Part shown: piece after piece, positions 1 through 64,000 of the stretch
How the letters are laid out: every line of letters starts with the position of its first letter
Position numbering within the stretch: position 1 is the stretch's first letter
Assembly: GCA_963971425.1 (NCBI GenBank)
Contig: OZ020520.1
Location: forward strand, 10,043,807-10,107,806
DNA: 64,000 nt
Direction of reading: 5' to 3'
Source of the DNA: Bryoerythrophyllum caledonicum
Lineage: Eukaryota; Streptophyta; Bryopsida; Pottiales; Pottiaceae
Translations under genes and position numbers: made by a program
Notes under the pieces: generated by a model
The model's input: only the letters and a program-made list of their open reading frames with translations
What the model was told of the DNA's origin: nothing
Database searches by the model: none

Positions 1-2
1 GA

Positions 3-7
3 GAGGC
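3..7. repeat. Left target-site duplication of the gypsy element (GAGGC)
   Basis: The five bases GAGGC directly before the LTR start at 8 recur directly after the second LTR at 6272-6276. A 5-bp duplication is normal for Ty3/gypsy integrase, so the two LTRs belong to one insertion event. Confidence 0.9.
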
Positions 8-472
8 TGTCACGGACATACCTTAGAAGAAACGTTAGAAAGTCTTAGAAGACTCTAGAAGTTCTAGGAAGACTCTAGAAGGTTCTGGAAGACTCTAGAA
101 GACCCTGGAAAACTCTAGAAGATTCTAGAAGACTATAGAAGGTTCTAGAAAACCTTAGAAGATTCTAGGAGACTCTAGGAAGTTGTTAGAGAAGCTTCTT
201 GTAGGAAGTTGTTAGAGAAGCTTCGTAGTTCTTAGGAAGTTACTGGAGAAGCTTCTTAGCTTGCGTGGAAGTCGCTCGAGAAGCTTCCATAAAGGCCTTA
301 CGCCAACAATATAATTAGGAGTTGAGGCTGAAGGTGTCTTCAGTCTCGATAACTCACTCTTGTGGTCTAGCCAAGGCCTTCTTGTACCTTGTTCTTGTTC
401 TAGTTCCTTTTCTAATATCAAGTTAGCTCTCTCTCTTGCCTTCAATCCTTGTTCTGAGTTTGGTCCCTGACA
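8..472 (+). repeat. 5' LTR of the gypsy element
   Basis: 465 bp, bounded by TG...CA. The first 180 bp are a run of near-10-bp units built on CTAGAAGA. Positions 181-290 carry repeated GAGAAGCTTC blocks; the left LTR has one more copy of the GTTGTTAGAGAAGCTTC block than the right LTR, which explains the length difference (465 versus 449 bp). Confidence 0.93.
58..170 (+). promoter_or_regulatory. Cluster of heat-shock-element-like motifs in the LTR U3
   Basis: Three perfect three-unit heat-shock elements of the form GAAnnTTCnnGAA lie at 78-90, 118-130 and 138-150, with a near-perfect fourth at 158-170 (last unit GGA). Further GAA units recur about every 10 bp on the same helical face. The same motifs are present in the right LTR. 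In plants such trimeric arrays are the binding sites of heat-shock transcription factors; the copia element ONSEN uses them for heat activation. Function here is inferred from the motif only. Confidence 0.6.
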
Positions 473-748
473 GTTTGTCGAGACTAACTTCATTCTCAAT
501 ATCAGAGTTAGACTCTTCTTAGAGAGTGTGGATCATCCCTCTTCTTGCAAGGTGCACTAACGCATTAGGAGTTGCGGATTACCCTCTTCTAAACTGATAT
601 TTCTTTCTTCACAATATTGGAGCTGTATTTTTGTGAGAGAGTGGATCACCCCTCTCCTTAAAAGTATTAAGGCATTCTAGAGGTTGCGGATTACCCTCCT
701 CTAGACCAATATTGTGTTTCTTTAGATTCATTTTTTTTTTTCTTCAGA

Positions 749-1777
749 ATGACTGGAGGTCAAGAGATCAGTATGACTGAAACTTCTGAGTCCAAGTTAG
801 ACGCAATCATGAACGCTCTCGCGGCTTTATCAACTAGAACTGCGGATATTGAAGGAGTTATTGCAAGAATTCATAACGATGATGCATCTGGGACAGCTCA
901 AGTTGGACTTCACCAACTTCATACTTCTACGCCGGAAGAAGCAAGTTCACGTACAGTTCGACAAGGCCCACTTGTTCAACAACAAAGTGAACCTCGAATA
1001 AGTCTTCCACATAAGTTTGATGGTACACGCTCTAAGTTTCGAGGATTCATCAATCAAAATCGATTAATAACAGTTTTGCAGCCTGAACGCTATCCAACGG
1101 AAGTATCGCGTGTTGGATTGGTTGGAACGTTACTTACAGGGCAAGCTTTATCATGGTTTGCTCCATTCTTCGACAAAGGCTCATCAATTTTAAACAACTT
1201 TGAAACCTTTTCGGAGGCATTTGCGGAAGCATTTTGAGAACATGACAAAGCACGATGGGCTACAACAAAGATTCGATCACTACGACAAGGAGCACGTTCG
1301 ACATCAATCTATGCATCAGATTTCAAGCAATTAGCGTGCGACATCAATTGGGACGAAGAAGCCTTGATTAGTCAGTTCTATTGGGGTTTACGAGACGATG
1401 TGAAGAATTTACTATTGACTCTTCTTGATCCACGAACATTGAATGAAGCTATTAGTCAAGCCGTGAAGTGCGATAATAGATTGTTTCAACGACGCCAAGA
1501 TCAACGCTCTTGGACTTCATCAAGACAAGATACGACCCGTCACGCTCCACCCATGTCGACAAATAGTCTGAATTCACATTCAGATATAGAAGACATGCAA
1601 ATTGATGCGGTACGATTTAAACCCCTTACTCCAAAAGAAAAGAAGCGTCGTATGGAGAAAGAATTATGTTTGTATTGCGGTGACGAAGGTTACAAGGCTG
1701 GAAATTGCCCGAAGAAACAGAATCGACGCATCATCAAGACCAGGGGCGCAATCATTCAGGAAGACGAAAATGCCTAG
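749..1777 (+). pseudogene. gypsy gag (capsid/nucleocapsid), one in-frame stop
   Basis: Gag packages the element RNA into virus-like particles. The frame opens at the ATG at 749 and is interrupted by a TGA at 1235-1237, then continues in the same frame to 1777. A retrotransposon capsid region follows an acidic N-terminal segment; near the C-terminus is one zinc knuckle at about 1666-1710, CLYCGDEGYKAGNC, in which the expected His of CX2CX4HX4C is Tyr (CAC to TAC would explain it). The pol frame overlaps the gag end in the -1 frame (1705-1777), so a programmed -1 frameshift is possible, though decay is equally likely. Confidence 0.85.
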
Positions 1778-4700
1778 CCACAATAGGAACCGTGCGGCTG
1801 GACAATTCGGTTACACAACAACAATCAAGTTCCTATCTTTCCGCTCAACTTGCCCGTTGCTTTACAGTCCCCTTGTCTTTAGGCCCTCAAAACCTCAAAA
1901 CCTCAGCTTTATTAGATTCAGGAGCCTCAGCTTACTTTGTAGATGAAGACTTTGCCAAAGATCATAATATTCCTCTTATACAGAAATCCAAACTTGTTCA
2001 TGTAGAAGTAATAGATGGACGACCTTTGTCCTCTGGAAGTGTCACTCATGAATCAATACCTATAGAAGTGACATTTGCAGGCTATAATAGCCGTATTATT
2101 TTCAATATCATTAGAACCCCGTCAAATCCTGTCATTCTTGGCCTTTCATGGTTAGAAAAGCATAACCCATCTATAGATTGGAAGTTGCGGAAGATAATAT
2201 TCTCTACAGAACGTTCCAAGAAAAAACCTATTAAAAAATCGCCAATCAAGAAGCCCTTATTTATTAGAGCAAGAGCATTCGTAAGATCGTCAAAGGAGGG
2301 TACTCCATTTGTTATCTATGCGACTCCAATTTGCGAAAAAAAGACTCTTGCAACATGTATACCAGAGTAGTATAAAGATTTTGAAGATGTGTTTCACAAA
2401 AAAAACGCCGACATGCTACCGGAGCACCGACCATATGATTGTGCCATAGACTTACAAGAAGGTGCACAACCACCTTTTGGCCCAATTTATAATCTATCGC
2501 AAACAGAATTGACGGAGTCATGTCAATACATTGACGAGAATCTAGCCAAGAATTTCATTCGGCATTCAAAGTCACCGGCGGGGGCACCCATCTTATTTGT
2601 AAAGAAGAAAGATGGTTCTCTACGGATGTGCGTAGACTATCGAGGTCTCAACAAGGTAACAAAGAAGAATCGCTATCCGCTACCTTTGATTTCCAGTCTT
2701 CTTGAACAACTTGGGAGCGCCAAGATCTTTACAAAGATTGATCTAAGGGGAGCTTACAACCTTGTGCGAATCAAGGAAGGAGACGAATGGAAGACAGCCT
2801 TCCGTACGAGGTATGGCCATTTTGAATATAATGTCATGCATTTTGGTCTAACCAACGCTCCGGCAGTTTTTCAACACATGATGAATGACATTTTTCGAGA
2901 ACACCTAGACGATTTTGTTGTCATCTATTTAGATGATATTTTAATATTTTCTAAGAACCGAGACGAGCACGAGAAACACGTTCGTTTGGTCCTCGAAAAA
3001 TTATGCAAGCGGGGACTCTATGCCAAACTTGAGAAGTGTATGTTTCACCAACCTGAGACGGAATTTCTAGGATACATTGCAACTACGGAGGGCTTGAAGA
3101 TGGATCCCAAGAAGGTGGAAGCAATCATGTGCTCGGAAGTTCCAAAGACGGTTAGAGACGTACAATGTTTTCTTGGATTTGCTAATTTTTATCGAGTCTT
3201 TATCAAGAATTACTCTCAAATAGCTGCTCCGCTCACTTGCTTGATTTGTAAAGACAAGCTTGAATGGGGGCCTTCAGCAGAGAAAGCGTTTCAAGATCTT
3301 AAAACGACATTTACCACAGCTTTAATCTTCGTACATCCGGACTTTACAAAGGCTTTCTATTTAGAAACTGATGCTTCAGATTTTGCTTTAGGAGCTGTAC
3401 TTTCACAAATGAGCGAAGGCGAGAAGCTCCATCCAGTTGCGTTCTATTCTCGTAAGTTTTATGCTGCTGAGATTAACTATGAGATCCACGACAAGGAACT
3501 TCTTGCTATTGTGGATTCCTTTCAAGAGTGGCGCCACTTTCTTGAAGGAGCGGCGCATCCGGTGACTGTATATACAGATCACAAGAACTTGGAGTATTTC
3601 ATGTCCGCCCGAGTTTTGAATCGTCGTCTAGCTCGATGGAGTATGTCACTATCTCGATTCGACTTTGTTATCACTTATCGACCTGGTAAGCAACAAGGTC
3701 TATCAGATGCACTATCGAGAAGATCGTATCTTACGCCACGGGCCGGAGAAGCAACGTTTGATCAACAATGTACGACATTGTTGAAGCCCGAGCACTTTCA
3801 ACTTTCTCCTGCGATTGTGTCAATTGATGTTGACTTCCTGAACCAGATACGTGTAGCGACCATTGGAGATTCTATAACTGTTGATATCAAACAACGTGTC
3901 AATAATGGAAATTTCAAGGTAGAAGGCGATCTTTTGTACTTAGAAGAACGACTATATATTCCAAAAGGGCATGAACGACTCCGAGTTCTTCAATCTCGTC
4001 ACGACTTTCCAGCCGCGGGACATTTTGGATTCAACATGACATTAGAACTTATTTCCCGAGATTTCTAGTGGCCTAAGATGTGGAAGGATGTGAAGGATTT
4101 TGTCACCTCTTGTGACATTTGTTCAAGATCAAAGAATCCTCGGCATCGCCGTTATGGTCTTCTACAACCTTTGCCTATTCCGCATCGACCATGGTCTTCA
4201 GTTTCTATGGACTTCATTACAAATTTGCCGCTATCAAATTCTTTTGATAGCATCTTTATTGTGGTCGATTGACTTACAAAGATGGCACACTTTATTCCTT
4301 GTAAGAAGACATCATCAAGCGAAGACACGGCAAGATTTTTTCTTCATAACGTTTACCGATATCATGGCCTACCAGACGACATCGTATCCGATCGAGGTAC
4401 CCAATTTGTATCAAAGTTCTGGAGATCTCTTTTTGCTACATTGAAAGTAGATATCAAGCTTTCTTCGAGTTTCCATCCTCAAACCGACGACCAAACGGAA
4501 CGGGTTAATCAAGTCTTAGAGCAATATTTACGATGCAGCATCAACTATCAGCAAGACAACTGGACGACATATCTATTGCTCGCAGAGTTTGCATATAACA
4601 ATACTCTCCATGCTTCAACTCAGCAAACGCCATTTTATTCCAATTATGGATATCATCCGAAACTTGATTTGCTGACTTTGCCAACCACTAACAATCCAGC

Positions 4701-5265
4701 GGCTGAGGACTTTGCGAATCAACTATTACAGCTTCAAAATACTTTGAAGCTTCAACTACAAACGGCCCAAGATTCTTACAAGGCAGCTGTAGATAAATTT
4801 CGGACTCAAGCACCGCCTTTCCACGTTGGAGATAAAGTATGGCTTCTTCGACGGAATATCAAGACCAAGCGGCCTTGTGATAAGTTGGACTACCGGCGAT
4901 TGGGCCCATTTGTCATCAAGAAGCAAATCAATCCAGTAGCATTTCGTCTAGAGTTACCATTTACAATGAAGGTACATCCAATTTTTCATGTTTCCCTTCT
5001 AGAGCCTTACGAGGAATCATCCATTCCTGGAAGACGACAATCGGTACCACCTTCCATTGAAATCGATAATCATGTGGAATATGAGGTGGAAAAGGTTCTT
5101 GATTCTCGCCATAAACATGGCAAGTTGGAGTATTTTATTCATTGGCACGGCTATGATATCAACGAGCGAACGTGGGAACTAGCAGAAAATTTGGATAATG
5201 CGCCGCAAAAAGTCCAGGAGTTTCATCAGTGCTATCCTGATAAGCCAAAGCCTTTCCAACAATAA
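1705..5265 (+). pseudogene. gypsy pol: protease-RT-RNase H-integrase-chromodomain
   Basis: One reading frame with in-frame stops at 2368-2370 (TAG), 4066-4068 (TAG) and 4270-4272 (TGA) and no frameshift. Protease motif LLDSGAS near 1908. Reverse transcriptase has the YLDD catalytic box at 2926-2937. RNase H carries TDASDFALGAVLSQ and YTDHKNLEYF. Integrase has the HHCC zinc domain (RHDFPAAGHFG, then CDICSRSK at 3990-4130) and a DDE core: Asp in MDFITNLP near 4207, Asp in SDRGTQF near 4387, Glu in [10 protein letters not shown] near 4495. A chromodomain ([12 protein letters not shown] to WELAENL) lies at about 5071-5200 and in known chromoviruses steers integration toward particular chromatin. 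The stops fit Arg CGA to TGA and Trp/Gln to TAG. Confidence 0.93.
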
Positions 5266-5419
5266 CTTCTTCTTGACAATTCTAGACCTCTGACCTAACA
5301 AAGAAGGGGAGGAAGAAACTCGTGAACCGGTGGTTAGAAAGTATAAATTGCCGCTTAAGTTCATTGTTTTATGCTTATAGTTTGTTTTCTCTATTGTTGC
5401 CTAGTTTAGATTCTACATT

Positions 5420-5707
5420 ATGAAGAGCCAGGAGATAGATACTATGCCAGTCATGTTATCTCAGCCTAGTAGCTCACGAAGACGACCTCGAGATGAAGGA
5501 CCACCTGCACCACAAAAACGACGAAGGATACCGAGTAACAGGTCTCTAGTGATTGTGTTTGAAGTAGAGCCCGCCTACGACGGTATTGTCGAGGGAGTTT
5601 TTGTAGGACAGTTCCACAATGAAGACACTGAAGTTCATGCGTGGTCGGAAGTCAAAGGCGTTGGACACTACCGATGGCTGCAAGGACCGATGAACCACCT
5701 ACCTTGA
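5420..5707 (+). CDS. Small extra ORF between integrase and 3' LTR
   Basis: 95 codons, unbroken although gag and pol carry stops. The first half is Ser/Pro/Arg-rich with a bipartite nuclear-localisation-like pattern (RRRPRDEGP followed by QKRRR). The second half is mixed acidic/hydrophobic (VIVFEVEPAYDGIVEGVFVG). No signal peptide or membrane span, so it is not envelope-like. It sits after the chromodomain stop and before the polypurine tract, where some plant elements keep accessory ORFs. I do not recognise a family; chance survival of a short ORF cannot be excluded. Confidence 0.4.
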   Translation: MKSQEIDTMPVMLSQPSSSRRRPRDEGPPAPQKRRRIPSNRSLVIVFEVEPAYDGIVEGVFVGQFHNEDTEVHAWSEVKGVGHYRWLQGPMNHLP

Positions 5708-5808
5708 GATAGACAATTGGAGTTTATCGTAGATTGTATGCGACAAATTTTCAATTTTTTACGATGGTAGGCTTGCAACAACCTAGACTTCTCGGAGACC
5801 TCAAAGCT

Positions 5809-5822
5809 AAAAGAGGGGATAA
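5809..5822 (+). other. Polypurine tract of the gypsy element
   Basis: The purine-rich run AAAAGAGGGGATAA directly precedes the TGTCACGG start of the 3' LTR, the normal site for plus-strand DNA priming. Confidence 0.8.
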
Positions 5823-6271
5823 TGTCACGGACATACCTTAGAAGACACGTTAGAAAGTCTTAGAAGACTCTAGAAGTTCTAGAAGACTCTAGGAAGACTC
5901 TAGAAGGTTCTGGAAGACTCTAGAAGATCTTGGAAATCTCTAGAAGATTCTAGAAGACTATAGAAGGTTCTAGAAAACCTTAGAAGATTCTAGGAGACTC
6001 TAGGAAGTTGTTAGAGAAGCTTCGTAGTTCTTAGGAAGTTACTAGAGAAGCTTCTTAGCTTGCGTGGAAGTCGCTCGAGAAGCTTCCGTAAGGGCCTTAC
6101 GCCAACAGTATAATTAGGAGTCGAGGCTGAAGGTGTTTTCAGTCTCGACAATTCACTCTTGTGGTCTAGCCAAGGCCTTCTTGTACCTTGTTCTTGTTCT
6201 AGTTCTTGTTCTAATATCAAGTTAGCTCTCTCTCTTGACTTGAATCCTTGTTCTGAGTTTGGTCCCTGACA
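5823..6271 (+). repeat. 3' LTR of the gypsy element
   Basis: 449 bp, colinear with 8-472. Heat-shock-like trimers recur at 5903-5915, 5943-5955 and 5963-5975, with the near-perfect one at 5983-5995. It ends CCTGACA and is followed by the GAGGC duplication. Confidence 0.93.
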
Positions 6272-6276
6272 GAGGC
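6272..6276. repeat. Right target-site duplication of the gypsy element
   Basis: GAGGC, identical to 3-7. Beyond it the copia integrase frame resumes. Confidence 0.9.
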
Positions 6277-8854
6277 ACACGTGAACACCTTACACGCCGG
6301 AGAAAAATGGAATCGCGGAACGTGCAAATCGTACCATAGTAGAGATGGCGAGGAGCATGATCAATGCACAATGCCTAAAACTTGAATTTTGGGCGGAAGC
6401 GGTGGCCAATACGATCTACATCCCTAATCAATGTCCAGCAAGGAATCTCGTCAACATCACACCGCAAGAAGCTTAGAGTGGCGGCAAGCCATGCATTGCG
6501 CATATGCGTGTGTTTGGATGCATTGCATATGCAATAGAACCGGATAGAAAGAGGAGTAAGCTTGATGCAAAAGGCACAAAATGTTTGTTTCTTGACTATT
6601 GTGAGGGCACTTAGGCATATCGTCTCATGTGCATTGAGACAAAGGAGATCATTAAGAGTCGTGATGTAGAATTTGTTGAAGATACTTCTAGTATTGGTAA
6701 TGTTTTGGAGATGAGTCCAACTGGAAGAAGCGAGACCCCTACCTTGGTGGACAAATCTTCCAAACCACCACTCTTGAAAGATAGCCATGGCGATACCAAG
6801 AAATAAGAGAGATTGAATGCCAAAGAAGAAGGTGTTGCATCTTCGTCAACACCTTCACCAAACGATGAGGACTTGAAGAACTTACATGAACCGCGGTATC
6901 GAAGAAGAGAGTGTCGACCGCCCGGTGAATGGTTGAAGAGCCACATTTTGCCTCAACATGAGATAGGGCGTGCTAATATGGCATCATTGGAGGATCCTTT
7001 AAACATGTGTGATGTTATGCAATCGGAGGATGCAAGCAAGTGAGAGTCAGCCATGCAAGAGGAGTACAAATCGCTCATGGAGAATGGCACGTGGAAGTTG
7101 GCTCCTCTTCTAAAGGATCGCAAGAGCGTTGGATGCAAGTGGGTGTTTCGTACGAAAAATGATGCTCCGGATCGAGTGGTGCGCCAAAAGTCAAGATTAC
7201 TTGCCAAGGGGTACTCTCAAGTTGCGGGAGTAGACTTTCTTGAGACATATGCTTCCGTTGGCAACTTCATCACCATTTGGTGCATTTTTGCACTTGGTGC
7301 GGCCTTGGACTTGGAGATCCACCAAATAGATGTGAACATTGCATTCTTAAATGGTGAGTTAGAAGAGGACATTTACATGGACCAACCCCAAGGTTTTGAA
7401 CAACAAGACTTTGATCATCTTGTGTGCAAGCTCAAGAAGTCATAGTATAGACTCAAACAATCAGAAAGAGCATGGTACCAACGCATTGATGCTTTCTTTA
7501 CTAAGGAAGGTTTTACAAGGAGCCAAGCGGACCATTCTTTGTACATCAAGCAAACGGGTGAATACTTGGTGATAGTCCTCATTTTTGTGGATGACTTGAT
7601 TATCTTGGCTAGCAATTTAGCTAAGTAAGCGTGGCTCAAAGGTAAGCTCAACACGGTGTATGACATAAGGAATCTTGGTGAATTAAAGTATTGCCTTGGT
7701 GTGGAGTTTGTGAGAGACTACAAGGCACGCACCATCACCATGAGTCAAAAAAAGTTTATTAAGGAGGTGCTAAAGCGCTTCAAAGTTCAACATGGAGGAG
7801 TGCAAGCCCATTGGTACCCCTCTTGATGTCAATGTCAAGTTCAAGAAGCTTCTAGAAAAAGAGTTTCAAGCCATTCAAGGTGAGATGGAAGGCATGCCAT
7901 ACAAAAATGGAGTTAGATCCTTGATGTATGCCATGGTAGGCACAAGACCTGACATTACTTTGAGGTGAGCATGGTGAGCCAATTCATATCTAAGGCTGAT
8001 CCGACACATTGGAGTGTTGTGAAGCGTACAGGGTTGTCTACATAGACGGACAGGGGTCCAAAGACAGCGGACGGACAGACAATCAAAGAGACGGACATGA
8101 CGGACAACATCTTTACAGGACAGATGCCTAGAATATTTCAAAAAATATTCTCCAAATCTATAGGAATATTCCGGAATATATTGGAATATTCTAGAATATT
8201 GTCTACTAGACAGACAACAGCCTCTATCGGACAGAGAGCCAGGCAGACGGATACTACCGGACGGACGGACGCCGGAACAACCATGGAAGCACATTATGCG
8301 GTACTTGCAAGGTACTATAGACCACAAATTGTGCCTTGGTGGTAAGGACATTGCTTTTGAGGGGGTATTGCGATGCTGATTGGGCCGGAGATGCAAACAA
8401 GCATTGTTCGACTACGGAGTACGTGTTATTTGTTGGAGTTGGTACCATCTCGTGGAATTGCAAGGGGCAACCAACTATTGCCTTGTCCACGATGGAGGCG
8501 GAGTACATGGCAACTAGCCAAAGTACAAAGGAGGTCATTTGGCTTCGCAAGCTCTTGGCGGATGTAGGGTTTGTTCAAAAAAGAACAACGACTATCATGT
8601 GCAACAACCTAGGGTGTATAGCTCTTGCAAAGAATCCCACACACCTCTCACGCACAAAACACATTGATGTGCAACATCACTTCATTTGGGAGAAGTTAGA
8701 GAGTGGCGAGATAAGCTTGAAGTATTGTCCAACGGAAGACATGGTGGCGAATGTGTTGACAAAAATACTTGCGAAAGAGCGGCATCAAAGGTTAGCAAAG
8801 GCAATGGAATTGCGAGAAGGTAACTACTCGCAAAGTGGGAGTGTTAGAGATTAG
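6277..8854 (+). pseudogene. copia pol: integrase end, reverse transcriptase, RNase H
   Basis: Integrase: a region reading EKNGIAERANRTIVEMARSM at about 6300-6360 is the conserved copia integrase end, followed by the FGCIAYA segment. Reverse transcriptase begins near 7053 (GTWKLAPL, GCKWVFRTK, YSQVAGVDF) and holds the catalytic FVDDLIIL near 7582-7606. RNase H resumes after the MITE at 8286 ([15 protein letters not shown], then [11 protein letters not shown] and [11 protein letters not shown]). Stops at 6474, 6612, 7041 and 7443 and frameshifts around 7630-7830 show it is dead. The reading frame across the MITE is restored if the MITE and one 8-bp repeat are ignored. Confidence 0.9.
8029..8285. 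mobile_element. hAT-type MITE inserted in copia RNase H
   Basis: 257 bp, starting CAGGGTTGT and ending ACAACCATG, giving short imperfect inverted ends of the hAT kind. The 8-bp flanks are GAAGCGTA (8021-8028) and GAAGCACA (8286-8293), a near-perfect 8-bp duplication. The interior holds many GGACGGAC-type subterminal motifs and an AT-rich core of interlocking GGAATATTCC palindromes (8140-8200). The end sequence CAGGGTTGT is the same as the right end of the 10-kb hAT element at 60323-60331, suggesting that family could mobilise it. Confidence 0.8.
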
Positions 8855-9170
8855 AGTTGCTTGTTGTTAATATGATATCGTAAATAGTTTAGGTAAATTT
8901 AGAAGATAAAGTAAAAGAGAGAATATGGAGAGAGGTGATACGAACTTAAAGACTAAAGTAGTCCCATATGTATTGGCAAAGGATGTTACCAATTGGTACT
9001 ATAAGTAAAAGCCTTTGAAAGAAGGCCATATCTCACTCCAAGCATTATTTGTAATACCTTATGTGTTTCATTTACTTGTGCAATCATTTCTTTACTTCTT
9101 TTGAAGCTCGATATTCACAAGGGTGTTTTGAAATATCTAGATGTAGAGGCACACAAAGGATTTGGTAACA
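8842..9170 (+). repeat. 3' LTR of the copia element
   Basis: 329 bp with inverted ends TGTTA...TAACA, preceded by the purine-rich AAAGTGGGAG. The RNase H frame ends inside its first bases. Confidence 0.8.
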
Positions 9171-9447
9171 ATTTTTCTAATAACTTAAGGCTGATGGCTC
9201 ACATTACATCAACCCTAATCTAAGGTCATAGGGTATTATCCAAATTTCTTATCATAGGCAGTTTATTTTATAGTTGAATTTGTCCTTTGCTTATAAATTT
9301 TATTTCTCCTAAATGTAATGGAATACACGGTCATTGGCCCTATTATGAGTAAAAAATTATTAAGATTTATCTTATACATACAATGCGATCTGCAAAAAAA
9401 AATTCTGCTCACTGCTCACCGCTCACTGCTCAAAAAATAGCATTCCC
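9171..9447. other. AT-rich stretch ending in a GTGAGCGG-type terminus
   Basis: No gene seen. On the minus strand the right edge reads GGGAATGCTAT then GAGCAGTGAGCGGTGAGCAG, starting exactly where the methyltransferase-like frame stops. The same start is found at 62931 (see there), so this is probably the end of a repeat inserted into the retroelement. Confidence 0.4.
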
Positions 9448-9448
9448 A

Positions 9449-9739
9449 GTGACCTAACCAACATAGATCATCATTACTTATCAACGTCGCATGACGTGGA
9501 AGTTTGCTAAAACACCCTTGAATCATAGAAGGTAGTAACTGCTCCGGATACAACGCAAAATGATGCAGAATATAATGGTGTGCGGCACGGTTGACTGCAA
9601 AGCCACTATCCACGTGGATTATTCGCCTTAACTTGTGTCTGGCCTCTAACACAACCACGAGTCCTATACCTATACCGGGAAATAGCTCCACAAAGGTAAT
9701 ACCGTCATTTGGTAGTCGCCACTTAATAGTGCAAGCCAA
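9449..9739 (-). pseudogene. C5 cytosine-methyltransferase-like fragment
   Basis: The frame contains FVELFPGIGIGLVVVLEA, resembling motif I of C5 methyltransferases (FxGxGG-like S-adenosylmethionine loop). It is followed by a second strand with HVDSGFAVNRAAHHY and then a segment about RGCFS-type residues (IQGCFSKLP) and SNDDLCWLGH. The catalytic ProCys motif IV, expected shortly after LGH, is missing because the sequence is cut at 9447. Only about 95 residues remain, so no activity is expected. It could alternatively be a host methyltransferase scrap, but gag-like sequence lies upstream on the same strand. Confidence 0.55.
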
Positions 9740-9897
9740 TAATGGAGTGGAAGAGATCAGTGAGAGATGTGGAGCATCTAGAGCATCTACGATCTCCCGG
9801 CTGCAAAGTATGAGCTTTAACTAGGTCCTCCTATAAGGACAAGGGTCCTTGCAATGACATGTAGGAATCTCCACTTATCTATGATCACATGATTCTG

Positions 9898-10702
9898 CTA
9901 TCCCGACCTAAAAGCATATCTCTCTTCTAAAAGCATAGAACCACATGGCAAATGAGATGCCAAGGCACTCCACCTAAACATAGCATCCGCCGTGGAAGTC
10001 ATCGCGCTAGCTACAAAGACAACCGGAATGAATTCATTTTTGCCATCACCGGCATACCACCCACGCCTAATCCATGCATCATCTCTCCAATTATCCACCC
10101 CAAAACCAAAGAAATAAAGCGCCTGCTGATCCATTAAAAAGTTGTAGTTGGCGGCGCTAGTCACAATGCACTGAAGAAATACGTGGGAGAACAAAGGACT
10201 AGATTCCACGCCAAATATCAACTCCAACAAATGTCAAGTGTAGCCCATGGCCTTCACCGTGTCCCCCATCGATGTAACAATTGTAAATGGGCAAAACTTG
10301 AGGTTCAAAGCACCTAGATCCCAAATCTTGGGCTAGCTACTTGTCAATCATTATTGGCTGAGCTCCGGAATTCAACACAACACGGAGGGGGTAGCTCGGG
10401 AGGATTTGCCGTTCGTACGACCAATCACTATGAATACGTCATCGTTCATTAAGCGTAGCACTTTTGGACGCACACTACGTCGCTCCCGTGTTGACTGAGC
10501 CGCAACGTCCAATAAATAAGGCACCCCAAAGATCAAGGACTCATCCCTAGAGGACTGCTCAGATATAGATGTGGAAGTGGCATTGACCTCAAATGCAGAA
10601 ATTGGATCTACGGCCAACTTAGCCCGCACAGCCACCAAATCTTCTTCAATGGGTGGAGCCGTCACACTTGCGACACTTCTAACAATGGCATGAGCACCTG
10701 AA
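9898..10702 (-). pseudogene. Protease-proximal part of the methyltransferase retroelement
   Basis: Minus-strand pieces include an open segment at 10665-10372 (acidic, with VGRTNGKSS-like tail), continuing through a region reading VLNSGAQPIMIDK after a one-base shift near 10375. The latter resembles the retropepsin D/N-S/T-G-A motif with Asp replaced by Asn. A further open piece at 10230-9898 lies between this and the methyltransferase segment and has no recognised domain. Multiple frames and stops are needed to read through. Confidence 0.4.
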
Positions 10703-11856
10703 CACCTAAAGGTCCAGAGTCTCTTTCGGGGGGATTTCGGATTTTGGGCAGGTTCCTAAAATTCGAAAAAAAATCTTTTTTATTTAAAATTTTTATTCTA
10801 GATCACCCCTGATGAGAGCTTTGTGGAGGTATTTTAAATTTTTTTTTTGGATTTACGGTTTGAAAGTTAGTACCACCTATTCTCAAAAATGAGGATGCTA
10901 GGGAGCCTGGGCACCCTTGGGAACCAATGAAACACATGTGTGAAAGAGGGGCAGTAAGTAGGGGTACAAAGGGTAGAGGGAGGGTGGGGCAGCCCAAATC
11001 AAGGGGAAGAATGGTCGAAGAGAAGACCCCACAAATTCCAAGAAAAGGGATAAACAGATTTTTTTTTTAAATAGCATAAAGTGGCGCATGGCAGGGGCTG
11101 TGGCGGGGCCCGGATATTGAAAGAGATGGCTCGTGTGAGAAAAAATAAAAATAAAACGCCACCTTGTAGTGGCGGGCCACCTCTGAGGAGCTGCGCGGGT
11201 TCCGCACAGGGGAGTGAGTGAATGACGTGGCCCTTCATTTCTTGAAGGGTCCCCATTTTGAAGCCCTGCCCTCACCTATAATATTTGAATAATTCAATAA
11301 ATTCATTAAAATTAGAGATTTTACCCGTTTTAGAAGAAGAAAAATCTCTAAAATAAGTAAGAAATTAAATTCCACATTTCAACCACATGGATTTCTAAAT
11401 TTGTAAATTCGAATTTAGCAAATAATTTCTCACTTCATTTGTAGTCATTTGCATTGTTTTATACCCCCTTTCGCTAAAGTATTTATTTGAGCATAATGTA
11501 CCCCTCGAAATGACCTCAAATTTTGCACACACTTAGCTAACATCATATTCTTTGCATTGGTAATGGTTTCCAACACAATGTACTGTAAAAACTAGAAGAT
11601 ATGCTAAGTCAAAGTGAGCTGACTTTGCCGGGCAAGAGGGAAAAAAAACTACTTCTTGCACTTCAAACATTATAATCTTCACATCCGTGCGGTGGACTGT
11701 AATTATAATTTTACAGGATTATAATACATGAGTCTAGTTTTAGATCTTACGGTTAAAAGTTGAGAATTCTTCTAAAAAATGTGATTATTGCGGCCATGTT
11801 TGACAATGGCAGTTTTGGACTAGTTTTTGACAGAAATTGTCAAGAAACTTTAGGGG
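10703..11856. mobile_element. Probable TTAA-type element inserted in the retroelement
   Basis: The right end reads CTTTAGGGG followed by TTAA (11857-11860); the left end is CACCTAAAGG preceded by TGAA (10699-10702), a one-base variant. The retroelement-like sequence resumes on both sides. Positions about 11590-11850 are homologous to 38530-38785 inside another TTAA-flanked element. No ORF that looks real was seen inside. The left boundary is weak. Confidence 0.4.
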
Positions 11857-12305
11857 TTAACCTCCAACATACTGCTTGCCAAGTGGAATACATCGGATGG
11901 TTGAAATTTTGGTGTCTGAAAGCCCACATCGGCAAATAGCGGAAATTGCAATACCTTCTACGTCTCAAGGTGTGTGCAACATCTCTAGGAATGGAAGCAA
12001 CCGATGGGACCGGGGTTGGAGTAGGAGCGGGAGTAGAAGTATTTGCATTATTAATGCTGAATGAAAGAGATAGCCGGGACTGACCAATGTGGCAGCAAAC
12101 GTGTGTGGCATGAACGGCCAATATTATCCGGCACAGAGGGAGAAGATGCCACCGCCTGTGCGGTAGTCTGAGCACAAGTGGCAACTACTGCCACTACTTC
12201 CCCTGAAGCGAGTAGTAGTTTAGGGCTGAAGATGAGATATGACCCTTCACCAGAGGTTGATTGTCTACCACTTAATCCAAAAGGCCATCACACTCATTTG
12301 CTTCT

Positions 12306-13608
12306 TCAGCTCCGCATTTGAAGTTTGGCTTGAAGTGCCTTCATGGCATTTGATCCAACAGCTGAAGACCTTGGGTGCTTCTTGGAGTGAAGAGCAAAAG
12401 ATTTATCATTACTATGGTCAGTCGTGCCATGGTGAGAACATGTCACAATGTTCTTTTTCTTGCCCCCAACCTTCTCTACAGGCATGGCTGCCTCTGCCTT
12501 GGGCTTGGCCTTCACCGTGCTTGCTCCCTTCTTCTTGGAATAATTTGGGTCCCCTTTATGTGACCAGCTTTCCCACAAGCCCAACAATACACAACCTTTT
12601 CAGGTTGTGCCTCTGCCAAGCTATCGGTTGCAGTAGCAAGCTTCTTAGGCTTAGGAGCGTCCATCAAGGTCGTGACCAATTTCGTGACCTTGCTCACGCC
12701 GAACGCTCTATCAAAGGCCTCTTTCTTGGCAAAAACCTATGCCAAAGTGGCGTTGCCGTGATTCAAAAAAAAGAAAATGAAGACTAATCAACTCCACCAT
12801 CTGCTTATCCAACTTGGAGATGAAGATCTTGACCAGCTTGTGCTTGGTGAACACATCACCGGCCTCCGCTGACAATGGCACCAACGGGATATACATAATG
12901 TCAGAAATATCCTCCTTCTCCTAGCGGAGATTTTGGATGCGCTGCATTTGATCACGCCAAAAACCCCCGTATTCCACCTCCAAATGCGCCATGAACTATG
13001 CTAGAGGATTGAAGGCTGGCGGATTGCCACCCGCCATTTATGTCGTATGTATGGCCATTGCCAAACAAGATATGGCCCTCATGCCACACCGTTCGACCAC
13101 AACAGCAACTCCCTTACCCCTAGAGCCCTCTCTTAGGAAACTCTCTTCCGCCTTAGGCTCCTTGGTGGAAGTCGAGAGTTGGGCAACCGCAGTCTCCTTG
13201 AGCGTAGTTATTAATTCTACACGCTGGTGCCAATACTCCTCAACGAGGCGCAATTGTGCATTGTGCTGCGTGGTCCACCTCCCATATGACTGAATGGCCT
13301 CCATCTCTAAATGTTAGGGCAAGACCTCGAACGCTTCTCTTTCATCCACGTCTGGAAATAGAGCCATCAATTGGAAAAGAGATGCCTCCAGCCCGTCCCA
13401 AGAACTTGTCTTGCACGACATGACGGAGATCGTCCTCTATGTCGTCAAACGTGCCTACGCCACAAACCCGATGCCTTCGGTCGATATTCAACGCCTAAAC
13501 AGGCTCAAAAGCCTCGTCGGTAACCAGCCTTGGCCCAAAGTCTATAGTAGTAGCACTCTTTGAGTGGTCTAGTGAGGGGGAGTGGTAATACCGACTCTGG
13601 GTACTCAT
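12306..13608 (-). pseudogene. gag remnant of the methyltransferase retroelement
   Basis: Reading begins with MSTQSRYYHSPSLDH at 13608, hits a stop near 13500 and continues in pieces through 13304-13038 (a charged helical region, YGRWTTQHNAQLRLVEEYW), 12896-12711 (SAEAGDVFTKHKLVKIFISK), and 12697-12512. The last holds a zinc-knuckle-like CWACGKAGHIKGTQ, where the final Cys of CX2CX4HX4C is lost. This composition suits a Ty3-type gag. All pieces are on the minus strand and in order. Confidence 0.55.
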
Positions 13609-15079
13609 CTTAAACAAAAACCATCTCGAGATCTATCTAAAGGATAAGGGTAAAAACGGACAACCTAGACCTACAAAACCACTTAACTTTGTCGTTCACT
13701 GGTCACCACCTCTGGCTAGCACATGTCCAATCACAACCCGCTACATAAGAAGGTCTTGTTGGCGATGAACCCGACTTCACCCCTATGGTACCTTATCACA
13801 ATATAGGACAACAAGAAATAGAGCCGTCGGAAAACATCGGCAACAAGCCTACAATACGGGGGAAGTACCGCACAAGAATCCAGAAATCAAAATTGGATTC
13901 TCTCCCTAACAACCTACAAGCAGTAAATGAAAATGACAAGAGCCACTAGCACACGACTGTAGTGGACTAGTACTAGTCGCAAAAACCTGCAATTACACAA
14001 AAGAAACACCCAAAGGTGTCCTTCCCCAAGTCTAAAACTAAGGAGTTAGTGAGTTAACGCGGTCGCGGTGTTTTCAAACACAAGTCTCCTCAATGAAAAT
14101 CATTTATTGGATGACAAACGCGCTCAACACCAATCCAATACCAAATTTGGATCACAGTGAAAAGCCCTAAATATTGGCGTAAATTTCACTCAAAACCAAG
14201 TTAAATTGCCCTAGTTACATATGTCAAAAGTTTAACACTAATCTTATTTTTTGACAACCCACAATAATGTGGTTTTGGAAAAAAAATCATCAAAATTTTT
14301 CTTTCCCACTACATAGAAACCCTTATGGAGAGCTCAAATCCAAAGTCAGAATTGAAAACACAAAAAAAAATTGAAACGATATTAATTCACAGTTAATGAA
14401 ATCTATTGAAATTACAGTTTCATCCATAGTGGATGAAAACTGCCAGTAGCGGATGAATTTGCAAAAATGGATGAAAACTAGTTCCAAATGAAAAATTGTA
14501 GATTCAAATCCAGCAGCTGTTCTTCTTCTTCTAATCCTTGCGCCACTCACATCTTGCTCAAAAATTGTCTGATTTGGGCACCGTTTGTTGCGTTGGCTCC
14601 ATCTTAACGTGCTCTACAACATCAATCTAAGCACCCAAATTTTTTCCAAACTCACTTAAATTGAAATTCCAGAATTAAAGAAAGGAATGTGAGAAGTCTT
14701 TGACAAGTGAATAATTAGTAAATTAGTAAGGTAGTCAAACGTCTCGCACTCCACAAAGGGAAAATCAACAAGTGCAAGTAGTATATGAGAATGCAGAGCC
14801 TTTACTAATGATAAACAATCACTTACAAGCAAAGGTAATCACTAAACACTCTCAAACTCACTCACAAAGCTTCATTTGACAAAGACGTTAAGTCAAGGAT
14901 GTGTGCGGCCCTATGCGCACACACACACAATCTTAAGTGGATGGAAATCATCAGCGGAAGAATGCGGTGCGCCGCCATACGTCCCTAAATCCGTAGATTA
15001 GTAACAAACTAATCTACTCTAAAACACTACGATGTAGAGAGGCCCTCGCCGTGACAAGGCGTTTAATGTTAAACACCAG
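13609..15079. other. No gene seen; probable retroelement leader and repeats
   Basis: Directly upstream (minus strand) of the gag start, so its first part is probably untranslated leader. Positions 14280-14560 are a diverged copy of sequence at about 54340-54600, both with TGGATGAAAA/CGGATGAAAA repeats. A short (CA)n run lies near 14918. No convincing LTR boundary was found. Confidence 0.4.
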
Positions 15080-15764
15080 AGTAGCCAAAAAATGTCTGCT
15101 CAGATGACATCTTGATGATGATTATCACTCTAAACTGTCGTTTTTCATCCAATTCCTTTGGTGAAGAGTTCATTGAATGTGTATGTTTTAGATGCTGATG
15201 AAACTTACTTCATCGAGATAATTATGTTATATCTAAAGAAGAAAAAGCTTGTGACATGGATGTCAATATAGTGTATTTTATAACGTTCTTGCTCTAGCTC
15301 TAATTTTGAATTCGAGTCATTAAAATGATATTTTCTAATTTTGAGCCCAATTAATGAAATGAGGTTTTTGAAGTCTAGTTTCCAATCCGGTTTGAAATCT
15401 TGAAAAATACTTAAAATTGGATATGTTATTGTGATTCAAACTTTTGGCCTATATCCAATTTTCTAATTTTAGCTTATTATGGAAGTTTCATCTACACCAC
15501 AAGTTTTGTCACTACAATGTATACCTTTCTTGAAATTTTCAATTTTGATATGAATTTTCTTCTCTTTTTCTTCAAAAAATCGCAATAAATTCAAATTTTC
15601 CCGAAAAGAATTTGGATTTTTGTGACATGAATTATACATGTGATCTCATCTCTGAAAAGTGAAATAATTTTTTTTCACTTATATTTGATGAAAAATCAGC
15701 ACACAACAGAATGGAAATGGAAATCGGGGTTGATTCCACGGTCAGAGGCACCATCCTTTAAGGG
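15080..15764. repeat. Dispersed repeat, copy 1 (partner at 30110-30790)
   Basis: About 680 bp that aligns along its length with 30110-30790: shared blocks include AAAGCTTGTGACATGGAT/AAATGCTTGTGACATGGAT and TTTTCATCCAATT. The right end reads CCTTTAAGGG followed by TTAA (15765-15768), like the TTAA-type elements elsewhere in the window. Non-coding. Confidence 0.55.
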
Positions 15765-16189
15765 TTAAAGAATTACAAGACATGCATTTACAAGACAACG
15801 GGCTCGATCCAGCCAACCCATCGATATGGGGTGCAGTCATTCATCCAAGAATCCCAATACTCATCCCTCAGTTTCAGCATCATCGGTCAGGATCCTCGGA
15901 GCATGATAACCAGTGGATCCATCTCACTACCTCTTGAGATGAGAGTATGAAATTAGAATCTTCTCAGTTTGATGCACTCTTCTAGTTCCAATCTCTCTGC
16001 AATTCATGGATGTCAACACCAGTGTATCCATCTCACTATGGCCCAAGGATCATCAACGCCACCGAGTTTGCAAACCATCTGTCTCCTAAGACCTTCTTTC
16101 AATCCCCCTGATGAGCAATTTGCGTCAACTGGGAGCAGTGCAATGATCAAGGTTTAGGGTTTAACCCACTGAACATCATGAGTAGAATG

Positions 16190-16726
16190 GGGAACACACG
16201 CTTCATTAGAGATCATTAGGGTAACTCCTGTTCCACTTGGTCTTGTATGTCTTGTGTGTAATTTCACGTGATTGTCTTGTCTAGAGTGTGTAATTTCACT
16301 TCAACACTAATCTTCAATCGAATCAGTAGAGCTCAAATTTCCCAATTACAAGTATGATGTAGAATTCCAGGCATGTGGGGAACTTTGTTGAATGAAAGGA
16401 TTAGGTTTCCTGTTTTCTCTAAGCTTGTTTTTTTTTCCCCTGATTGTCTTGTCCAGATTGTGTGTAATTTCCAGAGAGTGTGTAGTTTCACTTGTTATTC
16501 CTGATTGTCATGTCTACAGTGTGTGTAATTTCACTTCGATCTAATTAGTAGAACTCAAATTTCCCAATTACAAGTATGATGAGGAATTTCAGGCATGTGG
16601 GGAACAGTGTTGATTGAAAGGATTAGGTTTCCTGTTTTCTTTAAGCTTGTGCCTTTCTGATTGTCCAGATTGTGTGTGATTTCACTTAACACATGATCTG
16701 TAGTGCTCAAATAACCCAAATAGTCT
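16190..16726 (+). promoter_or_regulatory. Tandemly repeated region upstream of the GH28 gene
   Basis: Two copies of a roughly 240-bp unit (about 16205-16430 and 16440-16660) share long blocks such as CCCAATTACAAGTATGATG and GGATTAGGTTTCCTGTTTTC. A third, partial copy begins near 16660 and runs into the coding start: TATGATGGGTTATTTGAGG aligns with TATGATGAGGAATTTCAGG of the second copy. Thus the gene's start codon lies within a repeat unit. Promoter role is inferred from position only. Confidence 0.55.
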
Positions 16727-17325
16727 ATGATGGGTTATTTGAGGCATGTGTCGTTTGTAATTCTGTCGATCCTTGCGTTGATGAGCTCGTCGTCCCTAAT
16801 GGCGACTCATCCACTTCCTGCTGACTTGCAAGCCTTGAGCGCCACGCGCCCCGTCTGCTGCGTTGCAGACTTCAACGCAACAGGCAACGGCAAGGACGAC
16901 GACACACGCGCGCTCCAATCCGCCATCGACCGCTGCGCATCCCACCCGGGCGGCGGCATCGTGCACATTCCCCCGGGGGACTTCCTCAGCGGCACGCTCT
17001 TCCTGCGCACTAACATCACGCTCTGGGTGGCTCCTGGGGCGCGGATCTTGGGCAGCGCGCGCCAGGAGGATTTTCCTTTATCCCTCTGCTGGTACACCAT
17101 GCTGGCGGAGGATTCAGAGAATGTGGAGCTCACGGGGGGCGGGACGGTGTCGGGCCAGGGCCTGCAGTTTGTCAAGGAGTTCCGGGCGGACAAGAACGTG
17201 ATGGTGAGCTGGAATGCCACCGGGGCATGCATTGGGGACGAGTGCCGCCCGCGCTTGGTGGGCTTCGTGAATTGCAAGAATGTCACGGTGTGGAATGTGG
17301 CGCTGGAGGAGTCGGCGTATTGGTG

Positions 17326-17443
17326 GTGTGGCCCCTTATCAATTCTCAAACCCTGAACCCTGAGATTGAAGCAGGGTTTCTTGCAGCTTGCTCGGTCGTG
17401 GTTTCCGGGACCAAGCATTTTCTTGTTGCATTCGATTTGGCAG
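17326..17443 (+). other. GH28 intron 1
   Basis: A 118-bp intron with donor TG|GTGTGG and acceptor TTGGCAG|CTTGC. Joining gives SAYWCLHIANSDVVS, which fits the family, and keeps the frame. Confidence 0.75.
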
Positions 17444-18168
17444 CTTGCACATCGCGAACTCGGACGTGGTCTCGATCCACAATGTGTCGATCCGCGGCGA
17501 CTTCAACTCCCCGAATACGAACGGGATCGACATCGACTCGTCAAATAACACCGTGATTGAGGACTGTGACATCGACACTGGGGACGACGCCATTTGCGCC
17601 AAGACGATGGTCGGGCCTCTTGTCAACGTAACGCCCGGTCAATTTTTTTTCCCTATTATTTCAACGCACGTTACAATGCAGAATGTTCGCGACAACCGGG
17701 CATTCCGGATTCCTCACACTAAAATGCCCGGCTATCAAGATTACGGGCAGCATTAAAATTTCTCTTCCCAATTCTTTCATAAATTTTTCAAATTATTCTT
17801 TCGATCAATAAACTTAATTGTGGCGTACTATATTATAAAGCCTACTAGAATTTTTACTTTTATTTAAACAAAAGTAATGAGTTGACACCACAACAATATG
17901 AAATAAAGACAAAACATTTACAACATCCAATTTACAAAGAAATGACAACTGATTTGCACAAAATTGCCATCTAGTCTGCACATAGTTTGCACATACAATG
18001 CCCATACTGTCGAGGAATGGCACTTAGTTAGCCCATAGTTTGCACATGGCTCAACAATGCACTATTTCCTACAAAAAATTTAAGCCATTTAAGCCAATGA
18101 CCTCAGCTCCATCTTCCATATACAATTCTCTATTCACTTCCAAGATGAGCTGCCAAGCTTCACTGCTA

Positions 18169-21100
18169 CTACTTCAGGGTACTCGCACTATCCTACAATT
18201 ACAACAGGAAGAGTTAAAAAAGAATACCATAGAAGTAAAATATAAGAGCAAACCAAGAACTCAGACAATAATTCACACCTTGCACTGATCGAGAAGTGCC
18301 TTAATAGTAGATGCATCCAACACTCCACCAATGCTGAAAAAATTACAGCCAGTGACAGCTCCGAAAGATATTCCTCTAGAAGCATCCTGCACATGCTCAT
18401 GAATGAAATTATCAACATTAGAATGACAACATTATTGAAATGCAATTGAAATGAAAAGAATCTTACCCCTATACAAAAGTAAGAATTTTGAAATGAGAAA
18501 AGAATCTTACCCCTATACAAAAAGCTCCATTTTCGCCCTTGTTGCACACAGGTGTAGATATTGTTTCTGTATATCCCTTCGGCTTCTGCAAAATACCACA
18601 TTTGTAAGAGTACAAATATAGAATATTCATAACAAAAGCACATATTATCATAAATACTACCTGATCTGAGTTCCCAAGTTGGATCACTGCAGCAGAAGCC
18701 AAGTCTGCATTCTGATTACATTACATACCAACGTACCGACGTGATTAGAATATAGTTGTATAATATAGAGTAAACCGAAATAAGATGATACAAAACCAAC
18801 AAAGAATAGCAGAACTTGACGTCATACCTTCAAACTCTTCATCTTTTGCTCTTCTTCCAAGAGTAACTCGCCAAATTTACTGGGGTCACCGCTAATCGCC
18901 CTCTGGCAGATCCTCATATCGACCTCTGCCGAATTAGAGTTGTACTGGTTGAAGGACTTCTCGTCTCTGTGACCTGTCACTCTCATGCTCTTTTCAACAG
19001 GGATGTTAGCTTCAATCATCCTCGAGATTCCAATACGACGAAGGGACTTATTGGTAAACTTTCGACCGTCAGCATTGATGCCTGGGGTGGCATTAATCAG
19101 GTCCCTGACCAAGTTTCCTAAGGGATTTTTTCCCATAGGCCTCGGATGGAACCAGATGATATCACGGGGCTTCAACTTCAGTTTTGGCATCAGGAACAAC
19201 GGATGACCAACATTCCCAAAAGCTCTGGACAGTGTCGCATGCGTCGGCCGATGAAGCATGACTGTTTTAAAAGTCATCACAATATCAGGATCGGCCATGT
19301 CAATGGGCATTCGTAAGCTGTGGCTAGAACATCGATCCACTGTAAATTTATAATTTTTTGAGAGCGTGGGTTTGTACCTGAAATCGCATAAAATGTGCAC
19401 ATATCAATGCTTTATTATACTGGAGAAGACATCAAGGGGGAAATAAACAAACACAAACTCACCGAAGAATTTCAGTTCCATTGACATTCAATAGCTCGAA
19501 TTGGTCAAGTACCGTATCACGCAGTTCTTCTTTGCCACGAATGAACATGTTTCTACATGCAAAGTACCCCAACCTTGTGTTACAACCCTGGGGGTTCTGC
19601 AAACTCGCAGCAGGGCTCGCCAAGAGACGTAACTCCTCTTCAACTGTAAAGACGTCACTAGTGCGAACTCGTGACCCGAGACCCTTCCTGAAAGCCCGAT
19701 TTACAGCAGCCGTTCCCGCTACTTTCACCTTTCTGTACCTCACATCGCGAAAAATGTCAAATGGAACTTCGAACACGGACGTCTCAATTATCCTTTGCTC
19801 TTGCCTGCGACGAATCACACGACCGATCGCCCTTAACATACTTTGAATCCTTCAAACAAACAAGAAGTAATTATAATCAGATTTTCATATTTGAATAATA
19901 ACGCCCGGTCAACGCAAATTTCACAAACGTAAGAAAGACTGACTGTACTTACAAGCCAGGCGGATACAGTGAACCATCTCTCTTCGTGACCTGTAGGGCA
20001 AAATCGTGTAACATTTGGACAAAGCCACGAAGATCCGATTGTTCTGAAAGCTCTTCAATGCTAAGGTCAGTTGAATGACCAAAGCATATGCGCCACTCGT
20101 CAAATGCCCTTATGGCCCACGTCTCCGAATGCCGGCTCTTCTTTTCTCCGCCGCCAGCAACAGCATCAACCTCCTTTTTATCGAGCTGAAGAAATCGACG
20201 ACAACTACCATGCTCACCAGAATTGGAAGTTTTGGTATTAGCTGGTTCACTTCCCGCTTCACTACTTTGAATGTCAGGTTGTCCATCTTCGAAATCCTCA
20301 ATGCTGAGAGCAAACGTTGATCCATCAGGATCTTTATCATCTTCATTGCAACGCGGCTTCCCCTCCAACCAATCCAACTCAAGATCGTTGTCAACTTCCT
20401 CCTCATCATCTTCTTCATCAGTTGAGTCATTCGCTTTCACTGCACAGCTAGAAAAAATCAGAATTAGACAGACATCTCAAACATTGAAGCAATAGTACAT
20501 GTCGAATAAACCTTACCAATCTGTACATCAGCATGAGTATCGCCAGTTGATATGTCATTGTCTCTGGCACCATTATCGTCAGATCCAGAAGCTTTGGCAA
20601 GTGCGGCCATATCTACACAACAAACCATATGTAAATAAAAAGAAGAATTAGACGAACACTTCCAAACCAATATATTCTACAACACAAAACAAAGCCTCTG
20701 AGATTTACCTGTATTGGAAGAAATGTTAATGCAGATGACACCTATAAAATGACTAGTTAGATAATACAAGTAACAATAAGTATCAAGAAAGCATGATAAC
20801 ATGTAACATGTAAATTACCTTTCGGTTTAGGTACTGAAATATTTGATGCATCATTACAAACCAGGCTTACAGCAGGACAAACAAGACCTGCAAAAACAAG
20901 CCATGTCAAACAATCGATAAACTCACCAAAAACCACCTCATACAACAGTTAGTCAATACATTAGTCAATACAAGCGACAACATACACTCAGAAGTGGAGT
21001 CCTCCTCAACAATGACATCCTTCTCGATGTCGACACCTGCAAGGACCAAATTAGTACATTAGAACATTAACAGGCTTAACATCAATGTCGTTATAATAAA

Positions 21101-21656
21101 ACATAACATCAACACAGCTACTATTAGTCAGCCACGGGCTAAATTACTAGATTCTAAATTCAAATTCTAGATTCCAGAACTAAAATAAATATCACAAATA
21201 TATAAGTGCAACTACAAGTCAACAAATCAATTACCTGACATCCGCTGAGACTCAGTGAGATAATTATCGTATGACAAATTACACCACTCATTCACTGCAG
21301 CTTCGTCATCTGAAGATTCAACAACATGCTCCAAGAGTGACAAGTACTCTTTATGACGTTGCTCTAGTTCCAGTTGAAGCTGAAATTCGGTTGCTCGTGG
21401 ATCATTGTTCAAACATCCTCCTAACAACAACAAAAGCCAGATGTCAGCCAAATCCTCTAATTATGATACCTAAATTGCATCACTAACTTGTATAACTTTG
21501 TTCAGATTGCCTACTTGGATCCACCATCGGATCAGCTTCGCTTTTAGGCTCCATCTTTGGAACACCTGCCGAGACTCCAAGGCTAAACAGAAAAGCTGGT
21601 GGAGACGAATCCAGTACATGCAGGCTATCGGAAGCAATCTTCCGCTTTTTCTCCAT
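18169..21656 (-). CDS. Crypton/DUF3504-type tyrosine recombinase, 13 exons, 761 aa
   Basis: Exons on the minus strand: 21656-21488, 21420-21235, 21036-20986, 20887-20819, 20741-20709, 20612-20517, 20439-19953, 19849-19463, 19377-18828, 18711-18661, 18585-18511, 18386-18279, 18192-18169. Every intron is GT-AG and the 2286-nt sum reads without a stop. Residues 1-6, MEKKRK, look like a nuclear signal; 200-300 are acidic and disordered; 305-370 form a SAM-like core-binding part (WAIRAFDEWR, DGSLYPPGL). The catalytic domain shows FIRGKEEL (Arg468), a K-S-L-R at 603-606 where His-x-x-Arg is usual, TGH (His629) and NQY (Tyr638). This matches the domain shared by Cryptons and ZMYM/QRICH1-type derived proteins. 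Tyr and both Arg remain, so cleavage-rejoining activity is plausible. An acceptor AG just before 21660 implies a 5' UTR intron. Confidence 0.85.
19899..19912 (+). repeat. Internal copy of the element's terminal motif
   Basis: TAACGCCCGGTCAA at 19899-19912 is identical to 17629-17642 in the left TIR, in the same orientation, and lies in the intron between exons 7 and 8 of the recombinase. A 14-bp match with high GC in an AT-rich setting is unlikely by chance. It could be a binding or recombination site. Confidence 0.6.
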
Positions 21657-21660
21657 CGAT

Positions 21661-23290
21661 CTGAAAAATCAAATGAGAAATATGAACAAAATTTCGAACA
21701 TGAATGCTTACAATAAATATATGAAAAGCAGACAACTACCTGGTGGTCGCCATCCCAAAGACACAAAACCACAAAACCACAACGTCCAACATAAACGGGA
21801 TGGACAATATACAGCGGCAAGGACATTTATAGATAACAAAGCTGGATAAGTTGGATACAAGCAATTGACGGTCAGATCAAATCTAATCAACGGCGTTGTC
21901 CTAGTTTAAAAACAAAATGCGCGGGGTCGTAGACATCCACAAAGCTTCCACGCTGACGTGTCATGAGCATTAACCATCCGACATACATAAAAAATCCACA
22001 TTCAAACGACATACATCTACAAAGGCCTTACATAGGACATACCTTTACAACGCAATGAACGCCTCGTTGGCAGACCTCCTCCATTGGGTAGCCATAGCGC
22101 CTCCCCTGCACGCATCCTCTGTGCGCCTCCATCGCACCTCCTCCGTGCTTCCATCGCGTCTACCAATAATTGCTCGGTCACTAAGGTCTCAAAGTATACA
22201 CAGCAAGAAGTACACACCAAACACAACAAACAAAGCATAGAAACTAAGGATGGCAAACTCGATGTGGAACAATGCCCACCAGGTTGCTTAAGTACCTTAA
22301 GCAAAGGCCAAAGTGCGCCACTGTTTCCATCACGCGCAACAACGGCCTCAACGCCACCATCGACACAGCCTACTTGTTTCCTATCTTTGGGTGACATTGA
22401 TAACTTAGGAGAGAGACGATGAAGCCCCTACAGCTAATGGCTCAGAGCATTGCGTTGGAACTCCGCAACCATGATGTGGATGAAACACATGGATGGAAAG
22501 ATGACCGATGACCTGAGGAACAAGTTGTCTTCTAGAACCATCCAAACTTTCATCGGATGGCTTAGGTAAGCTCACTTTGATCCAACGGTCGATGGCTAAT
22601 TAGGGTTTTCCATATTCAGCCTCCATCTCGAAGGAGATCTCATTTTCTTCTCAGTAAGGGTGCGGCTTTCATGTTCTATGGTGGACATTGCTCTGTAGTG
22701 CGAGCGCATCATTAGTTGCGAGTGCGTAGTTCTAGCACTTAGTTTGCATTTTGGCCGCAATGGTGCTTCAATAGATATCATTTCGTTTTGTACAATTCTG
22801 CAACTACACAATGTCTTCGTGTGTTTGGTCTGTGTACAGTTGATCACTTGCTGCTCTTGTAATATCCTCTCTTGTGCATATGTGCGTTCATTGTTGTTGG
22901 TCGTATATGTTCATTGTTGTTGGTCGTATGTGTGTATCGTTCCAGCATATGCCAGCATCGTTCGCGAGCTCCATTGGTGACCATGAGTATGACAACATGA
23001 TATACCTTCTCCATGGACTGAGGACATCTGTTCTGGTCAGAACAATTATTCACAGCAGTAATACCTCAAACAATCTTGTACATACTAATCTTGTTTTTCT
23101 TGTTGAACTGAATCGGCAATGATCGTGAACTTCAAACTGTAAAGCAACTATATGAACTTTGAACTGTAAGAAAGCCTCCACAGAAATTACTTCAATATCA
23201 CAGTTGCCACAAACGGGCTGACTTGGGCACAAGCGGGCATCGCGGGTAGCTCAATGCCCAACGGGCAGAAAAAAATCGACCCGGCGTTAC
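21661..23290. other. Upstream (5') side of the recombinase gene within the element
   Basis: Contains the presumed promoter and 5' UTR of the minus-strand recombinase. Short ORFs exist on both strands (for example 22017-22397) but none resembles a known protein or has consistent coding character. Two near-identical TTGTTGGTCGTATGTG-type blocks repeat near 22893-22935. Confidence 0.4.
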
Positions 23291-23414
23291 GTAGGGGGAG
23301 TCCCCCGCGGTCGGGCCTCACGGCCTGTTCGGCTCCCTCCGCGTCGGGCTCCCGCCCTCCGCGTCGGGCGCCTCACAGGCCGTGAGGCCCTCCCGCGCGG
23401 GCCTCCCCCTATAC
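23291..23414. repeat. GC-rich foldback sequence next to the TIR element
   Basis: Arms beginning GTAGGGGGAGTCCC and ending GGCCTCCCCCTATAC pair over about 40 bp, including CCTCACGGCCTGT against ACAGGCCGTGAGG; the loop holds two copies of CCTCCGCGTCGGGC. It lies exactly between the right tip of the TIR element and the resumed GH28 exon at 23415. It may be a separate foldback MITE or part of the larger insertion. Confidence 0.6.
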
Positions 23415-23872
23415 TTGACCGTGCGGAGGATCTCGATCCGGACCAAGTCGTGCGCGCTCAAGGTGGGGAGCGAGACGCGTTATGACATTGCCAATCTTCA
23501 CTTCGAGGACATTGCTGTCGTGGATTCACACCGAGGCTTGGGGATCCAGCTCCGTGATGCAGGTGTGTGTGCCCTCTCTGCCATCCTCAAACCTAACACC
23601 CTAAACCTGAATATCCTTATATCTTTCCATATCTGAATGGGTTGCCATTCATTCTTTCTAAACCGGAATTCTTGTGTCATGCTTCGGTACATAAACATGT
23701 CGCAATTTATCCTTCCTAAACCCCAATCTTTATGCTTCCATATCTGAACATGTAACAAGATATCCTTCCTAAACCCGAAACCCTAGTTCATCGTTCCTAA
23801 ACCCGAAATCCTAAACCCTCGTCTTGAAAAACCTGAACTTTTCATGCTTCAATATCTAACCATCCTACACGT

Positions 23873-24150
23873 GCCCAGGGCGAATTGACCCCCTCATTGG
23901 TACTTACCTGAGGTGGGCCCCGTCTTAATTGCATGGGGTCATTTTTCTGGCCCTCTTATTTTGGGGGGTCTAGAGGCTTTTTAAAGATTTTTTATGACAA
24001 ATTTGATGCCTACGGCTATTGTTTACCCTAGAGGACCCTCCCTTGCTATAAGTAGGGCCCCATCCAAAAACAAAATAGAGGCCAGTTTTGGCTCTACCAC
24101 ATCATGGGCCCCTTGGTAAGTACCAATGAGGGGGTCAATTCGCCCTGGGC
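23873..24150. mobile_element. Mutator-type MITE, copy 1, in a GH28 intron
   Basis: 278 bp with near-perfect 36-bp inverted ends (GCCCAGGGCGAATTGACC... onward). The flanks TCCTACACGT and TCCTACATGC suggest a 9-10 bp duplication, the Mutator pattern. The interior (TCTAGAGGCTTTTT, then GACAAATTTG) matches the element at 28607-28886. Confidence 0.75.
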
Positions 24151-24916
24151 TCCTACATGCCCATTGCCAAATATATAACTTTTACACTATTTTCAGGCAA
24201 GGTGCAAATACAGATCTCATTTCCTCATAAATATCATAATTCTTAATGCTTTTATCATTTTATTTTTTCTACTTCAAGAAGAAGTATGAACTTTTGTTTT
24301 AACCGTTTGGATTTTCAAAATGTGGTTTGGTGTTTTTTGAACTCTTCTATATCTGAACCCTACAGGTAACATCACCAATGTGACGTATGCCAACATCCAA
24401 ATGACAATGTGGTATTACCACCCGTCATGGTGGGGGCTTGCCAAACCCATCTATGTAACTGCTTGTGCGCGCACCTTAGGCTCTACCTCGCTTGGCTCTG
24501 TCAGCGACGTGCGCTATACCATCACCACCACCTCGGAGAACGGCATCTTCTGCTCAGGCGCACCAGAGAGTGTCCTTGATGGATTGCGGTTGCACAATGT
24601 GAGTGTCGTTGGCGAAATGGACGGAGTTCCCTAGCAGGTACTGGAATTATCAGCCCGGCTGCTAGGGATTGGTGGTGGCAGGCAAGGGAATGGCAGGCAT
24701 GTTTGTGCAGTATGTCGGAGACGTCTGGATGGAAGCGGTGCATGTGAGGTGGAGAAGAAGGGAGTTGCCAGATCCGTCAATTCCTTTAAAGCTAAGCTAG
24801 ATTGAATGGGTTGATTGAACCTACTCTTAGTTTTAACTCACAACCATATGTTTTTAATTGTATATAGTCAGCTCTCTCTACAATAGTCGTGTTTGTTTAA
24901 TCAACAACCATGTTTA

Positions 24917-25330
24917 TAGAGGGAGCTAGTTGTGTGTGTAGAGGGACGGAGCTAGCCTTTTGTAGAGGGAGCTTACTGTTTGTATATGGAGCTACATTAT
25001 TTGGGGAGGTTGTCTGTGAAGAGAGCTAGCTATTTGTAGAGGGAGTTGGTTGTTTGTAGAGGGAGTTGGCCTTTTGTAGAGGAAGCTGCATTATATGGAG
25101 AGGTTTGTAGAGTGAGTTGCACTATTTGTAAAGGGAGTTGCATTATTTGAAGAGGTTGTTTGTAGAGGGAGTTGCATTGGCTGTAGAGGCTATTTGCAAA
25201 GGGAGTTGGCTGTTTGTTAAGGGAGGTGACTGTTTGTAGAGGGAATTGGCTATTTGTTAAAGGAGGTGATTGTTTGTAGAGGGAGTTAGCTGTTTGTAGA
25301 AGGAGTTGGTTGTTTCTAGAGCGACCTCGT
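24917..25330 (+). repeat. Degenerate minisatellite of GTTTGTAGAGGGAGTTGGCT units
   Basis: About 20 imperfect copies of an 18-22-bp unit centred on TTTGTAGAGGGAGTTG, directly downstream of the GH28 pseudogene. No coding potential. Confidence 0.8.
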
Positions 25331-26865
25331 TGTTGTAATAGATGCTCTTGTAAGGCGAGCTTATTGTATTAGACTAGCTTCTACCTATGTTGTTGAATAC
25401 AACTATGGCAGTTACCACATGGTGCATTTCATAGAATCCAAATAAAGTAAGAGTAGAATTTTCCAAATATAGTCAATTCTAAAGGTGAAGCATCTCATGT
25501 ATGTTTTGTGTTCAAAATTACTATATTGTGAATTAAATTGTACCAAGAACAATTTATTTGTATGGTACTTCAATCCTTTGTAGTTAGAAAATAGTCTTCT
25601 CATAATATATGTAATATTCTATATTGGAGGGCAAACTTTTGTTCTCATTGGTACATGATTTGTTCCTCTTTTAGAAGTTTACTAGCACTTGACGCTTGCT
25701 TTGCAACACATTAGTCCAACCATTTTAATGTAGTTTTAATATTACAAACTATATTTTTTAAAAAGTAACATGATTCACTCCAAGGTTGGCTGCGCAATTA
25801 ACTGTGCGGTTGACTGCACCGTTCCTATACGGTTGACTGCACCGTTCCTATAGTTCACTCCACGATTGATCGCTGCGTGGTTCACTCTCTGCAATGTACT
25901 ATTTTGCTGCACTCTCACCAAATTAGGGCGATTTGTGAGAGGAGCAGCCAGAAGAGCTGATGTGTGCACTAAAATGGTAGAGGTTTCCTGTCTGCCACAC
26001 CTGCCATGCCCAAGCCAACGTGAAAACATTAAGATAGTCCTACAGCTACACATAAAGATTCATAACGTCACCTGCTCCAGCTTCAAGAGAATTGCTAGAT
26101 TAGCTCATAAATGTAAGAAAATAGAAAATGGGTTTGAACCCACGGATTTGTAAACTGGGTCTGTGGGTCGGAATTCATGTGATCCATATGTGCCCGCTCC
26201 AATCGCTGCAACACCTGCACCATCAATCCACTCCAACTGATCTCAGGCTCAGAGCACGTCACCAAGTGTAGCAATTTCAAGCTAAGAATCACAACCAACA
26301 TCTTCTACCCACACGAAGAATCCCACAACTCACAAACAAGGAGTTGAAAGTGCCACCATCCCCGAATCCCCAAACAAAAAGAGAGAGCAATTAAACCCTA
26401 CGAAAACCAAAACCCCCATAACTAGATTCACGTAGTCCAAACTCCCACACATACAAACCCACACCAAAGATGCATTCCTTCCCACAATTAAGTTACTACA
26501 TACCAGAGAGTGCAGCAACTTTGTGCCAAATACAACCCGCCATCTCCCCCTCCAAAACCTCAAAAACGCTCCACAACCTCGTTGCAGCAACACGTTCACC
26601 CACAAAGGATTAAAACCTCGTCTCTCAAACCCTAAACTCCTGTTACGATTCCCAGACTTCTCCGACGTGGCATGGGTTAAATAATCAAGGTATCATGGAC
26701 CAAGGATTATCTTGATATGAACAAGAAAACAGTTGTTATTGGCACCCAAGCTAATTGTGTTCAGGTTCCGTTTGATGGTGTTTTGAGCCTGTTCTTTCAA
26801 TGGTAGTGGCATAAATGGAAGCAGATGCGGAGAGTGAGGAAGAAGACCATGGTTGATAGATTATC
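25331..26865. other. Gene-poor stretch with a Helitron-like end
   Basis: AT-rich DNA. Apart from the Helitron-type terminus at 25682-25712 and a short repeated GTTGACTGCACCGTTCCTAT near 25810-25850, nothing resembling a gene was seen. Confidence 0.4.
25682..25712 (-). mobile_element. Helitron-type 3' terminus (minus strand)
   Basis: On the minus strand the sequence is GTGTTGCAAAGCAAGCG, a short TTGC/GCAA hairpin, followed about 10 nt later by CTAG and then T. A hairpin near a CTRR end with a following T is the Helitron 3' signature. It matches the end at 54714-54743. No Rep/helicase gene is present in the window. Confidence 0.5.
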
Positions 26866-26960
26866 TTGACATATTCGAAAAAAAACAGTTGGTTTTTTGT
26901 GCAGTGTTTCAGGCTTTTCAATGGTAGTGACATCAATCGTGCAGTTGTGACATTGATCGC

Positions 26961-27393
26961 CATGGAGGGAACCGGTCATATGGAAGATCATGAGGAGGTG
27001 AGAGAGGAGGAGGTCGAGGAGGTGAAAGAGAAGGTTGAGGAGGAGGGTGAGGAGGAGGTGAGAGAGGAGGAGTTGCAGCAGAGGAACAAGGGGTCAGGGG
27101 AGGAGTTTCTGAGCGAGGTTTTGGAGGCGGTGCGCCTGACACGGCAGCCGACGCCGTCGATGGTGCGGCGGGAGAAGCTGGTGCGGGTGATGAAGCGCGA
27201 GATGGAGCGGGCGCTCGCCCGACCCGGCAGCTTCGTGGCGGAGAGCCTGCACTACAACCAGAACCTGGCGCGGGCATATCTCCGGTTTGGCCTGCCCAGC
27301 TGCTCCACCAAGGACGAGCTTGCCATGCGCGAGAATCGCCTCCTGCGCCGCAACAAGATGATGCTCGTGGAGCTCCGCCATGAAGAAAGTTGA
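26961..27393 (+). CDS. Unrecognised ORF with acidic coiled-coil N-terminus
   Basis: Open from an ATG at 26961 (an upstream ATG at 26866 is also in frame) to 27393. Residues 6-45 are Glu/Val-rich heptad-like (EEVEEVKEKVEEEGEEE), then a basic helical region (MVRREKLVRVMKREMERALARPG) and a C-terminal part with SLHYNQNLARAYLRFGLPS and MRENRLLRRNKMMLVELR. The second half has high GC at third codon positions like the GH28 exons and unlike the transposons, which supports a host coding exon. I do not recognise a family. It may be a single-exon gene or a last exon. Confidence 0.45.
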
Positions 27394-28606
27394 TTAGGTG
27401 AAGCTAGCAGATGTCGTCCATTCTTTCTGCTGCAACGAATGTTGGTTGCAAGAGAGGTTTAGGTTGAGTGGTTTCAATGTTCCTCTCATCTGTTTTGGTG
27501 AAACCGTATCTTTCTACATGAGTCAAGATGATTGATGGATTCTGCATGTCAAGAGCCATTAAACATCATGTATGATGCATGATGTTTGATGGCTCAGAAT
27601 GTCAAGATTGCCTTGATTTGCCTGAGGACTGATTGGCGCACAATCAACTGACTGTAACTGGCTGGCAATGGTTTTTGTGCAGAGAATCGATGGAGTGATC
27701 ACGACCAGTGTGTATGCAGGGGCTTATTGTTCAGTTTTCGAGAGCTGTAACCCCTAGCATTTCGCATCAGCAGTGATGGTGCTCATCTGTCAACTGGTGG
27801 CCATGTTTCACAAGCCTCCAAATTTGCAGATTGCCTGTTCAGATTTCAGGAATGTTTACGAGGGCTCTCCCCTTCTCAGGAACTGTAGCTACTAATCATG
27901 TTCACTTGAAGATTGTTGAGAAATTGTTGGATGTTTTCAGCTCTGCCTATCTGCTGCTGATCATTTTGCTGAGGGAAGGCCTCCTTTCTGCAGACGAGTC
28001 TCTGAAAACTGCTGTATGATCTCTCTAGAACAAATCTACAGTAATCTTTGTCTCAGGAAATAGAAAAGAAAATGCAATGGCATGACATGTACTCTTTCAA
28101 CCAGAGGTGGACTTTTTACCAGTTGAATATCCATTTACAATAGGATAGTGCTATCTCTCTGAAACTGAAGGCATCAGAAGAAGGCATCAGAAGTAGGATA
28201 TCATTGAAATGATGAGAGTGGCATCTATAAGATTACCCCCATAACCAACAAGTTAAGCAATGTGCATATATGGTAGAAATAATTCTACCAATTTATTTTC
28301 AGCCATAGCCAATAGTATTACAACTTCAATCCAAGTGATTTCATATTTTCCCAATGAAATGTGAATTAGCTATGAATTTTCAAAGTGTATTGTCATGTTT
28401 AATAGGTGGCCACCAATAGGTACCCCTCAAAAGCGCCGACAAAAAGTATGTGGTCCTTGATTAATAATAAACCTCCATTTGAAGTTGAATGGGTGGTAAT
28501 GGGATGGAAGTGGGTTTGATAAACCCCAATTTTATAGCTGTCGGTAATGGGTTTTGGTTGGTCACTGTAATTGTGTTCGTTCTCTGATTTACAGTTGTGG
28601 AAGACC
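27394..28606. other. No gene seen
   Basis: Follows the ORF above; could contain its 3' UTR. AT-rich, with direct repeats such as AGAAGGCATCAGAAG near 28170-28195. No supported feature. Confidence 0.35.
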
Positions 28607-28886
28607 GGATCTCCTTATTCACCCCGGTCGAGCGTGGGTCGGGCGCCATGCCTAGGTGGGACCATTTTTCAGGCCCTGCCCGATTTAGGTTTCTAGAGGC
28701 TTTTTTTGAATTTTTCTTTGACAAATTTGGGGCTTGCGGCCTCAAGTATTCTCTAGTGGGCCCCCCTTGGATCAAATAGGGCCCCCCTCCAACATAAAAA
28801 TTGGGGCCGGTTTTGTCCCCACCCTCCCCTACCCTTCCAAGCCTGAGGCCCCGACCCACGCTCAACCGGGGTATTTAGGCAAATCC
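28607..28886. mobile_element. Mutator-type MITE, copy 2
   Basis: 280 bp bounded by an exact 9-bp duplication TGGAAGACC (28598-28606 and 28887-28895). Inverted ends run from GGATCTCCTTATTCACCCC through GAGCGTGGGTCGG. The interior is homologous to copy 1 (23873-24150), although the terminal 30 bp differ. Confidence 0.8.
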
Positions 28887-29393
28887 TGGAAGACCAATGA
28901 ATCAATGTAATTATGATGCAACTTTGCTACTCAATATGACCCAATCTCCATACTTGGGGGGTGCACCCATAGTGGTGCTGTAAATCTTGGGGTAGAAGTG
29001 GAACGTTGCAGCCTGGGCAGCTTTCAACTGCAACAACATGGAAACCGACTTCTTAATTAAATCAGTACAGTCAATTTCCTTTACAGCAACATCTGTTAGA
29101 AGAGCCTGGATGCTATTGTAAATGGAGCCATCTATTCTTGTGGTAGATACAAGGGATGGATTTGGTAGATGATGGTAAATTTTGGTAAGACAAACAAGGG
29201 TGTTATGTCTCTTTTTATGTTTTTTTTTTTTTCCAAATCGTCTATGTTTCCATCTTGATTTTGTGCACTGAAATTTTATCCCCGAATTTAAATATGATGA
29301 TGAATTTACCTCCTTTTCTCGTCGATGTGCATTCAGCTCCTTGACAATGTTCAAAAATTTATTGAATTGTACATTGGTTAACCGGCTCCTGCA

Positions 29394-29822
29394 TTGTGTA
29401 CTTTTTTTTGTTTAGAAATTCAGAGAATGGTTATTTGGTACTACAGTATCATAGAATTTGATGTTATTCACAACTGTCAACAAGCTTCTTACCTAACTAG
29501 CCCGAAGAACTCTTTACCCTTGATTCGAGGCGACTTGGCTGCTACGTCACAGCACCAAATTCATGTTGTGTTTGCAGGATATGATCAAGAGAGTGAGTCT
29601 TTCAAATTTGAATTGACTCAAATTCAGAGACTTTTCTTAATCCTGAATGCTTCAATGATTCCACTACCTGGTGAATTGTTGGTAGGAGTCAAAGAACCCA
29701 ATGAACAACTCTGCTTCGACGATGCATCTCTAAATGTGTTAACACTAAAAAAGGAGTATGGTATAATGGTGCATTCAAGAAGAGATTTTTATTTCTTTCT
29801 TCTTTTCTCAGTCACATGTTAG
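29394..29822 (+). CDS. Possible exon of an unrecognised gene
   Basis: About 110 residues from near 29450 have an even, protein-like composition (QHQIHVVFAGYDQESESF, ASMIPLPGELLVGVKEPNE) in an otherwise AT-rich area. No domain is recognised and splice partners are uncertain; a CAG acceptor at 29885 could begin a following exon. Low confidence. Confidence 0.25.
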   Translation: MCTFFCLEIQRMVIWYYSIIEFDVIHNCQQASYLTSPKNSLPLIRGDLAATSQHQIHVVFAGYDQESESFKFELTQIQRLFLILNASMIPLPGELLVGVKEPNEQLCFDDASLNVLTLKKEYGIMVHSRRDFYFFLLFSVTC

Positions 29823-30109
29823 GAATAATTTTATTGCAATGACTACATACCATCATCTAAAGCTCCAGAATTGCTAGTGCCTGCAGGACACATTGGAGAT
29901 GGTTTCTCTGCTCTCATGTATGAAGATTGCCCCTGCTCTGCATCCCATAGTCACCACCAAAAGTTTCAAGAAAAATACAGTTTCTTATGTCAAAAGATCC
30001 TCAAGCAATATTGAGCCTTGTGTGGCATATTTCTGTTGCAATCTGACACACTGCAGCACACTGCACTCATACATGTTAACCCGTAAACGCCGAAGCAACT
30101 AGAAATTGG

Positions 30110-30790
30110 CTTCTCGGATGACATTGTTGGATGGAAATCAACACAAACAACTATTTTTCATCCAATTATTTTTTAGGAGAGTTCCTTGTACGTACAAGCA
30201 TTAGATGATGATGAAATTGGCCTCATTGAGGTAATCATGTTTTATCTGAGAAAGAAAATGCTTGTGACATGGATCTCAATAGAGTGAAATTAAGAAACTT
30301 CTAGCTTTAGCTGTAGATATGAATTCAAGCCATCAAAATGATTTTTTTGAATTTGAGTCCAACTAATGAAATGAAGCTAATAATGTCTAGTTTCCATACC
30401 ATTTTGAAAATTAAAAAAATACGTAAAATTGAATAAGTTCTTGCAATTTGAACTTGGACCTATAACCGTGGCTCTAATTTTAGCCAAACACGGAACTTTC
30501 ATTTTAACCACAAGTTTTGGCACTATAATGTCCACCTTTGGTAAAATTTTCAGAATTTTTTAGCATAATTTGTATTTAATATGAATTTTCTTCACTTTTT
30601 CTTTAGAAAATCACAATAAATTTAAATTTCCACAAAAATTCTATGATTTTTGTAACATAATTGAGACATATGATCTCATCTTCAAATTTTTTTTAAAAAA
30701 TTCCACTTATATTTGATGAGAAACTAGAGCATACAGTTGATTGAAAATTTAGATTGATGCCACAGTCATAGGCTTTGTCCTTTAAGGTTT
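30110..30790. repeat. Dispersed repeat, copy 2 (partner at 15080-15764)
   Basis: Same orientation and order of blocks as copy 1. The right end CCTTTAAGGTTTAA is a degraded version of the CCTTTAAGGGTTAA end. Confidence 0.55.
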
Positions 30791-32093
30791 AAGGAGTAGA
30801 AAAGGTAAGAGGGGAAGAAGAGTGTGAAATTCACCTTGCTCTCCTCCTTTCCAAATGTATATTTGCACCAATGAACTGAATGGCAATCAATGCTACCCAA
30901 TGCACGCTATTTGGGTACCTCATAGCACCCCAAGGTTGTAGTAAGGTAACCCTCTCCATAACCAACAAAAATCCATAGCCAACGCCTAAAAAATTGGGGT
31001 GTATCCAACCCTCTTCCATCCCATTACCACCAACTAAGCTCCAAATGGAGGTTTGCTATTAGTCAAGACCCTTACTTTTGGTCGTTGGTTATGGGGGTAT
31101 CTACTGCTGGCCACCCACTAAACATGGCTGCACAGTTTGAAAATTCATAACTAATTCAGTTTTCATCGGATAAATATGAAATCACTTGGATTGGAATCGA
31201 AATTCTATTGGCTATCACTGAAAAATATTATTATAAATATCTCCTCTCTCCATATATGCACATTCCTTAACTTGTCGGTTTTAGGGGGGCTTACCTTAGG
31301 TGGGGCTTGTGTATTGGAAAAGCCCCACATACCACATACTCATATATAGTATCTAATGTAAATGTAACTAATGTTGCAAAATTTGATTCTATTCAAGAAA
31401 AATTTGGTGGAAGTTCCTCAATTAGATATCCTGTTGTTAAATCCATGGGAGAATGTCAACTAAATACAATCAATTCCCTGTACAGCTGCCTTGTTTGTTT
31501 TACCAAAATTTACCTGCTAGGAAGAGCAGCTAATATTTGGAGCGTTGTACCTTGCTGATTATTCATGGCAAGTGGAAAATTTGACATAGGTGAAGGAAGT
31601 TGGCTTTCAGAGGGTGTTGGCCTTGATGTTGGCCTTGATGTTGGCCTTGATGATGATGCTGATGAGGATGAAGCTAGGTCATCACCCTGGAACTCAACAA
31701 ACAAACAAACCACATAAAAACAACATAATATGATTGGTGAAAGAAAGGAGAAGAGATGGGAATTTTTTGGTTGAATGGTTGAACACAAAATTATGGTCCC
31801 TGGTGTTGATGCTATAAAATCAAGTTGTAAAATAATATATTAATGCTATATAAATTGTATTTCTCTTGCTTCAAATGTTATTATCTATTGATTAGTTCAC
31901 TTAAAATCATAAAGTAAGTTGTACATATTCTTCTAATATTTTTGAAAAAATATTCTTCACATAAGTGAAAAAAGAATTTTGCTATTTGAATCAAGGATGG
32001 TAGTCCTTAGTGACTAAAAATATAGAGAAGGTTGCGATTTCTACTTTCCGTTGATAACAAATAGACTCACCTACTCCAAAAATGCTTAAGATA
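30791..32093. other. Gene-poor stretch
   Basis: AT-rich. Near 31283-31315 a short fragment AGGTGGGGCTTGTGT may be a scrap of the Mutator-type MITE family. A triplicated GTTGGCCTTGAT minisatellite lies at 31615-31650. A block near 30860-30930 loosely resembles 46440-46510. No gene supported. Confidence 0.35.
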
Positions 32094-32097
32094 TTAA

Positions 32098-32482
32098 CCC
32101 TTTAAGGCCAATCGACCATATATGGGTCGTTTTGGGACAAAAACCTTTATAGAAAGCACTACAAGCCACCTCCAAGGAAAAAATAGACCATGACTTAAAG
32201 GTGGAGGAAGATGGGCATATGTTGAGACCATCGCCATCGCAATTGGTGCAAGCATCGGCGAGCTACAATGATTTTTGTGATATAAGTTCGTAGATTTTTG
32301 TGTTGAAATGTACTCGCTGTTTAGATGCCATTCTACTTTATCTAGAACACTTGTAGACCCTTTTGTGATATAAGTTCGTAGATTTTTGTGTTGAAATGTA
32401 CTCGTTGTGTAGATGCCATTCTACATGATCTAGAACACTTGTAGACCCTCATAGGCCAAAAAAACTCATTGACTTTCCAGGG
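32098..32482. mobile_element. TTAA-flanked MITE, family A copy 1
   Basis: 385 bp flanked by TTAA at 32094-32097 and 32483-32486. The left end is CCCTTTAAGG and the right end, reverse-complemented, CCCTGGAAAG. TTAA targets with CCC-starting ends are the piggyBac pattern. The interior contains a duplicated 100-bp block (GTGATATAAGTTCGTAGATTT at about 32277 and 32361). Homologous sequence lies at 45550-45850 and, more distantly, 39411-39713. Confidence 0.65.
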
Positions 32483-32486
32483 TTAA

Positions 32487-34030
32487 GTGAAACATGACAA
32501 GGTTGCTAGAAGTATTCAAAACATTAATGAGAACATGATCATGGTTGTTAGGAGTTATTGGCAACAACTAGCATGAGCTTTCATTAAACTACCATGATCA
32601 TAGTGCCAAGTAGATTACCACTTTGCCACTAATTAAAATATTTGAAAAAATATATAAGATTCTTGTCATGTTTTAAAATCCCAAAAATAAACATGAAAAT
32701 AATTGATTTTTCCAAAAAATAAATTGGCCAATTAAATTTCAAAATAGAAGTTAAATGAAATATTTTCCTACAAGTGGTAAAAGAACAACATTGTGTATTC
32801 CAAAGTTTGTTTTTAGGCACCAAAAACTTGGAGGGAAGAGAAACTAGTGGACTAAACATGGAGGGAGCAAGTGTGATTGCCTCAGACCAAGCAAGTAGTG
32901 CCCAAAAAGAAACACTCATGTATTCTACCAAATCAGGTGAGAGCTAGAGAAGTCATAGAGTAAGAACTAGTGGTAACAATTATGTAGTCAAGAAAAAAAA
33001 TTACAATTCTTTTTAACATTCTTTATAGTTTACTGTACCCAAGGTTGAGATTTAGAATATAATATTTCTATCATAGCTGCCAAAAAAAATTGGAAATTAT
33101 TTTTTCAAAAAAAAAAAAATATCTCTCGGGTGGGGGGGGTACAATTTGCTTATTACATTCATTTTCCTAAACATCAAGTTTTGAAAATAAATTGATATCT
33201 GGCATAAAATATATATAACTTGATGTTTAGTAAAAGTAGTGTTCTCAAAATTTACATTTCTCTATATATAATAGAAACCGATTTGTCATGTGTCTATTGA
33301 AACGGTTTTCATCTTACTATGCTAAGGTGACATATTTTAGAACAAAATCTTTTGGAGGAATCACTTTGTCTTTTGAACATTGCGACTAATAAATCAAATG
33401 TGCCCTTTAATTTTTGTTAATGCGCTCTTTCATTTAAATTTGGATAGCCATTTCATTAATATTAAATTAGATGATACCCATATGAACTTTTTTAGACAAA
33501 AATTTAAGAATTCTGATGACACCACAGGGTATACTACCCCGGGTATATAAATGGATATTTAAAGTAATAAATGGATATTAATAGTACATGATGGGTATAT
33601 AATCTCCTTCTTGCTATATCAAAATTGGTTTTCTAATCACACACCAAGATTTTACGAGAAGAAGGGAAGATGGTGTACAAAAAGAAAGAGTAGTAGCTTG
33701 ACTAGCACTCCTTTACTTTGCTGATGTGCCCTTGCTTATGTTGGTTCGGGCATTTCCGTTGATGTCAATATTCAGTTCTTAGTTATTCATGAAGAAGTTG
33801 ATAAATACTTTCTAAATATGCAACTAAATTTTTTAATTCAAAAACAAACTTACATCCTACAACAATGATGTTTTGGGTGAAATATTATTGCATTGAATAG
33901 TCTGAAGAAGAAAAATGAGTCTCAACAAAAATGAAGCACATTGTACAGACAAATGAAGCAAAAAAAAAAGTGAGGTGATTTTTTTATATTTCTCCAATGA
34001 CTCTCCAATCCCTTCGCCCGTCGGTTACAT
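32487..34030. other. Gene-poor AT-rich stretch
   Basis: Homopolymer runs and no supported coding sequence. A short inverted pair, AACATCAAGTTTTGAAAAT-like near 33170 and ACTTGATGTTTAG near 33218, can fold. Confidence 0.35.
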
Positions 34031-34109
34031 CGGGGGTTCCACTCGTAAATATATATATATATACTAGTGGGGTACTCGTGTCCTCCGGACACAACATTTT
34101 TTTGTGTTG

Positions 34110-34290
34110 AGTCCCCACCTCCCCATCCCCTAGCCCTTTCCCTCCAATCCATCGTCCCCTCCGTCCTTGTCCCCCGTCCCCCGTCCCCGTCCCCATCCCC
34201 TTGTTCCCCGTCCCCTTGTCCCTCGTCCCTCGTCCCCCGTCCCTCGTCCCCGTCCCCGTCCCCGTCCCGTCCCTTTATCCAAAACCCTAA
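34110..34290 (+). repeat. C-rich minisatellite (GTCCCC units)
   Basis: Repeated CGTCCCC/CGTCCCTCGTCCC units on the plus strand between an AT-rich tract (34049-34063) and a duplicated TTATCCAAAACCCTAACTTTTAG (34274 and 34307). Low complexity; short ORFs across it are not credible. Confidence 0.75.
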
Positions 34291-34330
34291 CTTTTAGCTT
34301 TTCATTTTATCCAAAACCCTAACTTTTAGT

Positions 34331-34950
34331 GCCCATCGTCCCGACGGGGAGAGCGGAGTGTGGTGTGTTAAATTTAAGTTTGTATGTTTTGTATTTTAAA
34401 ACCTATAAGCTCAAATCGAATCTAATTGGAAAAGTACATATATTTTTGGAGGGCATGTAAACGTTACCCTAGCTTAAATCCACTTCAAAAATAAAGTACT
34501 TTTGCTTTACATTTGCATTTTGATCAACCCTTTGTGCACTTAAGTATCACTTGCCCAATATAAGAGGAGAAACCCCTTCACATCAAGAGGTCAAAATCAA
34601 GAGTCATTAGGTTACTACCTAATATCAAGAGTCAAGAAGAGTGCATCACCGTGCCTCACCCTTCACATCAAGAGGTCAAAATCAAGAAAGAGAGTCACGT
34701 GACCGGGAGTTAAAATTTATAACTTTTAACTTTCCCACCACTTTTTCATCCAAGCTCGACGTGTTTTACATCCGACGTGTTCATCCACTTGACGTGTTCT
34801 TCATCCTGTATTCTTATATATATATACTAGGGTTGGTACCCGTCGTCCCGACAGGGAGAGCCGAGGGTGTGTTAAATTTACGTTTGTATGTTTTGAATTT
34901 TAAAACCTATAAGCTCAAATCGAATCTAAATGGAAAAGTACTTCCCCCGT
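34331..34950 (+). repeat. Two direct copies of a CATCGTCCCGACGGGGAGAG-containing repeat
   Basis: About 110 bp at 34331-34445 recurs at 34838-34945, sharing GTTTGTATGTTTTG and TAAGCTCAAATCGAATCTAA. Each is preceded by a TATATATA tract and ACTAG(T/G)G, so they look like ends of one transposon family; the class is not clear. Confidence 0.5.
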
Positions 34951-35233
34951 TGTCATCAACTGGCCGGGGCAATTCCAAGTTAAATAAACATATGTAAATG
35001 CAAAAATCAAATTAACCTATTATATACGCATTATGTACTATATATACCTATTATTCACTTTAAATACCCATTATTTATTTCATATACGTGTTATTGTCTT
35101 TAGATAACTATCATTTATTTTATGTACCCGAGGTAGTATATTGTGTAGTTTCAATATGTTGGAAATTATGGTTTTATTTTTCTATTTTTGATACATAATA
35201 CAATTTTAAAACTCAATAAGCCAAATTTGAATA

Positions 35234-35445
35234 AAAGGGCACTATAAAGGATTCCTCCAAAGGGCACTATAAAGGATTCCTCCAAAGGGCACTATAAAGG
35301 ATTCCTCCAAAGGGCACTATTAAGGATTCCTCCAAAGGGCACTATAAAGGATTCCTCCAAAGGACACTATAAAGGATTCCTCCAAAGGGCACTATAAAGG
35401 ATTCCTCCAAAGGGCACTATAAAGGATTCCTCCAAAGGGCACATA
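35234..35445 (+). repeat. 25-bp tandem repeat, about 8.5 copies
   Basis: Unit AAAGGGCACTATAAAGGATTCCTCC in near-perfect head-to-tail copies starting at 25-bp steps from 35237, with few mismatches (one AAGGACACTAT, one TATTAAGG). The high identity suggests recent expansion. Confidence 0.95.
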
Positions 35446-35554
35446 TGGAGTATTCTTTCAAAGTTCACATTCAATTCAAAGGACACATTTGATTCAAATG
35501 GCAAATCCAAAGGTCACGTGACCAGGAGCGGCGGACAGACGGACTGACGCCTAT

Positions 35555-35754
35555 NNNNNNNNNNNNNNNNNNNNNNNNNNNNNNNNNNNNNNNNNNNNNN
35601 NNNNNNNNNNNNNNNNNNNNNNNNNNNNNNNNNNNNNNNNNNNNNNNNNNNNNNNNNNNNNNNNNNNNNNNNNNNNNNNNNNNNNNNNNNNNNNNNNNNN
35701 NNNNNNNNNNNNNNNNNNNNNNNNNNNNNNNNNNNNNNNNNNNNNNNNNNNNNN
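35555..35754. other. Assembly gap (200 N)
   Basis: Exactly 200 unknown bases, probably a fixed-size scaffold gap rather than a measured length. Confidence 0.98.
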
Positions 35755-36600
35755 CCTAAATTTTGTTTTACCCAACCACTTTTAATGTCCTGTATTACGT
35801 TTCATTGCCCCTACATCTATTTATTGTCCCATAATTCCTCCAATTTTTCCAACTTTTCCAACTTTAACACTTGTAGAAGTAAAATTAATGAAGTATGGAG
35901 CGGGACATCTTTAAGTCATAACACTTAACATATAACACTTAATAATGTAAACCTTTTGGGAGCATAATTTCCATAACATAAATGACATTCTAAAACTTAA
36001 ATGAGGTAAGATATAAAGAATTTCAACTATACATGTTCGCTCACCAATGAAACTACCGGTTACATCCCATGCCACTCTTTTATGGTTTTAGGCTCTCCAA
36101 CTCTTAGGTAGGACAACCAAAACTCATCAATGACCTCAAACCGCTCCCTTCTATACCCTTCCTAAATTTCAAGGAGGGTATGTAACCTGTGACTTCATCG
36201 CTTATGATATTATTGGTCTAACCCACATTTCCTCACTAAAATGTGAAATGAAGGAAGGGTGTAGAAGTGGGTTGTACCAGGTCGTTGGTCGGTTTTGGGA
36301 TGTCGGGTTCCACATGTATACATACCCATCATACCAATGGTTTATTTTTTATTTTATTATTCTCATTAAATCAAGATATATGTTTTTTTAGATAGATAAT
36401 GAGGGTCATATTTAAGTGAAACTTTGGTGATATCTAGGTGATGCCTTAGCTGCTTCAATTGATCTTCTTAGCAATTTGTTTATTTATTTAATTAATTAAT
36501 TATTTATATATTTTTTGAATTCCATAAGTACTTTGTAAAAACTAGTTATCCAATTTTGAGTGTACCAAATGGACTTAGAGCACCTTTGATCAGCATCACA

Positions 36601-37408
36601 ACGGAAGAAGAAAGAAGAAGAGAAGAAGAAGAAGAAGAAGAAGAAGAGAAGAAGAAGAAGAAGAAGAAGAAGAAGAAGAAGAAGAGAAAGAAAAGAAGAA
36701 GAAGAAGAAGAAGAAGAAGAAGAAGAAGAAGAAGGAAAGAAGAAGAAGAAGAAGAAGAAAGAAGAAGAAGAAGAAGAAGAAGAAGAAGAAGAAGAAGAAG
36801 AAGAAGAAGAAGAAGAAGAAGAAGAAGAAGAAGAAGAAGAAGAAGAAGAAGAAGAAGAAGAAGAAGAAGAAGAAGAAGAAGAAGAAGAAGAAGAAGAAGA
36901 AGAAGAAGAAGAAAGAAGAAGAAGAAGAAGAAGAAGAAGAAGAAGAAGAAGAAGAAGAAGAAGAAGAAGAAGAAGAAGAAGAAGAAGAAGAAGAAGAAGA
37001 AGAAGAAGAAGAAGAAGAAGAAGAAGAAGAAGAAGAAGAAGAAGAAGAAGAAGAGAAGAAGAAGAAGAAGAAGAAGAAGAAGAAGAAGAAGAAGAAGAAG
37101 AAGAAGAAGAAGAAGAAGAAGAAGAAGAAGAAGAAGAAGAAGAAGAAGAAGAAGAAGAAGAAGAAGAAGAAGAAGAAGAAGAAGAAGAAGAAGAAGAAGA
37201 AGAAGAAGAAGAAGAAGAAGAAGAAGAAGAAGAAGAAGAAGAAGAAGAAGAAGAAGAAGAAGAAGAAGAAGAAGAAGAAGAAGAAGAAGAAGAAGAAGAA
37301 GAAGAAGAAGAAGAAGAAGAAGAAGAAGAAGAAGAAGAAGAAGAAGAAGAAGAAGAAGAAGAAGAAGAAGAAGAAGAAGAAGAAGAAGAAGAAGAAGAAG
37401 AAGAAGAA
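36601..37408 (+). repeat. Long (GAA)n tract
   Basis: About 800 bp of almost pure AAG/GAA triplets with a few interruptions (single-base slips near 36648, 36683, 36735, 36766, 36911 and 37054). It lies inside a sequence bounded by ATGGACTTAG at 36568 and its complement near 37468. Encoded Lys/Arg/Glu or Phe/Ser/Leu runs are artefacts. GAA/TTC tracts of this length can form triplex DNA. Confidence 0.97.
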
Positions 37409-37490
37409 GGCCGGTTCCCGTAGGGAGCCGGCGTGAATAAAGTGTCCGTTCGTTCCACTACTAAGTCCATGCCCACCGGGCATAGGTTAG
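37409..37490 (+). repeat. Dispersed hairpin-bearing repeat, copy 1
   Basis: GCCGGTTCCCGTAGGGAGCC forms a hairpin followed by GGCGTGAATAAA and TTCGTTCCACTACTAAG, CCATGCCCACCGGGCAT. The same series occurs in inverse orientation at 56517-56602, so this is the end of a mobile-element family. Confidence 0.6.
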
Positions 37491-38100
37491 TAGTATAGAA
37501 CTATTTCTCCTTTTCAAGAATAGACACTATGTACCCGGTAACACGTAGCCAAGAATAGAGGACCATTGGTCTCAAAGATTTCCAAAAAAGGGGGAGGATG
37601 TGTAGGGTGAAATGCAAAGGTTTGTCTATGAAGATGGGTCGGAGGCGTTAAGAAGGGGTTGGTTGTTTTCAAGTTTTTGTTTATGAAGGAGAATCATCAT
37701 AACATGTTGAATTGTAGTAATGTTGATATTTGTAAAAGTGGTTTTGATCGAAATGATGGGAATTTTGAATGTTTCTTCAAGGGTTGTCATCGAGGAAATG
37801 AAGGTGGTGCCTCTAGCACCCGCGGAAATGACAATGAGGGGGTCTACTTTCCATCCAAGTGCTTGAATATCGTTAAGTAGTGGTTGATATTTATTTGTTT
37901 TGTTTGCAATAGTGTCTAGAGAAAATCGATCATTGCAATATGTGAATTCAGTAAATTGAATAGTGAGACTAGGGTCTATGTGGTTTGGTGGGGGGTCTTT
38001 GTATGATGTAACACCTGAAAATTAGTTAGAAGGTGCACTTTGTTAGTAAGGCTGATATAGATTCCTTGTATATACCGACACTGTTGATGCCACATTATGA
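37491..38100. other. No gene seen
   Basis: Contains a short open frame at 37659-37880 without recognisable features. Nothing else supported. Confidence 0.3.
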
Positions 38101-38104
38101 TTAA

Positions 38105-38785
38105 CCCCTAAATTTCTTTCACAATTTACCACTTCAAATGAGCACGGAAGGAAACAAAAACTTTTATTTTGAATCTTAACCATAGGATCTCAATTAACCC
38201 AATAAGGACCAAGTGTCGAGAAATGGCAATATGAAGGTTCGGTCACTTTTCTATGATGTCAATTTCTTACATTCCTCTTTGAAATTTTTATTGTAGACGG
38301 GCATTGCTAAAACCTTAGTGGGAGAACAGTTTTTTTTTTCCAAATCCGACATTTAATGAAAAGTTACAGGGTTTTCAATTTCAAATGGGGAGAACGGGCA
38401 CGTTGGGCGCCTCCAAAAACTTGTGCTAGGACACTCTATTGAATGTGAGATTTTCAATACTGGCGACTAATATCATTTCCTTTCATATTGTCAAATAAAG
38501 TTTGTGTCTTTAGAGAAAAATAGCATACTAACCTAAGTCAAACATTTTCACTCATTGTCGATCAAGGGGAAAAATAACTTTTTCTTGCACTTCAAATGCT
38601 ATAATCTTCAAATCTGTGTGGTTGATTGGAAAGAAAAAAATACGGTTTGTTCATGTAGAAGTTTATTTGAAGATCTTACAGCTGAAAGTGCAAAATTTCA
38701 CTCAAAAATGTGATTTTCATGCCTCTTTATGGGAGTGGCAATTTTGGATTGGTTTTCTTTCTAAAATGCCTTGGTCCTTTAGGGA
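38105..38785. mobile_element. TTAA-flanked element, family B
   Basis: 681 bp flanked by TTAA at 38101-38104 and 38786-38789; ends CCCCTAAATTT and, reverse-complemented, TCCCTAAAGGACC. The right 260 bp match 11590-11850. No transposase-like ORF. Confidence 0.6.
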
Positions 38786-39410
38786 TTAATATATTATTTT
38801 TCACCTAGGAAAAGAATTTTTTTGACAATATGAAAGGAAATAATATTACTTGCTGGTAATGATAGTCTCACATTTTAAAATAGAGTGTCCTAGCAAATTT
38901 TTTTGGAGTTGCCCAACATGTCTACAATACATAAGTTTTTCCTTAAGATGGCATACCATTTTGTCCATGAATCCGATGGAAATGAAATTTATATTTCCAC
39001 GTACACCTTGTCTTCTTGCATCTTTTTCCAATAACTGTAAATATAACTTGCAACCATGAGATCATGACCAAAATTTGCAAAAGCCCACATTCAGACATTT
39101 GTCATTTAGGAGTTAAGGACAAAAGGCCGCTAAGGTTGATTTGTACACGACCACTGTTCAATTCAGCTGCCAGGACCAAGTCAAAAAGGCAAATAAGGAC
39201 ACACGGAGATCACAGGATTGATATGGATGGTTTTGCAGTAAGGCATCTGCTACTACTCTCAAAGGAATAAGGAAGATCGTCCTCGAAGGAATATGGAAGA
39301 TTGTCCTCAAAGGGATAAGGAAGAGGAGACATGAATGGTAGTATGCGCTATTTAGGTCCCAATGACCTCATAGAATTGCAACAAACTCTTTGTTCTTGCT
39401 GGTCAATTAA

Positions 39411-39713
39411 CCCTTGAGCACCTAAAAGGCCTTGGCAGGGTAGTTTTTTGTGGTTTTTCTCTTGTAACTCTTTCTATTATAGTCTATTGTCTCTTGCATA
39501 CTCCAAAATTATTTTTGAGCTCCTAATTAGCTTTTCAACGGACTATTCCAATCTCCAATCCATGCAGGCATCAACAAACTACAACGATTTCGATGAAGTG
39601 GTGTCTTAGATTTTTTAGGTGAAGTGTATCCGGTGTGTAGATGATTCTTTGGCCTAATCTATGGCACTCGTAGATTGTCTCTAATTTTTGTGATCCACGT
39701 AGTCGCTAAAGGG
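39411..39713. mobile_element. TTAA-flanked MITE, family A copy 2
   Basis: 303 bp flanked by TTAA at 39407-39410 and 39714-39717; ends CCCTTGAGC and, reverse-complemented, CCCTTTAGCG. The interior keeps the family A words CAACGATTTCG and GATGATTCT-TCTATGGCACTCGTAGA. Confidence 0.65.
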
Positions 39714-39717
39714 TTAA

Positions 39718-40616
39718 GACCAGCGTTACTCTTCTTCTGTGCTTTGTGCACTAGGCGAGGTGCATGTTGCCTTGAAGGATGAAGCTCTTTGTGACTTTGA
39801 GGAAGTCTTGAGGACCTAGAGCAGCCCTCTTCAGTTAGTTGTGACGTGGTTTGCTTCATGTCAGTTGCCTTCTTTTACATTATGCAACAGTTCTAGTCAC
39901 CTCTACTTAGTGACAAATTTTCGAATAAAATACAATGATCCTAGATTCTGATTCAACCCTTTAAGGACGAGAGGCCAATAGGTGGTCACTTTTTGAGTAA
40001 TTTGCAAATTTGGAGGACCGGTACTTCATCTCTATTTGATCCGCGGCCTAAGTTAAGTTCCCTGGATCCGTGCACTTCCAATGAATGCAGCAAGAATAAG
40101 TGCCGGAATATGAGGGGCAAACTACACTGATGTTTGAAGTGATGCATGATTTTGCTAAATCTGGACTATGAGGTGAATACTAGACTGTGGACTAAAAATA
40201 TCATTCGAAGATCTTCAAGAAAAAAATAGTGTAGGATGAATTCCAAGAGCTTTGAGTACTTTTCAAGCATTCCATGCATCCTTAGCAACAATGACGAATG
40301 TTGAAGTAGGGTTGAAATGTAAAGCATTCAATTATGAAAAGTGTCAAACAAGATATATAAGGATGCCCTCGTACGCAACCACATGTAAACCTGGGATAGC
40401 TCATAGAATTATGTCAATCTAAAATCTGTACAAATGATGTATAGTACAAATCAAAGCTCACAAAACAATTGAAACAAAAACAAGGATTCGGATATCTCCG
40501 GATGAATGCGAATGTAGAGTTGAGTAGTAAAACAATTTATTGTAAAAAGTGTCATGCAAGATGTATAAAGATGCTCTTGTAGGCAGCCACATGTAAACTA
40601 GGAACAATTAGTAGAA
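39718..40616. other. Intergenic with a partial TTAA-type end and a local duplication
   Basis: CAACCCTTTAAGGACGAGAG at 39955 is a lone family A end. About 130 bp at 40330-40440 recur at 40545-40640 (AGATGTATAAAGATGC/AGATATATAAGGATGC), ending just inside the relic at 40617. Confidence 0.4.
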
Positions 40617-41072
40617 CTATGTCAATCTAAGATCTTTACAAATGCCCCTAAGCCGTCGAGTTTCATGGGATAAATATTGCAGGTAACGGACTAAAGCCAT
40701 CCTAGGATTTAGGTATGGATCAAGATCTGCAACCGCTACATATTTAGGCCACAAATACTGCCTTGTGCTTCTATTAGTTGAGGTCTTTTTAAACAGGTTT
40801 AAAAAATAACCATAGTCATATGGCCTTCGAGTCCTCTTACTGCCACAGACAAAAAGAACTTGTGATAAGATCTCCGGGGACAATAAAATATTGACCACCT
40901 TCATCAACCTTTTAGGAAGTACAAACGACCATATCGCAACGTTGAAACGCCGCAGGAGTATTCGAATAACATCTGCTGTCTCCGCAAACGAAGGCAACTG
41001 CCCGGAGCCGGACTTCACCAAATCTAGAACCTCATCGGAGCAGAGAGGACCGCGGAGAGAGATAACAATCAC
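40617..41072 (-). pseudogene. FCP1/NIF-like phosphatase fragment, N-terminal-half like
   Basis: An open minus-strand stretch including LLRRFNVAIWSFVLPKRLMKVVNILL and ILSQVLFVCGS. This resembles the beta-strand/helix region after the catalytic DxD loop in FCP1/SCP (NIF) phosphatases, where FxVxIWSxxxxxN is common. The catalytic DLDxTL motif itself is not seen, and the C-terminal 50 residues do not fit the family. Weak assignment. Confidence 0.35.
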
Positions 41073-41525
41073 CTACAAATTGGAAGCCACAATGACACTA
41101 TCAAACTTTAAACATTGGAAAGAGCAAATTATGTGTGGCTACGTATCAAATGAAAATGAATTGGAGATCTCCGGATGACTTCAAGTTTGTGCATCATCGA
41201 ACAATTTCAACCAGAGATCACCGGCTAATTGAAGACATCCGTAACATAAGACGACAACAATGACGATGATGTTTGGAAGGTGCATGAATATACAACAATG
41301 TTAGAGGAAATAAGTACGAACGTAGAGGGGCGCATTGCAGGAAATAACAAAACAAAAGAAGGTCCGCAAAGTATGTGATTTACAAAAAAATTACAAATTA
41401 TTTTGAAATATGTTTTGCCAAAAATCACTTATGGTGTCCAATGATTTAAAGTACATGGTCTAGAAAATCCAATGGCATTAAATGTCTGTCTTATGTTGAA
41501 CTAAACTTCTTCTAAATAGCGACTT

Positions 41526-41981
41526 CTAGAGAAGAATCCTTGTCTTCAAAAGGAGAGCCGTCCGGCAGAGGGACCTGCAAACATAGGCGGGAACATCCTC
41601 GTTTGAAGATAGAAGTCCATCGAGCCAAAGCATTAACTTCGCCTCCGAGAGGGTGTCATTCAAATTCCCATGCCAAGAAGGCGGGTGCATTGTGCTGAAG
41701 GGATTGTTAAGCACGTTCTTTAGTGGAGTGTCAACCACAAGCAAGACATCCTGGGGAGACCTGGGATTTGCAGTCTTCTTATAAACTGTAAGGTCTTTAA
41801 AAAAGATAGGCTTGTCATGTTTGTGTGGGTACTTAGTTGTGGATGTGTAGCATGCGGTCTGCGTCAAAATTTTCATCATTGGCGTTTGTTGTGAAAGCAG
41901 CATGCTTCTCCAATTCAAGAAGAATTTCCGGCATACTCTGGTCCATGACACTTGACCATAGCATTTAGTTTCCAATAGCAT
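41526..41981 (-). pseudogene. FCP1/NIF-like phosphatase fragment, C-terminal-half like
   Basis: The minus-strand frame contains KPIFFKDLTVYKK, then VLLVVDTPLKNVLNNPF (compare the family's LLIDDSPYKALLNP) and LSEAKLMLWLDGLLSSNEDVPAYV, typical of the end of the domain. The second catalytic-loop acid pair DD is VD here. It lies upstream of the N-half-like piece on the same strand, so the order is reversed relative to a normal protein. Confidence 0.45.
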
Positions 41982-42435
41982 TTAGTTTTAAGACCTAGGC
42001 ATGTCATTTGGAACATGAGTATGATTGAAGAGTACGGAGACTTGAACTGGACCAAACTAATTCACTATTAACAGGCTTGGACACATGAATATTAAGACAA
42101 TATTCTTGGCTGTGCACAACTTCAACCAACTATCTTAGTTGCACACTAGAACTTCTAAGAATTTATTTTGAACGCAACACATAATTTGACCACCAAAAAA
42201 AGACTCTACTTCATATGTCTGAAACCACGCAAAAAGAAAACAGACATAGTATGCTGGAGAGAGTTGCATTGATAACGTCGGCGATTGCATTTTATGGGAA
42301 TTTGAATTTGTCAAAGCTTAAAGTAATCAGAAGACCTTTTTCAGAGTAGTGAGCCAGAGTTAACTTCGGTCAATATGGGATTTGATGAGAATTTGTAGTT
42401 CAGAAGTAACTTAAATGTTAAATACTATCATGTAT

Positions 42436-42717
42436 GTACTTATCAAATTTGTAATAACTCTTCTTCAATTTGAACCCTTACAACCATGGAAAAAAGACAT
42501 GCTTGAAGAGCTTATGAGTAGAATATATGCAAAAAATGAGGAAAAAGTTGCAATTTCTGTAAACAACAATGAAGCATATACCGGTTCCTTTGAAGTTAGT
42601 GAGAGGTTAGTGACCAAGCGACTGATTGGTCACATGTCACAATCTGAACATACAGTGGATTCATGGAACAAAATCTTGAAGGGAACTGTTCAGAGGAGTA
42701 CTGTTCAAACTCGTAAG
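42436..42717 (+). CDS. Possible exon of the host gene at 43-44.6 kb
   Basis: An open stretch with PLQPWKKDMLEELMSRIYAK and SERLVTKRLIGHMSQSE, ending at a good donor (AAACTC|GTAAGC). Composition is coding-like, but the phase does not join simply to the exon at 42971, so membership is uncertain. Confidence 0.3.
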
Positions 42718-42970
42718 CATATCTACGGCGTGAATACATGGGCTTGTGCATAGACCGTTTTATATAATTGTGGCATACATAAGATCATGCAATCCTGAAC
42801 GAAATAGAACGACAGATGTGTCAAAGGGCCAATTTGCATTATGTGTCAGACGCTATGTAATTTCTTCCCCACAATCAAATTATATAACTCTGATTTGTGC
42901 ATGGGTACATGACTTCTTCTGAATGAGAAGCAGTCGTAATTCCAGGCACAGTTTGATTATTAAATGACAG

Positions 42971-44649
42971 ACTCATTATAAGATGAACATGGAGGAACCA
43001 ATTGTGATTCCCACGGCAAAGTCGGTGCAGAAAACCCTAAGCAAAATGAATAATTCCAACAAGCTGGTAGCACTGGTGAACAATAGCACTGGATCAGGCT
43101 CCAGTGCATTGGCCGAGGTTCAGGAGAAGCTCGCACTTTGGCAGAGCAACAGGAGCAAACAGAGCTCCCTGTTGCAATCACTTGAGGTGGGAGCCCTACT
43201 ACTACTTCATGCCTAAATTCCTGTGAGAAGAGCCTAAACCATGATGCGCAATATGAGTTCTATTCGTGTCAAAGAAGGTGAAATTAAAGTCAATGAATTT
43301 CGAAGGTGATTGATGGAGGTATCTACTATCACAACTTTTATGTGAATACAGTAATGAAAAATTTCTCCCCTCATGAGTGCAGAGTATTCACCCAGGATCA
43401 ATGACATGAAGTAAAAATATGGTTAATTTTATCTTCCGTGGTTGTTGGCATATTTCTTGAGATGCACATTCTGAGAGCAGTTCAGATATTATTAGGTTTT
43501 TAATGATACTTATGAATAAATTCTGAATAAACTTGTGCGAATTGATCGCATTGGAGAGCATGTTGGAATTAACACATAATGGGTGAAGAGATATTTAATA
43601 GTAGTGGGTCAAATCGATAGCAATGTTAGAACTGCGATGATTTATTAATGTTCACAACCTTGATTGAGAGAAGTGGGGTGTTATTTTTTGCAGGCGTTGC
43701 TGAATGCAGACATGGAAGCGTTACAAGCAGCCAAGCCTCCTCCAACTTCATAACATGAGTTCACCTTGAATGATATAAGCGTCAATCAACTGAAAACACC
43801 CTCCAAGATTTTATAAATACTGATTTTAAGAGCATGCAGATTCCGTAGATTAGCTCGCAATGAATAGATTCATTATCTCAATGTTAGCTGCCTCAGCAGC
43901 TTCTTACCTTTGTGTCAATGGATTAAAGAGGAGACGGTTTAGAAATGATAATGCTGGCGAGCATTAACTTTCCAGCACATACAGCAGAATCATTCGATGA
44001 TTGGACTCTAGACCAAATCACTTTCTCTTTGTTTCTTGTTCACCATGGTTCAATGAATAGACACTTATATTGGGTGTATAAGCGTCTATACATTGAACCA
44101 ATTCAATGAATAGACACTTATATTGCCCAATAGAGAGTGAGGGACACAAACGATAACCTATATTTTACGCTAACTAATCAACGTAGCTGAGGAAAGACTG
44201 GCTCGGAATCATGTGCATGAAGCTGCTTAATCCGTGCATGAAACTATTATCATAATCTACAAACTCATTCCGTTAGAATCTTCAGCAGTTCGGGAAGCTG
44301 GAAATGCAAGTCATGCAATTAACCTCGAAGTGAGATTCAAAATATCTGACATCAATACGCAATTGCATATATGTTAACGCACTCGTGAGAATAATCCAAT
44401 CGAGTGAGACCACATGATCAACTGATCATTCATTTATTCCAGCTGCAGTACATTCTTATATTGACGTGAATTCAGTTATTTATATTGGGTGCATGCATGC
44501 AGATCGATACTGTGTACTCCTCTTTCCAGCCTGACGGTGTGCTCTGGTGGAAGAAGAAGGATACTTCCTCGGCATCTGGACTTTCGAATGAACAGGCTTC
44601 TGGCCCAAAGCCCAATATTACCCAAGCTCTGAACCATTCAACTCAGTAG
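42971..44649 (+). CDS. 3' exons of an unrecognised host gene with two alternative last exons
   Basis: Exon 42971-43186 follows an AATGACAG acceptor and ends CTTGAG|GTGGGA in phase 0; it encodes PIVIPTAKSVQKTLSKMNN and a coiled-coil part (LAEVQEKLALWQSNRSKQSS). Exon 43694-43753, after TTTTTTGCAG, joins in phase 0 to give ALLNADMEALQAAKPPPTS and a stop. A second exon in the same phase, 44503-44649, after CATGCATGCAG, would instead end with IDTVYSSFQPDGVLWWKKKD and about 29 more residues. Mutually exclusive last exons are an inference. No family recognised. Confidence 0.45.
44047..44099. repeat. Hairpin with 23-bp arms plus an adjacent direct copy
   Basis: GGTTCAATGAATAGACACTTATA (arm) and its complement with two mismatches flank a 7-nt loop; a further direct copy of the arm starts at 44103. 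It lies in the intron between the alternative last exons. Non-coding. Confidence 0.65.
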
Positions 44650-45549
44650 CAGATGAAAGGCTTATTCTCCCATGCTGACCCAATGGTTCATAACTAACGC
44701 CACTTGAGACATTCGTTGAGTCACTGGTCAATAATTAGTTGTTGGATATCATTCGTGATACCGCAACATATTTTGTCTTCTGCAAGTGATCTTATGCGCA
44801 GACAAGCTGGGTCCACACGACCCAGCAGGTTCCACTCAGGCTCAGATCCCGGCCGGCTTAACTTGTGTGAAGAATCAACCAAACTAATTCGATCAGTCAA
44901 AATGAGTCCAGAACATCAACAATATTAACATTCAGAACACCATACTGCGATATACACCCGGTAGAAATCAGCTGGCCTCTAATTATATATCTCTTCGTGG
45001 GAACTCAGTCTGGCAGATTCATAATTTCTAGAACTTTGGACTAGCTGGTTACTAGCAGCTAGCCCCTGGTTATGAAAATTATTGTAATATTGTCATGGCA
45101 CTGGTGTATGTTCATAATCAGGTGCAGTTTCCACATTATTACCGGACATAACGTGAATCTTTAACCTATCTCCCCGTTTGTCAAGTTCAAAATTGCGTGA
45201 GTAAAAGTGAAAAATCGACAATCAAGGGTCGGAAAAAAAGCTGGTCGGGTAGTGCAAAACTTCAAAGCTGCTGCTGCTGGCTCAGTCCTTGATTATTGGA
45301 CCAAAGGATCAACACTACTACGTTATCACGACATGGTTATTGTGATCAAGCAAGTGCCGACCGATCTAAATCGAATTATGGACAAACCCTGGGTCAGACT
45401 ATGCCCTGAAATTCTCTGCCAAGGTCACAGTGCACTTTAAGATACATGTGATTCCCCATCAAAGAGAAGGCGCAAATATCTCTCTTCTCTTCTTTACAAG
45501 AAAGGGGTGGGGGTAATCCCCGTGGCCAGCACGTGGCAGATATTGGACG

Positions 45550-45852
45550 AGGAGTTATCCCTTAGGGACAGAGCGACCCATTTTGGGTCGTTTTGGCACG
45601 ATAATCTTGTTAGTAACTACTTCAAGCCAGTTCCATAAAAGACTCTAAATTATGAAAAAGAAGGTGGAGGAAGATGGGCATCTATCGAGACAGTTGTTAC
45701 AAAATTCGGTGCAAGCATCGGCAAGTGACAATGATTTCCGCAAATGGAGGTTGTGATGAAATGTATCATCTACATAGATGTTATTCTACATGATCTAGAA
45801 CACTTATAGATTCTTGTAGGCTAACAAAGCTCATTGGCCTAGAAGGTAAATT
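45550..45852. mobile_element. TTAA-type MITE, family A copy 3 (degraded)
   Basis: Begins ATCCCTTAGGGACAGAGCGACC after TT and aligns with 32098-32482 through GGTGGAGGAAGATGGGCAT, GTGCAAGCATCGGC and ATGATCTAGAACACTT. The ends are mutated (TTAT, TAAA). Confidence 0.5.
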
Positions 45853-47775
45853 AGCTGGGAGATAACTAGAAGATATTTCTGTGGAGGAGGACACGGACCT
45901 AACTTGGAATGGGGTCTTAACTTTTACTTTACAACTTCAATAACTTACCTAAACTTACATTATTTGTTGAGAACAACGGGTCAATATACTATATTACCAC
46001 TAAATAGACATTAGAATTTTCCCAAAAGTCCTTTCTTCATGTTGCCCATGCTGTGAGCAGTTGTCGGTGGGATAGGTCCTGGGTTATCAACCTTGGAGCT
46101 TTGTCCTCCGCCTGTTCTAAGTGGCCATGCCGTGACCAGAGTCGGGTTACGGATGGCCGTGCTCTGAGTTCTCAAAGAGTTGTCCATTAGTTCTCCCACA
46201 TCTTTTTTGAGCCAAGTCACCATGTTCATGTGGTCTTGGTAGTTACTGACATGAGACCATAAAATAGGGGGTGACAAGTAAGGTGACCCCTATTACTTTT
46301 AGCAAAATATCTAATAGACTCCCTCATCTCATATAATTTTGGAGAAAGTCTTTCTTGAAGAAGAAGAAGAAAAAGAGAAAATTGGGGTGAGATTTAAGTA
46401 CGGAAAGAAAGAAAGCATGGGGAATTTTATGCTCATTTTTTTTGCACCAATGAAATCCATGACAATCAACCCCTAATGGCCCAAGGTGTTTAGAGGAATC
46501 TCTACTCCGTTGATTATAATTTCCCAAGATTAACTTTTTAAGAATGTAACCGTATAATCTTCATCTAAACTTATATGAGATGATGTGGTTAAAATTTTGT
46601 GAATTTTGACCAATTGAAAGTTAATTCTAGTCAAAGTGAAAAAAATGAACCTCATAGGTACACTTGGGCCTTTAGGGATTAAAGCTTTTAGGACCTATCC
46701 AATGTACACCATAGTTTTTAAAAATTGACCAATGGTTCCTCCAGACCTTTTTGAAGCCAACTTCCAAGTCACCTTCTCTAAATGGTCCTGGTTGCTAACA
46801 TAAGACTATAAAGTAGGGAGTGAGACGTGAGGTCACTCCTTCAATGAGCCGCAAAAACGGCTCACGGTGACGAATGGACCACGCATCATGTGCGTTAAGG
46901 TTAGCAAGTAGTAGAAATGGGTTATCCCATTGGATTAGCTCATGATTTTTGATCAAAATAGCTAATTAGCCTTTTCATTTGCTAATTCTTAAAATAGGAG
47001 CCACATTATGGCAACCAAGAATTTTATGAAGTTAACCAAAAAATAAATAGAAAGAAAAAAATAAAGAAAAGGTTAGGAAAATAAAAATAATAGAAAGGAG
47101 TAGAAATGGAAGTAGTGGAGAAGAATTTACCTCTTACCTAGTCGGAAACCGCAAAGTGGCCCTGGTGAGGAAACCACGGAAAAAAATAGTAGAAGAAGAA
47201 GAATGATCGTGAGGAGAAAAAAAAAAGAATGAGGCTTAAAAATCCATTAAAAAATAGTCAAAAGGGGTCCAAAAGACTTGGGCAAAACCCTCACCAATCA
47301 CTAGGTAAATTAGTCCTTACCACACTCAAGGGGAATTCAAGCTAGGTAGAGTAAATAGATTTAGCATCCTTGAATTAGCTAGATAGTTCACTTATTGGTG
47401 ATCATGCGCACACCATGTGGCATAAGATTAAAGTATGAGATTTAAGTATTCTTTGGTTAGTGGGACACCCACTTTTGTTAATGCAAGGGTGGCACGAAAT
47501 TAGTTAGTTATAGGTTAAGAGTTTTTTTATGAAGAATTTTATTTATGGAGGAAGGAAAAGGCGGCAGGGAACTACCTTGGGAACGCACGGGGAGCAAAGG
47601 GCTTGGGGGTTACCCCCTGAAGAGAGGCTTATTCGTAGTGAGTGTGAGTGAGGAGACTGAAAAAGAATGAAGGAGAGTGAACTGAAGAGGAGCTGGAAGC
47701 CCCGACTGTAGACTGAATTTTTGGGTAGCCAGTAGAAGATTCTAGGACAAACATGGCGAGCACAAGAGGAAGAAC
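45853..47775. other. Gene-poor stretch
   Basis: Contains two diverged blocks about ACATGAGACCATAAAATAGGG (46248) and ACATAAGACTATAAAGTAGGG (46799), indicating a local duplication of roughly 60 bp. No credible gene. Confidence 0.35.
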
Positions 47776-47990
47776 ACGAAGATCATGACCAGGAGGACGA
47801 GCTCAACATCACGAACAGGGAGAGCACAAGAGGAAGAAGACGAAGATCACGACCGGGAGGACGAGTTGAGCATCACGAACAGGGCGAGCACAAGAGGAAG
47901 AACACGAAGATCACGACCGGGAGGACGAGCTGAGCATCACGAACAGGGCGAGCACAAGAGGAAGAACACGAAGGTCACGACCGAGGGCAG
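47776..47990 (+). repeat. 63-bp minisatellite, about 3.5 copies, with an open frame
   Basis: Units around GAGCACAAGAGGAAGAACACG and GACCGGGAGGACGAGCTGAG repeat at about 63-bp spacing. As 63 is a multiple of three, a frame from 47785 to 47997 stays open and encodes a charged Arg/Glu repeat. Probably a fortuitous ORF. Confidence 0.7.
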
Positions 47991-48495
47991 AGGGTGAATT
48001 GAGCGGAATCAGGGAGCCCTTCCTCTCTCTCAGACGAGTTCATCATTTCCTCGTGCATGTAATTGAAAGGAACCCTAATTTTGTTATCTACAACCATCGC
48101 GTGGAAGCGCTACCCAAATTTTTTACTAGAATTAGGGTTTTCCATCAACCTAAGGAACAAATCGGTTTTAAACATATACAAGAAGTTAAACATAGCTAGA
48201 GGTACATGTGTGGTAGGGTGTTTGAAGAGGATCCTGGTGTGTGAATGTACATGACGTGCACGTGATGTATGGTGCATGGTTTTAAATAAACGTCCAAGTT
48301 GATTGTTGCACTGCTGGTCGCTGGGTTGTGAATCCGAGGGTAATCCGGATGGGTAATTGAACACTGCCATTGCGTTGAGCATGAAAAAATAATAAGCATA
48401 GCTAATGAGAACATCAAAAACAAAGTTATAACCAAGGAAATAATGGGGATGTAAATTCTGGATAAAAAAGAGGAAGCATGTCTGCTGTCAGCTGC

Positions 48496-48828
48496 TGTCA
48501 GGGTCGTACCCTGGTCTGGAATCGGTCTTGGAGGGTCTAATCAAGTCCATAAGGCCAAGCTGAACCCATCTAAGCTTTAAAATGTCGAAAACGGAGTCCT
48601 AGGGCAAAACTTAGGTGTGTTTGAAGTTGAAACCAACTTAAGGCTGAATTCAGTCATCACCACCCATTGGTCCACCAAAAATATCAAGTAACCACAACCC
48701 AACCGCTATGACCTGAGTGTAGCATGTATGGTTAGTTCCAATGATGATTGCACACGGGGTTGTATCCTGGTTTTAGGAGCTTGTGTTCAAGATAGGCCAC
48801 CCGTTACGGGCGGTGTATTTGGCTCACA
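48496..48828 (+). repeat. Probable 5' LTR of the second Ty3-type retrotransposon
   Basis: A TGTCAGGG...GGCTCACA segment of 333 bp that ends immediately before a primer-binding-site-like sequence. No second LTR is present in the window to confirm the boundaries, so the start is tentative. Confidence 0.45.
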
Positions 48829-48831
48829 TTT

Positions 48832-48848
48832 TGGTGCGTCTGCCGGGA
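48832..48848 (+). other. Candidate tRNA primer-binding site
   Basis: TGGTGCGTCTGCCGGGA starts with the TGG expected from a tRNA CCA end and lies 3 nt after the LTR. Similar TGGnGCCGTTGCCGGGA sites are used by many plant Ty3 elements. Confidence 0.55.
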
Positions 48849-50297
48849 GGAGGCGTGTTCATTGTCTGATTGTGTTGATTATTCTACCTTGGATGTAGGT
48901 ACAAACACTAAGAGACTCATGGTGTATGGAGCGGCATTGGGTAGCTTGAGGTAAGTGCCTAACTTGCTCATGTAATGATTGATGGATTGTTAAGTTGTGT
49001 GTATGTTTTGAAGTATTGAAAATGAATGAACGTGCCAAGTTGTGTTTAAAGGTGGGGGTCTAGAAGGGAGTCTGGTTTCCCGACCTTCCAACCACAGACA
49101 CCTTGTGTTGGAGGGATCCCCTTCTAGTCTTGTGGCTTTGAGTTGAGCAAGGGGCCTAGGGGTGAAAGGTTGAGGCCCTCCCACGGATTTCCGCAAGGAT
49201 TTCCAGTGAGCCCCTAGGTCGAAGGGGAAGGATGCATGAGCCCGGGTATGGAACAAGGGCGCCCCTTCCTTCCCCCCGCGCTTGACTAACCACCAAGGTA
49301 AGTACAACTTGGTGTGGTTGGAATGCTCGAATCAGTTTTTGCAAATTAATGGTATGGATGTTTGAATGAGCTACCTTGGAGGGGAGTTGGAGCCGTGGAC
49401 GTGTCGAAGACGTAGGGGTGCTGATTGGATGGAGCGCTGCATACGATATGTGCCCTACACCCTCTTTTAGGACTGCGAGTAGTAAGATAGGATCAATTGG
49501 ATGTGGTGACCATATTAGGGTTAGAAAACCCTGATTTTCCACTTAAGCCGTGTGGAACATTTGCCTTAGAAACTCTAGGGCTGGCCAACCACGAAATTGC
49601 TTGTAAAGAACCTTGTGCTAACATGTGGAGTGGCGGGAGTTGCTAAAAGATAAGATATCCCCTTCTAAAAACATTGTATGTGACCAATTGGTTGGCCTTA
49701 AAATCGTTAGAGTGCGATTAGGTCCACGGTCGCTTTCAACTAATGGTGACAGGGTGGCTGGAGATGCATCATGGTATGTCTCCTTCATGATGATAACATT
49801 GTCCACACACATTGCTTGTATTCCGTCCCGTAATTGTATCGTTTTCCTCCTAGTAGGTAATGCCTAGCTCAAAGTGGTAAAAGGTGGAAGGGGGGTACCA
49901 AAGATACCGAGGAACTCCACATTTAATCAAGTTGAAGTCTAGGTCAGCCCCACAGTAAGGATTTGTACCATGTGGCGCCAATTGGGGAACAACTTTCCAA
50001 CAGGGTGATGCTCGTGGAGACATTTCTCAATTTGGTTAGTTTTTTGTCGTTTGCCCATAAAAGATAGTCCTTAATAGGTTTCTTCGGCGGCTTCATTGAG
50101 CTAAAACTCCACAACTAAAACTTTGGTCTTGGTCTTGGGTCAGTCCATCCTCGTGATAGTATTGTGAGTAGAAGTGTTGGAAACACCCACTCCTCGTTCG
50201 AGATAGGCCGTGCTTCGTGTAGATCCACCCACGACCTTAAAACCTTGGACGGAAAACCTTTTAGGGGACATGACTACCATCAAGACCTAAACCTTGG

Positions 50298-50305
50298 ACC
50301 CTAGA
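50298..50305. repeat. Left 8-bp target duplication of the hAT element (ACCCTAGA)
   Basis: Identical to 60332-60339. Eight bases is the hAT duplication length. Confidence 0.85.
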
Positions 50306-50479
50306 CATGGTTACCAATCCGACGTCCTTGGGGGTTTGAGAGCATCCTAGGACGTGCTACGACGAGGACGTCTTGACGTCACGTCGGACGCAGCGTCCGG
50401 GGGGGGTAAAATGCATTTACAAGAGGCCCTGATAAGTATTCTGGACCTTCAGATTCGACGAAGTGCCACCCGGCAAGAT

Positions 50480-50700
50480 CTCAGCTGTCAAAATGCGACA
50501 GGTCGTCCGATCTGTCCCTACCGTCGGAGCGATCGGACGACCGGTAGACCGATCGTACGGCCGCGATTTGATCGCGCGGGCGCACGACAGCCATCCGATC
50601 AGGCCGATGGCCACCCGGCCGTCCAATCGGCGGAAGGCCGTCCGATCCGCGGACGGCCGATTGGAGGACGGACGGCCGTGGTGGTGGTCGGCCTCATGGC
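50480..50700. repeat. Left subterminal GC-rich repeat array of the hAT element
   Basis: Many copies of GACGGCCG, CGGACGG and GGCCGTCC on both strands, in strong contrast with the AT-rich surroundings. Confidence 0.7.
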
Positions 50701-50710
50701 TGTCCGCCAC

Positions 50711-50760
50711 CCTATAAAAGGCCATCCGCCGCTTCTCTCTCTCACTTTTTCTTTCCCTTC
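50711..50760 (+). promoter_or_regulatory. Probable core promoter of the kinase-like gene
   Basis: CCTATAAAAGG at 50711-50721, followed 15-40 nt downstream by a pyrimidine-rich CTTCTCTCTCTCAC tract typical of plant start regions. It points toward the kinase-like frame, whose first Met codon is at 51031. Confidence 0.5.
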
Positions 50761-51030
50761 TCGAAATATATTTTTGAGTGGATGCGGAGTGGCTTTGGCT
50801 GGCAATTTTCCATCCATTGGCTCCTCATCTTTGGGAGGGAAAAAATGATTCATATTGAGGGGGAGGTTTTGCGGTTTTAAAAAAAAAAAAATTTAAAACT
50901 TGTTCCAAATGGCTTTTTCCTAATTTTTTTTTAAGAACTTGTTCCAAACAATTTTTTACTTACAGTTTTTTTTAAAACTTGTTCTAAAAAGTTTTTTTTT
51001 AAAACTTCGATTGGCGGCGGGTTTAAGAAG

Positions 51031-52422
51031 ATGCCGAAGGATAAATAGAAGCAGAAGGTTGCGGACTTCGTAGTAAAGCTTCATCCAATTCACGACGTTC
51101 TATCTGAGGCTTGCAAGAATTTTCTCATAGAACTGACCGTCAGATTCTATGAGATAAATTCTATTTGATCATTGGAGAGCAAGTACGTCAGATATAGAGA
51201 TGAAGGCCCCGAGAAGTTCTGGACGGACATGCGACAACACATGATGGACGCGCTTCAAGCTCCCATGTGGAATACGGAGACCCAGAAGCGTGGGTTTTTG
51301 AAGTTCTTGGATGCCAAAGTACACGATTGACTCTAGAATGCCAAGAACTTGTTGACCAAGTTTGGGAGGTTCAATCGCGCAGAGGATGAAGTTTTCAATG
51401 ATGTGCTATTGAAGGCGGATTTGTTCGTGGCCCAGATGAAGCCATTCGCCAAGAATCGAAACAGGCGTGGCTATGTGGGATGGTGGAACTCGATAGAGGG
51501 GCACCAAGAAGACCTGCTACGTAGAGCCCATCTCATTGTCATTCCGCCAACAGCCGCGGTTATACGAATGGACAGTGCGAACAGGAGAGGTGGATACGCC
51601 ACCATTCGCAAAGTCCGCATTGAGGGTGCTCCGGGCATTGAACCATTCTGGAAATTTGCCGCCAAATTGTCCAACCAATCGGAGACATGGCCGGATTTGG
51701 CAAAAGTGGAGCATAAGAACGAGTCGATGGCGGTGAGGATTCCACATCCGGGTGTCATCCATTTCGTGGCCATTCATCCAGACAAGTACGAAGGCTATGC
51801 ATATTGGTGGAATGGCGGGACAATTTGAGAGATGTTGAACCGGGATATCGAGTTTGGTGACGATGTCATTGTACATTTGAACTATGGGAGATTCCATGAT
51901 GATGAGATTATTCGAGTTCAACAGTTGGTTCGTTTTTGCAAAAAACGGACCGAGCTTGCGTGGGCGTTGTTGCGCATCATGAATGAGGTCCACAAGAGCA
52001 ACAATCTCCACAACGACTTGTCTCCAGACAATATCCTCCTCCACTTCCCTCCAGATGTATCGCGAGTCTATATTGGAGTATGCGATTGGGGCATGACCAC
52101 GAAGGTTAACGAACCAATGCAGTCTCTTTACACGTTCACAAAGCGTGAAGACATGGCCGAGACTCTACAAAAGCGATGGTGGGTGGATCCGCGGGTTGCA
52201 TACTTGCACAAACCAGATGCGGATGTGCAAACGATTTTGAAGTTATCCATGGCTTTGGAGGAGTTAGCTACAGCCCGAATAGCGCAACGAATCAACGCGC
52301 GGACAATGTCCATAGACTACAAGAATCTGCAACGGGAATCTCGGAGTTCCGTAGTATTCTCAAATCAAGAATTTACGGATACATTTCATATGTACATGGA
52401 GAGAGTCTGCAACAAAAACTGA
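51031..52422 (+). pseudogene. Protein-kinase-like gene with five in-frame stops, inside the hAT element
   Basis: One uninterrupted frame of 463 codons broken only by stops at 51046, 51166, 51328, 51334 and 51826. The N-terminal 160 residues (WNTETQKRGFLKFLDAK, KNLLTKFGRF) are unknown. A kinase fold follows: Gly loop RRGGYATIRKVRI, Lys in KFAAKL, hinge-side YWWNGGTI, catalytic loop HNDLSPDNILLHF (for HRDLKPxN) and CDWG (for DFG), then an APE-side WWVDPRVAYLH. Asp and Asn of the catalytic loop and Asp of CDWG are kept, so the ancestor was probably an active, atypical kinase. Stops fit CGA to TGA and CAG to TAG. No frameshift has accumulated. I do not recognise a named family. Confidence 0.7.
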
Positions 52423-54713
52423 GAAAGCGTTGGAGGGTTGTTTCATATCATTACACGCTTCAACGACACATACATCTGGCCCACGCCTCATGAGCGTTAT
52501 TGGTCAACGTATTAGTACTATATAGGTTTTACTTTATTCCTTTCGGCATTATTAGACTATACTAGATAGCATGCACATTTTAAAGTGACTATAGCAATAG
52601 TCTTAGATTAATATGTAATGCATGCCTTTGAAATTTGGGCACAAGAAGTAAAAAAACCTTATTTCACATAGCCGTGCAAAGACCGACATTTTTTGAATTT
52701 TATATGGTTTAGATTGTGGCATAGTTCCGATTTTTTAACTTATCAATGTGCTCTATTTCAAAATTCTTGTATTTCAGATTTTTTTTTAAATTACCTCAAA
52801 ATATCCAAATCCAACCTTATGATGATATTTCCCTACACACCAATTTTTAGAGGTAGAAAAGAACTGTAGCATATTCAAATCAAGTGCGCAAATACTGGAG
52901 TTTAAAAATTGTTATTCCACGTTTTATTTTTATTTTTTTGTAAACTAAATTTGATTTCAAATGAGTCCAAACCTAGGTTTAGGAAGGTTTTCAATGTTCA
53001 TTACATGCTGTTGAAAAAACAAAATGTGTAAAATATGATGATCTCTAGGTTTTATGTAGAGAAGACGTATATCAAATTTTACGAGTTTGGGTTTGAATTT
53101 TTTGGATAGATCATAGTGCCCATGGCACTAAATCATACATAACCTCAACCATTTTATGTTTCTTGAATATAATTTAGCATTTATAGAAATTACCCCCATT
53201 TGAAACGCCTCCTCAGACCCGACTCCCTACTCATACAACATGTCTCCTATATCCCCAAAGTTATCGTCATAGTTTTGCACCGAAAACACTTCATAGTTGT
53301 TGGATTCTAGTGCAATGACCATAGACGGAAACCAAAAGTTTGATTTCTAGTTCTGACTGTAGGATCTCAATTTAGACTTATTAAAAAATATGTTCACAAT
53401 ATTTCAAAAACTTTGACCGCACAGATTGAAAGATTATAGTATGTGAAGTGAAGCAAATGGTTTAGGGTCTTCATTGCGTTTAGTGGATCAACAGACTTTG
53501 ACTTTACCTGGTGTCAAAATTTTGAACTACACAAGGTCTAAATCTACTACCTTAAGCATGATGTTAGTTCCTTAGACAACAATTTTTTGAGGTAGAGGAT
53601 ACGTGTAGCGTATTCGAAACAGCTGTGGAAGTAGTGGAGGTTCAAACTTTGCCAATTCAAACTTTTTTTTCTTGTGAACTTAATGTGTTTTGGTTTACTA
53701 ATCCGAATTGTCAATAACAAGGTTTACATCACATATTAATGTGGAGAAAATAAAATGTAACAAATACAAAGATATGTAGGTTTTATGTGAAAATTAATAA
53801 GATCTTTTGGTACCTTGCCCGACAATGAGTGACAACGTGTGAAAATGTTTGACTTGGGTTGGTATGCTATTTTAAAAAAATTCAATAAAGAGAAGACTTG
53901 TTTTTCCAAGGGAATGGTGAAAAACATCGTTTCTCATGCGGTTTTCCATGACATTGTCATGTACATTCTTCTAAATATTTACACCTGAATCAGGTGGATA
54001 GAAAAGTTAAAAGTTTGATTCAAACTTTGCATGTTTAGGGTTCATGCACGCTTTGGCGACGTCCCCTTCCATCCAATTGTATTCTTTTGGTGTCCATCAT
54101 CATATTATTGTTTCAAATGAGATTTCAAATGAGACACCTTACATGTCTTGTAAATGAATATTGCCATATATAACAAATTTGAAAACACAACCAACACTAA
54201 CACACAAAAAACATGCATGAGATTGAATGTGATGAACATATTCTCTAGCCATAATCTACATCCAAAGTTTAGTCCCTAAAATGTTATTTTTAAATACACT
54301 CCAAAATGTCAAATTTTCAAAACTTTTGTAACAATTTTTTTGCTCACCACCTAGATGAAAATACGCCTAAAAAGCCCAAATCCGAAGTCGAAATTCCAAA
54401 AAAATGAATATTTTGGAAGTTATTAACTCGCTGTTAAGTTAATTTTGCCAAAAAAACAGTTTCATCCACTGTGGTTGAAATTCTATGCGGCGGAAGAAAA
54501 ATCTCATAGCGAATGAAAATTTCCGCATCGGATGAAAAATAGAGCAACGAATGAAAAATAGGCTGCGGATGAAAAAAAACCGTGAATGAAAAATCAGACT
54601 GCGGATGAAAATCAGACTGCGGTTTAAATTTTTGCAGCGGATGAAAATTAGACTGCGGATGAAATTTTGAAAAACAAATTATAATATTAAACTACATTAC
54701 AATGGTTGGACTA
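52423..54713. other. Middle of the hAT element: AT-rich, repeat-derived
   Basis: No gene seen. A block at 53370-53530 is an inverted, diverged relative of the repeat at 11600-11760 and 38560-38700. 54340-54660 resembles 14280-14560 and includes repeats of GACTGCGGATGAAA. Confidence 0.4.
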
Positions 54714-54743
54714 ATGCGTTGCAAAGCAACCGCCAACCGCTAG
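54714..54743 (+). mobile_element. Helitron-type 3' terminus (plus strand)
   Basis: GCGTTGCAAAGCAACCGC forms a hairpin, followed by CAACCG and CTAG, then T. Matches the minus-strand end at 25682-25712. Confidence 0.55.
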
Positions 54744-54763
54744 TTTGCATCTATAGAAGTTTA

Positions 54764-54800
54764 GTAGTGGTTCGCGCTTGTTTTGCAACGCATTATAACA
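54764..54800 (-). mobile_element. Second, facing Helitron-type terminus
   Basis: On the minus strand GCGTTGCAAAACAAGCGCGAACCA and CTAC followed by T, a degraded version of the same end. It faces the plus-strand end across about 20 bp. Confidence 0.4.
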
Positions 54801-57123
54801 ACCACTTTAATGAATTTTCTATATTATTTAATATTAAGAAAAAGATTCATTTCAAAATTACTTTAAAAAAATTGAAAGACTAGAGAAGGAGTGGGTTACA
54901 AACATTAAGTGTTTCTTAATAGTGTTTAAGGAAGTTCAATGCCTAACTCCGTAGGTAGATTGCTACAACATATTTACTCGGACATCTAGAACCATAACAA
55001 TGTTAAGCAATGAAGTATATGCAATCATTAATACAAACATGCATACATTAAATTGTAGAGGCATTCAAATATGAATAGAAAAAATGCTTATAGGAAGATT
55101 TTGTTGTATTCATTGATATTGTATAATGTATTTGGTCTATTATTTCATGTACTCTATGGAGTAATTTCCACACACTAAAATATCCTTAGACCAGAACTTA
55201 TGGCCATACACAAAACATGACAAATCATCACAACACAATACAACAACAAATCCGCACACATATTCACTCACTGTATCAATGCACTTTATCTACTAAACAT
55301 CCAAATAACAAACCCTATCCTCTACAATAGCCATCTCGACCAAACTATTTTAATGTCGTTGGTCCACATGTTACCAAACTGAACACATATAACAACCCTT
55401 CACAAAGTTCTACTCAAGCAAATATTGATGGAAACGAACAAGCAAATAAACTTGGAAAAGAGGTCCGCAAAAAAAGGCATGAAAATGCCAAAGACTCGTA
55501 CGAACATCCACATCCTACCCCATACTACTTCCAAAAAGAAGATTGGCCTCCTAAAGAGGATACCCCCGTTAAGGTTCCGGTTTTATTCTTGAACAAATAT
55601 CTCAAGAAACAAGACCTCTATAACAACCTTGACACAATCGAATAAAACTTCCCTAATATAGAATAATGGATGGGCAACAACAAAAGAGACTATGAACTCT
55701 CTACGAATTCTTGGAAAAATCCCATCATCCCGAACTCACAAATAACATGCGTCATCAATTTCCGTAATAGTCGATATTTGGGAAACGCCCAAAAACAACT
55801 CTTATTTGGAATAGAAAAATTTCCATATATAACATGCCCCATATGCACTTTCTCAGACCCCGACAAATCACTCCATGTTCTACTCAAAATGCCAAAACCA
55901 TCACATACACTCCTTAATTGTCACAAGACATAACAAAGCAGTATGGGAAATTCGAAAACTATTTACCTCCCATAACAAATCACTATGATTTATCCTCATG
56001 AATGCCGGCACCTTTAATAACAAGTTACAACCCACAAGGAAATACGGTCCCCCCTTGGCTACTCCCGAGTCCCATGTACATGCGCAACTTAATGCTATCA
56101 CTATAACGCTAGACTCAAAGCCGACATACTTTGCATTCGGGCCTACCATACAATGACCCTGCACTCGACCACATTAACCAAGAGTATACCATTCAATTCA
56201 TCAAATTCACATATTATAATGATAGATTCTCCCCGGAAACAATTGAAAACAAAATAAATGAATACCAACCCAGCAACCCCTTATTAATGACATCGTTGCC
56301 CTCGGATGGAAAATGGACCCGCTTATTGTAATCACTGCCGGTGCTCGTGCCACCACCTATATCCCATCTATAAATATCCTTTTGAGATACCTTTAAAATC
56401 TCCATCGAAACAATTTCACACACTTTCAATATTATTAACACCGTTGCCATTCAACAGGCCATGTCCATTCTACTACACCAACGCAAAATTGAAAAGAAAC
56501 CAAGCCCTTCCCGACACGGTGTCTGGTGGGCATGGTCTTAGTGATGGAACGAACAAATTTTTTATTCACGCCGGCCCCTTCGCGGACCGGCGTTCCTCTT
56601 CTTGCTTTAACTTTTGGGTGAGAAATACTCAAGGAACTTTAGGGGTACAGGTTGTAATTTTTTTTTGTTTAACATGTAATGATATGAAATACTCTTTAAC
56701 TTTTATGAGGTGAATGAAAAGTTGGAATGAATAAAAATTTCTCATTCCACACATCCACTTATACAAAAAAATTATCAGTAAAATTCATTTGGAAACACGT
56801 AGCATGCATTGTACATTCATCATCCACATTGACATGGCCGCAACGTAGAAATATTTAATAAACATCAATTTGAAGATCTTAAAGAATGACCTTCTAAATT
56901 TACAAATTAGTCAACATTGTTCTCGTATGAAGACATTATCCACATGGATTACATTACACAAAGACCATGTATGATTAATCGAAATCTGAGTCAGTATCAC
57001 GTCTTTGACTTGGCCCAACGCCATTTGAGTACGGCCCGCTTGAATAAACATCATAGAAGTTATTGTATTGCCTGTTCATGTAGCGAGATTCGTCTTCGAG
57101 CCGCGGATGTACTTGTTCTGGCT
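54801..57123. other. Gene-poor middle of the hAT element
   Basis: AT-rich. Contains the inverse copy of the hairpin-bearing repeat at 56517-56602. Short plus- and minus-strand ORFs (for example 55670-55933) show no recognisable domain; they may be scraps of other elements. Confidence 0.35.
56517..56602 (-). repeat. Dispersed hairpin-bearing repeat, copy 2
   Basis: Reverse complement carries GGGGCCGGCGTGAATAAA, TTCGTTCCATCACTAAG and CCATGCCCACCAGACAC, matching 37409-37490. The hairpin is GCCGGCCCCTTCGCGGACCGGC. Confidence 0.6.
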
Positions 57124-59766
57124 CTATATTGTGGCTTCATGCATTTGTCTTTCAAACTCGGCATCTTCGTTCTGACGAGGTGGAAACGTTGATGGAGGTG
57201 TGTTGTCTCTCCCATCTAAGCTCTGGCCATATCCATCGTAGGCATGGCCATATCCGTCGTAATAGACGGGTCTAGGATTTGAAGTGTCNNNNNNNNNNNN
57301 NNNNNNNNNNNNNNNNNNNNNNNNNNNNNNNNNNNNNNNNNNNNNNNNNNNNNNNNNNNNNNNNNNNNNNNNNNNNNNNNNNNNNNNNNNNNNNNNNNNN
57401 NNNNNNNNNNNNNNNNNNNNNNNNNNNNNNNNNNNNNNNNNNNNNNNNNNNNNNNNNNNNNNNNNNNNNNNNNNNNNNNNNNNNNNNNGATGTATGAAGA
57501 GCTTAGACAGAGGTACATTGCCATCACTAGGTAGGGCCATTGGATTGGCGTTGCGGCGTTTGGGGTCGCACATGTTTTGAAAGGGACACCAAACCGTGGG
57601 AGGATTTCAAATTGCTTGTACTGACCGTTGCAAGAGGGGTTGCAATCAGAGACCGCAACACGCGACCTTGTAAGGGCGGTTGATCCTTAGAGGAGGATGC
57701 CTTCTTCTCCGTAACGTGAATGGGACTCCGTGTATTGCCGTAAGTACCACCTCTTCTCATCCGTCAACTTTGCATTCGCAAGCAACTTCGAGTTCGTATA
57801 CACAAAGACCAAGTCATCAGCCCTTCCCGGTAATAACCGATTTCGTTTCTTGTCATGGACGAAAGAGTAGCTACTCCAATTGCGTTCGCAAGAAGAAGAT
57901 GATACTCTCTGCGCTAGTATTCTCTTTGCAATTGGTGCAAGGAGTTTTCGGTTTTCCACAAGCACCTTCAAAATCCCACCAAGCATACGGAGAACAATTT
58001 TGGTCCTTAGGATCCAACATGTCATGGAATGATACATCCTTGTTTCGAAATGCGAGGAACTCGTTCACCACGTGCAAGTAAATCTTAGGATCACATAGCA
58101 TTTGTAGTACTCGTTTGCATGCCGTGATGACATCCGGATCATTGGCCAACTCTTTGTCATGGAGTAATTAAGGATTGAGAAGTACACCGGCTGAATGTAA
58201 ATCTGTGGTCATCATCCGTTTCCGTGCGTAGAACTCGTCCTCAGCAATGAACGCTAAATCACTATCGAGACATAATGGTTCATTACGCAACGCTAGGACA
58301 TGCTTCTCGAGGTCGCGAAGGATGTGCAAAACCTTGGGCATGCTAGGTTCCTTGGCATCAAATTCCTGAAGTGCATACACTACAGGGGCTACCATCTCCT
58401 GGAAGTTCATGCACCGCTCCCAGAAACGCTCATCTAGAACCACTCTTTTTGATGGCTGGAGAGATGACTACTTTATCTCTAGCCGAGAGTGACTTCTTAG
58501 AGGCGTATGCCCGCCATTCAGGATCAACGACGGTTTGCTCCAATGATTCCTTGACCTTCAACAGACGATCTATCATTATGAAATTATATGCAAATCTTGT
58601 TTGCCGGGGAGCAATAGGCTGAACTTCGCCTCGTGTTTACGAAATACGGCGAGGGGCATTTTCCGATTCTTGAAAAACTTAACCAAGAACTTGGCCTTCT
58701 CGAGAGTTTCTTTTACCCATGTAGCCTTCCCCCAGTCCTCCAACAATAAGTCCATGGCATGCGCGGTACATCCTTGAATGTATATGTGTGGATATTTCTT
58801 GACGACCAATGCTGAGGCTTTGAGTATGACTGGAGCATTGTCAGTACACACCTGAACAATGTTGTGGGGGTCAACTTGTTCAATGAACTAGAACATGATG
58901 GATGCCAGGTACGCAACGTTCTTTTCTTTTCCCGTAGTATGTACAGCTCCCAAGAAGAGCTCTCCAACGGGAGACACAAGCATTGCATTGCACAAGGGCG
59001 ACTAGTCACAGATGTCCACCCATCTATGGCTAGAGTTCCTCCAAACTTCCGAACACTCTCGAACAGTCTTTTATTGAGTTGTGCTTCCAAATCAGCCTTC
59101 GTTTGTCCCAACAACCTTGTCCGAATGTCATGGTAAGAGGATGGGACATATGGTTTTTTGAAAGAGGCAGTCTCATCACGGCTTCCTTGAATGCAGCATT
59201 CCCTGCTATAGCAAACGGCACGTTTGCTTCGTAGAAAAACTTCGCCCACACTTTGTCTAGCTCCCGTCGCTCCACTTCTTGAAAGCTCTCTTCGAGCACG
59301 GATTGCCTTACCAATCTGGGGAACATGGCACCTACATTCCCTTGTTCGGTGAAGTCGTGGAAGGTGTTGGTCGGTTCAACCGTGGTTGATGGTAAAATCA
59401 TGGGGGGGGCTTGAGTGGACCCTACACAAGAATCTCCACCAGTGGACTTGGGCGTGCTATATCCTAACGCAGGCGCAAATTTCAATGGTGGGGTGGGGCA
59501 ATATTCGGAGAAAAGTTCTCCATTGTGTTTCAAGTAGTGGCCACGACAATTTTTAAACAAAGTCTGCACGCAGGGTGTCAATTTGGTGCTGAGGCCAACA
59601 CCGCTATAGCGCTTGCCAAGGAGTTCTTCGTACCTGAGATGATTTAGCTATCGTCCTAGCCTTCTTGCAAAAATGCGGTGACAAAGATTGCATTGGACCG
59701 AGTCGGTCTTCTTGCCTTGTACTTCAGTGATTTTAATATACTAAGGAACCAAGGTTTGGTGGCCAT
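57124..59766 (-). pseudogene. BED/hAT transposase (DUF659-type), decayed
   Basis: Starts with ATG at 59766 and a BED-type zinc finger (VQCNLCHRIFARRLGR, then LNHLRYEE; CX2C kept). Next come a helical region (FYEANVPFAIAGNAAFKEAV), the DUF659/RNase-H-like core with TLAIDGWTSVTSRP (first catalytic Asp) and CTDNAPVILKAS (second Asp), then GCTAHAMDLLLEDWGK. The C-terminal dimerisation part reads SSSSCERNWSSYSFVHDKKRNRL near 57880. Frameshifts near 59160 and 58990 and stops near 58890, 58168 and elsewhere break it; the tail enters a 200-N gap. This is the transposase expected for the surrounding hAT ends. Confidence 0.85.
57289..57488. other. Assembly gap (200 N)
   Basis: Exactly 200 unknown bases inside the transposase tail. 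ORFs spanning it are not meaningful. Confidence 0.98.
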
Positions 59767-59960
59767 TTTGATGGGTGTAGTATCAAGAAATGAACAAACG
59801 TGATAGGTAGTATGTGGAAGAAATATCAGGAGTTCCGAAAGAAACTCTGATATTTAAGACTTCCGAACTCAATGATTACCAAGCAATGGATACATAATGC
59901 AGCTCAAAGCTCTTGGAAAACAAAAGTTCAGAAGTGAAGTGAGGCTCCATGTGCTGTTTT

Positions 59961-59968
59961 CTTTATAC
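59961..59968 (-). promoter_or_regulatory. TATA box of the hAT transposase gene
   Basis: GTATAAAG on the minus strand, about 195 nt upstream of the transposase ATG and just inside the right subterminal array; it mirrors the TATA box at 50711. Confidence 0.45.
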
Positions 59969-59989
59969 TCACGGTGATTCTGACCGTTG

Positions 59990-60230
59990 AACCGTCAATC
60001 TAATAGGGGATGGGGGAGCTGTCGTGAGAAGGCCGTCCGCCGGGAGGTCGGCCCAGCGGTCGGCCTTGGCGGACGGCCACGCGGACGACGGACGCCGGTT
60101 GCCCGAAGCGGTCGGCCGCGGAAAACAACGGACGGCTGTGCGGTTGGCCGCGGACGGCCGTGTGGTCGGTCCAAGCGGACGGAATGGGCGGTCGGCCGCG
60201 GCTGCGGACGGCTATTTACCCCCGGGTAAA
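59990..60230. repeat. Right subterminal GC-rich repeat array of the hAT element
   Basis: Repeated CGGACGGC, GGTCGGCC and GACGGACG motifs like those at 50480-50700. Apparent ORFs through it are Arg/Gly-rich artefacts. Confidence 0.7.
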
Positions 60231-60331
60231 TTGACGAAACTCGTTATGTCACCGGACGTCCTGATAGGCCCAAGCACGTCCTCTGTCGTTACGTCCGCAC
60301 GTTAGGGACGTCGAGCGTCCTAACAACCCTG

Positions 60332-60339
60332 ACCCTAGA
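60332..60339. repeat. Right 8-bp target duplication of the hAT element
   Basis: ACCCTAGA, identical to 50298-50305; the retrotransposon gag ATG follows 5 nt later at 60344. Confidence 0.85.
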
Positions 60340-60343
60340 GTAG

Positions 60344-62640
60344 ATGTCCCGTGCCACAAGGTCCCAAAGACCTTCCCTCACACCATCATGGGAACCGGCG
60401 AGTGAAAGAAGGAGTAGGTCAAGGGAACTCACCGAAGACACGGCGGACGGATTCTTAGAAGTACAATTGGAGGCTCTTCCAGCCCCTTTCCTTCCTTTTC
60501 CCCCATCTTTTCCTTCCACTTCATTCGATCCGGTGAACACCACCAACACCACTAGTCCGCGAAGCACCCCATTAGCCCCTACCATGGCCTCTGGAGGACC
60601 ACCCCCGGACCGGCCCCCCATTAATCACTTGGTTCAGCCAAGAGGTTTGTCAATCGTAGTACCCGAGGGCTTGCAAGTGGCGCCTATGCCACCCAATTTG
60701 CCTACGTTTAGAGGAACCAAGGATGCAGACTCCTCCGCATACGTGGAACGGTTTCTAGAGCTCCTCACTACTTGCCTCATCACCAACACCGATTATTTCC
60801 TAGTGTGGTTCTCGTGTACCTTGAAGAATGCCGCTTAGGAGTGGTATAGGAATCACCCCTCTAAATACCTTTGAGGACTGGGATAGCCTCATGAGGGCCT
60901 TTTTGGAACACTTTAGACCCAGAGTAGGTCAAAGTAACGCCCTCACAACCCTAGCCGCGCTACGCCAAGGTCCAGGGGAGGAAATCACGACCTACATTAG
61001 GAGATTCGAGCTAGTGGTTACAAGGTTCGTGGGAAACCTCCTCACCAACGACACCTTGACCCAATTCTTTATCCAAGGGTTCAACAATGAAGGAACCATT
61101 AGGGAGATTTTGAAGGTCTGCCCCACATCGTTGGCAGCTGCCAACACACAAGCTAGGCTAATAGAGCAAGTCGATCGAGACCAAGAGCGCATGTGGAGGA
61201 AGGAAGAGCACCACATCCCTAGTTTCATACCAATCCATACCAAGGGCAAAAGACCAGCCCTAGAACCTAACCAAGGAGCCATAGGTGCACAAGTCCCCAT
61301 GTGGAACTACTATGCTCCACCCTTAAATGTTAGGCCACCGGTAGCTCTCCCCAAGCTCATCTATCATGAAGAGCGAGGCACATGGAAGGAGGAAATGAAG
61401 AACGAAATCCTCCAAGGCCAACAAGGCTTCCAAGACCAATTACCTCAACAAACCAAGGCCATGCAAGACCAAATGGCCTTGTTGATTAAGAATCAAGTTC
61501 CTAACCCCACATCTCCACCCATAGAGTCCGGTAGACATGTTTCGGGCCTATGGTGTACTCAATGTGGCTAACCGGATCACACCAGCCCTTTTTGCACCAC
61601 TACAGTGGCAGCACCTCAACACCAAGCTAATCAACCCCCGTATGTGCCTCCCCATAGGAATCAACCGCCGGCGGTAACAAACTATGGTCCGCAAGGCTAT
61701 GCATCTCCGAATCAAGGTTATGAGGGACCTCCGAGACCACGGTTTGAAATCCATCACACTTGTAGCAAGAGACACGCACCGGGGCAGTGTTGGGTTGAAA
61801 GTAGAATAGTGTGTGGTAACTATGGAGGTAATCACCCTACTCAAGTGTGTTGTAGACCGGACAAGGTGATTCCCATGCCTTTTCCACCGGGGAACTACCC
61901 TCAACAAGCTCAAGACCACTTGAGAGGTGCACGTAACCCTCCCTCCGATAATACCCTTAGGCCACCTAGTTTCTATTACGACTACAACAATAACCGCCAG
62001 AATCAAACTCCTCCAATGGGGGTTAATACCAAGGACGGTTACATCCGTATTAACCATGGGCAAAACCACGGGGGGCAACAAAATCAAGGCCCACAAGATG
62101 TTCGCTATGCCACCATATCAAGTGAGGTCGTGTCCACGCATATCCCTTCCCTCACTGAGCTCAATGTAGTCTTCCACAAGGTTAGCACGACCAAGGAGGC
62201 GAAAACTTGTGAGTTACTGGCATTGGCAGTCCAGAATTGGTCTAACCGGCGGGAGCCTAGAGACTCGAGTCCCCCTCCACCCACACCTGAGGAGGGTGAG
62301 ACCTCGGATGAAGATTCACCTCACTTCTCTGACTTAAACGAAACCACCAAGGACGTGGTGGAAGGCACTCGACGGGCCAACTTGAGGCCCTCCTATGGGA
62401 CACCTAAGTCCCGAACACCATTATCCACCCCCCAAGATGCATGGGAGGGTTGACCAACCCCTAGTCCCGAGGTAAACAAATTCCCACGTGTCGAACAACA
62501 CGTGGGAGAAGGGCCTTACGACTTATGGACGGATTTGAGTCGCCTTAAGGCGGACATCACCATTGCTCAACTATTGAAAGTGTCACCACCCATGAGGAAG
62601 GTCCTTAGGTCAGGCACCCCAGGTGAAGCGGAGGCCTAAG
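60344..62640 (+). pseudogene. gag of the second Ty3-type retrotransposon
   Basis: From ATG 60344, a Pro/Ser-rich leader is followed by a capsid domain: LPTFRGTKDADSSAYVERF, then after a TAG at 60836 and a frame change near 60860 FEDWDSLMRAFLEHFRP, GEEITTYIRRFELV and FIQGFNNEGTIREIL. A Gln-rich linker precedes a zinc knuckle CTQCG-stop-PDHTSPFC (CX2CX4HX4C with a TAA at one spacer position), and a second, damaged knuckle CGNYGGNHPTQVC with Cys to Tyr. The tail DLWTDLSRLKADITIAQLL leads into protease. Further stops at 62451 and 62638. Confidence 0.85.
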
Positions 62641-62930
62641 GCAAGGGTTAGATTGGCAGCCCGTGTTAAGTCCGCACACCCCAATATCAAGGTCAAGGCG
62701 GTTCAAATCAAGGTTTCAATCGTAGACAAGGTGGTACCCAATGTACTAGTAGACGGTGGTAGTGGTTTGAACATTATGCCCTTCTCAACCATGGAGAAGT
62801 TGGGCCTGGACATCACGGAACCCTCACCGTACATCATCAACATGGCTAATCAAAGTTTGGAGGCCCCTTTAGGCCAAATTAGTGGTTGTAAGGTTACCAT
62901 GGGGGGGGGGGTAGAGTACTCCCTCACCGG
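62641..62930 (+). pseudogene. Retropepsin-like protease fragment
   Basis: Contains VLVDGGSGLNIMPFSTMEKLG, where DGGSG stands in place of the usual DTG/DSG active-site loop (common in this plant Ty3 group), then ISGCKVTMGG. It is truncated at 62930 by foreign sequence, before the flap and second half are complete. Confidence 0.7.
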
Positions 62931-63020
62931 GGAATGCTATCTTGCGAGCGGTGAGCGATGAGCGGTGAGCGGTTGGCCGTGAGCGGTGAGCGGTGAGACG
63001 CGAGCGGTGAGCGGTTTGGG
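62931..63020 (+). repeat. GTGAGCGG-repeat terminus of an inserted element
   Basis: GGGAATGCTATCTTGCGAGCGGTGAGCG begins in two steps, the first GGGAATGCTATCTTG and then repeated GAGCGGTGAGCG units until about 63014. The same start, GGGAATGCTAT then GAGCAGTGAGCGG, occurs on the minus strand from 9447, also exactly at a retroelement truncation. Confidence 0.55.
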
Positions 63021-63516
63021 GTAAAAACTTTGAAGTTTAGGGACGTCTAAAATGTTACTGATAGTAAATTAAAAGGGACCTAAAATTCTATAATAGTCTA
63101 TTACCTAAAAAGAAACAGAATAAATTTATAGATAAGACTCAAGAAGAAGAGGTCAGAGGGAACTCTATATGTGCAGACGTTCTTCGTTGTGGGAAGCCAC
63201 AAAAATGTAATTGGAATTAGAGTATACGGTGACACCCGGCAAAACTCCTACGATATCCGTTCGAAGAAGTGGGTATCGGAGTGTTAGCAAAGGTGCATAG
63301 ATGGTAAACTGTCAAAACTAAGGGAATTAGTAATACGAGACATTAAGAATGGTGTTGTGGGGAGAATATTGTGCTAGTGAAGGCCTTACCCGCAACGAAG
63401 GAAGAGAAATATGTAAGAGTGCATAGAACCAAAAAATGAAATGAGGGAAAATGCTTTAAGATGGTTTAGGGTGAAAGGAACTTGTTGCCAAGATAGAGGC
63501 AACGCATGAAGTGTAT
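63021..63516. other. No gene seen
   Basis: AT-rich, likely the remainder of the inserted element plus downstream flank of the minus-strand gene that ends at 63517. Confidence 0.35.
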
Positions 63517-64000
63517 CTAGGAAGAAGAGTTACAATAACTATCCGACGATGATAGGAAAATGTCGGACTCCTCTAAAGCCTCAAGATCAAGGAACTCATT
63601 GAAAGTAAAACCAGAACCAGAGGAACTGGAAGTAGACGAAGGGGACACGACGCTTGCCATCTGGTGTGCAGCTTGGCCCACATACGAAGGGAGACAGAAA
63701 TCTCGATCCGGTGAAGCTGCCAACGCCATCAAACTGAATGCAGAATGCACGGTCACATATTAGTCTGAGTGAAGAAACAACTGAAGTATAACTTAAAATT
63801 CAGACTTACTTACTCAATCGATTTCTTTTGGAGATCTTGCGGATTGGGGGATCATCATCAATGGTGAGGTCCACGGAGGTGGGTTGAACAGAATTGGATC
63901 GGGGAGGCTTCGACATAAAAAGTGGCTTCAACACCGCCTCAAAAACAGCCTTATCAGATTCGAAGCCAACGAAATGCCGACCAGCAGCGCGACATGCGCG
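63517..64000 (-). CDS. 3' exons of an unrecognised gene, partial
   Basis: Minus strand: exon from the window edge at 64000 to about 63809, ending with donor AGTAA|GTAAGTC, then exon 63739-63517 after acceptor GCATTCAG. Joining gives RLSNLMALAASPDRDF and remains open to a TAG. The first part reads RAAGRHFVGFESDKAVFEAVL, which resembles the GRxFVGxE segment near the end of amino (N4/N6) DNA methyltransferases; the rest is Ser-rich and acidic (SSTSSSSGSGFTFNEFL). The family is uncertain as most of the gene lies outside the window. Confidence 0.4.

Follow-up and report, generated by a model that had tools for sequence, protein, structure and literature searches.

A repeated DNA element with a Crypton-type tyrosine recombinase gene and Helitron2-like ends

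Cryptons are poorly understood eukaryotic DNA transposons, and we know of no in vitro Crypton system. According to excerpts of PMC3212892, terminal repeats of either orientation are missing from animal Cryptons, and direct repeats of 4-6 bp are present in fungal ones. Helitron2 elements are described in excerpts of PMC3627910 and PMC5148889 as having a terminal 5' arm and a subterminal 3' arm, the latter directly preceding a 3' hairpin. Joined ends have also been described for a Helitron2-type element of a fungus (excerpts of PMC5148889). Among bacterial elements, Tn1549 carries a recombinase and 11-bp imperfect inverted repeats, and inserts via a circle with single-base homology (excerpts of PMC5871717). 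In excerpts of the open-licence literature we found no structural description of a land-plant Crypton; the name appears there as an automatic label, for 535 'Crypton' entries in soybean (PMC8729191) and as 'Crypton-H/A' in the paper on the sour cherry genome (PMC10722297, in a table), and the element described here may be unpublished.

Extent, ends and insertion site

The sequence-only reading of the window (the whole stretch of DNA analysed, 64,000 nucleotides) had placed in it, at 17627-23291, a mobile element bounded by terminal inverted repeats, with a Crypton-type tyrosine recombinase as its only gene. The genome (437,360,962 bases in 894 contigs) was searched for other copies with the same ends, as that reading had proposed, and the left end gave 14 matches, the window copy included. 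In part, that reading is supported: the ends are repeated in the genome, and the one gene recognised in this mobile element encodes a Crypton-type tyrosine recombinase, has many introns and is open. Comparison of the copies fixed the left end, GTAACGCC, at 17628 and the right end, CTATAC, at 23414 (Table 1). The counts given below refer to 13 copies, as locus L012, which another copy precedes and whose right end was not found in the stretches examined, is left out of them.

Table 1. Features of the element and its surroundings (positions within the window; a dot marks features given without strand).
Feature	Position	Strand	Remark
GH28 exon, left part	17444..17627	+	
Base C directly before left end	17627..17627	+	C in 12/13 copies
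Whole element	17628..23414	.	5787 bp; ends fixed from 13 copies
Left terminal arm GTAACGCCCGGTCAATTTTTTT	17628..17649	+	20/22 complementary to 23269-23290
Left subterminal cluster	17697..17749	.	3 TGCCCG motifs
Tyrosine recombinase gene, 13 exons	18273..21753	-	start codon at 21753, stop ending at 18273
Recombinase exons 1-5	21740-21753, 21515-21660, 21235-21420, 20986-21036, 20819-20887	-	
Recombinase exons 6-9	20709-20741, 20517-20612, 19953-20439, 19463-19849	-	
Recombinase exons 10-13	18828-19377, 18661-18711, 18511-18585, 18273-18386	-	
Exon 9	19463..19849	-	presumed first catalytic arginine R465 (FIRGKEEL)
Exon 10	18828..19377	-	K600xxR603, H626, Y635
Copy of part of left arm, in recombinase intron 8	19899..19912	+	exact, 14 nt
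Right subterminal cluster	23234..23268	.	2 TGCCCG motifs
Right subterminal arm, directly upstream of hairpin	23269..23290	-	best left-arm match in last 260 bp
GC-rich hairpin of right end	23292..23411	.	58-nt arms, 81% complementary, GC 0.79
Right terminus CTATAC	23409..23414	+	TAC after CCCCCTA-type anchor in 9/9 copies
GH28 exon, right part	23415..23562	+	

The right boundary first assigned, 23291, had to be given up, as family copies carry the hairpin 23292-23411 at their right ends. This hairpin belongs to the element, and its interpretation as a separate nested insertion was rejected on the same evidence. Its folding z is -9.2, and its length is 103-124 nt in most copies. Compensatory changes were counted at 11 of the 38 hairpin pairs, a raw count over 11 aligned hairpins, namely those of 10 of the 13 copies and of the copy preceding L012; L017, L019 and L020 were left out because their hairpins have only 38, 38 and 23 nt, respectively. 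As for the terminus beyond the hairpin, the nine copies counted in Table 1 are those whose end was placed without using TAC. For L017, L019, L020 and L021, the motif TATAC itself served to locate the right end and is therefore present there by construction; the end of L021 was located by alignment as well.

The inverted ends recognised in the sequence-only reading proved real as a pair: 17626-17649 and 23269-23292 match at 22 of 24 nt. The best of 1000 shuffles gave 18 matches, and the best of 1000 pairs of stretches drawn at random from the window gave 16. Nevertheless, the repeats are not symmetric, because the element ends beyond the right arm, which lies 124 bp inside the right end, whereas the left arm is terminal. 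The copies are thus not symmetric TIR elements: one arm is terminal and the other subterminal, target duplication is lacking, and a hairpin lies at the 3' end, an arrangement that resembles the ends of Helitron2. When the left arm was compared with the last 260 bp, pairing extended over 17-20 of 22 nt in 12 of the 13 copies. The remaining one, L018 (12/22), is a tandem of two short copies, and its arm match thus compares ends of different copies. In L021, which represents a diverged subfamily, the right arm pairs with its own left end at 19 of 21 positions (20 of 22 over 22 nt), and the left ends of the two subfamilies, that of the window and that of L021, agree at 16 of 21. Moreover, the CGGGCA-type subterminal motifs reported at both ends were found again: of 20 TGCCCG motifs in the window, five fall in 17627-23291, all within about 120 bp of the two ends of that stretch. 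From base composition, the 14-nt arm segment that recurs in intron 8 would be expected 3.5e-5 times.

The element sits in an exon of a GH28 gene, exactly between the Asn and Leu codons noted earlier. The GH28 frame is restored when 17627 is joined to 23415, and an alignment of the rejoined flanks with the solved structure 5olp runs through the joint without a gap there; the Asn-Leu joint is obtained only when 17625 is joined to 23413, 17626 to 23414 or 17627 to 23415. There is no target duplication, one shared C apart, and since the last base of the element is also C, a shared and a duplicated base are indistinguishable. The preceding C is a preference of the family (P about 1e-7 at a flank C frequency of 0.216), giving a target step C^A/T, with G as the 5' base of the element. 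Left flank and right end are identical over 0-4 bp in the 13 copies, usually C or AC. Target duplication is absent from all of these but L016, with an isolated 2 bp.

These observations bear on the possibility that the element is a DDE-type TIR transposon with the recombinase as a passenger. A precedent is provided by MarCry-1_FO, a Crypton fused with a Mariner element that has 16-bp TIRs and TA duplications (excerpts of PMC3212892). Such an origin appears very improbable here, given that 12 of 13 copies lack a target duplication, that only one arm is terminal, and that no DDE domain was found in the ORFs scanned, which comprised five ORFs of the window copy outside the gene and six of the 11 listed for L021; no Rep/helicase domain was present in these either. 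Hence, neither of the outcomes that the sequence-only reading had named as refuting it, no other locus with these ends or a DDE transposase in place of the recombinase, was seen in the copies and ORFs examined.

The tyrosine recombinase gene

The gene model, fixed exon by exon, agrees with the 13 exons read earlier on the minus strand, has no internal stop and has GT-AG borders at all 12 introns, but, stop codon included, it measures 2259 nt (752 aa) rather than 2286 nt. GC content is 0.46 in exons as compared to 0.31 in introns. An automatic splice model with 21-22 exons was discarded as over-split. The recombinase signature was also recovered, R465...K600xxR603...H626...Y635 in the window protein, by means of a pattern written after the sequence had been seen. 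Spacings are 23 from R to H and 9 from H to Y, and Cre has the same two spacings. The window copy, L009, L012 and L021 all have K where HxxR usually has its histidine, and L021 additionally has C in place of the first arginine (R465).

Similarity searches with the protein gave weak results. DUF3504 matched over 2-160 of its 162 positions (E 0.028, below the Pfam curated cut-off), integrase models matched weakly, with Pfam scores below curated cut-offs, and the unrelated Pfam model HA1 scored as well (E 0.019). In the same Pfam search, no match to DUF3435 was listed. A 137-aa piece of exon 10, starting with V where the model has M, was compared with three further collections: two PHROG families were matched, both integrases (integrase E 5.7e-4); NCBIfam gave no match; and the solved structures gave no relative at the thresholds used, only two chance-level rows (E 1.4 and 1.5). 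Among viral contigs, 16 stretches matched a pattern and none of the 16 encodes a relative of exon 10. The single-sequence structure prediction for exon 10 had a mean pLDDT of 30.5 and was set aside.

All four long copies examined (window, L009, L012 and L021) carry the recombinase gene behind a common left end. Its reading frame is open throughout in the window copy only, and stops, altered splice sites or deletions are found in the other three. At the DNA level, the window copy and L021 are similar (E at most 1e-3) only at both ends and in the part of the gene with recombinase exons 8-10. As the ends and the recombinase are what these two still share, the capture of the gene by an unrelated element, offered as an alternative in the sequence-only reading, has become less probable, while keeping some likelihood. 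Over 503 codons, pN was 0.23 and pS 0.85 (saturated), after alignment pieces starting before residue 200 and the L021 stop positions had been dropped, and this shows purifying selection on the recombinase between the two subfamilies. The three close copies give no evidence of selection, as their dN/dS ranges from 0.83 to 1.16 for the whole gene and from 0.95 to 1.49 for the core.

It could also be argued that a domesticated host recombinase gene was picked up by the element and that its protein has a host function, in line with the single open copy and with animal DUF3504 genes being domesticated Cryptons (excerpts of PMC3212892). We regard this as quite improbable: according to the same excerpts, the animal genes have lost the tyrosine and the second arginine, both of which are kept in the window protein, and here the recombinase is found behind the same left end in all four long copies, three of which are damaged like dead transposons.

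Candidate modes of movement

As the one recognised gene is a recombinase of the Crypton kind, but the ends look like those of rolling-circle transposons, the element may move in a way that has not been described. The element is probably a DNA transposon of the tyrosine-recombinase class that combines a Crypton-like recombinase with Helitron2-like ends and moves via a circle of joined ends. The Crypton-type recombinase would bind the paired end arms and join the right end (arm, hairpin and CTATAC) to the left end (GTAACGCC), possibly making use of the folded hairpin, and the resulting circle would insert at C^A/T, using hardly any homology and producing no target duplication. Head-to-tail joints are present at two loci, TATAC followed by GTAACG in L018 and TATAC followed by CTAACG in L012, the latter connecting two unlike copies; integration into the end of a resident copy would produce such joints. 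That the recombinase, rather than another enzyme, acts as the mover is what we infer; in its favour are the recombinase in all four long copies, the sharing of little but ends and recombinase exons with L021, the purifying selection, the Cre-like spacings, the PHROG integrase matches and the insertion of Tn1549 through a circle. The Helitron2-type ends, the RepHel genes available elsewhere in the genome, the K of HxxR, the C for R465 in L021, the weak Pfam matches, the lack of a selection signal among the close copies and the single open copy speak against it.

The main rival explanation is that the family is of the Helitron2 rolling-circle type, with RepHel proteins moving it in trans, and that its Crypton-type recombinase, acquired long ago, is cargo or an accessory resolvase. 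The terminal arm, the subterminal arm beside a 3' hairpin and the insertion between fixed kinds of bases are as described for Helitron2; a 6-nt complement of the 5' end, found 35 nt downstream in 5 of the 13 copies and 67 nt downstream in L021, resembles the Helitron2 5' hairpin; tandem copies are known for Helitrons; and, with at least 152 genome matches to the Helitron Rep domain, help in trans would be available. Nevertheless, we find this unlikely. Among the matches listed (150 of 492 candidates scored), the nearest RepHel is about 80 kb from any left-end match, and exact strings of the family ends, sought around three RepHel genes (about 10 kb on either side) and eight RepHel genes (1.5 kb), occurred as a single left-like and a single right-like string, each by itself, and never as a pair. 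Moreover, the ORFs scanned (five of the window copy, six of the 11 listed for L021) contain no Rep/helicase domain, the element starts with G and not T, the target C^A/T is unlike named Helitron targets, and cargo of a non-autonomous element would not be expected to stay under selection, as the recombinase does between two subfamilies in which it is the one gene recognised.

Returning to the tyrosine-recombinase transposon, its defined arms, hairpin, target bases and natural end-to-end joints make the recombinase reaction open to reconstitution and testing. Should the recombinase prove to be the mover, rolling-circle transposition could no longer be diagnosed from Helitron2-like ends, and annotations based on end structure would have to be revised.

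Comparison with known systems

The element resembles Cryptons (CryptonA/CryptonI) in having a recombinase as the sole recognised gene, with a weakly DUF3504-like catalytic region, as well as in the lack of target duplication and in its short non-autonomous derivatives, and differs from them in its paired arms, long hairpin end and 13 exons. With Helitron2/Helentron it shares asymmetric inverted repeats and a 3' arm just upstream of a 3' hairpin; unlike these, it has no RepHel gene in the ORFs scanned, a 5' G in place of T, a C^A/T target, arms of about 22 bp as compared to 8-15, and, owing to the length of its hairpin, an arm much further from the end. Starships, with their DUF3435 captain, are likewise eukaryotic and moved by a tyrosine recombinase, but they are large, have the captain as first gene and have direct repeats from the target (excerpts of PMC12506042). 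Similarly, Tn916/Tn1549 have a tyrosine recombinase, imperfect inverted repeats at both ends and minimal-homology insertion, but are bacterial and conjugative, with AT-rich ends, and a terminal hairpin is not described for them in the excerpts of PMC5871717.

Helitron1 (5'-TC, CTRR-3', insertion between A and T) differs in its ends from the GTAACG and CTATAC of this element, and DDE TIR transposons differ from it in that one arm is subterminal and no consistent target duplication is found. Integron cassettes are bacterial, and their tyrosine recombinase acts on folded hairpin DNA, to which the present element may, as a conjecture by analogy, bear a mechanistic resemblance. It is also possible, as a tentative proposal, that the element represents a new eukaryotic transposon class, in which a recombinase acts on a folded hairpin end and a circle of joined ends inserts at C^A/T with one-base homology. 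Such a class would, conjecturally, have converged on Helitron2 as regards the ends and on integron cassettes as regards the chemistry.

Ends, copies and insertion site of the element

The sequence-only reading had described an element bounded by terminal inverted repeats and ending at 23291. The inverted pair is real, as 22 of its 24 bases match, compared with at most 18 in 1000 shuffles and at most 16 in 1000 random pairs. The boundary was revised: we find instead a 5787-bp recombinase element with an asymmetric pair of arms and a hairpin end, closed by the right terminus CTATAC, so that the original finding stands in changed form.

Coordinates of features in the window
Feature	Position	Remarks
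Ty3/gypsy-like element	1238-5262	gag, reverse transcriptase and chromodomain matches
Copia-type reverse transcriptase fragment (RVT_2)	7044-7442	
Recombinase element	17628-23414	
Left arm	17628-17649	terminal
Recombinase gene	18273-21753	minus strand
26-nt exact direct duplication	18453-18522	one copy in intron 12, the other spanning the intron/exon 12 edge
14-nt exact copy of part of the left arm	19899-19912	inside an intron of the recombinase gene; direct orientation; expected 3.5e-5
Right arm	23269-23290	subterminal
Hairpin	23292-23411	
Second, longer set of nested inverted repeats	33388-35494	pairs include 33550-33603/35019-35072 (81%) and 33517-33551/35119-35153 (80%); perhaps another inverted-repeat element
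GAA microsatellite	36604-37409	about 269 copies

Further loci with the same ends, for which that reading had proposed a search, were indeed found: a query with the first 134 bases of the element gave 14 matches in the 437-Mb genome, the window included, while one with the 142 bases preceding the hairpin gave just 5, because the short copies (internal deletion derivatives of 192-579 bp) retain little there. Similarity to the hairpin reaches 23414 or further in 10 of 13 fetched stretches; at locus L012, the hairpin in the fetched stretch is that of a neighbouring copy, and the right ends of L017, L019 and L020 were located by motif. When the end was placed without its last three bases, TAC was present there in 9 of 9 copies, and all copies in the 13-copy table start with GTAACG except L010 (GTAATG). 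The right arm lies 103-124 nt from the end in 10 of 13 copies, L018 being among these solely by a 12/22 match, 38 nt from it in L017 and L019, and 23 nt in L020.

Regarding the flanks, the preceding base is C in 12 of 13 copies (P about 1e-7 at a flank C frequency of 0.216), the following base is A or T, likewise in 12 of 13, and target duplications are absent in 12 of 13, L016 having one of 2 bp. As the element itself ends in C, a preference for C is indistinguishable from a single shared or duplicated C.

The folding energy of the window hairpin is -55.2 kcal/mol, whereas shuffled sequences average -29.5 (z -9.2). Among the 38 pairs compared across 11 aligned hairpins, 11 show, in one sequence or more, a change on both sides that preserves pairing (e.g., GC to UA close to the hairpin base in four sequences), a figure that does not count independent events, since related sequences share changes; broken cells also occur, e.g., two each at columns 10, 16, 18 and 31. 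Even at a length of 38 nt, the hairpins in L017 and L019 retain the GGGTGAG/CTCACCC base.

The proposed interruption of a GH28 exon was borne out, as joining 17627 to 23415 regains the GH28 frame through Val-Asn-Leu-Thr. The rejoined protein matches Pfam GH28 (E 1.4e-17), and its alignment with structure 5olp spans the joint with no gap there. Its closest structural relatives are 5olp and 3jur, both bacterial proteins, followed more weakly by 7b8b, ADPG2 of Arabidopsis. From the appearance of the window, the host is presumably a plant.

The recombinase and its persistence between subfamilies

Fixing the exons singly upheld the 13 exons previously proposed for the gene, but its length was corrected from 2286 to 2259 nt including the stop, with a product of 752 aa. 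All 12 introns are GT-AG and 75-198 nt long, GC content is 0.46 in exons versus 0.31 in introns, and each of the 12 introns has a lower GC content than the exon preceding it. A putative TATA-like sequence was noticed by eye 5' of the start codon.

Pfam matches to DUF3504 (residues 428-583, profile 2-160 of 162, E 0.028) and Phage_integrase (residues 591-639, E 0.052) are under the curated cut-offs, and the other weak matches, HA1 (0.019) and DUF5894 (0.22), lie off the catalytic region. In PHROGs, the whole protein matched two families and no other, both integrases (E 0.0094 and 0.028), and a 137-aa piece matched the same two at E 5.7e-4 and 0.0032. The signature residues are R465, K600xxR603, H626 and Y635, with spacings of 23 and 9, equal to those between the corresponding residues of Cre. 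Among six-frame segments of at least 40 aa, 52,705 residues in total, the pattern [HK]xxR(20-24)[GA][HW](7-9)Y, composed with the recombinase sequence already known, matched once, in this protein. The first H of the usual HxxR is K in the window copy, L009, L012 and L021, and the R465 position is C in L021.

The window copy, L009 (5767 bp) and L012 form one subfamily. Between L009 and the window copy, exons are free of gaps and introns have 20 gap positions; L009 has one in-frame stop and one changed splice site, and L012 lacks 229 nt of exon 10. Comparison of the three gives dN/dS values of 0.83-1.16 across the gene and 0.95-1.49 in its core, as expected for decay after insertion.

L021 (7794 bp, 302-8095 in element orientation, recombinase with stops) is a second subfamily. 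At E <= 1e-3, its DNA resembles that of the window copy only at the two ends and in the region of exons 8-10, intron 8 included; the proteins also match in exons 2-3 and 13. From residue 206 onward, the amino acid is identical at 318 of 503 aligned codons; pN is 0.23 and pS, at 0.85, is saturated. Its arms match each other at 19 of 21 positions, while its left end matches that of the window copy at 16 of 21. As similarity is confined to the ends and the recombinase, and the L021 arms match together, these are the parts that persisted; this persistence is the main argument that the recombinase is probably not a chance passenger.

Head-to-tail joints and a proposed mechanism

TATAC|GTAACG stands between the two tandem short copies of L018. 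The long copy at L012 is preceded by one of 280 bp, whose hairpin is 84% similar to that of the window; this shorter copy closes with TATAC and directly abuts the left end of the long one, where C replaces the first G. That 14 left-end loci include two exact head-to-tail joints, one of them linking unlike copies, suggests that the element ends themselves serve as targets. Such joints are predicted by a recombinase acting on matching ends; Helitrons form tandems too. On anatomical grounds only, the best supported mechanism is one in which the right and left ends would be joined into a circle, which the recombinase would insert at C^A/T.

Comparison with Helitrons and Cryptons

The arm, arm and hairpin arrangement is that published for Helitron2 ends, which have a 5' arm and a 3' arm immediately ahead of the 3' hairpin (PMC3627910), and joined ends have been described for a fungal Helitron2-type element (PMC5148889). 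The element has neither the 5' T nor the targets of the Helitron2 group, and no RepHel (Rep/helicase) gene was found in the ORFs scanned, 5 in the window copy and 6 of 11 in L021. Scoring 150 of 492 candidates gave at least 152 matches to the Rep domain in the genome. By score they form two classes, one of which has very long open frames of up to 2139 aa, suggesting two kinds of Helitron. Among the matches listed, none lies closer than about 80 kb to one of the 14 left-end loci. In a small sample of RepHel loci, three covered for about 10 kb on each side and eight for 1.5 kb, the pair of element ends was not found as exact strings; these flanks held a single left-like and a single right-like string, each without its partner.

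As to Cryptons, PMC3212892 describes animal families as without terminal repeats and fungal and oomycete ones as having short direct repeats of 4-6 bp, and puts non-autonomous derivatives on record. Land plants are absent from its distribution table, and one mitochondrial DUF3504 protein of a green alga is named there as a candidate. The absence of inverted end repeats, a defining feature of Cryptons, sets them apart from this element with its asymmetric arm pair. Because inverted end repeats are present and the sequence relation is weak, the element is not taken as a proven Crypton; we file it beside them as a new variant.
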